Assembly: GCF_003722315.1 (NCBI RefSeq)
Contig: NZ_CP033580.1
Span: 372,001-436,000 of the forward strand
Direction of reading: 5' to 3'
Source of the DNA: Thermoanaerobacter ethanolicus JW 200
GTDB taxonomy: Bacteria; Bacillota; Thermoanaerobacteria; Thermoanaerobacterales; Thermoanaerobacteraceae
Length of the DNA stretch: 64,000 bases
A program made the position numbers and the translations under genes. Below are positions 1 to 64,000 of this stretch, one piece after another; within the stretch, counting starts at the first letter, position 1, and each line of letters starts with the position of its first letter. The notes below the pieces were generated by a model. That model searched no databases, was not told the DNA's origin, and saw only the letters and a program-made list of their open reading frames with translations.

Positions 1-254
1 GGAATTGGCATCTTTGCTAAAACGCTTTTTGATGCCTTATCAACATTGAAAAATATATTTTCTATATATTTATCCAATTCTAATCGCTTTTTCTTTACGC
101 CATAGTATTCACTTAAAAGCACATAAAGAAAGATGATTAATGAAATAGAAGCAATTATCTCGTTGTAGTAAAACATTAAAACTATTAATAAAGCTGATAG
201 TAAAATATTTATCACATTGACAGAAGAAATTATTTTATAAAATTTCTTATCCAC
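1..254 (-). CDS. gdpP: GdpP/YybT-like c-di-AMP phosphodiesterase, N-terminal part (cut by window edge)
   Basis: The reverse strand gives an open frame of about 84 residues that runs off the window start. It begins at a GTG preceded by a good AGAGGTG ribosome site. The visible part has two hydrophobic segments (about residues 12-28 and 31-48), a basic stretch, and then the start of a degenerate PAS-like region ending in KMPIP. This matches the N-terminus of GdpP/YybT proteins, which hydrolyse cyclic di-AMP with a distant DHH-DHHA1 domain. The call rests on this short piece and on position: it lies directly downstream of yybS, in the order rpsF-ssb-rpsR-yybS-yybT known from Bacillus and relatives. 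The catalytic domain is outside the window. Confidence 0.75.
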   Translation of the reverse strand, partial: MDKKFYKIISSVNVINILLSALLIVLMFYYNEIIASISLIIFLYVLLSEYYGVKKKRLELDKYIENIFFNVDKASKSVLAKMPI

Positions 255-272
255 AAAAACACCTCTCATTTT

Positions 273-1181
273 CTAACTCATGTATTTCCTTAAATCCATA
301 CTGGTATCTGCAATACCTATTATGGTAAATAGCCAAGAGGTAAGAGGAAAAAGAAATAAAAATACAAGGATTAAGTTAGCAGCCAATGATTTCATATTCA
401 GTTTATGAGTTAAATAATATTTTACTACCGCCAAGCCTCCTAAAGTAAAACCTAGAGAAAGCAATACTATTATATTGGTAGTTATTGCTTCAGGTTGCTT
501 TAGAAAATATTGATATAACAACACTCCAATAAAAATCCATCCTGTGACATAAGGCATTTTCCATTCTTCAAAAGGAGGAAGTGCTTCTATATAGACCCTT
601 TGAGTTTTTAAGATTTTGGATATAATTATATAATTAATTAAAATGACAGCTACGACCGCGATTATTATAGATGCAGGTAAAATCATTTTTAGCATTTCTT
701 CAATTGTTAATAAATTGCTTTTTATAGCCGAAAAGTTTGGATGTCCCTGATAAATAGATAATACTTCTTTTGTGCTCATATCAATTGCCTTAAAAAACTG
801 ATCGAGTGCATTTATTTTGAAAGCCACTTTTATGAAATAAAATATTACAATCACACCAAATATTGACACAACAGAAGTATCTATAAGTGTCTCACTAGCT
901 TTACGTTTTTTCGATATTAAATACCCCATAACAAATCCTTGTAAGGCAAAAAATAAACTTGTAAAAGCTGTACCTATATCTGTAAAAATTACATTTACAA
1001 TAAATACAGCAAAAGATGATGCAATAGCATAAGATTCAGAACTTCTTATACAAGTTATAGCAATGGGAGCTGGTATCAAAAAAAATAGCACAAATAAGGG
1101 CGGAATATACACTCCTATTAATGTCATTACTACAGCCATTGCTGTCATCATTGCCGCATTGGTAAGTTTTCGTAAATCCAT
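273..1181 (-). CDS. yybS: YybS family membrane protein (DUF2232)
   Basis: A predicted integral membrane protein of about 302 residues with roughly eight hydrophobic segments. Its sequence and its place immediately before gdpP identify it as the YybS/DUF2232 family, whose members resemble substrate-binding subunits of ECF transporters. The molecular function is not established. A GTG 12 bases upstream (1193) overlaps the stop of the MazG-like gene. I prefer the ATG at 1181 because GGAG-TGAT lies at a usual distance before it. Either start implies translational coupling to the upstream gene. Confidence 0.8.
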   Translation of the reverse strand: MDLRKLTNAAMMTAMAVVMTLIGVYIPPLFVLFFLIPAPIAITCIRSSESYAIASSFAVFIVNVIFTDIGTAFTSLFFALQGFVMGYLISKKRKASETLIDTSVVSIFGVIVIFYFIKVAFKINALDQFFKAIDMSTKEVLSIYQGHPNFSAIKSNLLTIEEMLKMILPASIIIAVVAVILINYIIISKILKTQRVYIEALPPFEEWKMPYVTGWIFIGVLLYQYFLKQPEAITTNIIVLLSLGFTLGGLAVVKYYLTHKLNMKSLAANLILVFLFLFPLTSWLFTIIGIADTSMDLRKYMS

Positions 1182-1189
1182 TAAATCAA

Positions 1190-1498
1190 TCACTCCCGCT
1201 TTCTACCCTTTATGTATCTCTCTAATCCAGAAAAATTATATTCTCCTTCAAAGTCTTTATCAATAATTTGAAGTTTGAGTTTTTTTTGAAGCGCTTCATC
1301 TATTTCTTCAAAGTCATAGCCTAATTTCTCTCCTAATAAGTACGCAGAAATTAAAATATCACAAAGATTGTCTACTAACACTTCTCCACTTTCATCTTCA
1401 TTAAAGGCTTTCAAAAGAGAATATACTTTTCCTAAAATTTTTATTTTTAAATTTTCAATACTCCTTATGTTTTTAGCAATCTCAAGATTATTTTTCAT
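1190..1498 (-). CDS. MazG-like family protein
   Basis: A 102-residue acidic, helical protein. The pattern with E/D pairs around residues 35-60 (DESGEVLVDNLCDILISAYLLG) resembles the MazG-like nucleotide pyrophosphohydrolase fold, and its small size fits the short MazG-like family found beside yybS in Clostridia and Thermoanaerobacter. Activity on nucleotides is a family inference; I cannot confirm all metal-binding residues. It overlaps or abuts yybS and is separated from rpsR only by the group II intron, so before intron insertion it lay a short distance behind the rpsR terminator. Confidence 0.65.
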   Translation of the reverse strand: MKNNLEIAKNIRSIENLKIKILGKVYSLLKAFNEDESGEVLVDNLCDILISAYLLGEKLGYDFEEIDEALQKKLKLQIIDKDFEGEYNFSGLERYIKGRKRE

Positions 1499-1538
1499 AC
1501 TTTTATTCCACCTTTATTTTTGACAGCTTTTTTAAATA

Positions 1539-3450
1539 ATCGAGTAGGAGCTGAATAATTATTTTATTCAGCGTCCTCTCACACCACCGTACGTACCGTT
1601 CGGTATACGGCGGTTCATTAGGAATTGTGTACAATTAGATATCTTTGGGATAAACTCTTATAACCTATGCTTTCAAAGTATTTATTTGTAAGAGTCTTAT
1701 TTAGGATTGGGCTATTGGATATTCTTAAGTCACCTTTCCTTGTATTGGCGTATTCCCAGGCTTTTTGTTCTTCTACTCCTAGTTTTACTAAGTTATCATG
1801 CTTCGTTTTTATCTTCTTCCATTGTTTCCATATACATGCCCTTAGTCTTCGCCTTATCCATTCGTCAAGGGTTTTCATTATGCTTTTCGCGTCTGCTAAT
1901 CCAAAATAGTTGACCCATCCTGTTGTTATTTGATTTAGTCTTTTTATTCTGTTTTCCATGCTTATTCCCTTGTTCCGATTGGTTATTTCTCTTACTTTTC
2001 CCTTAAACCTTTTGATGGATTTTTCATGGATTCTTATTCTTACTTCGTTTTCTTTTGTATAGAATGAAAATCCAAGAAATTTTCTTCTCCATGGTCTATC
2101 TACAGCACTTTTTGCTTCGTTGACTTTTAGTTTTAATTTGCTTTCTATGAATTTCTTTATGCTTCTCATTACTCTGTTTCCTGCAGACCTGCTTTTTACA
2201 TATATGTTGCAGTCATCTGCATATCGGCAGAATTTATGCCCTCGTTTCTCAAGTTCTTTGTCTAGTTCGTCCAACATTATGTTTGCTAATAGGGGACTTA
2301 ATGGCCCTCCTTGGGGTGTCCCTTCTTCTGTTGATACTTTGATTCCGTTTATCATTACTCCTGATTCTAGGTATCTTCGTATTAACTTTAGTACTCTTTT
2401 GTCCCCTATCCGCTTTTCTAGTTTGGACATTATTATGTCGTGGTTTACTCTGTCAAAGAATTTTTCTAAGTCCATATCTACAACCCATGTGTATCCTTCA
2501 TTTATGTATGCTTCTGCGGCTTTTATTGCGTCTTTTGCACTGCGTCCTGGTCTGAATCCATAACTGCTATCAGAAAATGTATGGTTGTAGACTTTATTTA
2601 GTATTTGGGCTATTGCTTGTTGTATTAGTCTGTCTAGTACTGTAGGTATTCCTAGTAGTCTTACTCCTCCATCTGGTTTGGGAATTTCTACTCTTCGCAC
2701 TGGTTGTGGTTTGTATTTCCCCTCCAGCAGTTGTTGTTTTATGGTTGCCCAGTTTTCTTTGAGATACGGTAGAAGTTCATCTACTCCCATCCCATCGACT
2801 CCATGGCTTCCTTTATTTGCAACAACGCGCTTGTATGCTGCTTCCATGTTCCCTCGTTCTACTATCATTTCAAGCATCTTGCCGGTATATCTTTGTACCT
2901 CGTTTCTTCCATCTTCCGACGCCGATGATATACTATGCACTTCCGTTGTCTTTTGAAATTCCATTTCTCTATTCAACGGATAGCCTCTTTGTTGAGTTGT
3001 CTGCAGTCTCTGCATATCTTTCGAGTCCATAAGATTTCCAAAACCTCCTAACGTTCGGTCCTTCCTTATCTATTCATGTCTAGATAAGTACTATGACCTC
3101 TGCTGACTTCTCAAGGTTCAGCCATACATCACTGCATGGGTTGTCACTTCAGATTTTACTTCCATGACTTATCCTTGAGACCTCCCCGGGTAAGAACGAT
3201 AACTTTCATCTCATATATCTGCCAGATTTACTGTATGGGATTCGGGTAGTGTTGGACTTCGTTTTGTTACGCAAACTCATCCATCCCAATTCAGCCTCTT
3301 ATCTGGTTCTTGTTCATCAGACCGAGATTTTGCCTTAAGCTTCCTTCAGATTCCACCTCACGATGGACACCCTTGCTCTTGGCTAGTGGTTCCCACTACC
3401 AAGCCCACAGCGGACTTTCACCGCCTAGTTATCGCCCATGCCGGGCGCAC
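1539..3450 (-). mobile_element. Group II intron, copy 1 (class C type), 1912 bp
   Basis: A complete group II intron on the minus strand. It starts with GTGCGCCCGG (read at 3450 downward) and ends with a domain V hairpin (about 1572-1618) and a domain VI hairpin with the tail CTCCTACTCGAT. The A in CCTAC lies 7 bases from the 3' end, as expected for the branch point. It is the same length as copy 2 (6443-8354) with only about a dozen base differences. The 5' exon is the intrinsic terminator of rpsF-ssb-rpsR (3457-3480). Insertion just behind a terminator is the hallmark of bacterial class C introns. Boundaries were set by comparing the two copies and may be off by 1-2 bases. Confidence 0.9.
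1618..3030 (-). CDS. ltrA: Group II intron reverse transcriptase/maturase (copy 1)
   Basis: A 470-residue intron-encoded protein with an RT domain (about residues 50-320) carrying the catalytic CRYADD motif near residue 270 and the GTPQGGPLSPLLANI motif before it. A maturase/thumb (X) domain (about 330-470) follows. No HNH endonuclease domain follows, as is usual for class C introns. It should promote splicing and reverse-transcribe the intron during retrohoming. Compared with copy 2, this protein has Gly/Asp-Leu changes, including DL in place of YW in the motif KG(YW)RISNSP near residue 436. That motif is aromatic in most maturases I recall, so this copy could be impaired. Confidence 0.93.
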   Translation of the reverse strand: MDSKDMQRLQTTQQRGYPLNREMEFQKTTEVHSISSASEDGRNEVQRYTGKMLEMIVERGNMEAAYKRVVANKGSHGVDGMGVDELLPYLKENWATIKQQLLEGKYKPQPVRRVEIPKPDGGVRLLGIPTVLDRLIQQAIAQILNKVYNHTFSDSSYGFRPGRSAKDAIKAAEAYINEGYTWVVDMDLEKFFDRVNHDIIMSKLEKRIGDKRVLKLIRRYLESGVMINGIKVSTEEGTPQGGPLSPLLANIMLDELDKELEKRGHKFCRYADDCNIYVKSRSAGNRVMRSIKKFIESKLKLKVNEAKSAVDRPWRRKFLGFSFYTKENEVRIRIHEKSIKRFKGKVREITNRNKGISMENRIKRLNQITTGWVNYFGLADAKSIMKTLDEWIRRRLRACIWKQWKKIKTKHDNLVKLGVEEQKAWEYANTRKGDLRISNSPILNKTLTNKYFESIGYKSLSQRYLIVHNS

Positions 3451-3456
3451 GTAAAC

Positions 3457-3480
3457 TAAAAGAGGGCATCGCCCTCTTAT
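3457..3480 (-). terminator. Intrinsic terminator of the rpsF-ssb-rpsR operon
   Basis: On the minus strand a hairpin with stem AAGAGGGC / GCCCTCTT and loop GAT is followed by TTTTAGTTTAC, right after the rpsR stop. The intron insertion site lies 6 bases beyond the stem, so the 5' exon of intron copy 1 is this terminator. Confidence 0.85.
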
Positions 3481-3490
3481 TATTATATCA

Positions 3491-3757
3491 TTATTCTACT
3501 GTATATGGTAGTAGTGCAATCTGTCTTGCTCTTTTAATAGCTTTTGTAAGCTGCCTTTGATGCCTTGCACAGTTTCCTGTAATTCTTCTCGGCAGAATTT
3601 TTCCTCTTTCTGTGATGTACTTGCGGAGCCTTGCTACATCTTTGTAATCAATCTTATCTATATTATCTGTGCAAAAAGCACAAACGCGCTTTTTTGCTTT
3701 TCTGCCTCTTTTTTTAGTAGCTGCGTTATCTTTCGCCGTCGTATTAGCTGTTGTCAT
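3491..3757 (-). CDS. rpsR: 30S ribosomal protein S18
   Basis: An 88-residue basic protein. The conserved S18 core spans residues 25-88 (CAFC..., [37 protein letters not shown]). S18 forms a heterodimer with S6 in the platform of the small subunit. It is last in the rpsF-ssb-rpsR operon and is followed by a terminator. The start is supported by a GGAGGTTGAAGG ribosome site. The N-terminal 25 residues are a low-complexity basic tail of ordinary length for clostridial S18. Confidence 0.98.
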
Positions 3758-3772
3758 CCTTCAACCTCCTTT

Positions 3773-4225
3773 TTAAAAAGGTAAATCATCTTCACTTTCT
3801 ATAGGTGTAAAACCCTCAAACTCTTCCGGTATATCTTCAAATACGCTGTCATAGTCTTCATCGAAATCTTTATTTTCTTCAGCATTGCTACTGCTGCCAA
3901 AACCAGATTTCGGCTCTAAAAATCTCACGTCATCTGCTACAACTTCAGTAACCCAATGTCGATTGCCGCTACTATCATCCCATGTTCGGGTTTGAATGCT
4001 TCCAGTTACCGCTATTAATCTGCCTTTTTTTAAATTGTTACCGCAAATTTCTGCAAGTTTTCTCCAAGTTACGATGGGTATAAAATCTGTAGGCCTTTCC
4101 CCGCTTTGACTGACATAATTCCTGTTAACCGCTAATGTAAATGTAGTAACAGGAACCATGTTAGCACTATACCTCATCACAGGGTCTTTTGTAAGACGGC
4201 CTATTAAAATAACCTTATTTAACAT
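3773..4225 (-). CDS. ssb: Single-stranded DNA-binding protein
   Basis: 150 residues: an N-terminal OB fold (about 1-105; LNKVILIGRLTKDPVMRY, FTLAVNR, FIPIVTWRKLAE), an acidic linker, and the conserved C-terminal tip DDLPF that recruits replication and repair partners. It binds single-stranded DNA during replication, repair and recombination. Its place between rpsF and rpsR is the standard Firmicutes arrangement. The linker is shorter than in B. subtilis SsbA, but both functional ends are intact. Confidence 0.97.
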   Translation of the reverse strand: MLNKVILIGRLTKDPVMRYSANMVPVTTFTLAVNRNYVSQSGERPTDFIPIVTWRKLAEICGNNLKKGRLIAVTGSIQTRTWDDSSGNRHWVTEVVADDVRFLEPKSGFGSSSNAEENKDFDEDYDSVFEDIPEEFEGFTPIESEDDLPF

Positions 4226-4256
4226 TTTTAACCCACCTTTTTATATTAATAAACGA

Positions 4257-4544
4257 TCATTCGTCAGTTCTTATTATTAAATATCTCAAAACGCCATCTG
4301 TGATCTTATAAACTCTCTCCAATTCCTGAGAAACCTTTGAGTTGCTGTTAAAGTTCATCAGTACATAATATCCCTCAGGCTTTTTGTCAATTGGATAGGC
4401 TAATTTTCTCTTACCCCATTCATCAAAATTGGTTATTTCTCCACCATTTTCAATGATGAGGTTTTTAAATCTTTCTATTAAGCCTTTTCTTTCCTCTTCA
4501 CTTAAATCTGGAGAGAGAATGTACATTGTCTCGTATGACCTCAT
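4257..4544 (-). CDS. rpsF: 30S ribosomal protein S6
   Basis: 95 residues beginning [10 protein letters not shown], typical of S6 in length and sequence, with conserved [12 protein letters not shown] and GYYVLMNF segments. I chose the ATG at 4544 because AAAGGAGGTG lies 5 bases upstream. The open frame continues about 30 codons further, but that extension overlaps the predicted regulatory hairpin and is not S6-like. S6 pairs with S18 in the 30S platform. It is the first gene of rpsF-ssb-rpsR. Confidence 0.97.
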
Positions 4545-4560
4545 CTTTTCACCTCCTTTT

Positions 4561-4597
4561 GGACTAAACGGCCCCAAAAAGGGCAAGGCGGCAATCC
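4561..4597 (-). promoter_or_regulatory. Candidate S6:S18 autoregulatory leader hairpin of rpsF
   Basis: Just before the rpsF ribosome site the minus-strand RNA can fold into a hairpin. The lower stem is GGAUU/AGUCC, the upper stem GCCC/GGGC, and an internal loop contains CCG on the 3' side. The known S6:S18 binding element in rpsF leaders of many bacteria has this architecture with a conserved CCG. Identification is by shape and position only. Confidence 0.6.
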
Positions 4598-4611
4598 ATA
4601 TCCATATTCTA

Positions 4612-4827
4612 TCATTGTCCAGAGGGATTTTCAACTGTTTTTAAAATTTTTTTGATGCTCTTTTCAAATTTAGCTCGTGGCATCAAAACCATTCTTCCGC
4701 ATTTTAGGCATTTTATGCGAATATCCATACCAACTCTTAAAATTTCCCATTCGTCAGAACCACAAGGATGCTTTTTTTTCATCTTTACAATATCTCCTAC
4801 ATGGAGTTCTTTTGGCAAAACAATCAC
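4612..4827 (-). CDS. DUF951 family protein
   Basis: A 71-residue small protein starting [27 protein letters not shown] and containing C..C cysteine pairs (HPCG and CLKCGR) that could bind zinc. This is the DUF951 family, widespread in Firmicutes next to mscS and rpsF; its role is unknown. The [10 protein letters not shown] segment and small-beta character suggest nucleic-acid or ribosome contact, but that is inference. It is followed by the rpsF leader, so it probably shares transcription with mscS upstream. Confidence 0.85.
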
Positions 4828-4897
4828 CTCTAACTAATTTATGAACTTAATAAATCAACTGAAAAGGTGCTTTGATTTTCACACATTACTAACCAAG

Positions 4898-5752
4898 TTA
4901 TGTGTCAATATTTGTTATTGTAACATCTGTATGCGGATACGGAAATGTAATCTTTTCTCTATCAAATACTTTTTTTATCCTGTATCTTATATCCCTTTCA
5001 ACTTCCCATTGTTTCATAGGCTCTGTTTTCGCAATAATCGTTATTAAAACTTGCGAGTCCTGAAAATCCGTAATTCCCAAGACTGTAGGGCCCTCTATCA
5101 CATCATTCCTGGATTTTTTTATATCTTCACAAATTTGTGTGAGCACATTTATTATTCTATCAATATCTTCCTCATAAGGAATACCTACATTTACAAGCGC
5201 TCTCATACTGCCTCGTGTATGGTTTGTTACAGTCTTTATTTCTCCATTTGGTATTATATGTAAATCGCCCGAAAAATCCCTTATTTTGCTTGTTCTAAGT
5301 CCTACTTCTTCAACAAGACCCGAAAAATTATTTATCGTTATATAATCCCCAACTCCAAACTGATCTTCAAATATTATGAAAAATCCCGAAATTACGTCTT
5401 TGACTAGATTTTGAGCACCAAAACCTATAGCCAAACTGCCAATTCCGGCAACTGCCAATATTGATGTCATTTCTATGTTGAAAATTTTTAGTATTGAAGC
5501 AGCTGCTATGAAGTAAATGACATATCTCAATATATTTTTGGTAAGAGACATTAAAGTGCCTATCTTTCTTTCAGGAAGCTGTATTTTTCCTTTTGTCTGT
5601 AATTTGTAAAACCTTGATATAAGTATGTCTCCTATTTTTATACCTATAAAAGCTATAACCAAAATTTTTATGATATCGAAAGTTACTTTTAATATTTTTA
5701 TATCGTAAAGACTTGAAAATTTTTGGTATAGTTGAGCTATTGTCTCCATCAT
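4898..5752 (-). CDS. MscS-family mechanosensitive ion channel
   Basis: A 284-residue membrane protein with about three N-terminal transmembrane helices (residues 20-45, 65-85, 90-115). A pore-lining Gly/Ala-rich helix (AVAGIGSLAIGFGAQNLVKDVISG) and the MscS beta domain (FGVGDYITINNFSGLVEEVGLRTSKIRD) follow, with an alpha/beta C-terminal region after that. It releases solutes during hypo-osmotic shock. The length fits the small YkuT-type channels. It leads the minus-strand cluster mscS-DUF951-rpsF. Two adjacent ATGs (5752, 5749) follow a GGGTGAT site. Confidence 0.92.
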   Translation of the reverse strand: MMETIAQLYQKFSSLYDIKILKVTFDIIKILVIAFIGIKIGDILISRFYKLQTKGKIQLPERKIGTLMSLTKNILRYVIYFIAAASILKIFNIEMTSILAVAGIGSLAIGFGAQNLVKDVISGFFIIFEDQFGVGDYITINNFSGLVEEVGLRTSKIRDFSGDLHIIPNGEIKTVTNHTRGSMRALVNVGIPYEEDIDRIINVLTQICEDIKKSRNDVIEGPTVLGITDFQDSQVLITIIAKTEPMKQWEVERDIRYRIKKVFDREKITFPYPHTDVTITNIDT

Positions 5753-5901
5753 ATCACCCGCTTCATTTCCTTTATATTTTATATATTACACAAGTAAGAA
5801 AGGTTTTTCAATAATTAAAACCGGAAATTACCTGTATTTAATTTTACATAGTTGACAAAAATATATTTGTAAGACTTATCAACTTAAGAAAGGAGAAACA
5901 T

Positions 5902-6462
5902 ATGGAGTTAATAAATATTGAAGACAAAAGTGCTGTAGGGCATTTTTATAAATTTTTCTCTAACTACCTGACAGAACTATATGATTATCGAAAAGAAATA
6001 GTTTTGCTGTGTATAGGGACTGATAGGTCCACAGGGGATAGCTTGGGACCTTTAATTGGTCATAAACTAAAGCCTCTTCTTAAAGGAAAAGCCCATGTCT
6101 TTGGTACTTTAGAAGAACCACTACATGCAAAAAACATACATCAGGTTTTAAAGTACATAAATTTAAATTATGGACGTCCTTTTATGATAGCGATAGACGC
6201 TTGTTTGGGTTCTTTAAACCACGTAGGTCATATCTCTGTTGGAAAAGGACCTATAAAGCCTGGAGCGGGGGTTTCTAAAGACCTGCCTCCTGTAGGAGAT
6301 ATGTTTGTTACAGGAATTGTCAATATCTCTGGTTTTATGGAATACATGGTGCTTCAAAATACAAGACTTAGAACTGTAATGAAAATGGCAGATATAATTT
6401 CTGTGGGAATATACAAGACAATAAATGAAATATATGAACAAAATCGAGTAGGAGCTGAATAA
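5902..6462 (+). CDS. yyaC: YyaC-like sporulation protein (DUF1256), C-terminus rewritten by intron insertion
   Basis: 186 residues with the DUF1256/YyaC signature: IGTDRSTGDSLGPLIGH (about 38-54), LHAKN, AIDACLG, GHISVG, and PPVGDMFVTGIVN. The fold is related to the germination-protease/HybD group, and B. subtilis YyaC is expressed during sporulation. The start follows AAGAAAGGAG. The last five codons and the stop (from 6445) lie inside the 3' end of intron copy 2, read antisense. Joining the flanks without the intron would give an alternative end, NKIRA-stop. Only the extreme C-terminus changes, so the protein is probably functional. A weak TTGACA (5855) may be part of its promoter. Confidence 0.9.
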   Translation: MELINIEDKSAVGHFYKFFSNYLTELYDYRKEIVLLCIGTDRSTGDSLGPLIGHKLKPLLKGKAHVFGTLEEPLHAKNIHQVLKYINLNYGRPFMIAIDACLGSLNHVGHISVGKGPIKPGAGVSKDLPPVGDMFVTGIVNISGFMEYMVLQNTRLRTVMKMADIISVGIYKTINEIYEQNRVGAE

Positions 6463-8354
6463 TTATTTTATTCAGCGTCCTCTCACACCACCGTACGTAC
6501 CGTTCGGTATACGGCGGTTCATTAGGAATTGTGTACAATTAGATATCTTTGGGATAAACTCTTATAACCTATGCTTTCAAAGTATTTATTTGTAAGAGTC
6601 TTATTTAGGATTGGGCTATTGGATATTCTCCAGTAGCCTTTCCTTGTATTGGCGTATTCCCAGGCTTTTTGTTCTTCTACTCCTAGTTTTACTAAGTTAT
6701 CATGCTTCGTTTTTATCTTCTTCCATTGTTTCCATATACATGCCCTTAGTCTTCGCCTTATCCATTCGTCAAGGGTTTTCATTATGCTTTTCGCGTCTGC
6801 TAATCCAAAATAGTTGACCCATCCTGTTGTTATTTGATTTAGTCTTTTTATTCTGTTTTCCATGCTTATTCCCTTGTTCCGATTGGTTATTTCTCTTACT
6901 TTTTCCTTAAACCTTTTGATGGATTTTTCATGGATTCTTATTCTTACTTCGTTTTCTTTTGTATAGAATGAAAATCCAAGAAATTTTCTTCTCCATGGTC
7001 TATCTACAGCACTTTTTGCTTCGTTGACTTTTAGTTTTAATTTGCTTTCTATGAATTTCTTTATGCTTCTCATTACTCTGTTTCCTGCAGACCTGCTTTT
7101 TACATATATGTTGCAGTCATCTGCATATCGGCAGAATTTATGCCCTCGTTTCTCAAGTTCTTTGTCTAGTTCGTCCAACATTATGTTTGCTAATAGGGGA
7201 CTTAATGGCCCTCCTTGGGGTGTCCCTTCTTCTGTTGATACTTTGATTCCGTTTATCATTACTCCTGATTCTAGGTATCTTCGTATTAACTTTAGTACTC
7301 TTTTGTCCCCTATCCGCTTTTCTAGTTTGGACATTATTATGTCGTGGTTTACTCTGTCAAAGAATTTTTCTAAGTCCATATCTACAACCCATGTGTATCC
7401 TTCATTTATGTATGCTTCTGCGGCTTTTATTGCGTCTTTTGCACTGCGTCCTGGTCTGAATCCATAACTGCTATCAGAAAATGTATGGTTGTAGACTTTA
7501 TTTAGTATTTGGGCTATTGCTTGTTGTATTAGTCTGTCTAGTACTGTAGGTATTCCTAGTAGTCTTACTCCTCCATCTGGTTTGGGAATTTCTACTCTTC
7601 GCACTGGTTGTGGTTTGTATTTCCCCTCCAGCAGTTGTTGTTTTATGGTTGCCCAGTTTTCTTTGAGATACGGTAGAAGTTCATCTACTTCCATCCCATC
7701 GACTCCATGGCTTCCTTTATTTGCAACAACGCGCTTGTATGCTGCTTCCATGTTCCTTCGTTCTACTATCATTTCAAGCATCTTGCTGGTATATCTTTGT
7801 ACTTCGTTTCTTCCATCTTCCGACGCCGATGATATACTATGCACTTCCGTTGTCTTTTGAAATTCCATTTCTCTATTCAACGGATAGCCTCTTTGTTGAG
7901 TTGTCTGCAGTCTCTGCATATCTTTCGAGTCCATAAGATTTCCAAAACCTCCTAACGTTCGGTCCTTCCTTATCTATTCATGTCTAGATAAGTACTATGA
8001 CCTCTGCTGACTTCTCAAGGTTCAGCCATACATCACTGCATGGGTTGTCACTTCAGATTTTACTTCCATGACTTATCCTTGAGACCTCCCCGGGTAAGAA
8101 CGATAACTTTCATCTCATATATCTGCCAGATTTACTGTATGGGATTCGGGTAGTGTTGGACTTCGTTTTGTTACGCAAACTCATCCACCCCAATTCAGCC
8201 TCTTATCTGGTTCTTGTTCATCAGACCGAGATTTTGCCTTAAGCTTCCTTCAGATTCCACCTCACGATGGACACCCTTGCTCTTGGCTAGTGGTTCCCAC
8301 TACCAAGCCCACAGCGGACTTTCACCGCCTAGTTATCGCCCATGCCGGGCGCAC
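6443..8354 (-). mobile_element. Group II intron, copy 2 (class C type), 1912 bp
   Basis: A second full intron, the same length and orientation as copy 1 and about 99% identical by eye. The 5' end GTGCGCCCGG is at 8354 and the 3' end CTACTCGAT at 6443. Its 5' exon is the terminator of cphA (8362-8384), again the class C preference. Its 3' flank is the end of the convergent yyaC gene. The maturase gene (6522-7934) is intact. Confidence 0.9.
6522..7934 (-). CDS. ltrA: Group II intron reverse transcriptase/maturase (copy 2)
   Basis: 470 residues with the same architecture as copy 1: RT domain with CRYADD and GTPQGGPLSPLL, then the X/thumb domain, and no HNH nuclease. It keeps the aromatic KGYWRISNSP motif near residue 436 that copy 1 lacks. 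It also has Ser, Arg, Glu and Glu where copy 1 has Gly near residues 50, 60, 81 and 344. An AGGAGG site lies 13 bases before the ATG. This copy is the better candidate for an active element and could act in trans on copy 1. Confidence 0.94.
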   Translation of the reverse strand: MDSKDMQRLQTTQQRGYPLNREMEFQKTTEVHSISSASEDGRNEVQRYTSKMLEMIVERRNMEAAYKRVVANKGSHGVDGMEVDELLPYLKENWATIKQQLLEGKYKPQPVRRVEIPKPDGGVRLLGIPTVLDRLIQQAIAQILNKVYNHTFSDSSYGFRPGRSAKDAIKAAEAYINEGYTWVVDMDLEKFFDRVNHDIIMSKLEKRIGDKRVLKLIRRYLESGVMINGIKVSTEEGTPQGGPLSPLLANIMLDELDKELEKRGHKFCRYADDCNIYVKSRSAGNRVMRSIKKFIESKLKLKVNEAKSAVDRPWRRKFLGFSFYTKENEVRIRIHEKSIKRFKEKVREITNRNKGISMENRIKRLNQITTGWVNYFGLADAKSIMKTLDEWIRRRLRACIWKQWKKIKTKHDNLVKLGVEEQKAWEYANTRKGYWRISNSPILNKTLTNKYFESIGYKSLSQRYLIVHNS

Positions 8355-8361
8355 ATAAGAT

Positions 8362-8384
8362 AAGGGCTTAAACTCAAGCCCTTT
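8362..8384 (-). terminator. Terminator overlapping the 3' end of cphA
   Basis: Inverted repeat AAGGGCTT / AAGCCCTT with a 6-base loop, followed on the minus strand by ATCTTAT and the intron 5' end. The cphA stop codon (8374-8376) lies in the hairpin loop, so coding sequence and terminator share bases. The stem is symmetric and could also stop yyaC transcripts from the other side. Confidence 0.75.
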
Positions 8385-11004
8385 CTAATTTTATTTCAAT
8401 ATTTTTCAAATCTTTGTTTTTGATAAACTCCTCTATCACCTCTATAATTGGCTGATATTTTTCATAAAAGACTACTATTAAATCTCCTCCTTCAGCATTG
8501 TACATAGCCGCCCTTAATGCTTCTGTCTCTTTTAAAATAGTCTTTATTTTTTTCCTATCTATACCCCCTTTTATTGCACCTTGTTCTAATAATTTAGCTA
8601 CTTCTCCCGGTTTTCTACCTCTTAAATCTAAATCTTCTTTTACATATATAAAGTCAAATCCTTGACCACAAATTTCTCCTACTTTTAATATGCTAGAATT
8701 TATTCTATCTCCTGGAACTCCTATCACACCGATGAGCCTGTTCGCATCAAGTTTTTGTGCTGCTTCTATTACACTTTTTATTCCAGCTATGTTGTGGCCA
8801 TAATCTACTAATACACGGAAATTACCTACATTAAACAAGTTAAACCTCCCAGGATTGTGTGTAGTATCGCAGTAAAATGTCTTTATACCTTTTGCAATAA
8901 TATTTACAGGCACTTTTACTCCATAAGAAGCAGCGATAGCTGCAAGAGCATTTTCCACGTTGTACAAAACTTTCCCTGACAAAGCTGCAGGAATCTCCTC
9001 TATCTTTACAACAGGAATTATTTGCCCATTCGCTATAACGATGACACCGTCTTTAACGTATACTGCTATTCCGCCTTTTTCTATATGTTTTTTTACAGTG
9101 AGGTTATTATCGTACATTGAAAAATATATTATTTTCCCTTTTGCCCTTTGGGCCAAATAAGTGGTCATCGGGTCATCAGCATTTAAAACACTATAACCGT
9201 CTTCTTTTACCGCTTCCACCACTAAAGCCTTAACAAAAGCCAAGTCTTCTAAAGTCTCTATCCCATCAATGCCAAGATGGTCTTCTGAAATATTGGTTAT
9301 CACCCCTACATCTGCCAAATCGTAACCTAAACCTTCCCTTATAATACCTCCTCTTGCTGTTTCTAACACTGCAGCATCTATGTTTTTATCAGCAAGACAA
9401 GTTCTTGCACTTTTAGGACCAGTATTGTCACCTTTGTAGACACAGGTGTCATCGATATAAATGCCGTCAGTACAAGTCATTCCTACAGTATAGCCATAGG
9501 TTTTTAAAATATGAGCTGTCATCCTGGTGACTGTAGTTTTCCCGTTTGTACCCGTAATAGATATAATAGGTATGGTAGCTTTGCTTCCTTTAGGGAAAAG
9601 CATATCTACAATCGCTTTTGCTACATTTCTAGGTTTACCTTTGCTAGGATAATGGTGCATCCTTATGCCCGGAGATGCATTTATTTCAATTATTGCTCCA
9701 TTTTCTTTAGTTAGAGGCTTTTTTATGTCCTCCATTGTAATGTCTATACCAGCTATATCAAGGCCAATGGCTTTTGCCGCTCTTACAGCAATTTCTATGT
9801 TATATGGGTGAATGTCATCTGTTTTGTCTATTGCAATTCCTCCTGTACTTAAGTTTGCGCTTTCCCTTAAAAACACTTTTTGCCCTTTTTTGGGGATATC
9901 TTCTAGATCAAATCCTTGTTTTTTAAGGATCATTTTAGAAATCGTATCTATTGTGAGTTTGGTAAGGGGTTTTTCATGGCCTTTTCCTCTTAAAGGATTT
10001 TTATTTTCCATTTCTACTAATTCTTCAATAGTATGAATTCCATCTCCTATCACATGGGCAGGAATTTTTTCAGCTACCGCTACTACTTTTTCACCTACAA
10101 CTAATACTCTGTAATGTTTTCCCTTTATATGTTTTTCTACAATAACAAGGTCACTGTAAGCTTTGGCGTTTCTATAGGCTATACTTACTTCTTCTTTATT
10201 GGTTATGTTTAAATGAACTCCTTTGCCTTGATTTCCGTTGTAAGGTTTTATAGCGACAGGATATCCAATTTCTTCCGCAATAGCAATCGCTTCTTCTTCA
10301 TTGTAAGCAACATCTCCTTCCGGCACAGGAAATCCATGGTCTCTTAAAATCTGCTTTGTCAAGATTTTATCTGATGCTATGTCTACAGCAATACAACTAG
10401 TATTTTGTGAAATTGTGCCTTCAATCATTTTTTGATATTTCCCATAACCTAGCCGCAAAATGCTTCCATTTCCCACCCTTGTAACTGGGATTCCCGCTTT
10501 TAAAGCTTCATTTTTTATAGCCATTGTGCTAGGCCCTAGTTCTATCTCAGCAATTATATTGCGTATTCTTTCTAGTCTTTCTTCTAAATCAAATTCTTCC
10601 CCCTGTATAAATTTATTTACCATTTCAACCGCTAATTTCCCCACTCTTATGCCACACTCTTCTAATCCATATTCATAAATTATATAATACAAATCCCCTT
10701 CTATATTTCTCGCTCTTCCAAATTTTACATCATACCCTAGCATATTTTGTAGTTCCAAAATTATATGCTCTGTCACATGGGGTAAATAGGTGCCTTCCTC
10801 TAATCTCTTTAGAAATCCCCCTTCATATCCGTAAGAACAACTATGTTTTGATAGGCTAGGAAGCCGTTTTATCAATCTCTCATTAAAGTTGGGTATATCT
10901 TTTGTAGGAATATCCAATCTCTCTATATCTACTACCATTTTTATTACAGGTCTATGGCTGTATATATTTCTCCCTCGATATACCCTTATATCTTTAATAA
11001 TCAT
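8374..11004 (-). CDS. cphA: Cyanophycin synthetase
   Basis: 876 residues, the usual length of CphA. Three regions are visible: an N-terminal domain (1-160), an ATP-grasp domain (about 165-475; VGNGSILRLGYGKYQKMIEG, YPVAIKPYNGNQGKGVH, IEINASPGIRMHHYPS), and a Mur-ligase-like domain (about 480-870) with the P-loop SITGTNGKTTVTRM and NPGRFNLF. It polymerises aspartate and arginine into cyanophycin, a nitrogen reserve. The ATGA overlap with cphB indicates coupled translation. Known in several Clostridia as well as cyanobacteria. The 3' end is embedded in a terminator next to the intron. Confidence 0.97.
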   Translation of the reverse strand: MIIKDIRVYRGRNIYSHRPVIKMVVDIERLDIPTKDIPNFNERLIKRLPSLSKHSCSYGYEGGFLKRLEEGTYLPHVTEHIILELQNMLGYDVKFGRARNIEGDLYYIIYEYGLEECGIRVGKLAVEMVNKFIQGEEFDLEERLERIRNIIAEIELGPSTMAIKNEALKAGIPVTRVGNGSILRLGYGKYQKMIEGTISQNTSCIAVDIASDKILTKQILRDHGFPVPEGDVAYNEEEAIAIAEEIGYPVAIKPYNGNQGKGVHLNITNKEEVSIAYRNAKAYSDLVIVEKHIKGKHYRVLVVGEKVVAVAEKIPAHVIGDGIHTIEELVEMENKNPLRGKGHEKPLTKLTIDTISKMILKKQGFDLEDIPKKGQKVFLRESANLSTGGIAIDKTDDIHPYNIEIAVRAAKAIGLDIAGIDITMEDIKKPLTKENGAIIEINASPGIRMHHYPSKGKPRNVAKAIVDMLFPKGSKATIPIISITGTNGKTTVTRMTAHILKTYGYTVGMTCTDGIYIDDTCVYKGDNTGPKSARTCLADKNIDAAVLETARGGIIREGLGYDLADVGVITNISEDHLGIDGIETLEDLAFVKALVVEAVKEDGYSVLNADDPMTTYLAQRAKGKIIYFSMYDNNLTVKKHIEKGGIAVYVKDGVIVIANGQIIPVVKIEEIPAALSGKVLYNVENALAAIAASYGVKVPVNIIAKGIKTFYCDTTHNPGRFNLFNVGNFRVLVDYGHNIAGIKSVIEAAQKLDANRLIGVIGVPGDRINSSILKVGEICGQGFDFIYVKEDLDLRGRKPGEVAKLLEQGAIKGGIDRKKIKTILKETEALRAAMYNAEGGDLIVVFYEKYQPIIEVIEEFIKNKDLKNIEIKLERA

Positions 11005-11822
11005 ACTTTATCCTCCTTGAGCTTGACTTTGGGTATCCATTTTTCTAAATCATAACCATAACCGGATGGTAATATGTGAAGTATAACATTGGTGAGGGCT
11101 AAAATTTCATTAGGACTTGATTCAGAAACATTAGAGTGTTTTAGCTTTCTTCCCTCCACTACTGTCACAGCATTTGACCCTATTACCCTAAATTCATTTT
11201 CTTCTACAACTATGGCAGTATCTTCATCAATCCCTATTCCGAGATTGTTTGGGTTTTGAGCAATTGCTGCAAGAAGCCTTCCAATGCGCCCTCTTTGTGC
11301 AAAATGTTGGTCAATTATTACATCTTTTAATAAACCTAATCCAGGAGCCATTTTGATAGTGCATTTCCTGGGAGAATCTTCATCATTTCCCTCCACAATC
11401 ATAGTTTGTGACATCACCGAAGCCCCTGCACTTGTACCTACAATCAAAGTTCCTTCTTTGTGCAATTGTTTTAACAATTTATCTATGCCACTTCCTCCTA
11501 AAATACTGGTTATCCTCAATTGGTCACCACCTGTAAAAAAAACGCAACTGCAATCTTCAAGTACATCCCTTGCATAGTTTATTTCTTTGTCTTCCCTTGA
11601 ATTTATGTTTACAACTTTTACATCATTTGCCCCTAATTTTTTAAAAATAGAAATGTACATATTGCCCACTTCCACAGGTTTTTCTGTGGCTGTTGTCATT
11701 ACAACTATTCTACTCTCTCTTCCCCCAGCTAAACCTACAACTTCTCTCAATATTTCACATTTGTCCTCTTTGTCTTCTGCTCCTCCTATGATAATCAACT
11801 TTCCTTTTACTTTCTCCGCCAT
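11001..11822 (-). CDS. cphB: Cyanophycinase (peptidase family S51)
   Basis: 273 residues. Visible motifs are GKLIIIGGAEDK near the N-terminus, FFTGGDQLRI, and the nucleophile elbow GTSAGASV (about residues 130-137) with the catalytic serine of family S51. IDQHFAQRGRIGRL and GIGIDEDTAIVVE follow. It cleaves cyanophycin to beta-Asp-Arg dipeptides. It is paired with cphA by a 4-base overlap, so synthesis and breakdown enzymes are made together. GGAGGCGG lies 6 bases before the ATG. A terminator stands directly upstream, and I see no clear promoter in the 13 bases left, so transcription probably starts within that terminator region or by readthrough. Confidence 0.96.
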   Translation of the reverse strand: MAEKVKGKLIIIGGAEDKEDKCEILREVVGLAGGRESRIVVMTTATEKPVEVGNMYISIFKKLGANDVKVVNINSREDKEINYARDVLEDCSCVFFTGGDQLRITSILGGSGIDKLLKQLHKEGTLIVGTSAGASVMSQTMIVEGNDEDSPRKCTIKMAPGLGLLKDVIIDQHFAQRGRIGRLLAAIAQNPNNLGIGIDEDTAIVVEENEFRVIGSNAVTVVEGRKLKHSNVSESSPNEILALTNVILHILPSGYGYDLEKWIPKVKLKEDKV

Positions 11823-11834
11823 TTATCCGCCTCC

Positions 11835-11883
11835 AAAAAATAATAAACTCTCAGGTTTCATAATTTATTATTCCTGAGAGTTT
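11835..11883 (-). terminator. Intrinsic terminator between the lipid kinase gene and cphB
   Basis: A perfect 11-bp inverted repeat (AAACTCTCAGG / CCTGAGAGTTT) with a 17-base loop, followed on the minus strand by ATTATTTTTT. It lies behind the lipid kinase gene and directly before the cphB ribosome site, so it separates the two units or acts as an attenuator for cphBA. Confidence 0.85.
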
Positions 11884-11905
11884 AACGCAATATACTCTAT
11901 TAAAT

Positions 11906-12778
11906 TTACAGAGTGCATAATTTTATTGCATCTTTTTCCACTTTTATTTCCAGGTTTTTGATATATAATATTTCACCATCGACAGTAACAGGTACTTCTC
12001 GATCTGCCTCTATTTCTACTTTTTTTGCTCTATAAACTTCTACAATTTTAAGTTTAGTATGGGTTCCAAAAAGAACTAAGGGCAATAAAACCAATAATTT
12101 AATCTTACTTATTTTGTCAACAATCATGACATCTAAATAGCCATCATTAGGATCAGCACCCGGCAAAAGCTTTAAGCCGCCTCCATAATAGCTTAAAACT
12201 CCCGCTGCAAAAATTGTTATTTCTCTATTTAACTCTTTATCATCCATCTTTATCTTTACAGAATAGGGCTTGTACTTAAAGAGGACATTTAAAAGGGCAG
12301 ACAAATAAACCCATATTCCAGATAAAAACTTTTTAAACCGCACAGCCATTGCCGCTGTTTCAGAAGCGATGCCTGTGCTTGTAATATTTCCAAAAGTTAA
12401 TATATCGTTTATCACAGCTCCGTCTATAATTTTAATATTACCCATTATAAGCACATCAATAGCCTTTTCTAACTTTTTAGGTATGTGGAAAAATCTTGCA
12501 AAGTCATTTCCTGTCCCTACAGGAATAATTCCCAGTACAGCCTGTGTACCTTTTATTCCATTTACTACTTCAAGTACAGTACCATCTCCTCCTACTGCCG
12601 CCACAACTTTAAATCCACTAAGAGCTGCTTTTCTTGCTAATATTTTCCCTTCCCCTGCATATTTTGTTATAAAAATTTTGTAATCGATTAATTTCTTTTT
12701 CATGATCCTTCTAATTTCTGGAATCTTCCGATAGGCCCTTCCTCCACCCGCCACTGGGTTCACAATAAACGCAATCAA
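11906..12778 (-). CDS. Diacylglycerol kinase family (DgkB/YegS-like) lipid kinase
   Basis: About 290 residues. The DAGK catalytic domain is seen in NPVAGGGRAYRKIPEI near the start and VAAVGGDGTVLEVVNGI (about 55-75), followed by LGIIPVGTGNDFAR and the C-terminal beta domain (VTVDGEILYIKNLEIKV). Members phosphorylate diacylglycerol or related lipids at the inner membrane face. The TTG at 12778 has GGGAG 8 bases upstream and is preferred over the GTG at 12787. Third gene of a minus-strand run behind a cysteine desulfurase and a DUF4446 gene. The substrate cannot be told from sequence. Confidence 0.9.
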   Translation of the reverse strand: MIAFIVNPVAGGGRAYRKIPEIRRIMKKKLIDYKIFITKYAGEGKILARKAALSGFKVVAAVGGDGTVLEVVNGIKGTQAVLGIIPVGTGNDFARFFHIPKKLEKAIDVLIMGNIKIIDGAVINDILTFGNITSTGIASETAAMAVRFKKFLSGIWVYLSALLNVLFKYKPYSVKIKMDDKELNREITIFAAGVLSYYGGGLKLLPGADPNDGYLDVMIVDKISKIKLLVLLPLVLFGTHTKLKIVEVYRAKKVEIEADREVPVTVDGEILYIKNLEIKVEKDAIKLCTL

Positions 12779-12797
12779 AGTTATCACTCCCTGTTTT

Positions 12798-13301
12798 TTA
12801 CAAAGCTTTTCTTTTGGCTCTTTCTATAGCTTGTACTTCTTCAGCAGAAAGAGGATATTTAGATTGCCCTCTTTCAATAGGTTTTGCAAAAGTAGCCGTC
12901 TCATTCCTTCCGTATATTCCAGACAAAACAATACCATCGTCATTGCTATCTAATAGGGCAATAGAAAAGCTTAAATCAGAGCCTACATCAGGAAAAGCAT
13001 TATACCGCACCATTCCCACTTTTTTAATTGCTGTTTTTCCTTCTTTGTCTAAAGAATTTAAATCAATTTTTAACTTGTCTAATTTGTTTTTTATCTCTTC
13101 ATTCTCTGTAAGGATTCTAGAAAAAATATCAAAGACATCTCCTTTTTCCAATGTTTTAATTACCTTATTATAAGTCCTGTTTAATCTTAAAAATTTCCCA
13201 TTAATTATAAGTATGAAAATTAATTCTATAATTGATAAAACTGATAAAAACAAGATAATCAGCGTAGCATTTTGAGAAATAATGTCTAAAAAATTTTGCA
13301 T
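12798..13301 (-). CDS. DUF4446 family protein
   Basis: About 167 residues: one N-terminal transmembrane helix (about 10-33), a helical linker, and a soluble domain with YNAFPDVGSDLSFSIALLDSNDDGIVLSGIYGRNETATFAKPI that defines the DUF4446 family. The function is unknown. The ATG at 13301 has GGAGG 8 bases upstream and is preferred over the TTG at 13316. It sits between the cysteine desulfurase and the lipid kinase with short gaps, so the three are probably one transcript. In many Firmicutes DUF4446 is found close to spo0J, as here. Confidence 0.85.
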   Translation of the reverse strand: MQNFLDIISQNATLIILFLSVLSIIELIFILIINGKFLRLNRTYNKVIKTLEKGDVFDIFSRILTENEEIKNKLDKLKIDLNSLDKEGKTAIKKVGMVRYNAFPDVGSDLSFSIALLDSNDDGIVLSGIYGRNETATFAKPIERGQSKYPLSAEEVQAIERAKRKAL

Positions 13302-13320
13302 AAGTTTCTCCTCCAATTCG

Positions 13321-14463
13321 TCAGAATGTTTTTCGCGAAATTATTTCAATAGCTTTTATAGCTTTTTCTACTTCTTCTTCAGTATTAAAATAGCCAATTC
13401 CAAATCTCAAAGTGCCAGTCTTTAGTGTGCCAATTGTTGAATGGGCTAATGGAGCACAGTGTATTCCCGCTCGAGTAGCTATATCAAAGTCTCTATCCAA
13501 AATATAACTTATTTCTCCTACATCTCTATCTTTTAATGTTATTGAAACTACTCCAACTCTTTCTTCTATTTCTTGTGGACCATATACTTTAACTTCTTTT
13601 ATTTGCTCCAATCCTTCTATCAACATTTTAGTAAGCTTTCTTTCATGTTGATATATAGCATCTACACCTATGTTTTTTACAAATTTCACTCCTTCCTTTA
13701 GTCCTGCAATCCCTGGAGTATTAGGAGTACCACTTTCTAATTTGTCTGGCATCAAATCAGGTTGATACATTGACTCTGACTTACTTCCCGTTCCCCCTTC
13801 TTCAAGAGGCAATACATCTATACCTTCTCTTACATATAATCCTCCTGTACCTTGAGGACCGTACAATCCTTTGTGGCCAGGAAAAGCTAAAAGGTCGATG
13901 TTTTGTCTTTCTACATCTATAGGCAATACTCCCGCCGTCTGAGCTGCATCCACCAAGAAAATTAAATTCATTTCCCGGGCAATATTTCCTATTTCCTCAA
14001 TAGGATTTATCGTACCTGTCACATTGGAAGCATGGGTTATTGCAATCATTTTTGTTTTTTTTGTAATTGCTTTCTTTATATCCTCAGGGTCAATCTTTCC
14101 TTCCTCATTTGCTTTCACAATTGTAACTTCTATTCCTTTTTCTTTCAATGCCATAAGGGGCCTTATCATAGAATTATGCTCCATACTAGAAGTTATTACA
14201 TGATCTCCTTCTTTCAAAAGGCCCTTTAAAGCAATATTCAAAGCTTCTGTTGTATTAGATGTAAATACCACTCTCATAAGGTCTTTAATATTGAAAATGC
14301 TGCATATCTCTTGCCTGGCTTCAAAAATAACCCTTCCTGATTCAAGTGCCATTTTGTGTCCGCCTCTTCCAGGGTTTCCGCAGTTTCTTAAAACTTTCTC
14401 TACTTCCTTATACACTCCCTCGGGTTTAGGCCAAGAAGTAGCAGCATTATCAAAATAAATCAT
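13321..14463 (-). CDS. Cysteine desulfurase / class V aminotransferase
   Basis: 380 residues of the PLP-dependent class V aminotransferase fold. Motifs are IYFDNAATSWPKP at the start, ITSSMEHNSMIRPL, VDAAQTAGVLPIDV, the Schiff-base lysine in FPGHKGLYGPQGTGGLYV (about 200), and the catalytic cysteine loop TRAGIHCAPLAHSTIG near residue 345. It should take sulfur from cysteine for Fe-S clusters or thio-modification. It resembles the EF2568-type subgroup rather than IscS. A near-match to the Noc-binding site lies inside the gene (13970-13983). Confidence 0.92.
   Translation of the reverse strand: MIYFDNAATSWPKPEGVYKEVEKVLRNCGNPGRGGHKMALESGRVIFEARQEICSIFNIKDLMRVVFTSNTTEALNIALKGLLKEGDHVITSSMEHNSMIRPLMALKEKGIEVTIVKANEEGKIDPEDIKKAITKKTKMIAITHASNVTGTINPIEEIGNIAREMNLIFLVDAAQTAGVLPIDVERQNIDLLAFPGHKGLYGPQGTGGLYVREGIDVLPLEEGGTGSKSESMYQPDLMPDKLESGTPNTPGIAGLKEGVKFVKNIGVDAIYQHERKLTKMLIEGLEQIKEVKVYGPQEIEERVGVVSITLKDRDVGEISYILDRDFDIATRAGIHCAPLAHSTIGTLKTGTLRFGIGYFNTEEEVEKAIKAIEIISRKTF
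13970..13983. promoter_or_regulatory. Near-match to Noc-binding site inside the cysteine desulfurase gene
   Basis: ATTTCCCGGGCAAT differs at one position from the B. subtilis Noc-binding sequence ATTTCCCGGGAAAT. It may be chance, but noc is encoded 2.5 kb away and a perfect site occurs at 33979. Confidence 0.35.
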
Positions 14464-14688
14464 AATCCTATCTCCTTTAAATTAAATCTCCCGCTATTAA
14501 TATATGCAAACCTCCTTTTAGAGTTCTTAACTATATTTTATATTTATTTTTTCTCATTAGCAACAAAAAACTAATTAAAGTGTGTGTCAAAAGTTAGGTG
14601 AATAATATGCTGACAATTGCACGTACCTAATTAAATCCCTCGTTTTGCTTTAAAAATGGTAAAATTGCTGCAAAATTGGATAAAATTA
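14464..14688. other. Intergenic stretch between spo0J and the cysteine desulfurase gene
   Basis: 225 bp of AT-rich sequence without a supported gene. It should hold the promoter of the desulfurase gene (minus strand). A weak inverted repeat TTAGGT...ACCTAA spans 14596-14632. I see nothing else. Confidence 0.5.
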
Positions 14689-14716
14689 AAAGCCTCCATA
14701 AAAATAGGAGGCTTTT
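14689..14716 (-). terminator. Terminator of the soj-spo0J operon
   Basis: Stem AAAAGCCTCC / GGAGGCTTTT with loop TATTTTTAT directly after the spo0J stop codon, followed on the minus strand by AATTTTATCC. T-rich on both flanks, so it could work in either direction. Confidence 0.85.
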
Positions 14717-15576
14717 TAGCCCTTTCCATAAATGATTTCAATAATTCTTGTCAAATCTTCCTCACTGTAATATTCTATTTGTATAATTCCTCTATCTTTA
14801 CTTCTTTGAGATATTTTTACTTTTGTTCCTAAAAAACTGCATAAATTATCTTCTATTTCCTTAACATGCACATCTATCTTGTCCAACTTTAGCTTTTTCG
14901 TGATTTTTTCATTTTTACGCAATAGATTCTTTACTAAATTTTCTGTTTCTCTTACATTTAAATTTTCTTCAACAACTTTTTTTGCTGCTTCATACTGTAA
15001 ACTTTTATTTGGTAAAGAAAGTATAACCTTTGCATGGCCTATTGTTATATCACCTTTCACTAACATTTCTTGCACTCTATCGTCGAGATTGAGAAGTCTT
15101 ATGCTATTTGCAATTACCGAACGGCTCTTGCCAATTTTTTTAGATATCTCTTCTTGTGTAAGATTAAATTGTTCTATCAATGCTTTATATGCTTTAGCTT
15201 CCTCGATGGGATTTAAATCTTCCCTTTGCAAATTCTCAATCAAGGCTATTTCCATAATCTGTAAATCATCAAAATCCTTCACAATTGCTGGTATTTCCGA
15301 AAGTCCCGCAATTTTAGCAGCTCTCCAACGTCTTTCCCCTGCTACTATTTGATATCCAGAATCTACCTTTCTTACTATAATTGGCTGAATAACTCCATGT
15401 TGTTTAATAGATTCTGCTAATTCTTTTAAACTTTCTTCATCAAATTGTTTTCTCGGTTGGTATTGATTGGGATGAATATAGGCTATATTTATCGTTTCTA
15501 CCCCTTGCAGTTCTTCTGTTTGATATTCCGGTATAAGAGCCTGTAATCCTCTACCTAGCCCCTTTTTACCAGCCAT
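14716..15576 (-). CDS. spo0J: Chromosome-partitioning protein ParB/Spo0J
   Basis: 286 residues with an N-terminal ParB/Srx domain (about 25-115) holding the CTP-binding boxes QPRKQFDEESLKELAESI and GERRWRAAK, a central HTH parS-binding domain (about 120-215; LTQEEISKKIGKSRSVIANSIRLL), and a C-terminal dimerisation domain. It loads at parS sites, spreads as a CTP-dependent clamp and recruits condensin. Two parS-like sites are in this window (16448, 18931). Downstream partner of soj; the gap of 24 bases carries a GGTGGTGATG site. Confidence 0.97.
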   Translation of the reverse strand: MAGKKGLGRGLQALIPEYQTEELQGVETINIAYIHPNQYQPRKQFDEESLKELAESIKQHGVIQPIIVRKVDSGYQIVAGERRWRAAKIAGLSEIPAIVKDFDDLQIMEIALIENLQREDLNPIEEAKAYKALIEQFNLTQEEISKKIGKSRSVIANSIRLLNLDDRVQEMLVKGDITIGHAKVILSLPNKSLQYEAAKKVVEENLNVRETENLVKNLLRKNEKITKKLKLDKIDVHVKEIEDNLCSFLGTKVKISQRSKDRGIIQIEYYSEEDLTRIIEIIYGKG

Positions 15577-15600
15577 TTCATCACCACCTTTGTAAATTTT

Positions 15601-16368
15601 TCATATCCCTGCCCTTTCTATCACTTCTAATGCCAATTCATCATAAGCCTCTGCTCCTTTAGAATTAGGGTCATATATAGAAATTGGTTTTCCGAAACTT
15701 GGTGCTTCTCCTAAGCGAATATTTCGTGGAATAATCGTTCTATAAACTTTGTCTTTAAAAAATTTTTTCACCTCATCTACCACTTGTATAGATAAGTTTG
15801 TCCGAGCGTTAAACATAGTAAGAACTACACCTTCTATTTCCAATTCAGGATTCAAGCTCTTTTTTACGAGATTGATTGTGTTCATAAGCTGAGTAAGTCC
15901 TTCTAAAGCATAGTATTCGCACTGAATTGGAACAATTACTGAATCAGCAGCAGTAAGAGCGTTTATAGTCAAAAGTCCAAGAGATGGAGGGCAATCTATT
16001 AATATATAGTCAAATCCATCTTTAATTTGATTTACAGCATTTTTTAATTTATATTCTCGCGAAAGCATAGGAACTAATTCGATTTCTGCTCCTGCCAATT
16101 GAATACTGGAGGGAACTATTGAAACCTTTAAATCATTCAAATATATTATTGCATTTCTTATGTCTTCCTCTTCAATCAATACCGTATATGTAGTGTGTTT
16201 TAAAGAAGCCGGGTTTATCCCAAAGCCACTCGTCATATTACTTTGAGGATCTATATCTATACATAAAACTTTTTTCCCTTGCACTGCTAAAGAATATCCT
16301 AAGTTTATAGTTGTAGTAGTTTTACCTACACCACCTTTTTGATTTGCAATAGCAATAACCTTGCCCAT
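15601..16368 (-). CDS. soj: Chromosome-partitioning ATPase ParA/Soj
   Basis: 255 residues. The deviant Walker A KGGVGKTTTTINL is near residues 10-22, with CIDIDPQSNMTSGFG and the Walker B region YILIDCPPSLGLLTINAL. It is an ATP-dependent DNA-binding partner of Spo0J and in Bacillus also regulates DnaA. I chose the ATG at 16368, which has GGGGGTG 6 bases upstream; an in-frame start 8 codons earlier lacks ribosome-site logic. The promoter (16426-16454) overlaps a parS-like site, suggesting autoregulation by Spo0J. Confidence 0.97.
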   Translation of the reverse strand: MGKVIAIANQKGGVGKTTTTINLGYSLAVQGKKVLCIDIDPQSNMTSGFGINPASLKHTTYTVLIEEEDIRNAIIYLNDLKVSIVPSSIQLAGAEIELVPMLSREYKLKNAVNQIKDGFDYILIDCPPSLGLLTINALTAADSVIVPIQCEYYALEGLTQLMNTINLVKKSLNPELEIEGVVLTMFNARTNLSIQVVDEVKKFFKDKVYRTIIPRNIRLGEAPSFGKPISIYDPNSKGAEAYDELALEVIERAGI

Positions 16369-16425
16369 TTTTTCACCCCCTTTTGCGTACAAATACCTCT
16401 TTAAGGATGCTAAACTTATATGTCT

Positions 16426-16454
16426 ATTATATCATTGTTTATACCAATGTTCCA
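16426..16454 (-). promoter_or_regulatory. Predicted soj promoter overlapped by parS
   Basis: On the minus strand a perfect TATAAT -10 box (16426-16431) is preceded by 17 bases and then TGGAAC, a poor -35 that lies within the parS-like palindrome. The -10 is convincing and the -35 weak. Confidence 0.55.
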
Positions 16455-16463
16455 CATGGAACA
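16448..16463. promoter_or_regulatory. parS-like site between noc and soj
   Basis: TGTTCCACATGGAACA is a 16-bp near-palindrome with one substitution in the central CG of the parS form TGTTCCACGTGGAACA. The same 16 bp recurs inside rsmG at 18931. Here it sits in a 20-bp inverted repeat (16446-16465). Confidence 0.8.
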
Positions 16464-16489
16464 TTATCAAGGGGGGGTGAAAAAGTTTT

Positions 16490-17296
16490 TTACTTTTTAG
16501 AAATTTTGATTACAAACTCTACATATTCTTCCATATCATTTTCAATATATTCTGCCGGCACACCAGATTTTTTCATTAAATCTACAGCTTGTTTCACTGT
16601 ATTTACAAAAATTCTTATGTCTTTATAAAATTTCATCATCTTTTTGTTTGCCTTTTTTGTTTCTTCCTGTTGTTTAGTAATTTTATCTATCATATCTTGT
16701 ATAAGTTTTTCCGTTTGGCTTACATTTAACTTTTTCTTTACAATTACTTCTAAAGCTTTTTTTTGCAATTCTTCATCAGGAAGCCTTAAAAGGGCTCTGG
16801 CATGTCTTTCTGTTAAATCATTTTCTAATAACTTTTCTTTTATTTCTTTACTTAACTTTAAAATTCTCAGCTTATTGGCAATAGTCGATTGACTTTTGCC
16901 CAACATTTTTGCTAACTGTTCCTGCGTCAAATGGTGATCGTTTATCAAATTGTAATATCCTTCAGCTTCCTCGATAAAATTCAGGTCTTCTCTTTGTAAG
17001 TTTTCAATTAAAGCTAAAACAGCTGCATCTTCATCTTGAGCATTTACAATTATTGCCGGTATTTCAGTAAGTCCTGCTAACTTTGAGGCTTTTAACCGCC
17101 TTTCCCCCGCTACTAATTCATAGGAATTGTTACCTACCATTCTCACAGTAATAGGTTGCAGCACTCCATAAACTTTGATTGATTCGGATAATTCTTGTAA
17201 ATTTTTTATATCAAAAGTCTTCCTGGGCTGATAAGGACTAGGTCTTATAGAGTCAATCGGCAAATAAGAGATTTCCTGCATTTTGCTCGACAACAC
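16490..17296 (-). CDS. noc: Nucleoid occlusion protein Noc (ParB family)
   Basis: About 268 residues, a ParB paralogue: SPYQPRKTFDIKNLQELSESI and VAGERRLKASK in the CTP-binding domain, an HTH (LTQEQLAKMLGKSQSTIANKLRIL), and a C-terminal region that differs from Spo0J. Noc binds ATTTCCCGGGAAAT-type sites, tethers DNA to the membrane and blocks division over the nucleoid. Support for Noc over a second Spo0J is its position between rsmG and soj as in Bacillus, and an exact Noc site at 33979. I prefer the GTG at 17296, with GGGGTG 7 bases upstream; the longer GTG at 17311 has no ribosome site. Confidence 0.85.
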   Translation of the reverse strand: MLSSKMQEISYLPIDSIRPSPYQPRKTFDIKNLQELSESIKVYGVLQPITVRMVGNNSYELVAGERRLKASKLAGLTEIPAIIVNAQDEDAAVLALIENLQREDLNFIEEAEGYYNLINDHHLTQEQLAKMLGKSQSTIANKLRILKLSKEIKEKLLENDLTERHARALLRLPDEELQKKALEVIVKKKLNVSQTEKLIQDMIDKITKQQEETKKANKKMMKFYKDIRIFVNTVKQAVDLMKKSGVPAEYIENDMEEYVEFVIKISKK

Positions 17297-17397
17297 CTTT
17301 ACACACCCCACTTTTTTAAAACAATAATAGATTTTCTAACATATATATTCGACAAATAATGTAAAATTCCTCCTTAAATTCAAATATATTGTTTAAA

Positions 17398-17859
17398 TTA
17401 TAAAAAAGTCTCAGGAATAGGAATAAGACAATTGAAAAAATCTTTTTGTTGTATGAGTTCCGCCAATTTTTGAGGGTAAACTTGATAGTTTTTCAAATCC
17501 TTAAGATCAACCCATTTTACTTCTTTTAAAACCTGTTTCTCTTTAGGTAATTCAGGGTCACTTCCTAAGGTCAATTTTCCCCCAATAATAGAGGAATAAA
17601 AATATGTTACATAGTAAATATCATATTCTTGAATATAACACACTCCGTTCAACTTAATGTCATAGCCTGTTTCTTCTTTACATTCTCTTATAGCGGCAAC
17701 TGCTACTGATTCATTTTCTTCTACCCTACCTCCTGGAAAAACCCATGCTACTTCCTCCCCCTCTTGATGTTTTACTAAAAGAACTTTTCCTTTTTCAACA
17801 ATGACAACTCTCGCAACTAAAAAGCTCGCTCTAAATTTTAACATTTTTTCTTCCCTCAT
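17398..17859 (-). CDS. NUDIX hydrolase
   Basis: 153 residues with a full Nudix box, GGRVEENESV...AIRECKEETGY (about residues 42-64), matching GX5EX7REUXEEXGU. It hydrolyses a nucleoside diphosphate linked to another group; the substrate is unknown. The start follows a weak AGGAATGAGGGAA segment. It stands alone between noc and the rsmG operon, downstream of the terminator at 17911. Confidence 0.92.
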   Translation of the reverse strand: MREEKMLKFRASFLVARVVIVEKGKVLLVKHQEGEEVAWVFPGGRVEENESVAVAAIRECKEETGYDIKLNGVCYIQEYDIYYVTYFYSSIIGGKLTLGSDPELPKEKQVLKEVKWVDLKDLKNYQVYPQKLAELIQQKDFFNCLIPIPETFL

Positions 17860-17910
17860 TCCAAGATTGATATACTAAAATTATACCATAAAAATTTTTT
17901 ATAAAAATAA

Positions 17911-17933
17911 AAAAGAACAGTCTAACCTGTTCT
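17911..17933 (-). terminator. Intrinsic terminator behind the structured element / rsmG operon
   Basis: Stem AGAACAG / CTGTTCT, 6-base loop, followed on the minus strand by TTTTTTATTTTTAT. It ends minus-strand transcripts that have passed through 18288-17960. Confidence 0.85.
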
Positions 17934-17959
17934 CAGTTTGTTGACAAAGTTCTATTTTT

Positions 17960-18229
17960 GTTGGCATTTTGCATCGTTTGCTCCGGTAACATCACAGACT
18001 AAACTAGCGCTCGGCCTCGGACTCAGGCGGGGCTTCTGCGTCAGCGGCATCCTTTCCTCAGGTGCCCGCCTCCGCCCTCACAAGGCTGCGGCTCCGCCGA
18101 CCTCTCTCTGTCTCGCTAAGTTTCCCGGCACTCAACTGAACACGCTAGTCCTCTCTCTTATTACTTTTTTCTAACATGTTTAAGTTGAATGCCGGGCTGT
18201 TAAGTCACTCACTTATGCAAAATGCCAAC
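17960..18229 (-). ncRNA. 270-bp GC-rich structured element with 15-bp terminal inverted repeats (unknown)
   Basis: A sharply GC-rich block in an AT-rich neighbourhood, with no gene I can support. Its ends are a perfect inverted repeat (GTTGGCATTTTGCAT / ATGCAAAATGCCAAC). Inside are a 14-bp helix (18124-18137 with 18183-18196), a 9-bp bulged helix (AAACT-AGCG / CGCTAGTTT), an enclosed AGGCGGG / CCCGCCT helix and a CGGC-GGA-GCCG hairpin. In the 14-bp helix one pair is U-G on the minus strand but a C-A mismatch on the plus strand, which favours a minus-strand RNA. An intrinsic terminator follows on that strand. It could be a non-coding RNA, a structured 3' UTR of rsmG-mnmG-mnmE, or a non-autonomous mobile element. 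I do not recognise it. A HEARO/omega-RNA-like identity was considered but not established. Confidence 0.6.
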
Positions 18230-18287
18230 ATATCATAAAGACATTACACTTTTATGCGTAAAGTGCATTGATGACAAACTTCTAACT

Positions 18288-19010
18288 TCACAAAGGAGAC
18301 CTTTTTATAGCATTGGCCTTTCTGGGATATTTCAGAGGACAGTTATCTCCTTTTCTTATAATTATCAAATGATGAAGTATATCACTAAAAGGAAGTCTGA
18401 TTTGCTTTACCTCCTCAATTTCACCTTTTAACTCCTTTAAAGCTTTTTGACTGCTTTTTATTTCTTCCTCAACTTCTCTTCCTTTTAAAGCAATAAAATA
18501 CCCACCTACTTGTACAAAAGGAAGAGTATATTCCAATAAAACATTTAAAGGTGCAACAGCTCTTGCCACAGATAAATCAAATTGTTCTCTATATTTTATG
18601 TCTTTTCCTATATCTTCTGCTCTTCCATGAATTAATTCTATTTCATTTATACCCAATTTATTTATAACCTCTTCTAAAAAAGTAATTCTTTTTTTAGAAG
18701 CGTCTAAAAGAGTAGCTTTTAATTTAGGAAACACAATTTTTAAAGGAATAGAAGGAAAACCAGCCCCTGTACCAACGTCTATAATTTTTTCGTCCCCTTT
18801 TATTTTCCCACTCTTAACCACAGATAAGCTATCTAATAAATGCTTAATCACAACTTCACTTTCTTCTGTAATTGCCGTTAAATTCATCTTCTGATTCCAT
18901 TCCAATAAAAGAGCATAATATTTTTGGAAATGTTCCACATGGAACATTTCCAAAAATATACCCCACTCTTTAGCGCCCTCAATTAGCATATCAACCGATT
19001 TGTTCTTCAT
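18288..19010 (-). CDS. rsmG: 16S rRNA (guanine-527-N7) methyltransferase RsmG/GidB
   Basis: 240 residues. SAM-binding motifs are [17 protein letters not shown] (about 80-96), [15 protein letters not shown] and a later [18 protein letters not shown]. It methylates G527 of 16S rRNA. It overlaps the 3' end of mnmG by 20 bases, so translation is coupled. Residues near 21-27 (MFHVEHF) are encoded by an embedded parS-like palindrome. Last gene of the mnmE-mnmG-rsmG order seen near oriC in many bacteria. Confidence 0.97.
18918..18959. repeat. 42-bp palindrome inside rsmG
   Basis: Two perfect 20-bp arms starting ATATTTTTGGAAATGTTCCA are separated by CA. The core is the parS-like 16-mer. Perfect symmetry over 40 positions within a coding sequence is far beyond what parS binding alone requires. 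Confidence 0.9.
18931..18946. promoter_or_regulatory. parS-like site inside rsmG
   Basis: TGTTCCACATGGAACA, identical to the site at 16448. On the rsmG coding strand the palindrome with flanks encodes MFHVEH, a peptide I recall as a common by-product of parS sites in rsmG or nearby frames. Confidence 0.8.
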
Positions 19011-20901
19011 CGTCTTTATTTCTCCTTAACTGCTGCATGTAAATTAAAAGCACAGAAATATCAGCAGGTGAAACTCCCGAAATACGAGAAGCCTGTCCAA
19101 TTGAAGTAGGCCTTATTTTTGTCAATTTTTCTTTTGCTTCATTACTCAAACCATGAATTTGATAATAATCAATATCTTCTGGAATTTTTTTGTTTTCCAA
19201 TGCTTTAAAGTGTTCAACTTGTCTCAGTTGTTTTATTATATATCCTTCATATTTAATATTTATGTCTATTTGCTCAGCCACACTATCTAAAATATCATGC
19301 GGTCTATCTTTATCCAAAAATTTAGTAGACTTATAATCAATTTCAGGTCGCTTTAACAAAGTATAAAGGTCAATTCCTGTAACTAAAGGAGTACTTCCTT
19401 TAGATATGAGAAAATTGTTGACTTCCTCAGAAGGTCTTACCATGACGCCAGGAAGTCTTTGCATCTCTTTTTCTAACTGAATCTTCTTCTTTAAAAATTT
19501 TTGATATCTTTCTTCTGTTACAAGACCAATTTTATACCCTAGCTCTGTCAATCTAAAATCTGCGTTATCTTGTCTTAATAGAAGTCTATATTCCGCTCTC
19601 GAAGTAAGCATCCTATAAGGCTCATTTGTACCTTTTGTCACTAAATCATCAATTAGCACTCCTATATAAGCTTGAGACCTATCCAAAATTACAGGAGGTT
19701 CGTTTAAAAGCTTCATAGCAGCATTTATTCCCGCCATCAAACCTTGAGCAGCCGCTTCTTCATATCCAGATGTGCCATTGACTTGTCCTGCAAAGTACAA
19801 CCCTTCAATTTTTTTAGATTCTAAAGTAGCTTTTAATTGTGTTGGGTCTATACAGTCATATTCAATAGCGTAAGCTGGCCTCATCACTCTTACATTTTCA
19901 AGACCGGGAACAGTCCTCAAAAATTCCAGTTGTACATCTTCAGGTAAACTAGAAGACATGCCTTGTACATACATCTCATAAGTATTTAATCCTTCTGGTT
20001 CAATAAAAATTTGATGCCTTTCTTTGTGGGGAAATTTTACAACTTTATCTTCAATAGAGGGACAGTATCTTACTCCTACCCCTGTTATTTCACCACTAAA
20101 AAGAGGAGAACGGTCAATATTTGCCATTATTATTTCATGAGTTCTTTTATTCGTATAAGTGAGCCAACAGGGTAACTGTTCTATTTCGATTTTATCATGC
20201 ATATAGGAAAAAGGAGTAATAACTTCATCCCCCGGCTGTATTTCCATTTTGGAAAAATCAATGCTTCTTTTATCAACTCTCGCAGGAGTACCTGTTTTAA
20301 ATCTCATCAATTTAAAACCTAATCTTTTCAAAGTCTCAGAAAGCTCATTAGCTGGAAAAAGCCCGCTAGGTCCACTGTTAAAACTTACATCACCAATTAT
20401 AACCCTTCCTTTTAAGAAGGTCCCTGTAGTAATAATGCAAGCCTTACATTTATATATCGCACCTAATTTTGTCACAACCCCCGTGACTTTGTTGTCTTCT
20501 ACCAAAATGTCTACAATTTCCGCCTGTTTTATATCAAGGTTTTCTTGTCTTTCTAAAGTGTACTTCATGTTCATCTGGTAAAGTTTTTTGTCAACTTGTG
20601 CTCTCAAAGACCTTACAGCAGGGCCTTTACTGGTATTTAAAGTGCGAATTTGTAGTAGCGATTTGTCAGTATTTATAGCCATTTCCCCACCTAAAGCGTC
20701 AATCTCTCTCACCAACTGAGCCTTGGCAGGGCCACCAATAGAAGGATTGCAAGCCATCAAAGCAATAGAATCTAAGTTTACAGCAAAACCTACTGTTTTA
20801 AGTCCCAACCTTGCACAAGCGAGAGCAGCCTCACTGCCCGCATGTCCCAACCCAACAACTACCACATCATATTCTCCAGCAATAAATCTCATACTTTTCA
20901 C
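18991..20901 (-). CDS. mnmG: tRNA uridine-5-carboxymethylaminomethyl modification enzyme MnmG/GidA
   Basis: 636 residues, normal length. An FAD-binding Rossmann motif [15 protein letters not shown] lies at the N-terminus, with [31 protein letters not shown] and [23 protein letters not shown] further on, and a C-terminal helical MnmE-binding region. With MnmE it adds the cmnm5 group to the wobble uridine of several tRNAs. It directly follows mnmE (stop at 20902) and overlaps rsmG. Confidence 0.98.
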
Positions 20902-22284
20902 CTACTTTCCAACACAAAATCTTTCAAAAATTTGATTTATTAAATCTTCAGTTGCTGTTTCACCAGTAATTTTCCCTATTTGCTCAAGAGCTGCATTTAA
21001 ATCAATTGTAATTAAATCCTCACTATACTCCCTCTCAATGGCTTCTACAACACTTTCCATATATTTTTTTGCATTGATAAGGGCTTCCTTGTGCCTTGAA
21101 TTTGTAATTATTTCGTCTTCCTTAACATTTATATTTCCCTTAAAAACCAAATTGTATATTGTGTCTTCCAATTCTTGTAGCCCAATTTTTTCAACAGTAG
21201 AAACCTCTATTATTATACCATCTTTGGTAAGATTTTTTAATTCTTTTTCATCAATTTTTTTAGGTAAATCGATTTTATTCAACACAAATACAATATTTTT
21301 ACCTACCAAAATGTCGAAAATTTCGTAGTCTTCTTTAGTTAACTCTCTTGAGGCATCCAGCACAAACAATATTAAATCTGCTTCCGCCAGAACTTCTTTG
21401 CTTTTAGCAACTCCTATTTTTTCCACCAATTCGTCTGTATCTCTAATTCCTGCCGTATCAATAAGTTTTATTGGAATACCTTTTACATTAACATATTCTT
21501 CAATAATATCCCTGGTAGTTCCTGGTATGTCTGTGACAATAGCTCTATTTTCTTTCAATAAGGCGTTTAAAAGAGAGGATTTACCAACATTTGGTTTACC
21601 AATTATAGCAGTTTTAAGTCCTTCTCTTATAATCATTCCACTTTCAGAAGATGCAATAAGTTTATCGATATCTTCCACTATTTCCTTGGCAGTTTCTAAC
21701 ATTTCTTTTCTCTCAAGTTCCTCCACATCATCTTCAGGAAAATCTATTAAAGCTAAAAGATGGACTAATAGACCCATGATTTTGTCTTTTAATTCTTTCA
21801 TCTTTTGCCCTATATGACCTGATAACTGCTTTTGAGCGTATTTATTAGCAAGCATAGTCTTAGCGGTAATTATATCTATAACTGCTTCGGCTTGAGATAA
21901 ATCAATTCGCCCATTTAAAAAAGCTCTTTTTGTAAATTCCCCTGGTTCAGCTAAACGAGCACCTTGTTTTAATACTAATTCCAAAATTTTAGAAGTAACT
22001 ACTATACCTCCATGACAATTTATTTCAACTATATCTTCTCTGGTATAGGTATTAGGTTTTTTCATAATAGATACTAAAACCTCGTCATATACTTCTTCTG
22101 TTTCTGGGTCTACTATGTGTCCATAGTGCAAAGTATGACTTTTCACCTTTTTTATATTTTTAGGCTTATAGGGTTTAAAAATTTTTGAAATTATCTCTAA
22201 AGCATCATCTCCACTTATTCTAACTATTCCAATTCCTGCTTCTCCCGGAAAAGTGGAAATAGCTGCAATTGTATCAAAAACCAT
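20902..22284 (-). CDS. mnmE: tRNA modification GTPase MnmE/TrmE
   Basis: About 460 residues: an N-terminal folate-binding domain (1-120), and a helical domain split by a G domain with [15 protein letters not shown] (about 225-240), DIPGTTRD and DTAGIRDT. The C-terminus FERFCVGK carries the conserved catalytic-region cysteine. It works with MnmG on wobble uridines. The ATG at 22284 gives the usual [11 protein letters not shown] start and has GGTTGGTG upstream. In-frame starts at 22290 and 22296 are possible. A terminator-like hairpin precedes it behind jag. Confidence 0.98.
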
Positions 22285-22360
22285 TTTCATCACCAACCAA
22301 AAAATTGTCTTATAAAATAATATACCAATGTTTTTGGCTTTTCAATCACAAATATAAAAA

Positions 22361-22378
22361 AACCCCCTTGACAGGGTA
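22361..22378 (-). terminator. Probable terminator after jag
   Basis: On the minus strand ACCC-TGTCAA-GGGG-type short hairpin (CCCT/AGGG core) is followed by GGTTTTTTTATA, starting at the jag stop. The stem is short but the U-tract is strong. Confidence 0.6.
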
Positions 22379-22999
22379 TTATTTTAAAGCTATTATGACT
22401 CTTCTGTTAGGCTCCTCTCCTTCACTATAAGTCTCTACATATGGATGGTCCTGCAAAGCCATGTGAATTATTCGCCTTTCATTAGGACTCATCGGCTCTA
22501 ACTCAACGCTTTCTTTTGTCTCCATTACTTGTTTGGCTAATTTTTTTGCAAGCCTAATTAGAGTCTCTTCCCTTCTTTTTCTATAATTTTCTGCATCTAA
22601 TATAATCCTTCTATATCTATCATATTCTCTATACTTGCTAGCAACGACATTTACAAGATATTGCAATGAATCTAATGTCTCTCCCCTATGACCTATCAGC
22701 AACCCTACATTTTTTCCATATAAATTAAACTTTATAGTATCCTCATCTTCTTCTATATCAAATTTAACATCTAATTTCATCGCTTCAATTACTTGCTGTA
22801 AAAAATTTCTAGCACTCTCCTTTACTACATCTTTTAAAATCACTTTAACTATTGCCTGCTTGCTTATAAGACCTAGAAAACCTTTACCCCCTTCATCCAA
22901 CACTTCTACTTCTACCATTTCCCTCGGTACGCCAAATTCTTGCAACGCAAGATTTACAGCTTCTTCCACCGTCTTACCTGTCCTTATAAGCTCTTTCAA
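22379..22999 (-). CDS. jag: RNA-binding protein Jag/KhpB (SpoIIIJ-associated)
   Basis: 206 residues: an N-terminal Jag_N domain (1-50; GKTVEEAVNLALQEFGV, EVLDEGGKGFLGL), a KH domain (about 85-130; GKNVGLLIGHRGETLDSLQYLVNVV) and a C-terminal R3H domain (about 140-206; EPMSPNERRIIHMALQDHPYVETYSEGEEPNRR). It binds RNA and functions with KhpA in cell-wall and division control. Directly downstream of yidC with a 1-base gap, the conserved yidC-jag pair. Confidence 0.97.
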   Translation of the reverse strand: MKELIRTGKTVEEAVNLALQEFGVPREMVEVEVLDEGGKGFLGLISKQAIVKVILKDVVKESARNFLQQVIEAMKLDVKFDIEEDEDTIKFNLYGKNVGLLIGHRGETLDSLQYLVNVVASKYREYDRYRRIILDAENYRKRREETLIRLAKKLAKQVMETKESVELEPMSPNERRIIHMALQDHPYVETYSEGEEPNRRVIIALK

Positions 23000-23000
23000 C

Positions 23001-23621
23001 TTATGATTCCCCCTTAGCAGTATTGGTCTCTCTCATAAAAATATACTGCTGCACTATCTGGAATATATTGCTTGTAACCCAATATATTCCTACCCCTGCC
23101 GGCAAAGAAACAGTTACCCATCCCATAAAAATTGACATCATTATATTCATAGAATTTTGACTCTTGTCTGTTGCTACCATTGCAGAAGATATATAAGTAG
23201 TCACAGTAGCTAAAATAGGAATTATATAATAAGGGTCCTTTTGTGCAAGGCTATGCATCCATAAAAAAGAAGCAGTTGAAAAAGCTGGATAGGTTCTAAG
23301 CATCGTAAAAAGCGGCCACAATATTATCAAAGGCAAAAGCATAGGTAAACATCCACCGAAAGGATTTACTTTTTTCTCTTGATACAATTTCATTGTTTCC
23401 ATGTTTAATTTTTGAGGGTCTTTAGCATACTTCTTTTGAAGTTCTTCTACAAGAGGCTGTATTTCTTTCATCTTTTTCATTGTGCTCATTTGCTGTATAT
23501 AAAAAGGCAAAAGAAGTATCCTTATTAAAATAGTAAAAATAATTATAGCGATACCATAATTTCCCACATAATGATGTATAAATTCTAACAATTGTCCTAA
23601 ATACATAGCAATTGTTGCCAT
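23001..23621 (-). CDS. yidC: Membrane protein insertase YidC/SpoIIIJ/OxaI type
   Basis: 206 residues with about five transmembrane helices. The conserved core includes the hydrophilic-groove arginine in FTILIRILLLPFYIQQMSTMKKM (about 29-51) and the helical hairpin EELQKKYAKDPQKLN. FGGCLPMLLPLIILWPLF follows. It inserts membrane proteins alone or with SecYEG. It lacks a lipoprotein signal, unlike B. subtilis SpoIIIJ. Part of rpmH-rnpA-yidD-yidC-jag. Confidence 0.96.
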   Translation of the reverse strand: MATIAMYLGQLLEFIHHYVGNYGIAIIIFTILIRILLLPFYIQQMSTMKKMKEIQPLVEELQKKYAKDPQKLNMETMKLYQEKKVNPFGGCLPMLLPLIILWPLFTMLRTYPAFSTASFLWMHSLAQKDPYYIIPILATVTTYISSAMVATDKSQNSMNIMMSIFMGWVTVSLPAGVGIYWVTSNIFQIVQQYIFMRETNTAKGES

Positions 23622-23638
23622 AATATACCTCCAAAAAT

Positions 23639-23848
23639 TTATTTTACAGGGTCATATCCCCCGGGATTAAAGGGATTGCACCTTAAAATCCGCCAAATTG
23701 ACATAATTCCGCCCTTTAAAAGTCCATGCTTTGATATTGCTTCTATAGAATATTGAGAACAAGTTGGGTAAAATCTACAGGTCCTTGGCTTCATAGGCGA
23801 AATATATCTTTGATACAACTTAATTAAAAAAATAACAACATTTTTCAT
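23639..23848 (-). CDS. yidD: Membrane protein insertion efficiency factor YidD
   Basis: 69 residues with the typical YidD core [29 protein letters not shown] (about 13-41) and [16 protein letters not shown] at the end, including conserved cysteines. A small amphipathic membrane-associated factor assisting YidC. It overlaps rnpA by 4 bases, a common arrangement. Confidence 0.96.
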
Positions 23849-24195
23849 CTTTCATTCCCCGCATAAAGAGGTGTTTTCATAATCAATTTTCTCATGGAAT
23901 TTTTTAAAGTGTGAAAATCAGCCTCTACAATTTTCCCCCTTGCGACAAAAATTATATCAAAACCTGTTTTTATCTCAATATCTAAAAGTCTAAAACTTTC
24001 ATGTAAAAGCCTTCTAACTCTATTTCTTACCACACTTTTACCTATTTTTTTACTCACTGAATAGCCAACTCTATTAAAACCTAAATTATTTTCCATATAA
24101 TACATTACAACAAACTGATTAGCAACAGATTTTCCATTTGAATAAACCTTTTTAAATTCATAACTTTTTTTAATTTTTATAATCTTGTTACTCAT
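23845..24195 (-). CDS. rnpA: Ribonuclease P protein component
   Basis: 116 residues, basic, with the signature [18 protein letters not shown] (about 51-68) that contacts RNase P RNA and the pre-tRNA leader. It follows rpmH as in nearly all bacteria. The start has GGAGGTATAA upstream. A hairpin plus U-tract lies between rpmH and rnpA. Confidence 0.97.
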
Positions 24196-24212
24196 TTATA
24201 CCTCCGGATTGT

Positions 24213-24232
24213 AAAAAAGGCCCTAAAGGCCT
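24213..24232 (-). terminator. Weak terminator or attenuator hairpin between rpmH and rnpA
   Basis: AGGCC-TTTAG-GGCCT followed by TTTTT on the minus strand, overlapping the rpmH stop. A 5-bp stem is weak, but the U-run is good. It could lower rnpA expression relative to rpmH or mark a processing site. Confidence 0.45.
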
Positions 24233-24366
24233 CACGCTGTCAATCTATGTCTACCTTTTTGTCTTCTTCTTTTTAAAACATTGCGACCACTTTTGGTAGA
24301 CATCCTCTTTCTAAAACCGTGCACTTTTTTTCTATGTCTTTTTTTGGGTTGATAAGTGCGAAGCAT
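24232..24366 (-). CDS. rpmH: 50S ribosomal protein L34
   Basis: A 44-residue, extremely basic protein read from the minus strand: it starts [18 protein letters not shown] and continues [24 protein letters not shown]. This is the full L34 family sequence. The start has TAGGAGGTGTG 4 bases upstream. It is the leftmost gene of oriC and is divergent from dnaA. Confidence 0.98.
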
Positions 24367-24419
24367 TGCCACACCTCCTAAAACCTAAAAAATGCTATAA
24401 AAATTATAACGTTAATTAA

Positions 24420-24850
24420 GGAGGATGTCAACAAGACTTTTTAAAATAAGAAAATTATCAACAACTTAAGAATTATCTACACACAGCTGTAGACAAAATT
24501 ATTTTTCTTATTGATAATCTGTTGATAATTTGCTATTATAAAATTAAACTGTTGATAACTTAAATAAATTGTAGCCACAAAAATAACAACTTATTCACAG
24601 GTTGTTGATAAATTTGTGAATAAGTTGTTATTTAAATGTTAGTTTTCTTATTCATTATATTTATAATCAATGTATTTTAATTTTTTTATCAGTTTTTTTA
24701 TCAAAATATCTTTTATCAACAATATCTGCACATGTGTTTTTGTAAAAGTTATCAAATTAAAAAATTCACAAAACTAAATTTAACTTACTAACAACTAACT
24801 TATACCGATAATATATTATGCCACCCTTTTAAATAAGTTATCCACATTTT
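24420..24850. other. Chromosomal replication origin oriC, dnaA-proximal part
   Basis: AT-rich 500-bp gap between rpmH and dnaA with DnaA boxes: TTATTCACA (24591), its inverse TGTGAATAA (24615) and TTATCCACA (24838), plus weaker TTATCTACA (24473) and several TTATCAACA-type motifs. T-rich stretches around 24660-24720 are possible unwinding DNA. Divergent rpmH/dnaA placement is the classic origin context. The dnaA promoter should also be here, probably autoregulated through these boxes. Confidence 0.9.
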
Positions 24851-24875
24851 ATTGATGGGCTTAGGAGGTCATACA

Positions 24876-26207
24876 ATGTATGGAGATCATCGTCAAATAT
24901 GGGAGAGGATAGTGGAGGTCATAAAGAGTGAGCTTACCCCCACCAGCTATAACACCTGGTTAGTTCACATAAAACCCTTAGCAATCATTGATGATGTATT
25001 ATTTTTAAGCACTCCTAATACTTTTACAAAAAATATAATAAATGGAAGATATATAAATATTATCTACGACGCTGCTTCAAAAGCTACAAATAAACTATAC
25101 GAGATAAAAATATTATCAGAAGACGAAGAAGAATATAGAGAAATTAAAGAATCTATCGAAAAAGAAAACTTAACTGAATCCACTACTCTTTCCACCCTAA
25201 ATCCAAAATATACTTTTGATACTTTTGTAGTTGGAAACAGCAATAAACTTGCTCACGCTGCATGTCTTGCAGTAGCTCAAGCTCCTGCAAAAGCGTATAA
25301 CCCTTTATTTATTTATGGAGGAGTGGGTTTAGGTAAAACCCATTTAATGCATGCAATAGGGCACTTTATCAATAAACATCAAAGTGGTTACAAAATAATG
25401 TACGTTACGTCAGAAACGTTTACAAATGAGCTGGTTAACTCCATAAAAGACGACAAAAACGAAGAATTTAGAAACAAGTACAGAAACATTGATGTCCTTC
25501 TAATAGATGATATTCAATTCATAGCAAAAAAAGAACGAACTCAAGAAGAATTTTTTCATACTTTTAACACTCTTTACGAAGCCAATAAGCAAATAGTTAT
25601 ATCCAGTGATAGACCACCAAAAGAAATTCCAACTTTAGAAGAGAGACTAAGGTCAAGGTTTGAATGGGGTTTAATTGCGGATATACAGCCACCAGATTAT
25701 GAAACAAGAATTGCAATACTTAAGAAAAAAGCTCAATCAGAAAATCTAAATATACCCGACGAAGTTTTAGCTTATGTGGCAGAAAAAATCCAATCAAACA
25801 TAAGAGAGTTAGAAGGAGCGTTAATAAGAATCGTAGCTTTTTCAAATCTTACAAAATCTAATATAGATTTAGAATTAGCTAAGCATGCTTTAAAAGAAAT
25901 TGTATCCAATAAAACGAGAGAAATAACTGTAAAACTCATACAAGAAGAAGTTTGCAAGTACTATAACATAAAACTAGAAGATTTCAGGTCCCGCAAAAGG
26001 ACAAAAAACATAGCTTATCCGCGGCAAATTGCAATGTACTTAGCGAGAGAACTGACAGATTTATCTCTTCCAAAGATAGGAGAAGAATTTGGAAAAGACC
26101 ATACTACTGTAATCCATGCCTATGAAAAAATCTCTAGTGAAATAAAACAAGATGAACTTCTCTCAAGGCAGATTGAAGAACTTAAAAAGAGAATAAAAGG
26201 TTTTTAA
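24876..26207 (+). CDS. dnaA: Chromosomal replication initiator DnaA
   Basis: 443 residues: an N-terminal interaction domain (1-85), a short linker, an AAA+ domain with Walker [11 protein letters not shown] (about 148-157), Walker B LLIDDIQF and arginine-finger region, and the C-terminal DNA-binding domain with [15 protein letters not shown]. It opens oriC and recruits helicase. I start at the ATG 24876 (MYGDHRQIW), which has TAGGAGG 7 bases upstream; an in-frame ATG 8 codons earlier has no good site. Followed by a strong terminator. Confidence 0.98.
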
Positions 26208-26252
26208 CATATAAACAGGGATAACCCTGTTTATATGTTTTAAAATTTTTTG
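26206..26252 (+). terminator. Terminator of dnaA
   Basis: A perfect 15-bp inverted repeat (AACATATAAACAGGG and its complement) with loop ATAA, followed by TTAAAATTTTTT. It begins at the dnaA stop codon. Confidence 0.88.
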
Positions 26253-26254
26253 TC

Positions 26255-26420
26255 TGTGAATATTGTTAATAATTTTAAATAATTATCCAAAAGTTATTCA
26301 CAGACAATTATCGACTTTTTCTCTGCTTTACAAACTCTTACTAACAAAATAACACTTTCTATTACTACGACTACTAAATGTTTATCTTATCTATTATATG
26401 ATTTGATTCAAAAAAATATT
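26255..26420. other. oriC, second DnaA-box cluster between dnaA and dnaN
   Basis: Contains the DnaA boxes TTATTCACA (26294) and inverse TGTGAATAT (26255) plus a TTATCCAAA-like site. With the cluster upstream of dnaA this gives the bipartite origin known from Bacillus and other Firmicutes. It must also hold the dnaN promoter. Confidence 0.75.
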
Positions 26421-26442
26421 CTCAAAAACAGGAGTGAAAAAA

Positions 26443-27555
26443 ATGAAATTTGTGTGTGACAAAAATTCATTATTTGAAGGAGTAAATATTGCAATAAGGG
26501 GGGTATCCTCCCGTACTACTCTTCCTATTCTTCAAGGTATAAAAATCTCGGCTTTAAAAAGTCAGGTCAAATTTTCAGGAACTGATTTGGACATAGGAAT
26601 AGAATGTCAAATTCCTGCGGTGGTAGAAGAAGAGGGTGAAATAGTAGTACCTGCAAAAATTTTTTCAGAATTAGTTCGGAAATTGCCTGAGGGAGATGTA
26701 AAAATAGAAAGTGATTCTCAAAACACAGTAAATGTAGTTTGCGATAGTATAAATTTCACTATTGCAGGAAGTGATGCTTTAGAGTTTCCTGAAATTCCTA
26801 AAGTATCTAAAGAAAATTCTTTTAAATTGACGCAAAATATTCTAAAAGACTTAATAAGAAAAACGGTCTTTTGTATTGCCCAGGAGCAAACAAGACCTAT
26901 TTTGACAGGTGTTCTATTCGAAGTGTTTCAAAATGAAGTTAAAGCAGTAGCTTTAGATGGATTTAGAATGGCTATATATTCTTATCAGAGTGAGGAAAAA
27001 TTCTTTGACGAGGATATAGAAAAATATTCTATAGTAATTCCAGGTAAAACTTTAGAAGAGATATACAGAATCTTAAAAGATGAGGAAACAGAGATAGAGA
27101 TATACCACACTGCTAATCAAGTGTTATTCCAAATTGAAAATACAAAGGTAATATCGAGGCTTTTAGAAGGAAGCTTTATAAACTACAATGCTGTTTTACC
27201 AAAGGATTATAAGACTGAAGTGGTAGTCAAAAGAGAAGTTTTAACTGAAAGTATTGAAAGAGCTTCACTAATTGCAGAAAGCAAAAATAATTTGATTAAG
27301 TTTGAGATTGGTGATAAATTTATTACTGTTTCTTCTAATTCTGAAAAGGGTAAAATGGTAGAAAAGATAGAAGTCGATGTAAAAGGAATGTTTCTTGAGA
27401 TCGCTTTTAACTCAAGATATTTATTAGATTCTTTAAGAGCCATCGATGAAGAGGAAATAACGCTTTATTTCATAAATAGTATAAATCCGTTAATAATAAA
27501 ACCTATAGGAAGTAAAGATTATCTTTATATGATACTTCCTGTAAAACTCAATTAA
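26443..27555 (+). CDS. dnaN: DNA polymerase III beta subunit (sliding clamp)
   Basis: 370 residues with the three-domain clamp fold: MKFVCDKNSLFEGVNIAIRGVSSRTTLPILQGI at the start, ALDGFRMA in the middle, and the C-terminal NPLIIKP...YLYMILPVKLN. A homodimeric ring that tethers DNA polymerase. ATG 26443 has CAGGAG 8 bases upstream; the GTG 9 bases earlier overlaps the ribosome site. First of dnaN-yaaA-recF-remB-gyrB order. Confidence 0.98.
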   Translation: MKFVCDKNSLFEGVNIAIRGVSSRTTLPILQGIKISALKSQVKFSGTDLDIGIECQIPAVVEEEGEIVVPAKIFSELVRKLPEGDVKIESDSQNTVNVVCDSINFTIAGSDALEFPEIPKVSKENSFKLTQNILKDLIRKTVFCIAQEQTRPILTGVLFEVFQNEVKAVALDGFRMAIYSYQSEEKFFDEDIEKYSIVIPGKTLEEIYRILKDEETEIEIYHTANQVLFQIENTKVISRLLEGSFINYNAVLPKDYKTEVVVKREVLTESIERASLIAESKNNLIKFEIGDKFITVSSNSEKGKMVEKIEVDVKGMFLEIAFNSRYLLDSLRAIDEEEITLYFINSINPLIIKPIGSKDYLYMILPVKLN

Positions 27556-27575
27556 AAATAAGAGGTGTTTTTTAA

Positions 27576-27782
27576 ATGATAGAAGTGCCTATAGAGACGG
27601 AATATATTACCTTAGGGCAATTTTTAAAGTATATGAAAATATGTCAAACTGGAGGACAAGCAAAGCAATTTATTTTAGAAGGAAAAGTTAAAGTAAATGG
27701 CGCAATAGAATTAAAAAGAGGTAAAAAACTTCGCAAAAATGATATAATTGAGGTAGAGGGTAAAACTTATATCATAAAGTGA
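27576..27782 (+). CDS. yaaA: S4-domain RNA-binding protein YaaA/RlbA
   Basis: A 68-residue S4-like protein (ITLGQFLKYMKICQTGGQAKQFILEGKVKVNGAIELKRGKKLRKNDIIEVEG). Small S4 proteins between dnaN and recF are standard in Firmicutes; a role in ribosome assembly or late 50S biogenesis has been proposed for the family. AAGAGGTG is upstream of the ATG. It is 10 bases from recF, so co-translated. Confidence 0.94.
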   Translation: MIEVPIETEYITLGQFLKYMKICQTGGQAKQFILEGKVKVNGAIELKRGKKLRKNDIIEVEGKTYIIK

Positions 27783-27792
27783 GGAATTTAAC

Positions 27793-28881
27793 TTGTATGT
27801 GAAGGAGCTATTTGTCGACAATTTTAGAAATTTACAAAAGCAAAAAATAGAATTTTGCGAAGGAATAAATATATTTTATGGTTTAAATGCACAAGGAAAG
27901 AGCAATTTATTAGAAAGTATTAGGCTTTTAAGTATGGGAAGGTCTTTTAGAGGGAGCAAAACTACAGAACTAATAAAATTTGGAGAAGATTATTTTTATG
28001 TAAAAGCAATAATTTGTCAAGAAAATAACGATAAAAAAATAGAATTTGGATACAAGAAAAATGAAAATAAAGTCATTAAAGTAAATGGCAATAAAATAAA
28101 GTCAACTTCCGAACTTTTAGGTCAACTTTTGACAGTCATTTTTTCTCCTGAAGATTTAAACATAATAAAAGAAGGACCTTCCTATCGCAGGAAATATTTA
28201 GATTCTTGTATCTCTGTGGTTGAAAAGAATTATCTTTATAATCTCATGCAATATAACAAAATACTAATAAATAGAAATAAACTATTAAAGACTATAAAAG
28301 AAGGAAAAAGTAGAAGTATACTAGAAGTTTTCGATGACCAATTAGTAGAATACGGTGCAAAAATAATTGTGGTGAGACAAAGTTACTTAAAAAATGTAGA
28401 AATTAATATAAAAAAATTTTTACTTGAAATTTCCAATGAGACAGCAGAAATTGTCTACCTAAATAGTGTTGGACTTAAAGATGCTTCAGATGAAGAAATA
28501 GTTAAAAAAAGATTAAAAGAAAAACTATTAAAGAATATAGATTTAGATTTAAAGTATCTTACAACACAAGTAGGACCTCATAGGGAAGATTTTAAGATTA
28601 TTATAAACGGCTATGATTCAAGAGTATATTCTTCTCAAGGCCAACAGCGAACAGTGGCTTTATGCCTTAAATTATCAGAGTTTGAAATTTTAAAAAAGGA
28701 GACTGGTGAAAAACCCATACTGCTTCTGGATGATGTAATGTCAGAGTTAGATGAAAATAGAAAGAAATATATCTTAGAAAGATTGCAAGGTTTTCAGACT
28801 TTTATAACCCATACTACAAAAAGAGATTTAAAAGGAGATTGTTATTTTAAGATATCTAATGGGGTTGTCATTAAGGAATAG
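27793..28881 (+). CDS. recF: DNA replication/repair protein RecF
   Basis: 362 residues of the SMC-like ABC ATPase: Walker A FYGLNAQGKSNLLESIRLLSMGRSFRG (about 29-55), signature YSSQGQQRTVALCLKL (about 277-292) and Walker B ILLLDDVMSELD near 312-323. It loads RecA at gaps with RecO and RecR. Start is TTG (27793), with GTGAGGAA 6 bases upstream. Confidence 0.97.
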   Translation: MYVKELFVDNFRNLQKQKIEFCEGINIFYGLNAQGKSNLLESIRLLSMGRSFRGSKTTELIKFGEDYFYVKAIICQENNDKKIEFGYKKNENKVIKVNGNKIKSTSELLGQLLTVIFSPEDLNIIKEGPSYRRKYLDSCISVVEKNYLYNLMQYNKILINRNKLLKTIKEGKSRSILEVFDDQLVEYGAKIIVVRQSYLKNVEINIKKFLLEISNETAEIVYLNSVGLKDASDEEIVKKRLKEKLLKNIDLDLKYLTTQVGPHREDFKIIINGYDSRVYSSQGQQRTVALCLKLSEFEILKKETGEKPILLLDDVMSELDENRKKYILERLQGFQTFITHTTKRDLKGDCYFKISNGVVIKE

Positions 28882-28892
28882 GGGGTCAAAAA

Positions 28893-29150
28893 ATGTATGT
28901 CCATTTAGGCGGCAACGTGGTAGTACCCGATAAAGAAATTATAGGCATTTTTGATATGAATATTGTAACCACTTCTGAAGCTACTATTCAGTTTCTGAGA
29001 GTAGCGGAAGAAGAAGGATTTGTGGTCAGAATTTCTGACGAAAAGCCAAAGTCTTTTATAATCACAGAAAGGGATAAGAGGAGTATTATTTATTTATCAC
29101 CAATTTCTGCCTTTACTCTTATAAGAAGGACACAAAAAATAGAGGAATAG
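28893..29150 (+). CDS. remB: Extracellular matrix regulator RemB-like (DUF370)
   Basis: 85 residues, DUF370/RemB type: MYVHLGGNVVVPDKEIIGIFDM and SFIITERDKRSIIYLSPISAFTLIRR. In B. subtilis remB (yaaB) occupies the same place between recF and gyrB and influences matrix gene expression; its RemA relative binds DNA. The start is supported by AGGGGGTC. It is 12 bases from the alpha-glucosidase gene, so both probably lie on the dnaN transcript. Confidence 0.93.
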   Translation: MYVHLGGNVVVPDKEIIGIFDMNIVTTSEATIQFLRVAEEEGFVVRISDEKPKSFIITERDKRSIIYLSPISAFTLIRRTQKIEE

Positions 29151-29162
29151 GGAGGTATTGAA

Positions 29163-31421
29163 TTGTATCAAAAAACATCGGAAAAAATTGTTGTGAGAAA
29201 TGAAGGAAAGAAGTTAGAGCTTAGAGTATTAGGTGATAAAATTATTAACGTTTTTGTAAGTAATAAAGAGGAAAAAAGAAAGGATACAATTGCGATAGAA
29301 AGGAAAGAATACGATACTCCTGAGTTTAGTATAAGTGATGAATTAGAAAGCATATTAATTGAGACTAATTCATTGAAAGTAAAAATAAATAAAAATGACC
29401 TTTCTGTGAGTTTCCTAGATAAAAATGGAAATATAATTAATGAGGATTACAATGGAGGAGCAAAGTTCAATGAAACAGATGTAAGGTGCTATAAAAAGTT
29501 AAGAGAAGACCATTTTTACGGTTTTGGAGAAAAAGCAGGATATCTCGACAAAAAAGGCGAAAGGCTGGAGATGTGGAATACAGATGAATTTATGACTCAC
29601 AACCAGACTACAAAACTTTTATATGAGTCTTACCCTTTTTTCATAGGAATGAACGATTATCACACTTATGGAATATTTTTGGACAACAGTTTTAGGTCTT
29701 TTTTTGATATGGGTCAAGAAAGTCAAGAATATTATTTTTTTGGAGCATATGGCGGCCAAATGAACTACTATTTTATATACGGAGAAGACATAAAAGAGGT
29801 TGTGGAAAATTATACATATCTTACAGGAAGGATAAGTCTTCCGCCATTATGGGTATTAGGTAATCAACAAAGCAGATATAGTTACACCCCACAAGAGAGA
29901 GTACTGGAGGTTGCAAAAACTTTTAGAGAAAAAGATATTCCTTGTGATGTGATATATCTCGATATAGATTACATGGAAGGGTATAGAGTTTTTACATGGA
30001 ATAAAGAAACGTTTAAAAACCACAAAGAAATGTTAAAACAGCTTAAAGAAATGGGATTTAAAGTAGTGACAATTGTAGATCCAGGAGTTAAGAGAGATTA
30101 CGACTACCATGTTTACAGAGAAGGAATTGAAAAGGGTTATTTTGTAAAGGATAAGTACGGTATAACCTACGTTGGAAAAGTATGGCCAGGGGAAGCTTGT
30201 TTTCCTGACTTTTTACAAGAAGAAGTGAGATATTGGTGGGGTGAAAAGCACAGAGAATTTATAAATGATGGCATTGATGGTATATGGAATGATATGAATG
30301 AACCAGCTGTTTTTGAAACACCTACAAAAACAATGCCAGAGGATAATATTCATATTTTAGATGGAGAAAAGGTACTTCACAAAGAGGCTCACAATGTCTA
30401 TGCAAATTACATGGCAATGGCCACAAGAGATGGTTTTCTAAGGATAAGACCTAATGAAAGGCCTTTTGTTTTGACAAGAGCCGCTTTTTCAGGGATACAA
30501 AGGTATGCTGCAATGTGGACAGGAGACAACAGAAGCTTGTATGAGCATCTTCTTATGATGATGCCAATGTTAATGAACATAGGTCTATCTGGACAACCGT
30601 TTGTAGGAGCAGATGTTGGAGGATTTGAAGGAGATTGCCATGAAGAACTTTTTATAAGGTGGATAGAGGCTGCGGTATTTACTCCGTTTTTAAGAGTTCA
30701 TTCTGCAATAGGAACAAAAGACCAAGAGCCATGGTCTTTTGGTAAAAGAGCAGAAGATATTTCTCGAAAATATATAAAAATGAGATATGAACTTTTGCCT
30801 TACTTATATGATTTGTTTTACATTGCATCTCAAAAAGGCTATCCTATTATGAGGCCTTTGGTTTTTGAATATCAAAAAGATGAAAATACTCATAAGATAT
30901 ATGATGAATTTATGTTTGGAGAAGGTCTCTTAGTTGCTCCTGTATATCTTCCTTCAAAAGAAAGAAGAGAAGTTTATTTGCCTGAAGGAATCTGGTATGA
31001 TTACTGGACGGGAAAAGGATTCAAAGGAAAAAACTATTACCTTGTGGATGCTCCTATAGAAGTAATACCTCTTTTTGTAAAAGAAGGAGGAATACTGTTA
31101 AAACAGCAGCCTCAGTCTTTTATAGGGGAAAAGAAGCTGGAAGAATTAACAGTGGAGATATACAAAGGGAAAGAGGGACATTATCTCCATTATGAAGATG
31201 ATGGAAAATCTTTCGATTATACTAAAGGGGTTTATAACCTCTTCGATATAAGTTTTTGTTATAAAGAAGGAAGAATGGATATAAAATTTGATAAAATTCA
31301 CTTTGGCTATGACAAAGGAGTTAAAAAGTATAAATTTATATTTAAAAATTTTGACGACATCAAAGAGATTAAGATAAATGGTGAAAAAGTTGAGAAGGAA
31401 AGTTGTGAAATTGAATTGTAA
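29163..31421 (+). CDS. Alpha-glucosidase, glycoside hydrolase family 31
   Basis: 752 residues, no signal peptide, so cytoplasmic. The GH31 catalytic barrel spans about 230-600. The nucleophile is the Asp of IWNDMNEPAVF (residue about 377), and the acid/base is likely the Asp in MWTGDNRS (about 455). The conserved GADVGGFEGDCHEELFIRW and PFLRVHS follow, with C-terminal beta domains. It should release glucose from alpha-linked oligosaccharides. The TTG start has GGGAGG 8 bases upstream. Its position inside the dnaN-recF-gyr cluster is unusual outside close relatives. Confidence 0.93.
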   Translation: MYQKTSEKIVVRNEGKKLELRVLGDKIINVFVSNKEEKRKDTIAIERKEYDTPEFSISDELESILIETNSLKVKINKNDLSVSFLDKNGNIINEDYNGGAKFNETDVRCYKKLREDHFYGFGEKAGYLDKKGERLEMWNTDEFMTHNQTTKLLYESYPFFIGMNDYHTYGIFLDNSFRSFFDMGQESQEYYFFGAYGGQMNYYFIYGEDIKEVVENYTYLTGRISLPPLWVLGNQQSRYSYTPQERVLEVAKTFREKDIPCDVIYLDIDYMEGYRVFTWNKETFKNHKEMLKQLKEMGFKVVTIVDPGVKRDYDYHVYREGIEKGYFVKDKYGITYVGKVWPGEACFPDFLQEEVRYWWGEKHREFINDGIDGIWNDMNEPAVFETPTKTMPEDNIHILDGEKVLHKEAHNVYANYMAMATRDGFLRIRPNERPFVLTRAAFSGIQRYAAMWTGDNRSLYEHLLMMMPMLMNIGLSGQPFVGADVGGFEGDCHEELFIRWIEAAVFTPFLRVHSAIGTKDQEPWSFGKRAEDISRKYIKMRYELLPYLYDLFYIASQKGYPIMRPLVFEYQKDENTHKIYDEFMFGEGLLVAPVYLPSKERREVYLPEGIWYDYWTGKGFKGKNYYLVDAPIEVIPLFVKEGGILLKQQPQSFIGEKKLEELTVEIYKGKEGHYLHYEDDGKSFDYTKGVYNLFDISFCYKEGRMDIKFDKIHFGYDKGVKKYKFIFKNFDDIKEIKINGEKVEKESCEIEL

Positions 31422-31447
31422 AATAGAGGCAAAAGCCTCTATTTTTT
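31421..31447. terminator. Bidirectional terminator between the alpha-glucosidase gene and gatD
   Basis: AAATAGAGGC-AAAA-GCCTCTATTT with T-tracts on both strands; it overlaps both stop codons of the convergent genes. Confidence 0.88.
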
Positions 31448-32170
31448 TACAAATCTTTCTATCAAAGATTGTTTAGCTTGTTGTTCTAAAGAGTCATCCA
31501 AAGGAGTTAATTCTACTTTTCCATATTTTCTCTTTAAAGCAGTTTCAATTAAAATATCTGCAAATTCAGGATTTTTGGGTAGTACTGGACCGTGGAGATA
31601 TGTTCCATACACATTTTTATAGATACATCCTTCTGTTTTATCTTCTCCATTATTTCCATTTCCAATTATTACTTTACCTAAAGGCTCCATTTTTTCCAAA
31701 AAAGTTTTTCCTGAGTGATTCTCAAAACCTACCATTTTAAAATTTTTATCGGCTATATTTGTCTCTATAACTATATTTCCTATCAATCTCCTATTACCAG
31801 CTATTGTCCAGGCTTTTAAAATTCCTAAACCTTCTAATTTGCTACCAGCCAGAGTTTGATAGTATTCTCCAAGTAATTGATATCCTCCACATATAGCTAA
31901 TACTGTCAAACCATCTTCAATAGCTGTTTTCAAATTTTTACCTTTTTTATTTTTTAAATCATCACTTACAATTTTTTGCTCTCTATCTGACCCTCCTCCT
32001 AAGAATAGAAGGTCTATGTCAGTAAATTCTTCAGTGTAATCTAAAGTTATTGGCTTTATCTCTATTTCAATTTTTCTCCATTCACATCTTTTTTTTAAAG
32101 CTACAATATTTCCTATGTCTCCATATAAGTTTAATAAATCAGGATACATGTGGCCAACGACTAATTTCAT
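31439..32170 (-). CDS. gatD: Lipid II isoglutaminyl synthase, glutamine amidotransferase subunit GatD
   Basis: 243 residues of the CobB/CobQ-like class I glutamine amidotransferase type. The nucleophile cysteine lies in VLAICGGYQLLGEYY (about 94), and a catalytic His in YGTYLHGPVLPKNPEF (about 190). With MurT it amidates the alpha-carboxyl of D-Glu in lipid II. It overlaps murT by 4 bases, the standard murT-gatD pair. Confidence 0.93.
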   Translation of the reverse strand: MKLVVGHMYPDLLNLYGDIGNIVALKKRCEWRKIEIEIKPITLDYTEEFTDIDLLFLGGGSDREQKIVSDDLKNKKGKNLKTAIEDGLTVLAICGGYQLLGEYYQTLAGSKLEGLGILKAWTIAGNRRLIGNIVIETNIADKNFKMVGFENHSGKTFLEKMEPLGKVIIGNGNNGEDKTEGCIYKNVYGTYLHGPVLPKNPEFADILIETALKRKYGKVELTPLDDSLEQQAKQSLIERFVKK

Positions 32171-33522
32171 TTTTTTGCCTCCTGTAATTTTAAATATTTG
32201 CTTACATCATACAAAGAAGTATAGTTGGGAAGTACAGCTATTAATTCTTCTTCTGTTAAATCAGCTATAGTGTCAAGAGCTTTTTCTATAGAATTTATTA
32301 TTTTTATTTTTTTAATATCAAAGCCGGCATATTTTAATCTTACTGCCATGTCTTCTGCCCTTAAACCTGAAGTTACTATATAGTTTACTTTTGTCTTTGA
32401 TAAAAAGCTTTCTAAGTTTACATCCCACAGCCAAGACACATCCCTTCCATCAGCGTAATTATCATTTATAGAAATTAAAAGGTTTAAGGGTTTATTAAAT
32501 TGAGATAGCATATTTAAAGTGCTTTCAAAACCGATGGGGTTTTTGATTAAATTTATTATTGTCCTTTTGCTTTTTATTTTAGTTTTTTGTAATCTTCCTT
32601 CTATTGGCCAATAGCTTTCTATTGCTTTTAATATAGTGCTAAAGTCTATGTTCAACAAAATGCCAGCAGATATAGCTGCTAATAAATTATACACATTGTA
32701 TAAGCCTATTAATCTACTTTTAACTGTAAAAATTTTATCTTTATAGTATAGATTAAAATTTATTCCATCTTCATTTAAAAATATATTAGTGGCTTTAAAA
32801 TGAGGATTTGGCCGCTTTTTGCCACAATTGGGGCAGTAATAGTCTCCCAGTTGCCCGTAATATATTTTTTTATATTCGTATTTGTGGGCACAAATTGGAC
32901 AGTATTTTTGTTCAAAAGAAGAGGAGTTAATTCCTTCAATGTTGTCTTCAACTCCATAGTAAAAAACTTTCGATTTTATTTCATCTCCTATTGAAGCTGT
33001 AAAAGGTTCATCAGCGTTTAGTAATACTATAGAATCTTGTGGCAGGTTTAAAAGGGCTTTTTTTACTTTTTCTACTGTTGTATCTAGTTCTCCATATCTG
33101 TCTAATTGGTCTCTAAAAAAGTTGGTTATTACTACTATATTGGGTTTTACATCTTCTATCACAATGGGCATGTTTGCTTCATCTACTTCAAAAACGGTCG
33201 CATCTTTTTGTAAATTTCCCAAAAAATTGCTGCTTTTTATTAAAGCAGTTGCAATTCCCGTTTTCATATTTGCTCCTTCTTTGTTGTGTACAACACTTTT
33301 CCCAGCAGTGGTCAAAATAGAGGCTATTAATCCGGAAGTTGTAGTTTTGCCATTTGTACCTGTTATTATTACTTTGTTGTTTTTTATGGGCCCTATTAGT
33401 TTTTCAATTAATTTAGAATCGTACTTTAGTGCGATTTTTCCGGGAAGAGATGTTCCACCTTTTCCTGTGATTTTGCAGGATATGTTGATGAGTTTACCTA
33501 TGTTGACACCTAAAAATTTCAC
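32167..33522 (-). CDS. murT: Lipid II isoglutaminyl synthase, Mur ligase-like subunit MurT
   Basis: 451 residues. A Mur-ligase P-loop VIITGTNGKTTTSGLIASIL (about 49-68), the motif DEANMP, and a zinc ribbon with CPICAHKYEYKKIYYG...YCPNCGKKRPNPH (about 205-240), characteristic of MurT. A C-terminal DUF1727 domain follows. It activates D-Glu for amidation with ammonia from GatD. Probably one transcript with gatD, starting near 33540. Confidence 0.94.
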   Translation of the reverse strand: MKFLGVNIGKLINISCKITGKGGTSLPGKIALKYDSKLIEKLIGPIKNNKVIITGTNGKTTTSGLIASILTTAGKSVVHNKEGANMKTGIATALIKSSNFLGNLQKDATVFEVDEANMPIVIEDVKPNIVVITNFFRDQLDRYGELDTTVEKVKKALLNLPQDSIVLLNADEPFTASIGDEIKSKVFYYGVEDNIEGINSSSFEQKYCPICAHKYEYKKIYYGQLGDYYCPNCGKKRPNPHFKATNIFLNEDGINFNLYYKDKIFTVKSRLIGLYNVYNLLAAISAGILLNIDFSTILKAIESYWPIEGRLQKTKIKSKRTIINLIKNPIGFESTLNMLSQFNKPLNLLISINDNYADGRDVSWLWDVNLESFLSKTKVNYIVTSGLRAEDMAVRLKYAGFDIKKIKIINSIEKALDTIADLTEEELIAVLPNYTSLYDVSKYLKLQEAKK

Positions 33523-33553
33523 TATTTACCACCTTCCATAAAAAATAAAACCA

Positions 33554-33883
33554 TTAATAGATTTTATTGCCTATTTTTACTTCTCTTTCTGGTTGAAGCA
33601 AGACGACATTCCCATCTTCGTCATCAACTCCAAGCAACAATACTTCAGATATAAAATCTACTACTTGCTTTGGAGGAAAATTAACTACGCAGACCACCAA
33701 TTTATTATACAACTCTTCTTTTTTGTACAATTTTGTTATTTGAGCGCTGGACTTTTTGATTCCTAATTCGCCAAAGTCAATTTTTAACTTATAAGCAGGT
33801 TTTTTTGCTTTTGGAAAGTCTTCTACCTCAATTATTCTTCCTACACGTATGTCAAGTTTTAAAAAATCTTCATAAGTAGCCAT
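33554..33883 (-). CDS. csaA: tRNA-binding domain protein CsaA
   Basis: 109 residues: a stand-alone EMAP/OB tRNA-binding domain with FLKLDIRVGRIIEVEDFPKAKKPAYKLKIDFGELGIKKSSAQIT and the C-terminal QPEREVKIGNKIY. CsaA is a small dimer proposed as a secretion-associated chaperone that can bind RNA. ATG 33883 has GAGGTG 6 bases upstream; a GTG three codons earlier overlaps the site. Upstream lies a duplicated TATAAT-rich repeat. Confidence 0.92.
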   Translation of the reverse strand: MATYEDFLKLDIRVGRIIEVEDFPKAKKPAYKLKIDFGELGIKKSSAQITKLYKKEELYNKLVVCVVNFPPKQVVDFISEVLLLGVDDEDGNVVLLQPEREVKIGNKIY

Positions 33884-33898
33884 TGAATTCACCTCAAT

Positions 33899-33948
33899 TT
33901 AAGTATATTATATTATAGGTATATTTGTTAAGTATATTATATTATAGG
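33899..33948. repeat. Two 21-bp direct repeats upstream of csaA
   Basis: TTAAGTATATTATATTATAG(G) occurs at 33899-33919 and 33928-33948 (29-bp period). On the minus strand each copy carries TATAATATAAT, so the csaA -10 region appears duplicated; -35 elements are poor. Confidence 0.8.
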
Positions 33949-33978
33949 CAATAATAAAAATAAAATTATTTCCTCTTC

Positions 33979-33992
33979 ATTTCCCGGGAAAT
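33979..33992. promoter_or_regulatory. Noc-binding site (NBS), exact match
   Basis: ATTTCCCGGGAAAT is identical to the B. subtilis Noc-binding consensus. An overlapping degenerate copy (ATTTTTCGGGAAAT, two differences) follows at 33991-34004. It lies 21 bases before the gyrB -35 box and 17 kb from noc. Confidence 0.8.
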
Positions 33993-34012
33993 TTTTCGGG
34001 AAATGTTTTGAA

Positions 34013-35977
<1,965 letters not shown>

Positions 35978-35991
35978 AAGAGGTGAAATAG

Positions 35992-38415
35992 ATGAGTGAA
36001 GAAAAAGAGAAAGTAATCCCAGTAGACATTGAAGATGAAATGAAAAAATCTTATATAGATTATGCGATGAGTGTAATTGTTGGAAGGGCATTGCCAGATG
36101 TGAGAGATGGTTTAAAACCAGTTCATAGAAGGATTCTCTATGCTATGAATGAGTTGGGATTAACCCCTGACAAGCCATATAAAAAGAGCGTTGCAGTTGT
36201 TGGTGAAGTTTTAGGAAAATACCATCCTCACGGTGATGCAGCTGTTTACGATACTTTAGTGAGACTAGCACAGGATTTTTCAATGAGAGAAACTTTGATA
36301 GATGGGCACGGAAACTTTGGAAGCATAGATGGAGACCCTCCGGCTGCCATGAGGTACACAGAGGCGAGGCTTTCAAAAATTGCCCTTGAGATGCTTACAG
36401 ATATCAACAAAGAGACAGTAGATTTTGTGCCAAACTTTGATGAGACTTTAAAGGAACCAGTTGTACTTCCCTCTCGATTTCCTAATCTTTTAGTCAACGG
36501 CTCTCAAGGAATTGCTGTAGGTATGGCTACGAATATTCCTCCTCACAATTTAGGAGAAGTCATAGATGGAATTGTCGCTTATATAGACAATCCTTATATT
36601 TCAGTAGATGAACTGATGAAATATATAAAAGGACCTGACTTTCCTACAGGAGGAATAATTCTAGGAAGAGACGGTATAAAAGAGACTTATGAGACAGGAA
36701 GAGGTAAAATTGTCGTTAGGGCAAAGGCAGAAATTGAAGAACACCACGGTAAGACGAGAATTGTAATTACTGAGATTCCTTATATGGTTTTAAAAGCTAA
36801 GTTAATTGAAAAAATAGCTGAGTTAGTCCGTGACAAGCACATAGAAGGGATTTCTGATTTGAGAGATGAATCTGATAGGAATGGAATGAAAATTGTAATA
36901 GAGCTAAAAAGAGATGTCAATCCAAAGGTGATACTTAATAAACTTTATATGCACACACAAATGCAGCAGACCTTTGGAGCTATAATGTTAGCTCTTGTAG
37001 ATGGAGAGCCAAAAATACTAAATTTAAAGCAGATTATAGAAAAGTATGTAGATCATCAAGCGGATGTTGTAACGAGAAGGACCAAGTTTGACTTAAGAAA
37101 AGCAGAAGAAAGAGCCCATATTTTAGAAGGGTTAAAAATCGCCCTTGACCACATTGATGAAGTGATAAACATAATAAGAAGTTCAAGGACAGAAGCAATT
37201 GCTAAACAAAATTTAATGGACAAGTTTGGGTTAAGCGAAAAACAAGCACAAGCGATAGTTGACATGAGATTAGGAAGGTTGACTGGGCTTGAAAGGCAAA
37301 AAGTAGAAGATGAGCTTAAAGAGTTAATTGAAAAGATAAAAGAATTAAAGGAAATTTTGGCAGATGAAAGAAAAGTGCTGGAAATAATCAAAAAAGAACT
37401 TTTGGAAATAAAAGATAAATATGCTACTCCGAGAAAGACAAGCATTGTGGCAAAAGAAGAAGAGTTAGATTTAGAGGATTTGGTTCAATTGGAAGATGTT
37501 GTAGTGACAATGACACACTATGGATATATAAAGAGAATGCCTCTTGATACTTATAAGGCTCAAAAACGTGGAGGGAAAGGCATATTAGGTATATCTACAA
37601 GAGAAGATGACTTTGTAGAGGATATATTTATCACTACAACTCATGACAGACTGTTGTTCTTTACAAACAAAGGTAAAGTATATAGTTTAAGGACAATAGA
37701 CATTCCTGAGACAGGAAGACAAGCAAAAGGCACGGCTATTGTCAATCTCATACAGATAGCTCAAGGAGAGAAAGTCACAGCGGTTATTCCTCTTAAAAAG
37801 TCAGAAGATATTAAGTATATTGTGATGTGCACTAAAAAAGGCATAATTAAAAAGACTTCTATAGAAGAGTTCAGGTCAATTAAGAGAAATGGTATAATTG
37901 CTATCACGTTGGAAGAAAGTGATGAGCTTATAAATGTAAAATTAACAAATGGAGAAAGAGAAATAATAATAGGGACTGCCAGAGGCTATGCTATAAGATT
38001 TGATGAAAAAGACATAAGACCTATGGGAAGAGTGGCAAAAGGTGTAATAGCTATTTCCTTGAGAGAAGATGATGAAGTGGTAGAAATGGACCTTGTTCAT
38101 CCCAACAGCGAAATTTTAGTAGTAACAGAAAATGGATTTGGGAAGAGAACGGACTTAGAGGAATACAGGCTTCAAACAAGAGCAGGAAAGGGAATAATTG
38201 CAATAAGGCTTAGCGAAAAGACTGGTAAATTGGTGTCTATACGGTCAGTAAATCCAGAAGATGAATTTATGATAATTTCTGCAAATGGGATTCTTATAAG
38301 AATGAAGGTGTCAGATATTTCTAAGATGCACAGAGATACAAGAGGAGTAACCCTTATGAAGCTTGATGATGGTGACAGGGTTGTTTCTACTGCAAGAATA
38401 GAAAATGAAGAATAA
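35992..38415 (+). CDS. gyrA: DNA gyrase subunit A
   Basis: 807 residues: N-terminal breakage-reunion domain with the active-site Tyr in [14 protein letters not shown] (residue 122), and a C-terminal six-bladed DNA-wrapping domain with the GyrA box [10 protein letters not shown] (about 523-532), which distinguishes gyrase from topoisomerase IV. Start follows AAAGAGGTG. Followed by a bidirectional terminator. Confidence 0.98.
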
Positions 38416-38449
38416 AAATAAGCCCTCAATTTTTGGGGGCTTATTTTTT
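38416..38449. terminator. Bidirectional terminator between gyrA and the OYE gene
   Basis: AAATAAGCCC / GGGCTTATTT with a T-rich loop, and T-tracts on both strands, sitting between two convergent stop codons. Confidence 0.88.
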
Positions 38450-39454
38450 AAAAGCTCTTTCATATTGTTTTGGCCAGTCTTCCTTTGAAGTGTAGGTATG
38501 CAGAACCCAATAGGGATTTCTTAAAAGTTCTCTTCCAAGTGCAACTAAGTCTGCCCTTTCATTTGAAAGAATTTCTTCTGCAAGCTCTTGTGTCGTTATT
38601 AATCCTACCGCAGAAGTTTTTATATTACAGCGCTTTTTAATTGTTTCAGCGTATTTAACTTGATATCCAGGATATAGATTTATATCAACATTTAAAAGTC
38701 CTCCACTGCTTACATCAATTAAATCAACTTTGTCTTTTATCATGTTGATATATTCTACCATCATATCTATGTTTATTCCGCCTTCCATGTAATCATCTGC
38801 AGATACCCGCACGAAAATAGGTTTATTTTCAGGCCAATTTTTTCTAACTTCATCTATCACTTCAATTAAAAATCTTGCTCTATTTTCAATGCTACCACCG
38901 TATTCATCTTTTCGCTTATTTGAAAGAGGAGAAAGAAATTCGTGGATTAAATAGCCGTGAGCTGCATGTATTTCAACTACATCATAACCTGCTAAGTTAG
39001 CCCTTTTAGCAGCTTCCCCAAAAGCTTTTACTATAGATTTTATTTCGTCAATGGTTAATTCTCTTGGAAGTTTGTAGTGGTTTCCTGCTTTAATAGGGGA
39101 AGGTCCTACAACATCTTCATAAAGTATATCACATTTTCTTCCTGCATGAGCAAGCTGTATTCCCATTACAGCGCCATTTGCTTTACAGATGTCTACAATT
39201 TTTTTTAATTCTTTAACTTGCTCATCATTCCATATCCCAAGGTCACGGTCAGTTATTCTTCCTCTGCTCTCAACAGCTGTGGCTTCTTGCATAATGAGTC
39301 CTACTCCACCAATAGCCCTTGTGGCGTAATGAACTATATGCCAGTCATTTGGCATCCCATCTGTAGAAGCTGAGTACATACACATAGGAGACATCATGAT
39401 TCTATTTTTTATTGTAATATCCTTTATCTTTAAAGGCATATGTAAAATACTCAT
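38441..39454 (-). CDS. Old yellow enzyme family NADPH-dependent ene-reductase (TOYE-like)
   Basis: About 337 residues, an FMN-binding TIM barrel. Visible features are the thermophilic-like OYE cysteine motif PMCMYSA (about 22-28), the substrate-binding HAGRK, AHGYLIHEFLSPLSNKRKDEYGG, and the FMN loop LVALGRELLRNPYW. It reduces activated C=C bonds. The sequence is almost the same as my memory of TOYE from Thermoanaerobacter pseudethanolicus. ATG 39454 has AAGGGAGA 7 bases upstream. Confidence 0.95.
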   Translation of the reverse strand: MSILHMPLKIKDITIKNRIMMSPMCMYSASTDGMPNDWHIVHYATRAIGGVGLIMQEATAVESRGRITDRDLGIWNDEQVKELKKIVDICKANGAVMGIQLAHAGRKCDILYEDVVGPSPIKAGNHYKLPRELTIDEIKSIVKAFGEAAKRANLAGYDVVEIHAAHGYLIHEFLSPLSNKRKDEYGGSIENRARFLIEVIDEVRKNWPENKPIFVRVSADDYMEGGINIDMMVEYINMIKDKVDLIDVSSGGLLNVDINLYPGYQVKYAETIKKRCNIKTSAVGLITTQELAEEILSNERADLVALGRELLRNPYWVLHTYTSKEDWPKQYERAFKK

Positions 39455-39460
39455 AAACAC

Positions 39461-39656
39461 TCTCCCTTCTTGAACTTTCTAATTTTAATCATAATACATA
39501 TCTTTTTAAAAACCAAATTTGACAAAAATGTTTAAGCTGCATGCGATTTAAGCAATTTTTAATGATAGTTAAAAAAAGAGTAATTTTTTTGGGAGATATT
39601 TAAAATTTTTTAGTAAATGTAAACGATAGATTATTGAAAATTTACAAATAATTTAG
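39461..39656. other. AT-rich intergenic stretch before the ilv-leu promoter
   Basis: About 200 bp without a supported gene; it holds the promoter of the OYE gene (minus strand). Nothing else stands out. Confidence 0.5.
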
Positions 39657-39685
39657 TTGACTAAAGTAAAAGATGCTGCTAAAAT
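39657..39685 (+). promoter_or_regulatory. Predicted ilv-leu operon promoter
   Basis: TTGACT, exact 17-base spacer, TAAAAT. About 45 bases before the T-box stem I. Confidence 0.75.
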
Positions 39686-39730
39686 AACAAGTAACTTTAT
39701 TTGGATTTGTATTTTTAAAATGATAAAGGA

Positions 39731-39991
39731 TAAAAGCGATGAAGGTGAGGGGTATGCGTTGAGGCTCAAGAGAGCCGGTGGATGGTGCAAACCGGTGCCG
39801 AGGCGCATATTAGATCGCTCTGGAGCTGTATAGCTGAACGGCGGTAAGCTTATTAGGCTATACCGGGATTACCCGTTACAGGTCAAGTTGTATAACTTGG
39901 TGAGGCTATTGCCGTGAGGTAATAGCGAAAACAGGTGGTACCGCGTGGAGGAAATCCCCGCCCTGTAATTTAGGGCGGGGAATGATTTTTA
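39731..39991 (+). promoter_or_regulatory. T-box leader of the ilv-leu operon, isoleucine specifier
   Basis: Stem I starts at GCGATGAAGG and closes with ATCGC. The distal AG-bulge/GNTG elements (AGAGAGCCGGTGG, GGTGCAAACC) are present. The T-box sequence AGGTGGTACCGCG is at 39933-39945 and the terminator CCCCGCCCT / AGGGCGGGG plus T-tract at 39955-39990. Aligning this leader with the serS leader at 54611 by their shared GGAGC segments places ATC (39814-39816) as specifier, so uncharged tRNA-Ile should switch the operon on. TTA (Leu) directly before it is a less likely alternative. Confidence 0.93.
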
Positions 39992-40007
39992 TATAGGGGG
40001 TGATAAT

Positions 40008-41506
<1,499 letters not shown>

Positions 41507-41525
41507 ATAAGGAGGTAGATAGGCA

Positions 41526-42722
41526 ATGGGGGTCAAAAGAGTCATTGTTTTTGACACTACGTTACGAGATGGTGAGCAGACTCCTGGCGTCAACTTTGAC
41601 ATTAACGATAAATTTGAAATAGCAAAACAGTTGGTATCCTTAGGAGTTGATGTCATAGAAGCAGGATTTCCAGCAGCTTCTAATGGAGATTTTGAAGCAG
41701 TTAAAAATATTGCTGATAAATTGAAAGGTGTTACTATTGCTGCAATGGCAAGGTCTGTAAAAGAGGATATAGACAGAGCTAGCAGCGCTTTGAAAAATGC
41801 TGAAAGGTCGAGATTACACGTTTTTATCGCAACTTCTGATATACATCTTAAATACAAACTTAAGATGTCAAGAGAAGAAATGCTTGAAAAAGCCGTTGAA
41901 ATGGTAAAATACGCAAAAGGAAAATTTGATGAGATTCAATTTTCAGCAGAAGACGCTTCAAGGACTGATTGGGATTTCTTAGTAAAAGTTTTTAGTGAGG
42001 TAATTGATGCAGGAGCAAATGTAATAAATGTGCCCGATACTGTGGGATATGCGATGCCAAGAGAATTTGGAGAACTCATAAAATACATCAGAAATAATGT
42101 TCCCAACATCGATGGAGTAATGATAAGTGCTCATTGTCACAATGATTTAGGAATGGCTGTAGCGAATTCTTTGTCTGCCATAGAAAACGGAGCAACTCAG
42201 GTAGAAGTGACTGTAAACGGAATAGGAGAAAGGGCAGGAAATGCAGCTATGGAAGAAGTAGTGATGGCATTAAATACGAGAAAAGATTATTTTGGCCTTG
42301 TTCACGGAATAAACACTAAAGAGATATACAATACAAGCAAATTGGTAAGCGAACTTGCAGGAATTAAACTCCAACCTAATAAAGCAATTGTAGGTGCTAA
42401 TGCTTTTAGACATCAAGCGGGAATTCACCAACATGGAGTTATAAACAACAGAGCTACTTATGAAATAATGAAACCAGAGGACATTGGAATAATTCCAGAT
42501 ACTTTTGCATTAGGTAAGCTTTCAGGAAGAAATGCTTTTGAATTGAAAGTCAAACAATTGGGGTACAATAATCTTTCACCAGGAGAATTAAGTGATGCTT
42601 TTAGAAGGTTTAAAGATTTGGCAGACAGAAAAAAGGTCATTGTGGATGAGGATATAAGATTTGTTGTTGAAGAGACTTTGGAAGAGTTTAGGAGTTTTAA
42701 GGAGGGAGAAGCTTGGGCTTAA
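41526..42722 (+). CDS. leuA: 2-isopropylmalate synthase, short form without C-terminal regulatory domain
   Basis: 398 residues of the DRE-TIM family: [14 protein letters not shown] (about 7-20), [16 protein letters not shown] with metal-binding HxH (about 202) and [27 protein letters not shown] is the typical LeuA subdomain motif. Classical LeuA has about 510 residues with a leucine-binding C-terminal domain. This protein ends after the catalytic part and linker ([15 protein letters not shown]), so leucine feedback is probably absent. The operon context supports isopropylmalate synthase; homocitrate- or citramalate-synthase-like activity is possible. The stop overlaps the leuC start. Confidence 0.9.
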
Positions 42723-43969
42723 CATTGACACAAAAGATATTGTCAGCAAAAGTTGGTAGAGAAGTAAAACCAGGGGAGTTAATTGAAGTTGATGTGGATA
42801 TGGTGTTAGGCAATGACGTCACTGCTCCTGTTGCTATAAAGGAGTTTGAAAAGATAGGCATTGATAGAGTTTTTGACAATACAAAAATTGCCCTTGTTCC
42901 TGATCATTTTGTTCCTAATAAAGATATAAAATCGGCGGAGCAAGTGAATATAATGAGAAAATTTGCAAAAAAACATGGAATAGTAAATTTCTTTGAAGTA
43001 GGGCAAATGGGAATAGAGCACGCACTTTTACCCGAAAAAGGACTTGTACTTCCTGGGGATGTTGTCATAGGTGCCGATTCTCATACTTGTACCTATGGCG
43101 CTCTTACTTGTTTTTCTACAGGAGTTGGAAGCACTGACATGGCGGCAGCGATGGCGACAGGCAAGGCTTGGTTTAAAGTGCCAGAAGCTATAAAATTTGT
43201 GTTAAAAGGCAATTTGCAAAAATGGGTAAGCGGAAAAGATGTTATCTTGTATATAATCGGAAAAATAGGAGTTGACGGAGCTTTATACAAATCTATGGAA
43301 TTTACAGGAAACATAAAAGCTTTGTCAATCGACGATAGATTCACAATTGCCAATATGGCAATTGAAGCAGGGGCTAAAAACGGTATTTTCGATTTTGACG
43401 AAATTACCGACGCATATGTTAAAGGGAGAGCAAAAAGAGAATATAAAGTATTTGAAAGGGATGAAGATGCTGAGTACAGTGAGGTTTATGAGATAAATTT
43501 GGATGAGATAAGGCCTCAAGTAGCATTTCCTCATTTGCCTGAAAACACCAGAAATATTGATGAGGTTGGAAAAGTGAAAATAGACCAAGTGGTTATTGGT
43601 TCTTGCACCAATGGACGCATATCAGACATGGAGATAGCTTATAAGATATTGAAAGGCAAAAAGGTTCATCCTGATGTAAGACTTTTAATTTTTCCTGCAA
43701 CACAGGAAATATACTTAGAATGTGTTAAAAGAGGTTACATCGAAGAGTTTATAAAAGCAGGTGCGGCAGTATCTACTCCTACGTGTGGACCTTGCCTTGG
43801 CGGACATATGGGAATTCTGGCTAAAGGAGAAAGGGCACTGGCTACTACTAATAGAAATTTTGTAGGAAGAATGGGACATCCTGAGAGTGAAGTGTATCTT
43901 TCAAGTCCAGCTGTTGCGGCGGCTTCAGCTATTGCAGGATATATCGTAAGTCCAGAGGAGGTAGAATGA
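42713..43969 (+). CDS. leuC: 3-isopropylmalate dehydratase large subunit
   Basis: 418 residues, the shorter LeuC type common in Archaea and Clostridia. Fe-S cysteines lie in VIGSCTNGR (about 297) and [20 protein letters not shown] (about 354-373); [22 protein letters not shown] holds the substrate region. With LeuD it isomerises isopropylmalate. The TTG start has AGGAGGG 7 bases upstream and lies inside the end of leuA (10-base overlap). It overlaps leuD by 4 bases. Confidence 0.96.
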
Positions 43970-44451
43970 TGCAGGGGAAAGCCATAAAATATGGGGACAA
44001 TATAGATACAGATGTTATAATACCAGCAAGGTATTTAAACACATCAGACCCACAAGAATTGGCACAGCATTGCATGGAAGATTTAGACAAAGAGTTTAAA
44101 AACAAAGTTCAAGAAGGAGATATACTGGTTGTAGGTGAAAATTTTGGTAGTGGATCCTCCAGAGAGCATGCGCCAATTGCTATTAAAGCATCTGGTATAT
44201 CCTGTATAATTGCTAAGTCGTTTGCAAGAATTTTTTTCAGAAATGCGATAAATATAGGGCTTCCGATATTAGAATGCAAAGAGGCAGTAGATGGGATTGA
44301 AGAAGGTGATATTGTTTTGGTTGATACAGATAATGGAATCATAAAAAATTTGACTAAGGGAACAGAATTTAAAGCTCAACCCTTTCCTGACTTCATAAAA
44401 GAAATAATGAAATATGGTGGACTTATAAATTATGTCAGAGAGAAGGTGTGA
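43966..44451 (+). CDS. leuD: 3-isopropylmalate dehydratase small subunit
   Basis: 161 residues, swivel domain. Motifs [16 protein letters not shown] near the start and [20 protein letters not shown] (about 50-69). It pairs with the short-type LeuC. Both ends overlap neighbours, so leuC-leuD-leuB are translationally coupled. Confidence 0.96.
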
Positions 44452-44453
44452 CA

Positions 44454-45521
44454 TTGTTTAAAATTGCTGTTTTGCCTGGAGATGGAATTGGACCTGAAGT
44501 CATAGAAGAAGGGTTAAAAGTTTTGTCTGCTATAGAAGACAAGTACAAACTTAAATTTGATGTAAAAAAGTATCCCTTTGGAGGAGAAGCTATAGATAAA
44601 TATGGTGTTCCCTATCCGGAAGAGACAAAAAATGCATGTCTTTCCAGCGATGCTGTTCTTTTGGGAGCAGTAGGTGGACATAAATGGGATGACCTTGAGG
44701 GGGATAAAAGGCCAGAAGCGGGTCTTCTGGCTTTAAGAAAAAGCCTAGGGGTTTATGCAAATCTAAGGCCTGCTGTTCTTTATCCTCCTTTAAAAGAAGC
44801 TTCTCCTTTAAAAAACGAGTTATTACAAGAGGGTTTAGATATTCTTGTGGTAAGAGAACTTACTGGTGGCATTTATTTTGGACCGAGAGGAACAGTTGCT
44901 ATAGATTATGGTTTTAAGGCTTATGATACAGAAGTGTACCAGACTTCAGAGATAGAAAGGATAGCGGTTATTGCTTTTGAAGCGGCTTTAAAGAGGAAAA
45001 AGAAAGTCACTTCTGTAGACAAGGCAAACATTTTGGATTCTTCAAGATTGTGGAGAAAAACGGTAGAAGAAATAAGTAAGAGATATCCTGATGTTGAGTT
45101 AAACCATATGTATGTAGATAATTGTGCTATGCAACTAATTAAAAATCCTTCTCAATTTGATGTAATTCTCACTTCCAATATGTTTGGCGATATATTAAGT
45201 GACGAGGCTTCCCAACTTACAGGTTCTATAGGTATGCTTCCTTCTGCTAGCTTAAGAGAAGATAAAGTGGGGCTTTATGAACCTATACACGGTTCTGCTC
45301 CAGATATTGCTGGAACAAAAAAAGCAAATCCTTTAGCTACAATACTGTCAGTTGCTATGATGCTGGAATATTCTTTTGACCTTATAGATGCTGCTAATGA
45401 CATAAAGGATGCAGTAAATAAAGTTTTAGAGGCAGGTTATAGGACTTTTGATTTAGGAAAAGGAATAATTTTAAATACTCAGGAGATGGGAGATAAAGTG
45501 GTAGAGTATGTAAAGGGGTGA
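44454..45521 (+). CDS. leuB: 3-isopropylmalate dehydrogenase
   Basis: About 355 residues of the isocitrate/isopropylmalate dehydrogenase family: [18 protein letters not shown] at the start, [51 protein letters not shown], the catalytic [14 protein letters not shown] and GSAPDIAG. It oxidises and decarboxylates 3-isopropylmalate. TTG 44454 has AGAAGGTG upstream; the alternative GTG 44448 overlaps the leuD stop. Confidence 0.97.
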
Positions 45522-45526
45522 GGAGA

Positions 45527-47197
45527 TTGATAAGCGATAGCATAAAAAAAGGAGTTGAAAAGGCGCCGCATAGGTCACTTTTATATGCTTTAGGCTTGAC
45601 TTATGAAGAGATAAAAAGGCCTATTATAGGAGTTGCAAACTCAAAAAATGAAATTATACCAGGTCATATGCATTTAGACAAAATAGCTGAAGCTGTAAAA
45701 GCAGGCATCAGAATGGCAGGAGGAACCCCTATAGAGTTTTCCACTATTGGTGTTTGTGATGGCATTGCCATGAACCATAAAGGTATGAAATACTCTTTAG
45801 GGAGTAGAGAACTTATTGCAGATAGCATTGAAATCATGGCAATGGCCCACGGTTTTGACGGGCTTGTGCTTATACCTAATTGCGACAAAATAGTACCGGG
45901 AATGCTTATGGCAGCAGCACGCCTAAATATTCCTGCAATAGTTGTAAGCGGAGGTCCAATGCTTGCAGGAAAGTGTAATGGAGATACCTGTGATTTGAGC
46001 AGTGTTTTTGAGGCGGTAGGGGCTCACAAGGTTGGTAAAATCACTGAGGAAGACCTCTACAGGATAGAGCTTAACGCTTGCCCTACCTGTGGTTCCTGCT
46101 CTGGTATGTTTACCGCAAATACTATGAATTGCTTGACAGAAGCTTTAGGAATGGGACTTCCAGGAAATGGCACAATTCCAGCTGTTTATTCTGAAAGGAT
46201 AAGACTTGCAAAACAAGCTGGAATGAAAATCATGGAGCTTGTAGAGAGAGGAATTAAACCTTCCGATATACTTACAAAAGAGGCATTTATAAACGCCTTT
46301 AGTTTAGACATGGCTTTAGGTGGTTCTACAAATACAGTATTGCACTTAAAAGCTATAGCTCATGAGGCAGGCGTAGATATACCTTTAAATGAGATTAATG
46401 AGATTAGTACAAGAGTACCTAATTTATGTAAATTAAGTCCTGCAGGGAAATACCACATAGAGGACCTTTATTTTGCAGGCGGAATTTCAGCTGTTTTAAA
46501 AGAGCTGACGAAAGCTGATCTCATAAATACTGAAGTGTTAACAGTTACAGGAAAGACATTGGGAAAGAATATAAAAGACGCGAAAATTTTAAATCATGAT
46601 GTGATAAGGCCAATAGACAACCCTTACAGCAGTACTGGAGGTCTTGCGATACTGTACGGGAACATTGCAAGAGAAGGAGCTGTTGTAAAAGCATCTGCTG
46701 TAGCAAAAGAGATGTTAAGACATGAAGGACCAGCAAAGGTATTTAATTCTGAAGAAGAGGCTATTGAAGCAATATATGGTGGGAAAATACAGAAAGGCGA
46801 TGTGGTAGTAATAAGATACGAAGGTCCAAAAGGTGGGCCGGGAATGAGAGAAATGTTAAGTCCTACTTCAGCCCTTGCAGGTATGGGACTTGACAAAGAT
46901 GTCGCTCTTATAACAGACGGTAGATTTTCAGGTGCAACAAGAGGAGCTTCCATAGGACACGTCTCTCCGGAAGCTATGGAAGGAGGAGAAATAGCGATTA
47001 TTGAAGATGGGGATATTATTGAAATTGATATTCCCGCAAGAAAAATTAATGTGAAATTAACTGATGAGGAGATTAAAGAAAGAATGAAAAGATGGGTAAG
47101 ACCTGAACCAAAGATAAAAACTGGTTATATGGCAAGATATGCAGAACAGGTGACTTCTGCAAATACAGGTGCAGTTTTTAAGGGGGGAGGTATATGA
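45527..47197 (+). CDS. ilvD: Dihydroxy-acid dehydratase
   Basis: About 556 residues. Fe-S and active-site motifs are [24 protein letters not shown], and [27 protein letters not shown] (about 185-211); [24 protein letters not shown] lies near the C-terminus. It dehydrates dihydroxyisovalerate to ketoisovalerate. The TTG at 45527 is preferred, with AAGGGGTG 6 bases upstream; a GTG at 45518 overlaps the leuB stop. Confidence 0.97.
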
Positions 47198-48858
47198 AGT
47201 TAAAAGGAGCGCAAGTAGTTATAGAAGTTTTAAAAGAGATGGGCGTTGATACTATATTTGGCATACCAGGAGGAGCAGTTATTCCCATTTATGATGCTCT
47301 TTATGACTCTGATATAAGGCATATTTTAGCTACTCACGAGCAAATGGCAGCCCATATGGCAGATGGTTATGCAAGAGTTACGGGAAGGGTAGGGGTTTGC
47401 TTTGCTACCTCTGGCCCCGGTTCTACCAATCTTGTAACGGGTATAGCTAATGCTTATATGGATTCAGTACCTGTTGTGGCGATAACAGGACAGGTTCCTA
47501 CAAATCTCATAGGGAAAGACGCTTTTCAAGAGGTTGACATAACAGGAATTACAATGCCTATAACTAAACACAACTTTATTGTAAAGTCTCCTGATAAACT
47601 GGCAGATACAATAAGGCAGGCATTTGCAATAGCCAAAAGTGGAAGGCCTGGTCCTGTGTTAGTTGATATTCCAAAAGATATGCAAAATGCCGATATAGAA
47701 TATGTTAAAGGAAAGGAAGATAGTATTAATATAAAAAACAATGTCAAGGGAATAGTTTCACAAAAAGAGTTAGACAAAGCTATAGAGCTTATTTTACAAA
47801 GTAAAAAACCTGTAATCTTTGCAGGAGGAGGAGTGATTTGGGGAGAAGCATCAGCCGAACTCATAGAATTTGCAGAGAAGACCAATATACCTGTTGCTAC
47901 TTCTTTAATGGGGTTAGGATGCTTTCCAGAAGACCATCCTTTGTCATTAGGTCTTATTGGCATGCATGGAAGTAGATTTGCAAATTTGGCTGTATATAGG
48001 TCAGACCTTGTGATAGCAATAGGGACAAGATTTAGCGACAGAGTCGCTGGCAAAGCAGGAGGACTTGCTCCAAATGCTAAAATAATCCATATTGATATTG
48101 ACCCTGCAGAATTAGGGAAAAATGTAGAAGTAGAGGTAGCAGTTATAGGCAAAGTAAAAGAAGTATTGAAACTTTTAACGAATAAACTTCCATTCATTGA
48201 GAGAAAAGAATGGTTAGAGGAAATTTCTTTCTTGAGAGAAAAGCACGGATTAAAGTATAAAAACGATGAAGTTTTGAGGCCTCAGTGGATAGTAGAAAAA
48301 ATTCAAGAAATTTCGAACGATGACCTTATAATAGCCACTGAAGTGGGACAAAATCAAATGTGGGCTGCCCAGTTTTATAAATTTAAACACCCCAGAACCT
48401 TTGTTACATCAGGGGGATTAGGGACAATGGGCTTTGGGCTTCCTGCTGCAATAGGAGCGCAAGTAGGAAGGCCAGATAAAAGAGTTGTAAACATTGCAGG
48501 TGATGGAAGTTTAAGAATGAATATACATGCCTTAGAAACAGCTGCTGTATATAATATTCCGGTTATAACGGTACTACTCAACAACCAAACTTTAGGCATG
48601 GTAAGACAGTGGCAAAATCTTTTGTATGACAAGAGATTTTCCCACACAGATTTGAACGCAAATTTGAATTTTGCTAAGCTTGCAAACGACTTTGGAGTAG
48701 AAGGAATAAGAGTTACAACAAAAGAAGAATTTGAAAAAGCGTTTAAAAAAGCCTATAGCGAAAAAAGACCTTTTATGATAGAATGTATTATAGACAAAGA
48801 TGAGATGGTGCTTCCATTTATCCCCGCGGGGGGAACTGTTGAAAATACAATTGGATAA
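47194..48858 (+). CDS. ilvB: Acetolactate synthase large (catalytic) subunit
   Basis: 554 residues, TPP-dependent. [18 protein letters not shown] carries the catalytic Glu (about 49), with [24 protein letters not shown]. The TPP/Mg motif is [29 protein letters not shown] (about 434-462), and [10 protein letters not shown] the quinone-like FAD region. First committed step to Val, Leu and Ile. It overlaps ilvD by 4 bases and closes the operon; the FMN riboswitch begins right after its stop. Confidence 0.97.
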
Positions 48859-48967
48859 AACCTTCAGGGATCGGTGAAATTCCGTACCGGCGGTATAGCC
48901 CGCGAGCCTTTTGGCAGACTCGGTGAAATTCCGAGGCCGACAGTTAAAGTCTGGATGGGAGAAGGAG
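48859..48967 (+). promoter_or_regulatory. FMN riboswitch (RFN element) of the rib operon
   Basis: All conserved RFN blocks are present: CAGGGATCGGTGAAATTCCG, ACCGGCGGTATAGCCCGCGAGC, TCGGTGAAATTCCGAGGCCGACAGT and AGTCTGGATGGGAGAAGGA. P1 is CCTTC/GAAGG. It begins at the ilvB stop codon. The rib promoter would then have to lie inside ilvB, or rib genes depend on ilv-leu readthrough. Confidence 0.97.
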
Positions 48968-48974
48968 AAATATT

Positions 48975-49005
48975 CCCCAGGGAATATATTCTCTGGGGTT
49001 TTTTT
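48975..49005 (+). terminator. Riboswitch terminator 1
   Basis: CCCCAG / CTGGGG hairpin with a long AT-rich loop and TTTTTTT tail, 8 bases after the FMN aptamer; expected expression platform. Confidence 0.85.
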
Positions 49006-49008
49006 AAC

Positions 49009-49036
49009 CCTGAAGGTTTAACCTTCAGGATTTTTT
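49009..49036 (+). terminator. Second tandem terminator, sequence shared with riboswitch P1
   Basis: A perfect palindrome CCTGAAGGTT-T-AACCTTCAGG followed by ATTTTTT. Its right arm repeats the 5' strand of the aptamer P1 (AACCTTCAGG at 48859), so its left arm could pair with either. Placed just before the ribD ribosome site. Confidence 0.75.
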
Positions 49037-49054
49037 AGTATAGGAGGGATTAAA

Positions 49055-50137
49055 TTGGAAGAATATATGAAAAGGGCTTTAAAACTGGCTGAAAAAGGAT
49101 GGGGATACACAAACCCTAATCCACTTGTGGGTGCTGTAATAGTTAAAAATGGAAAAATAATAGGTGAGGGTTATCATGAATATTTTGGAGGTCCCCATGC
49201 TGAAGTAAATGCATTAAAAAATGCAGTTGAAGATGTTAAAGGTTCTACTATGTTTGTAACACTTGAACCTTGCAGCCATTATGGCAAAACACCACCTTGT
49301 GTTGAAGAAATAATTAAATCTGGCATTAAGAGAGTGTATATAGCGATGGAAGACCCAAATCCTAAAGTTAGCGGAAATAGTATAAAAAGGTTAAAAGAGG
49401 CGGGAATAGAAGTACAGGTTGGGATGATGGAGAAAGAAGCGAGGAAACTCAACGAAATATTTGTTAAATATATTACGACAAAAATTCCATTTGTAATATT
49501 AAAATCTGCTATGAGCATTGATGGGAAGATTGCTTGTTATAATGGAAATTCTAAATGGATTACAAATGAGAAATCAAGAAAATTTGCTCATAAAATAAGA
49601 GGACGTGTATCCGCGATTATGGTTGGGGTAAATACAGTAATTAAGGATAACCCAATGCTTACAACAAGGTTAGAGGGGTACAAAAGTCCTGTAAGGATTA
49701 TTGTGGATAGTAGAGGTAGAACGCCACTTGCCTCAAATGTAATAAGAGACAAAGCGGCAAAAACGATAATTGCTACAACAGAACTTATGCCAAACAGTGT
49801 AAGAAAGAAACTTGAAGATATGGATATTGAAGTTATTATATTAAAAAACGACAATGGAAAAGTACCTTTAAAAGAGCTAATGATAAAACTTGGAGAGAGG
49901 GGGATTGATAGTGTATTGATTGAAGGCGGTGGGACATTAAATTGGTCTGCACTTAAAGAGGGAATTGTTGATAAAGTTATGTTTTTTATATCACCTAGAA
50001 TAATAGGGGGGAAAAATGCTTTAACACCTGTAGAAGGTATAGGTTTTTCGGATATAGGAAATTCAATAGAATTAAAAGATGTGGAGATTGATAGAATAGA
50101 TGATGATATACTAATAACAGCATATGTAAGAAAGTAG
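49055..50137 (+). CDS. ribD: Bifunctional riboflavin deaminase/reductase
   Basis: 360 residues. N-terminal zinc deaminase domain with PHAEVNAL (about 50) and EPCSHYGKTPPC (about 74-85); C-terminal reductase domain (about 145-360; SAMSIDGKIA, IMVGVNTVIKDNPMLTTR, SVLIEGGGTLN). It carries out the second and third steps of riboflavin synthesis. TTG start with AGGAGGG 8 bases upstream. Confidence 0.97.
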   Translation: MEEYMKRALKLAEKGWGYTNPNPLVGAVIVKNGKIIGEGYHEYFGGPHAEVNALKNAVEDVKGSTMFVTLEPCSHYGKTPPCVEEIIKSGIKRVYIAMEDPNPKVSGNSIKRLKEAGIEVQVGMMEKEARKLNEIFVKYITTKIPFVILKSAMSIDGKIACYNGNSKWITNEKSRKFAHKIRGRVSAIMVGVNTVIKDNPMLTTRLEGYKSPVRIIVDSRGRTPLASNVIRDKAAKTIIATTELMPNSVRKKLEDMDIEVIILKNDNGKVPLKELMIKLGERGIDSVLIEGGGTLNWSALKEGIVDKVMFFISPRIIGGKNALTPVEGIGFSDIGNSIELKDVEIDRIDDDILITAYVRK

Positions 50138-50147
50138 GTTATGGCGT

Positions 50148-50771
50148 ATGTTTACTGGAATTATAGAAGAAACAGGAACTGTTAAAAATATTATACATGG
50201 TACTTTTACAAAAATTGTTATAAAATGTAGCAAAGTCCTTGAGGGAACAAAAATAGGTGATAGTATAGCAGTTAACGGTGTATGCTTAACTGTTACTAAT
50301 ATGTCAAACGAAAGTTTTGTAGCTGACGTTATGCCTGAAACCATGAGAGCAAGCAATTTAAAAGATTTAAAAATTGGAAACATTGTCAATCTTGAAAGAG
50401 CACTTCAAGTTGGAAGGAGAATGGGTGGGCATATCGTAACTGGTCATATAGATTGCGCTGGAAAAATCATAGACAAAAGGCAGGAAAAAAATGCTTTTAT
50501 ATTTAAGATAGCTATCAATAAAGAATTTACAAAATACATTGTGCGTAAGGGAAGCATTGCGGTAGATGGTATAAGTTTAACGGTTGTTGAAGATGGAGAT
50601 GATTATTTTACTGTTTCAATTATTCCACATACAATGCTTAAGACGACATTGGGTTATAAAAGGGTAGGAGATAGTGTGAATATCGAAGTTGATATACTTT
50701 CTAAGTATGTAGAAAAACTAATAGCGCAAAAGGATATAAAAGATTTATTGAAAGAAAATGGATTTATATAG
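50148..50771 (+). CDS. ribE: Riboflavin synthase alpha chain
   Basis: 207 residues with the typical internal duplication of two lumazine-binding barrels: MFTGIIEETGTV...VNGVCLTV and HIVTGHIDCAGKI...VDGISLTVV. It dismutates two lumazines to riboflavin. Ten bases behind ribD. Confidence 0.97.
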   Translation: MFTGIIEETGTVKNIIHGTFTKIVIKCSKVLEGTKIGDSIAVNGVCLTVTNMSNESFVADVMPETMRASNLKDLKIGNIVNLERALQVGRRMGGHIVTGHIDCAGKIIDKRQEKNAFIFKIAINKEFTKYIVRKGSIAVDGISLTVVEDGDDYFTVSIIPHTMLKTTLGYKRVGDSVNIEVDILSKYVEKLIAQKDIKDLLKENGFI

Positions 50772-50807
50772 ATTTAGATGACTTTTCTAAGTTAAGGAGG
50801 AAAGACT

Positions 50808-51998
50808 ATGTTTGATAGGATAGAAGATGCAATAGAAGATATAAAGCAAGGAAAAATGATTATTGTTGTTGATAATGAAAACAGGGAAAATGAAGGCGAC
50901 TTAGTCATGGCAGCAGAAAAAGTTACCGGAGAACATATCAACTTTATGATAAAGTATGGACGGGGTCTTGTATGTGTTCCAATGACAGAAAAGAGACTTG
51001 ATGACCTTGGCATTTACCAGATGGTTGAGAATAACACTGACCATAAAGAAACTGCTTTTACTGTATCTGTAGACTATAAAGAATGTACCACTGGTATTTC
51101 TGCCTTCGAAAGAGCACTAACGGTGAATAAATTAGTAGATGATAATTCAAAGCCAGAAGATTTTACAAAGCCAGGACATATCTTTCCTTTAAGAGCAAAA
51201 GATGGTGGTGTCTTAGTAAGAGCAGGACATACAGAAGCAGCTGTAGACCTTGCAGTTCTTGCGGGACTCAAACCTGCTGGAGTAATATGCGAAATCATAA
51301 AAGATGATGGAAATATGGCAAGGCTGCCTGACCTTTTGGAGTTTGCAAAAAAATTTGGGTTGAGGATTATATCTATTGAAGATTTAATAGAGTACAGAAT
51401 GAAAAATGAAATACTTGTGAGAAGGGTAGCACAGGCGAAACTTCCAACAAAATATGGGAATTTTGAAATTGTCGGGTATGAAGAAATATTAACAGGAAAA
51501 CAGCATGTAGCTCTGATTAAAGGAGACATAAATAGGGATCCTGTACTTGTGAGGATACATTCAGAGTGCCTGACGGGGGATATATTGGGGTCATTAAGAT
51601 GTGACTGTGGTGACCAGCTTCATGCGGCAATGGAAAGAATAGGACAGGAAGGAGGAGTACTAGTCTATCTGAGACAGGAAGGAAGGGGTATAGGACTTTT
51701 AAACAAGATTAAGGCGTATCATTTGCAGGATCAAGGGTTTGATACTGTTGAAGCGAATATTAAGCTTGGCTTTCCACCCGATTTAAGAGAATACAGCATA
51801 GCTGCCCAGATTTTGAAAGATATAGGAGTTAAAAAGATAAGGATTATGACAAATAATCCGCAAAAAATTATGGAATTATTAGACTATGGTCTTGAGGTTG
51901 TAGAAAGGATTCCTATAGAAATTTGTCCAAATTATTATAATGAAAAATATCTCAAAACAAAAAAAGAAAAAATGGGACATCTAATTTTGGAAGTGTGA
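50808..51998 (+). CDS. ribBA: 3,4-dihydroxy-2-butanone-4-phosphate synthase / GTP cyclohydrolase II
   Basis: 396 residues, two fused enzymes. RibB domain (1-200): [21 protein letters not shown] and [27 protein letters not shown]. RibA domain (about 205-396): zinc ligands in [24 protein letters not shown] and [14 protein letters not shown]. It supplies both precursors of riboflavin. TAAGGAGG precedes the ATG. Confidence 0.98.
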
Positions 51999-52071
51999 AA
52001 TGCTATGCAAAAAGTGAATTGAATGTAATTATAAGCACAGTGAAGAACACTAGTAAGGGGAGTGCATAGTT

Positions 52072-52536
52072 ATGAAAATATACGAAGGAAAACTTACGGT
52101 AGAAGGAAAGAAATTTGGAATTGTGGTAAGCAGATTCAATGAATTTATAACTAACAAACTTCTCGAAGGAGCACTTGATGCCCTAAAAAGGCATGGTGCT
52201 TTAAATGAAGATATTGAAATTGCATGGGTACCTGGAGCATTTGAAATACCACTTATAGCTAAAAAGATGGCTGAATCTAAAAGATATAATGCAGTAATTG
52301 CACTTGGAGCAGTAATAAGAGGAGAGACACCCCATTTTGATTACGTTGCAAATGAGGTATCAAAAGGTATTGCAAAAATATCTCTTGATACAGAAGTTCC
52401 AGTTATATTCGGCGTTCTTACCACAGATACAATTGAGCAAGCTATTGTAAGGGCGGGAACAAAAGGTGGGAATAAAGGTTTTGAGGCAGCCGTTACAGCA
52501 ATAGAGATGGCAAATCTAATAGATGAAATAAAATAA
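52072..52536 (+). CDS. ribH: 6,7-dimethyl-8-ribityllumazine synthase
   Basis: 154 residues with [26 protein letters not shown] and [22 protein letters not shown] (His about 89 is the catalytic base). It condenses the ribityl-pyrimidine with dihydroxybutanone phosphate, usually as a 60-mer capsid. Last gene of ribD-ribE-ribBA-ribH; it has a 73-base gap before it and a terminator after. Confidence 0.98.
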
Positions 52537-52556
52537 GGGCAAAATGCCCTTATTTT
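52530..52556. terminator. Bidirectional terminator between ribH and the AI-2E permease gene
   Basis: AAATAAGGGC-AAAAT-GCCCTTATTT with T-tracts on both strands between convergent stops. Confidence 0.88.
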
Positions 52557-53619
52557 ATTTCCAAGGAGGAATAATTTCTGCTTTTTGAAGAGCTTTAAAT
52601 ACTACTACAAATACAGGCCCTATTACAAGCCCTAAAGCACCGAAAAGTTTTGCACCTATAAACATAGATAAAAGCGTAACAAGAGGATGAAGTCCGATAC
52701 TCTGACCTACAATCTTAGGCTCTATCATTTGTCTTACAACTACCACCAAGCCGTACAGTATTAAAAGATATATCCCTACCATGTAGTTTTTCATTATGAT
52801 GTTATAAAGCGCCCATGGTACCATGACAGCACCAGAACCAAGTACGGGCAATGCATCTACAATGGTTACAAGAAGACCCAATAGAAATGGATAGTCAAAA
52901 CCTATCATTGCAAGGCCTATGGAGACTTCCAAAAAGGTTATAAGCATTATTGTTGCTACTGCTCGCAGATAACCGAAAAATGTCTTTAAAAGGTCTACCT
53001 GAATATTTTTTGCATGCTGTGCCCAATGAGATGGAATCTGCCTTTTTATAAAATCTAGTATAAGCTGTTTATCTTTGCTTATAAAAAAAGTAGCAACGAG
53101 TGTTATCAAAGTCATAAAGAAAAAATTAGGCAATTTTGTTGCAAAATTCAAAAGCCATGTAGCAAGATTTTTTGCAAATAATGATATATAGTTTAAAATC
53201 GATTGCATGTTGTTTTCAATAAGGGATGTAATATTTGGGGGTAATGTTACGTAATACATTCTTATTCTATCAACGAGATTTAAAATTATGTCATTAATAG
53301 TATTTGCATAATTTGTACTTATTTCCGCAAGAGAACTTAGTTCATATATAAGTTGTGTTATTGATATTGCAATAAGTGATCCTATCACGCCTATTAATAT
53401 CAAAAGTAAAATAAAGGATGCTAATCCTCTCGGCACCTTTAATTTTTTCTCTAAGAAATTTACACCAGGATCGATTATCACAGCGAAAAGCAAAGCCACT
53501 ACAAATGGCATCAAGAAAGGAATAATTTTAAATATGATTAAGTAAAATATAATAAAGACAGCAACAATGAGCAGTGTTTTTTTTATTATATCACCGTATC
53601 TCAATAGAAAATTATTCAC
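52555..53619 (-). CDS. AI-2E family transporter (YtvI-like permease)
   Basis: 354 residues with about eight transmembrane helices. Features: LLFAVIIDPGVNFLEKKLKVPRGLASFILLL near the N-terminus and, near the C-terminus, VTIVDALPVLGSGAVMVPWALYNI with VRQMIEPKIVGQSIGLHPLVTLLSMFIGAKLFG, the AI-2E family signature. Members export small molecules or ions; the substrate is unknown here. GTG start with AGGAGG 8 bases upstream. In some relatives such a gene is sporulation-linked (YtvI type); no evidence for that here. Confidence 0.88.
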   Translation of the reverse strand: MNNFLLRYGDIIKKTLLIVAVFIIFYLIIFKIIPFLMPFVVALLFAVIIDPGVNFLEKKLKVPRGLASFILLLILIGVIGSLIAISITQLIYELSSLAEISTNYANTINDIILNLVDRIRMYYVTLPPNITSLIENNMQSILNYISLFAKNLATWLLNFATKLPNFFFMTLITLVATFFISKDKQLILDFIKRQIPSHWAQHAKNIQVDLLKTFFGYLRAVATIMLITFLEVSIGLAMIGFDYPFLLGLLVTIVDALPVLGSGAVMVPWALYNIIMKNYMVGIYLLILYGLVVVVRQMIEPKIVGQSIGLHPLVTLLSMFIGAKLFGALGLVIGPVFVVVFKALQKAEIIPPWK

Positions 53620-53683
53620 CGTTTTGACCTCCTTTTTCTTTATTATAATATGAGAATTGATGAAAGTCTATCATTAAGAGTAA

Positions 53684-53893
53684 TTATTGACTATAATAAA
53701 AAAATCCGCCGAAACGGATTTTTTAAAGGGCGGTTTTTATTTTTGCTATTTCTTTTGATTTTTGGGCAAGTTCGCTTCGCGTTATAATTCCTTTTTCTAC
53801 TAGTAAATCTATGAGGGAAAGTAAAGCCAATAAATTTTTGTACTCTGTGTCTTTTATTTCGGCTAAATCTAGAAGATATTCTATTTCTCTCAT
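53684..53893 (-). pseudogene. Small helical protein ORF, probably frameshifted at an A6 run
   Basis: A 69-codon open frame with a fair GGGAGAGA site before the ATG. It starts MREIEYLLDLAEIKDTEY and reads on to LLVEKGIITRSELAQ. After a run of six A (53757-53762 region) the frame continues into a basic, low-quality tail (KIKRNSKNKN) that crosses the terminator. With one A fewer it would read KSKEIAKIKTAL and stop just before the terminator, a far more natural end. This suggests a frameshift, real or a sequencing slip. No family recognised. Confidence 0.55.
53697..53723 (-). terminator. Terminator behind the small ORF at 53.8 kb
   Basis: AAAAAATCCG-CCGAAA-CGGATTTTTT with T-tracts on both sides; it stops minus-strand transcripts before the AI-2E gene. 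Confidence 0.8.
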
Positions 53894-54030
53894 TTTACAT
53901 CTCTCCCAAATAATTCTTTAATTTTATTATTGACATATATTAGAAAAATATGCATACAAAATAAAAAAATTAGAATTTGTTTGAAGTTTATGCTATAATA
54001 TCACTGTACTTTTAAGTGAGGAGAGAAAAT

Positions 54031-54561
54031 ATGGGCAAAAATGTACAAAAAGAAATATTAAGCTGGATATTTACTATAGCTCTTGCTTTTTTAATTGCAA
54101 TGTTTATAAGAACTTATGTTTTTGAATTGGTAGATGTACCCACAGGTTCAATGTTAAATACTATTCAAATAAATGATAAATTTATTGTAAACAAGTTTAT
54201 ATACAGGTTTGAACCTGTAAAACGAGGAGATATTGTAGTATTTCGTTTTCCTGACGACCCAAAAGTTAATTTTGTAAAAAGAGTTATTGGCATTGGTGGA
54301 GATGTAATTGAAATAAAAAATGGTCAGTTAATAAGAAATGGAAAAGTAGTTAAGGAGCCCTATATAAAAGAACCTATGAAAGGCAATTTTGGACCATATG
54401 TCGTCCCACCTGGTCATTATTTTATGTTAGGTGATAATAGAAATGAGTCTATGGATAGTAGATTTTGGCAGCACAAGTATGTATCAAAAGACCAAATTTT
54501 GGGTAAAATAGTTTTTAGAATTTGGCCTCCTGATCGAATTGGTTCTATGTCTGGAAAATAG
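54031..54561 (+). CDS. lepB: Signal peptidase I
   Basis: 176 residues: one N-terminal transmembrane helix (about 10-30), catalytic Ser in VDVPTGSMLNTI (about residue 40) and catalytic Lys in FVKRVIGIGGD (about 83), then GDNRNESMDSRFWQ. It removes signal peptides on the outer face of the membrane. Short Firmicutes type. ATG 54031 has GAGGAG 8 bases upstream; an earlier GTG lies inside the ribosome site. A TATAAT lies at 53994. Confidence 0.96.
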   Translation: MGKNVQKEILSWIFTIALAFLIAMFIRTYVFELVDVPTGSMLNTIQINDKFIVNKFIYRFEPVKRGDIVVFRFPDDPKVNFVKRVIGIGGDVIEIKNGQLIRNGKVVKEPYIKEPMKGNFGPYVVPPGHYFMLGDNRNESMDSRFWQHKYVSKDQILGKIVFRIWPPDRIGSMSGK

Positions 54562-54610
54562 TTATTGAAAGTAGTGTTATAAAGTAGTATAATATTAAAA
54601 AACATAATAT

Positions 54611-54820
54611 TGTCGGCAATGAAGGGACGAGTAGTAAGTATAAACTTTTAAGAGAGCTGGTGGTGGGTGCGAACCAGTAAGTTTTACTTATGAATTCCAT
54701 CCCGGAGCTAAGGTGTAATGACCTTCGGGCGACCGTTAAATCATGTGGAGGGCTTATTTAAGCCAAAAGAGGGTGGCAACACGGCATTCCCGTCCCTTTA
54801 TGGGACGGGAATTATTTTTA
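54611..54820 (+). promoter_or_regulatory. T-box leader of serS, serine (TCC) specifier
   Basis: Stem I with AGTAGTAAG and AGAGAGCTGGTGG; specifier TCC (54696-54698) followed by A and TCCCGGAGC; T-box GAGGGTGGCAACACGG (54769-54784); terminator ATTCCCGTCCC / GGGACGGGAAT with T-tract (54786-54820). It senses uncharged tRNA-Ser ahead of seryl-tRNA synthetase. Confidence 0.96.
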
Positions 54821-54821
54821 A

Positions 54822-56108
<1,287 letters not shown>

Positions 56109-56144
56109 ATATATTGTTTTCCAATATTATACTATATAAGCATA

Positions 56145-56173
56145 TTGACAATAAAGCTGGGGTATGATATACT
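56145..56173 (+). promoter_or_regulatory. Promoter of the tRNA-Ser pair
   Basis: Perfect TTGACA, 17-base spacer, TATACT, ending 17 bases before the first tRNA. The leader also forms an AGCTGGG / CCCAGCT hairpin (56155-56190 region). Confidence 0.75.
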
Positions 56174-56190
56174 TTATATCGTCCCAGCTG

Positions 56191-56282
<92 letters not shown>

Positions 56283-56313
56283 AAGTTAATATTTTTTTAT
56301 GAGCAACTAACGT

Positions 56314-56407
56314 GGAGAAGTACCCAAGATGGTGAAGGGGCGGTCCTGCTAAGACTGTAGGTCGGGGATAACCCGGCGCGAGGGTTCGAGTCCCTCCTTC
56401 TCCGCCA
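56314..56407 (+). tRNA. tRNA-Ser (anticodon GCT)
   Basis: Acceptor GGAGAAG / CTTCTCC, anticodon loop CTGCTAA (GCT), long variable arm, T-loop GTTCGAGTC, encoded CCA. 94 bases. Confidence 0.97.
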
Positions 56408-56447
56408 TTTTATTATAGTGTTGCTCTATTTTTCATAGAAAAAATAC

Positions 56448-56472
56448 AAAGTAGGCTTTTGCCTACTTTTAT
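56448..56472. terminator. Bidirectional terminator between tRNA-Ser genes and lytR
   Basis: AAAGTAGGC-TTTT-GCCTACTTT, overlapping the lytR stop; T-rich on both sides. Confidence 0.82.
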
Positions 56473-57686
56473 TCTTTGTCTTTGCCTAATATAACTGTCA
56501 CATCTACATTTGCATCAGGAGAGATATCTTTTTCTACATTGGTTATAAAAAGAGTTTTTGCGACTTTTTCAGCCCTTTCTTCATCTGTTCTTGCATATAC
56601 ATGGGAAGAAGTAAAAGTCATGCCAATGACGTTTCCGATTTTCACAACGTCAAAACCCTCATTTTTTAAAACTTCAGCGTACTTTGTGGCAAGCCCTGGT
56701 ATTCCTGCACCGTTTAACACTTCTACTTTTATGTTTTTGTTTTCTGCAAAAGATGTTGTTGAAGTATTTGAGGTTGAAACCTCATCGCTAAAAAGTTCTT
56801 TTACTATTTCTTGAACTTTTATATTGTCTACAAAGAAATAGCTGGTATTTCCTTCATATCGGCCTTCTCCGGGAAGAGCCATTGCATTTATAGTCGAAGG
56901 CTTGTCTTTTATAAATTGATAAGCGTATTGAGTTATCTCAGAGGCGGTTAAGTCTGTTTTCAAATATTGACTGACTGCTATTGCTAAAGAAGGTACTTTT
57001 GGTAATATTGAGGGTTGCAGCATTTTTTTTAAGAAAGCTTCGAGAAATTGATGCTGTGCCTTTATTCTTCCAAGGTCACCGTCTACATAACCATGTCTAT
57101 ATCTTACAAACTGAATTGCCTTTTCTCCATCTAATACTTGCCTACCTTTTTTTAAATCTATATGAAGAGGGGGATTTGCACTGTTGTCATCGTATTTCAT
57201 GTTAAAGGGTACATCGACTTCTACTCCCCCGATTGTATCTATTATTTTTTTGAAACCTTCATAATTTAAAATTACATAATTATCGATTTTGATACCTAAT
57301 AAATCTTCTACTGCTTTTTCTAACCCTTCAATTTTTCCTTCAGAAAAGGCAGCATTTATTTTTTTCTCTTCTGGAGCGTTAAATCCTGGCCTTGGATAGT
57401 ATGTATCTCTTGGAATTGATAATATATTTATTTTTTTGTTTACAGCGTCATAGTTTATTACAAAAATAGTATCTGATAAATTGTTTTCATCACTGCCTAC
57501 AAAAAGAATGTTTTTCCTTTCTATAGCTTGCTCTTTATTTTGAGACTCATTTCTACTAACGGTAGAAGTATTTTTTTCATTTGAAGCAGGGACATGAATA
57601 TTTTTATAAAATATATAAGTTCCCACACCAAGGGAAAGGACAATACCTATTATAATAAGAATTATTATTTTTAATATTCTTTTCAT
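56469..57686 (-). CDS. LytR-CpsA-Psr family cell-wall glycopolymer ligase
   Basis: 405 residues: an N-terminal transmembrane anchor (about 5-27), extracellular LCP domain (about 55-245; ILFVGSDE, SIPRDTYYPRPG, INAAFSEGK, FVRYRHGYVDGDLGRIKAQHQFLEAF) and a C-terminal LytR_C domain (about 315-405; IKVEVLNGAGIPGLATKYAEVLK). LCP proteins attach teichoic-acid-like polymers to peptidoglycan. The start follows AGGAGGAAAAACC. It reads toward the tRNA-Ser genes; an IS element lies upstream of its promoter region. Confidence 0.93.
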   Translation of the reverse strand: MKRILKIIILIIIGIVLSLGVGTYIFYKNIHVPASNEKNTSTVSRNESQNKEQAIERKNILFVGSDENNLSDTIFVINYDAVNKKINILSIPRDTYYPRPGFNAPEEKKINAAFSEGKIEGLEKAVEDLLGIKIDNYVILNYEGFKKIIDTIGGVEVDVPFNMKYDDNSANPPLHIDLKKGRQVLDGEKAIQFVRYRHGYVDGDLGRIKAQHQFLEAFLKKMLQPSILPKVPSLAIAVSQYLKTDLTASEITQYAYQFIKDKPSTINAMALPGEGRYEGNTSYFFVDNIKVQEIVKELFSDEVSTSNTSTTSFAENKNIKVEVLNGAGIPGLATKYAEVLKNEGFDVVKIGNVIGMTFTSSHVYARTDEERAEKVAKTLFITNVEKDISPDANVDVTVILGKDKE

Positions 57687-57794
57687 GGTTTTTCCTCCTA
57701 TAACTACCGTACCATTATTTTGTTTATATAATGAATATATAGCATTTTAAAAATTAAAAGTCAATTAATAGAATGTTACAAGTTATTAAATATT

Positions 57795-59732
57795 GATTCT
57801 AGTGTAAAAAGCCTCTTTTCTTTATGAAGAAGTATAAATATAAAATAGATTGAATAAATAAACATAAAAATATAGGTAGTACAAATTTTCATAGAATTAT
57901 GTTAGAATCAAAGAAGCAAAAATTACAACAAATGGGGTGTTGCACTTGTTTAGAGAAAACAGCGACCATTTTCAACAATCTTTATTTGAAAGTGTTAACT
58001 TCATGGATTCAAGGATAAAGGCTAAACTAGAAAAATCATGGGCACCCATATTCTATAAATACGTGTTCTGCAACATCGATGAAAAACCCTTTTCAGTCTT
58101 ATACAGTGATACAGGAAGGCCTAACTTCCCGGTTAACATACTCCTTTCCCTGGAATACATAAAACACCTTAAAAACTACTCTGATGATGAACTTATTGAA
58201 AACTTTAACTTCAATTACCTGATAAATTACGCTGTAGGAATAAGGACATTAGGAGGCATGAACCTTTCAGAGAAAACCTTGTATGACTTTAGATCAAGGA
58301 TATACCAATACCTCATAAAACATCCTGAACAAGAGGACTTGATATTCGGGCAATTTCTAAATCTTACCAGTATTTTTGCCAAAGAAGCAGGCATATCCAT
58401 GAAAGAACAGCGCATGGACTCCACCATGTTCATGTCAAACATCAAAAAAGCAGGAAGAATCGCCCTTGCCTTTGATGTACTTTACAGGGCAGTAAAATCC
58501 ATCCCTGAAGATAGACTTTCAGAGAACCTGAAAGAAGTCCTCAACCCTAAATTCAAGACAGAAGTGATACATAAAACCAAGCCTTCAGAAAGCGAAAGCA
58601 GGCTCGAAATACTCTTGAATCTGTGCCAAGAAGCAAAGGAAACAATCGAAAACATTCCCGGACTTGAAAAATCCGATGCATATAAAATCCTCGCAAGATT
58701 CCTGTCAGAACAGGCGTACTACGACGAAAAAACCAAGAGGCTCAAGGCCAAAGACAGCAAAAGCATACCCAGCGATTCCCTTCAGTCAGCATACGATGAG
58801 GATGCTACTTATCGCAAGAAGGGGAACAAAGCTGAAAGCGGATACGTTTTAAACCTCAGCGAAACCTGTTCAAAAGAAAATCCCTTCCAGCTCATAACAG
58901 ACTATACGGTAGAAAAGAACATAAAAAGCGATGTAGAACTTTTAAAAGAAAGACTACCTATTGTAAAACAAAATACTGAATGCCAAGAAGTCTATGTAGA
59001 CGGTGGTTATTACTCCGAAGAAGTAGTGCAAATTGCAAAAGAAAACGGTGTGGAACTCCACTTTACCGACTTAAGCGGCAGGAAGCCTATTTCTAGGATA
59101 TCAGTGACCGAATATGAAATAGATGAAGAAACGAAAGTGATAACGAAGTGCCCAAGGGGAATAATACCCATCCATGCCGGTGTTAAGAAGGGGCAGACGG
59201 TGGCCCATTTTCCAAAAGAAGCCTGTGCAATGTGTGAATTGAAAAATCAATGTTACTGCAAAGAACAGAAAAAAGATTACGTGGTGAGGATAAATCTAAA
59301 ATCGATAGAAGCAGCCAAACAACGGGAAAAGATAGAATGTAGGTGTGAGGAAGACAAGAGCAAAAGAGCTGCAATAGAAGGTACCAATTCAGCCTTGAAG
59401 AGGGGTCATGGTCTTTCGAAGCTTCGAGTAAGGGGACTTGTAAAATGTAGAGTAAACGTAGGCTTAAAGGTATTGGCCCAGAACTTTAAGCGTTTTGCAA
59501 GATACATGTTGGAGCGAGCTAAAAAAGCTATTCCAAAGGTCCGAGGGGGAAGTGTGCCCATATTGGCCCAATAAATGGTAATAACGTATTATAAAGGTAA
59601 AATATAAGCTTTTCTTGGCGGACTTTAAACTGGATTTTTGTTATCATAGGTGCAAATTACCACAATTTACCTAAATAAATTTGTCAAAGTACAGAAAAGC
59701 AGATTCTAAAATTGAGTTTCTACACTAGAATC
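57795..59732 (+). mobile_element. Complete insertion sequence with IS1182-like transposase
   Basis: Terminal inverted repeats GATTCTAGTGTA (57795) and TACACTAGAATC (59721-59732) enclose a single transposase gene. Outside both ends lies AATATT as a direct repeat (57789-57794 and 59733-59738), a possible 6-bp target duplication. It is itself palindromic, so it may be part of a longer inverted end. Length 1938 bp. The insert is more GC-rich than its flanks and lies between lytR and the UPF0182 gene without breaking either. Confidence 0.88.
57946..59574 (+). CDS. IS1182-family-like DDE transposase
   Basis: About 542 residues: an N-terminal DUF772-type domain (GRPNFPVNILLSLEYIKHLKNYSDDELIENFNFNYL, about 45-80), a DDE catalytic core with MDST (about 155) and VYVDGGYYSEE (about 345). 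A cysteine cluster (CAMCELKNQCYC, about 430) and a C-terminal RAAIEGTNSALKRGHGLSKLRVRG with the catalytic Glu follow. It appears intact. TTG 57946 has GGGGTG 6 bases upstream; a GTG at 57937 is the alternative. Confidence 0.9.
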   Translation: MFRENSDHFQQSLFESVNFMDSRIKAKLEKSWAPIFYKYVFCNIDEKPFSVLYSDTGRPNFPVNILLSLEYIKHLKNYSDDELIENFNFNYLINYAVGIRTLGGMNLSEKTLYDFRSRIYQYLIKHPEQEDLIFGQFLNLTSIFAKEAGISMKEQRMDSTMFMSNIKKAGRIALAFDVLYRAVKSIPEDRLSENLKEVLNPKFKTEVIHKTKPSESESRLEILLNLCQEAKETIENIPGLEKSDAYKILARFLSEQAYYDEKTKRLKAKDSKSIPSDSLQSAYDEDATYRKKGNKAESGYVLNLSETCSKENPFQLITDYTVEKNIKSDVELLKERLPIVKQNTECQEVYVDGGYYSEEVVQIAKENGVELHFTDLSGRKPISRISVTEYEIDEETKVITKCPRGIIPIHAGVKKGQTVAHFPKEACAMCELKNQCYCKEQKKDYVVRINLKSIEAAKQREKIECRCEEDKSKRAAIEGTNSALKRGHGLSKLRVRGLVKCRVNVGLKVLAQNFKRFARYMLERAKKAIPKVRGGSVPILAQ

Positions 59733-59836
59733 AATATTTATTAAGTTTATTCTCCTTCTTTCTCTATTTAAAGACTACATATCAAGATTATGATATAATT
59801 AATAAAAAGAAAAGCTATGAAAAAGGGGTGCTGAGT

Positions 59837-62566
59837 TTGAAAAGACCTAATATTTTTTTAATTTCTTTTATCATTTTAATTTTTGTGATTTTGGGAATTA
59901 TTGTAAATTTTATAAACATCCTCGTGGATTTTCAATGGTTTTCTGATTTGCATTATCTTAATGTATTTTTTAAAAAATTTTTGACTCAGCTTACAATGGG
60001 TGTGCCGATTTTCATTCTTGTATTTATGGTGTTGTATTTTTATACAAACAAGATAATAAGAGATTATGTTAACTTTGCACAGGATATAATCGTTAAAAAG
60101 AATATTAACATATATAGAAGATTAGGTATTGCTATTTCTCTATTAATTGCACTATTTATAACGCTATATGCAGCGACAAATTGGTGGAATGATTTATTGT
60201 TTTTTGTAAATTCTGTAGATTTTAATGAAACTGACCCCATATTTCATAAAGACATTAGCTTCTATATGTTTAAGTTACCGCTTTTTTATGATATTTATAA
60301 TCTTTTAATTGTGTTTATACCTGTGATGATAGTTGTCGTAATAATCGCGTATGGACTAATGTACTTGTCTGATAAAACAAGGTTTTATGAGATTTCAGAC
60401 AGAGACGGAAATTTATTTAAAGCCATTTATAACAAAGACATTTTAATAAAAGCATTTAAAGAAGTTGTCCTCTTAGGATTTATCTTTTTTGTACTCATGG
60501 GCATAGGGTATTATTTAAAAGCTTTTAAACTTTTGTATTCTACCAAAGGTATAGTTTTTGGAGCGACTTATACTGATATTCACGTTTCACTGCAGTTTTA
60601 CAGGGCACTTGCAATAATTTCTTTTGTAGCAGCTATTTTACTTTTGATAGGATTTTATAAGAAAAATATAAAATATATAGTTGCTGCTCCGGCTATTATA
60701 ATAATTTTAGCAGCCATAATGGTGATCACTGAAACAGCCGTTCAGAATTTAATTGTTTCTCCTAATGAGTTAGACAAAGAAAAAAAATATATAAGCTATA
60801 ACATAGAATACACAAAAAAGGCTTTTGGGTTAGATAGAGTAACAGAAAAAAATTATGATATGAAAAAAGAGTTAACTCCTAAAGTTTTGGAAGAAAATAA
60901 GGCTACTATTGATAATATAATGATTAACGACTATAGACCAGTTAAACAGGCGTATAATCAATTACAAGCGATAAGGCTTTATTACAAGTTTAATGACATT
61001 GACATGGATAGGTATACAATAAGTGGAAAGTACAGGCAAGTATTTTTAGCAGCAAGAGAGATGGACCATGAGAGTTTATCTCCTCAAGCAAAAACATGGA
61101 TAAATTTGCATTTAAAATATACCCATGGCTACGGTGTAGTAATGTCTCTAGTCAATGATGTTACACCAACAGGCCAACCGGCTATGATAATAAAAAACAT
61201 ACCACCTTCTACTAATACTGATATAAAAATTGATAGGCCTGAAATTTACTTTGGAGAACTTACTAACGATTATGCTATTGTAAATACAAAAACTGGAGAA
61301 TTTGATTATCCTTCTGGAGACAAAAATGTCCAGACAAATTATAAAGGAACTACAGGTATACCTATGACATTTATAAACAGGATACTTTTTAGCATATATA
61401 CAGGGGATGCAAGAATTTTATTGTCTACTGATATAACAAAAGACAGTAAGATACTCATATATCGCAATATAGAGCAAAGGGTTTCTAAAATAGCTCCTTT
61501 TTTGCTCTATGACGATGACCCTTACATTGTAATAGATAATGGTAAATTATATTGGATAATAGACGCTTACACTTATTCTGCCAATTATCCATATTCTCAG
61601 CCTTATGGGAGTATGGGAATCAATTATATAAGAAATTCTGTGAAAGTAGTAGTAGATGCTTATAATGGAGATGTTAAGTACTATATTTCAGACAATAATG
61701 ATCCTTTAATAAAAGTATATAGCAAAATCTTCCCTACATTATTTAGAGATATAAAAGAAATGCCTCCTGGTTTGAGACAGCATATAAGGTATCCTCAATT
61801 TCTATTTGACATTCAAGCAGAGGTTTATAAAAATTATCACATGACTGACCCACAAGTGTTTTACAATAAAGAAGACGCATGGGATATTGCAAAAGAAAAA
61901 TTTGAAGATAAAATAGAGTACCAAGAATCTCAATATATGATAATGAAACTGCCAGGAGAAACTAAAGAAGAATACATTTTAATGATACCTTATACTCCTG
62001 CTACAAAAGCTAACATGGTGGCTTGGATGGCAGCGAGAATGGACGGAGAAAATTATGGCAAACTTATTGTATATAAATTTCCCAAAAATACCATTATTTA
62101 TGGACCTTTGCAAATAGAAAACATGATTGATCAAGACCCTAATATTTCTAAAGAATTAAGTTTGTGGAACCAACAGGGCTCAACAGTCAGCAGAGGAAAT
62201 CTCCTTTCGATTCCGATTGATGATTCTATGCTTTATGTAGAGCCTTTGTATATACAGTCGCAAAATCAGAATGCATTGCCAGAAGTAAAGAGAGTTATTG
62301 TAGCTTATAAAGACCAGATTGTAATGGAAGATACTTTAAAAAATGCTTTAAATAAATTGTTTAACCTGAATACTCAGCAAATATCTCAGCAAAATGTACC
62401 TTCAAATACAGCAAATGATACACAAAAGCAGCTTATAGAGAAGGCTCATGAAACATATCAAAACGCTATGGAAGCAGTTCAGAAAGGAAATTGGTCTGAT
62501 TTTGGAAAATATATGGAGGAATTAAGGAAGATATTAGATGAATTAAATAAAAGTGTGAAAAAATAA
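59837..62566 (+). CDS. UPF0182 family large membrane protein
   Basis: About 909 residues: seven or so transmembrane helices in the first third (residues 5-310), then a large domain of about 550 residues predicted outside the membrane, and a C-terminal helical tail. The family (COG1615) is recognised by VDFQWFSDLHYLNVFFKKF, FKLPLFYDIYN and, later, PFLLYDDDPYIVIDNGKLYWIIDAYT with PPGLRQHIRYPQFLFDIQAEVY. Function unknown. TTG 59837 has AGGGGTG 6 bases upstream; the GTG at 59828 is an alternative. TATAAT at 59795-59800 may be the promoter. Confidence 0.92.
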   Translation: MKRPNIFLISFIILIFVILGIIVNFINILVDFQWFSDLHYLNVFFKKFLTQLTMGVPIFILVFMVLYFYTNKIIRDYVNFAQDIIVKKNINIYRRLGIAISLLIALFITLYAATNWWNDLLFFVNSVDFNETDPIFHKDISFYMFKLPLFYDIYNLLIVFIPVMIVVVIIAYGLMYLSDKTRFYEISDRDGNLFKAIYNKDILIKAFKEVVLLGFIFFVLMGIGYYLKAFKLLYSTKGIVFGATYTDIHVSLQFYRALAIISFVAAILLLIGFYKKNIKYIVAAPAIIIILAAIMVITETAVQNLIVSPNELDKEKKYISYNIEYTKKAFGLDRVTEKNYDMKKELTPKVLEENKATIDNIMINDYRPVKQAYNQLQAIRLYYKFNDIDMDRYTISGKYRQVFLAAREMDHESLSPQAKTWINLHLKYTHGYGVVMSLVNDVTPTGQPAMIIKNIPPSTNTDIKIDRPEIYFGELTNDYAIVNTKTGEFDYPSGDKNVQTNYKGTTGIPMTFINRILFSIYTGDARILLSTDITKDSKILIYRNIEQRVSKIAPFLLYDDDPYIVIDNGKLYWIIDAYTYSANYPYSQPYGSMGINYIRNSVKVVVDAYNGDVKYYISDNNDPLIKVYSKIFPTLFRDIKEMPPGLRQHIRYPQFLFDIQAEVYKNYHMTDPQVFYNKEDAWDIAKEKFEDKIEYQESQYMIMKLPGETKEEYILMIPYTPATKANMVAWMAARMDGENYGKLIVYKFPKNTIIYGPLQIENMIDQDPNISKELSLWNQQGSTVSRGNLLSIPIDDSMLYVEPLYIQSQNQNALPEVKRVIVAYKDQIVMEDTLKNALNKLFNLNTQQISQQNVPSNTANDTQKQLIEKAHETYQNAMEAVQKGNWSDFGKYMEELRKILDELNKSVKK

Positions 62567-62636
62567 TATAAGGGAAATAAAGCAAAGTTACAATTGCAAT
62601 TGAAATTAAAATGTGTTATTATATATTATAGCTTAA

Positions 62637-62713
62637 GCGCCCGTAGCTCAATTGGATAGAGCGTTTGACTACGGATCAAAAGGCTGGGGGTTCGACTCCC
62701 TCCGGGCGCACCA
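62637..62713 (+). tRNA. tRNA-Arg (anticodon ACG)
   Basis: Acceptor GCGCCCG / CGGGCGC, D-loop AGCTCAATTGGATAGAGC, anticodon loop CTACGGA (ACG, wobble A to inosine), T-arm GGGGGTTCGACTCCCTC, encoded CCA. 77 bases. Confidence 0.98.
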
Positions 62714-62727
62714 TTTTGAGAGATTGA

Positions 62728-62757
62728 AGGTATCGGAATTGCGCCGATACCTTTTTT
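62728..62757 (+). terminator. Terminator of tRNA-Arg
   Basis: AGGTATCGG-AATTGCG-CCGATACCT followed by TTTTT. Confidence 0.9.
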
Positions 62758-62771
62758 GATTTTTATATTTT

Positions 62772-62962
62772 TCATGCATTCCCAGCAAAAGCTCCAAATA
62801 TTATTGAAGGCATAACATCATAATAGATAGAAATGACATGTCTACAGGTGACTTATTAATATTGTATACTAACATTAAAACAGCAATTCTATCTACCAAT
62901 TTCCTATATCCGAAATTATCTGCAATGATATAAAAAACCAGTATTTCTATTTTTATTCATAT
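62772..62962 (-). pseudogene. Remnant of an MFS transporter gene, N-terminal part with several frameshifts
   Basis: On the minus strand an ATG at 62962 with AAAGGTG upstream starts MNKNRNTGF and stops after 14 codons. Other frames carry on the expected protein: WFFISLQIISDIGNW, then RIAVLMLVYNINKSPVDMS, then VMPSIIFGAFAGN. This order matches the first helices of MFS exporters (the P..I.G..AG motif follows helix 2). At least three frame changes and a truncated end make it non-functional. The rest of the gene is missing. Confidence 0.7.
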
Positions 62963-63033
62963 TTTTCACCTTTTTACGAAGCAAGTAAGTAGGCACTTTT
63001 GCAATATTAACATCCAATATTTTCTTTTTATAT

Positions 63034-63123
63034 TTAGGTATCTATACAAACCTGTAATTCTCTTTGCTTCATTTTTAGCATTTTTCTAATTTTCTTAACT
63101 ATTTCACCTGGTGTTAGAAATTC
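63034..63123 (-). pseudogene. Remnant of an HTH (XRE-type) regulator, N-terminal fragment
   Basis: On the minus strand EFLTPGEIVKKIRKMLKMKQ followed by RELQ and a stop soon after resembles the first helices of XRE/Cro-type repressors. There is no start codon and no second half. It lies upstream of the MFS remnant, so the pair may once have been a regulator-exporter unit. The rest of 62758-63303 shows no other gene. Confidence 0.5.
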
Positions 63124-63303
63124 CGATTATTTGGACTTAAGCGACATTATTTTGTACAAAAGTGCCAAATTTCCTCCATTGGTGTAAGTGGTTATTAGTG
63201 GTATAATGATAATGGAAATTGCTAAAAAGTTAACTTTTGTTACAAAATGGTTGATGTCAGTTGATGTTTTGGCAAATAAAAATTTTATGGTGGGGTGGTA
63301 AAA

Positions 63304-64000
63304 ATGGCCAGTGTGACATTGCAGAATTATTATGACATTGTTATAGCAGGGGACTCTATTTCAAGGGGTGTAGTATACAGCGAAGAAAAAAATAAATATG
63401 TTATATCAGATGTAAATTATGTAAATTTACTAAAGAATAACATAAAAGGAACAGTAAAAAATATTGCTAAGTTTGGGAACACTCTTTTAAAAGGTATTGA
63501 CACTTTGAAGAGGTACTTGTCAAAAGATAAACCTGATATAGTTGTAATAGAATTTGGAGGAAATGACTGTGATTTCGACTGGGAAGAAATTGCAAAGAAT
63601 CCTTATGATGAGCATAGACCCAAAACAGATTTTTATATTTTTAAAGAAAAGCTTAAAGAATTGATAAAATCCTTAGATGATGCAAACATAATTCCTGTGT
63701 TAATGACATTACCTCCTTTGGATGCTGACAGATATTTTAAATGGATAAGTAAAAACAGTGAAGAGATGGGCAAAAACATTTTAAAGTGGTTAGGCAGTGT
63801 GACTAAAATATATTGGTGGCAGGAAAAGTATAACTCAGCTATATTGAGTATAGCTGAAGAAACAAAAACAAGGCTTATTGATATAAGGAGCGCTTTTTTG
63901 AATTACCCAGATTTTAGGCAATTTATTTGTGCAGATGGTATTCATCCTAATGAAAAAGGCCATAAAATAATAGCACATAAGATATATGAGTATCTGCAGA
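63304..64000 (+). CDS. SGNH/GDSL-type hydrolase (cut by window end)
   Basis: 232 residues are visible, and the frame is open at the window end. SGNH blocks: IVIAGDSISRG with the nucleophile Ser (about 18), the Gly block around NIAKFGNTLLKG, VVIEFGGNDCDFDW with the conserved Asn (about 87), and ICADGIHPNEKGHKII with the catalytic Asp-x-x-His near 213. No signal peptide, so an intracellular esterase or acylhydrolase is likely; the substrate is unknown. The start is supported by GGTGGGGTGG before the ATG. Nearly complete. Confidence 0.9.
   Translation, partial: MASVTLQNYYDIVIAGDSISRGVVYSEEKNKYVISDVNYVNLLKNNIKGTVKNIAKFGNTLLKGIDTLKRYLSKDKPDIVVIEFGGNDCDFDWEEIAKNPYDEHRPKTDFYIFKEKLKELIKSLDDANIIPVLMTLPPLDADRYFKWISKNSEEMGKNILKWLGSVTKIYWWQEKYNSAILSIAEETKTRLIDIRSAFLNYPDFRQFICADGIHPNEKGHKIIAHKIYEYLQ

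Follow-up and report, generated by a model that had tools for sequence, protein, structure and literature searches.

The 270-bp GC-rich feature that lies behind rsmG in Thermoanaerobacter ethanolicus JW 200 raises a simple question: is it a structured RNA, or is it a mobile element? These two readings had been offered as alternatives in a preliminary description made from the sequence of the window (the whole stretch of 64,000 nucleotides analysed here, positions 372,001 to 436,000 of contig NZ_CP033580.1), and both are right together: the feature is a degraded IS1182 MITE that encloses an RNA of the TwoAYGGAY type.

The element behind rsmG and its family

The element lies between rsmG, the gene for a 16S rRNA methyltransferase (18288-19010, minus strand; named from its translation and in the preliminary description), which is upstream in the RNA sense, and a gene for a MutT-like NUDIX hydrolase (17398-17859, minus strand; named from its translated sequence), which is downstream. 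Comparison with L009 and L010, which retain both ends, identifies it as a degraded MITE copy that occupies 17934-18240 of the minus strand. Its right terminus, CAGTTTGTTGACAAA, is found at 17934-17948 and touches an intrinsic-terminator hairpin (AGAACAGGTTAGACTGTTCT, with a T run after it; 17914-17933, minus strand), the downstream copy of the presumed target hairpin, while the left terminus, CAGACTGTAGACAAA, is eroded. In the intact copies a terminator hairpin adjoins the element in this same layout. That the element follows rsmG and precedes a terminator on the minus strand had been read correctly, and the feature was where it had been placed, but its bounds were too narrow: the true start is 17934, and homology to intact copies stops only at about 18240.

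The perfect inverted ends, first given as 15 bp, are real and measure 16 bp. They are the arms of a basal helix, which is also an inner inverted repeat (ATGCAAAATGCCAACA, the 3' arm, 17959-17974, and TGTTGGCATTTTGCAT, the 5' arm, 18215-18230, both on the minus strand); the arms are 100% complementary, and 7 of their pairs change on both sides across copies. The 14-bp internal helix was also found (18124-18137 with 18183-18196). The U-G pair that had been taken as a sign of selection on an RNA does exist, but most other copies have a plain C-G there, so it is a single base change in the window copy and, by itself, weak evidence of selection.

Within the element, our covariance model R1 matches the TwoAYGGAY-related RNA at 17974-18145 on the minus strand, with 46.7 bits (E 3e-11). 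The conserved core, formed by the AAACTTAGC ... GCTAGTTT helix and all that it encloses (18001-18123, minus strand), holds two apical hairpins: H1 (18069-18089, minus strand), whose GGA loop is gone in this copy (GCC-UUGUGA-GGGC), and H2 (18046-18057, minus strand), whose loop GGA is kept at 18050-18052. An extra hairpin module, CCCGGCAYTCAA...TTGAGTGCCGGG (18124-18196, minus strand), is optional, some copies having it and others not. The folding energy is -115.4 kcal/mol for the minus strand, where shuffled sequences average -78.9 (z -7.4, with 0 of 200 shuffles as stable), and -95.0 kcal/mol for the plus strand (z -5.8). On the rsmG side lies another hairpin (CACTTTACGCATAAAAGTG, 18247-18265, minus strand), which is unlike the downstream one, and this mismatch makes a target duplication unrecognisable in so old a copy. 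Having lost one GGA loop, the left terminus and the target duplication, the window copy may be dead.

The MITE-like character suspected at the outset is borne out by the rest of the genome, which holds 37 matches at the DNA level and 35 by covariance model; the covariance-model copies number 38 in T. wiegelii Rt8.B1 (G061), and 86 and 90 in two relatives. In the RNA sense, the copies of the family start with CAGACTGTAGACAAA and finish with TTTGTCAACAAACTG, and complete ones measure 261-275 bp, or 323-333 bp with the extra hairpin module (CCCGGCACTCAA...TTGAGTGCCGGG). They are short, multicopy and without a long ORF, and carry terminal inverted repeats. The same genome contains eight elements of 1560-1566 bp that have the same ends as the MITE and one transposase gene, whose product belongs to the IS1182 family (NCBIfam NF033551, 492.3 bits, cut-off 270). 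These autonomous copies are without the RNA. The exact end pattern occurs almost exclusively in Thermoanaerobacter. Taken alone, the mobile-element part of our reading is well supported, and we regard it as nearly certain. The optional module sits at one fixed place of the RNA (window 18124-18196, L015, L016, L018, L019, L020, L022, L023 and L031), and in L018-L020 its loop is the reverse complement of that in L015-L016, as though the module were able to invert. Bacterial MITEs, as presented in the available text of a study of Coxiella (PMC5896051) and of a review (PMC10969869), are likewise short, non-coding and multicopy, with terminal inverted repeats and a parental IS in the genome; measured against those accounts, our element differs in having as its interior a conserved RNA that has homologues in a named RNA family and is found on unrelated ends elsewhere.

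The locus itself speaks to a possible role in cis, in which the element, as part of a read-through mRNA, would form a stable 3'-UTR structure before the terminator and protect or tune the mRNA of the upstream gene. Copies do lie between a stop codon and a terminator, as in the window, where rsmG, element and terminator share one strand, and the upstream copy of the hairpin is without a T run after insertion; as the insertion has cost it this T run, read-through into the element is expected. The gap between rsmG and the NUDIX gene holds R1-detectable copies in G061, G006, G008, G001, G003, G002, G005 and G007, and no R1-detectable copy in G004; G008 has two copies in opposite orientation, and those of G001 and G003 are inverted. 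Inversion is also seen at a glycerate-kinase gap in the sister genus, and a role in the mRNA would hardly tolerate inverted copies at the same locus, which makes this explanation quite improbable. For two reasons, multiplicity and inversion, the feature is not the single conserved 3'-UTR RNA of rsmG that had been considered. The gap is either old or repeatedly used, which explains why the window copy scores low and has lost its target duplication.

Insertion into terminator hairpins

On either side of an intact MITE copy stands the same palindrome, 17-40 bp long, which corresponds to a complete intrinsic-terminator stem-loop. At many copies these duplications are exact palindromes; at older ones they have diverged or are shorter. 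The eight full-length IS copies are likewise flanked by a duplicated hairpin, of 20-32 bp. When the flanks of eight insertions were joined with one hairpin and matched against relatives, all 8 of the 8 sites were contiguous there with a single hairpin, as exemplified by a 99% match over the junction in G061 and G002. Duplicated hairpins at the insertions and single-hairpin empty sites in relatives mean that insertion duplicates the hairpin. Both target duplication and empty sites, as expected of a MITE, are thus found at the level of the family, the duplication being unrecognisable in the window copy.

Relatives of IS1182 act on DNA stem-loops (PMC5678879). IS1272, with a transposase of the same family, also targets a palindrome and not a sequence; in its case the stem-loop is replaced without duplication, and duplication of the whole stem-loop had been drawn as an alternative pathway, a possibility only (PMC5678879). 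The elements described here, by contrast, target terminator hairpins and show precisely this outcome, duplication of the whole stem-loop by an IS1182-type element. As for the mechanism, it is highly likely that the IS1182 transposase would attack the feet of the extruded hairpin, so that the whole stem-loop would become the target duplication.

Other elements use these sites too. Group II introns, in tens of copies, sit directly behind terminators (window 3058-3367 and 7962-8271, minus strand; L037 2363-2672; the flank of L025, G000:C1:1116933-1117062), and in two places (1155082-1155347 and 1116637-1116901) one and the same terminator has both a MITE and a group II intron. Terminators look like a landing pad common to two unrelated mobile elements. 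At L082 (1149-1278; G000:C1:2485948-2486077) we have identified an internally deleted MITE of 130 bp that keeps both ends and lies between two similar hairpins; it has no GGA hairpins, which may mean that movement does not need the RNA core.

A structured RNA related to TwoAYGGAY

The preliminary description had named several loci with covarying helices as the mark of a mobile RNA element, and such loci exist: a structured RNA is present on the minus strand, and its helices covary at many loci. An alignment of 26 copies from Thermoanaerobacter and its sister genus (A2) fits one structure of 57 pairs, with 96.1% of cells paired compared with 32-41% when the 3' sides are slid. Changes on both sides occur at 14 pairs against 8.7 +/- 1.6 in shuffled alignments (0 of 500 shuffles reach 14), the cells changed on both sides number 65 against 18.6, and the covariation score lies above all 500 shuffles, figures to be read with the structure derived from one of the aligned sequences and with relatedness inflating the shuffle comparison; the slid control, in which relatedness is kept, gives 0-4 both-side-changed pairs. 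In a second alignment (A1), both partners vary at 15 of the 50 predicted pairs, and 7 of these 15 belong to the basal helix. In the fold, a long basal rod leads to a closing stem that encloses two apical hairpins. GGA is invariant in both apical loops of all 26 A2 copies, the window copy keeping the second GGA loop only, and the stem beneath the GGA loops varies (GGC/GCC, GAC/GUC and others). H1 reads GCCGAAGCC...GGCGAAGGC, which would be compatible with tandem G-A pairs, and tandem G-A pairs in a hairpin stem are a feature of TwoAYGGAY (PMC4333381). On its 3' side, H2 has the variant CACCUGACGUAGG in place of GAUUGUGCCCGG in L018, L019, L020, L023, L011 and L014, the window copy being similar; this variant breaks the outer stem of H2 and could form a small hairpin of its own, as an alternative RNA subtype.

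An Rfam search of the window element gave no match at the gathering score, and the window copy does not match TwoAYGGAY (RF01731; Weinberg et al. 2010, PMC2864571) even at E 10. Other copies of the same genome match the full RF01731 model on the predicted strand when searched by E-value (37.8, 31.2 and 30.6 bits), the best score in this genome being 40.1 bits; no copy seen in the genus reaches the gathering cut-off of 43, which is why the RNA is not filed as a member of the family. RF01731 matches occur in 20 of 61 relative genomes and in 0 of 14 control genomes, with 29 of up to 59.9 bits in G019, a genome of a different family in the same order, and homologues in other families pass the cut-off with 59.9 and 87.1 bits. 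Model R1 was built from copies of Thermoanaerobacter and the sister genus, without any cut-off-passing RF01731 locus. It finds the cut-off-passing loci of other families (E 4.5e-14 to 1e-4) and 14 further loci, distant families included (E <= 2.4e-6), and since it does so independently, the two RNAs can be considered homologous. Judged from these reciprocal matches, the RNA of the element is very probably a divergent branch of TwoAYGGAY, not the wholly new RNA first proposed. What is shared comprises paired GGA-loop hairpins in a closing stem, a long basal helix and full-length, reciprocal covariance-model matches on the predicted strand: two AYGGAY-type loop hairpins are present, the strict AYGGAY often being relaxed to ANGGAN, both stand inside a common stem on the long basal helix, and the alignments span model positions 1-168. 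What differs are the scores below the cut-off (40.1 against 43), outer stems with many mismatches, the optional hairpin module and the placement in an IS1182 MITE. Mobility of TwoAYGGAY is not described in the literature that we found mentioning the family.

The RNA is carried on different ends. IS1182-type ends with terminator duplication occur throughout the genus and, outside its family, in G153, where the transposase loci L291 and L296 did not show the IS1182-type ends of its copies. In T. ethanolicus itself, L011 and L013 carry the ends GTGTGTGTMAAA and 9-bp duplications (8/9 and 9/9), a length that fits derivation from an IS256-type element; a search for an autonomous partner with these ends found none. 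Copies in G019 and G021 have other ends again and 8-bp duplications, matching 8/8 twice and 7/8 four times when fitted with some freedom of position, the remainder beyond these six being indistinct, and G019 gave no IS1182 transposase match. In five species of the sister genus there is a single copy without IS1182 ends beside a glycerate-kinase gene (named from its translation), with two species sharing one orientation and the other three having the opposite one (L124 and L129 as opposed to L125, L126 and L127), which is an inversion across the inverted ends of the element. The constant part is the RNA, not the ends, of which there are at least three transposon kinds. Some further loci belong here. 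L092 (2232-2300), L093 (1590-1650) and L094 (1500-1560) have GTSTGTGTMAAA-type ends and an inner TTTTGCA-like repeat without an R1 match, and are relatives of the second end type that have decayed or lack the RNA; in G275 (L156, L157 and L159) TwoAYGGAY copies lie between GAGTCACGGGGACGGTTCT...AACCGTCCCCGTGACTC inverted repeats, yet another kind of end; and in L118 (G038) two RF01731/R1 RNAs stand in tandem at a distance of about 290 bp, and direct repeats CATGGCCGAACAAGTATAATGCGACCCTC lie between the two and next to them.

These observations bear on two other explanations. MITE interiors are often non-coding, and ours could be that of an ordinary MITE, a foldback DNA that aids transposition or a passive remnant, with no functional transcript and with its RNA-like conservation arising only because the transposase needs DNA hairpins. 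That the basal helix overlaps the inner inverted repeats would fit, as would the stem-loop habit of the IS1182 relatives (PMC5678879) and the 130-bp element of L082, which still lies within a duplicated hairpin without its GGA hairpins. However, the branched interior, with two GGA hairpins in a closing stem, is kept where the ends differ in type, is found singly and lacks IS1182 ends in five sister-genus species, is present in many copies in G019, which has no IS1182 transposase match, and has loops that are invariant while the stems vary; we therefore hold the ordinary-MITE explanation to be unlikely. Alternatively, the RNA could serve the transposon, either as a guide or assembly RNA for the transposase or as a splicing or ribozyme RNA that renders insertions harmless. 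The repeated joining of the RNA core to several kinds of transposon ends speaks for such a service, and so does the precedent of the IStrons, a group I intron coupled to an IS, in which, in the available text of PMC4227781, a structured RNA is likewise coupled to transposon ends. In contrast to what that text describes, our element has no intron match, its RNA lies in terminators and not in genes, and the autonomous IS lacks the RNA. Neither HEARO (RF02033) nor the IS605-orfB RNA families have an Rfam match in the element, the former at any threshold tried, so the suspected likeness to HEARO/omega RNA is confined to a GC-rich structure in a mobile element. A group I/II intron core gave no match in the element either, intron matches falling only outside the elements. 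With autonomous IS1182 copies that do without the RNA, and single-copy orthologues that do without such ends, a service to the transposon is very improbable. Matches to RatA, plant microRNAs and snoRNAs at high E-value were dismissed as chance.

Predicted transcription, CsrA and the spread of the RNA

Our preferred reading is that of a transposon-dispersed RNA gene, and most likely a CsrA-binding one, expression and CsrA binding being inferred. The left end of the autonomous IS reads TTGACA-17-TATTAT/TATGAT, and would make a good sigma-70-type promoter for the transposase. That of the MITE keeps T(A/T)GACA-17-TATTTT, with the exact 17-bp spacing in 53 of 60 distinct ends, which are related and not independent. 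This conservation could also reflect transposase binding or the basal helix, because the -10-like TATTTT is a weak box situated within the inner inverted repeat. It is rather probable that transcription would start from this left end, where TAGACA-17-TATTTT stands in place of the TTGACA-17-TATTAT of the IS. The predicted start falls just inside the inner inverted repeat, directly past TATTTTGCATAA and close to the 5' end of the core, and the downstream duplicated host hairpin with its T run would terminate the RNA, so that every landing site would supply a terminator.

The csrA gene is present in the T. ethanolicus genome and common in the phylum. It is found in 39 of 40 RF01731-positive genomes and in 246 of 358 negative ones (Fisher p 1.3e-5), the exception, G213, being 94% complete with no csrA seen. 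Counted by family, which is the only way in which phylogeny was handled (141 families, taken from labels), the figures are 21/21 with RF01731 and 83/120 without (p 9e-4). Some copies of the element contain ACAAGGAUGU, the core of the CsrA SELEX consensus. CsrA had been proposed as the partner of TwoAYGGAY (PMC4333381), and the csrA association supports CsrA binding but does not establish it. The two apical GGA loops may bind CsrA, and many copies might then act jointly as a dispersed CsrA-titrating RNA; numbers of 86-90 copies in two genomes make such a role plausible, and we propose CsrA titration tentatively. The model would work like the CsrA-sequestering sRNAs of the CsrB/RsmZ type, no homology being claimed: these, too, have GGA in several hairpin loops per RNA, but there many loops stand on one RNA, whereas here two conserved loops would be multiplied by many gene copies and CsrA binding is putative. 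For the whole chain, including the promoter in the left end, the duplicated terminator and at least a function at the level of RNA, we estimate a probability of roughly 0.55.

For the TwoAYGGAY family, an orphan since 2010, these findings together provide a way of spreading and a function that can be tested. A wider reading, which we consider doubtful, would be that TwoAYGGAY-type RNAs are generally mobile, a CsrA-binding RNA gene having been repeatedly taken up by different transposons (IS1182-type, 9-bp-duplication type and 8-bp-duplication type), with transposon copy number setting the dose of a regulator sponge; if true, terminator-targeting insertion would provide every copy with a 3' end from the outset. 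The elements described here also suggest how a mobile RNA gene may land harmlessly and yet gain a terminator, namely through insertion into terminators that are duplicated in the process.
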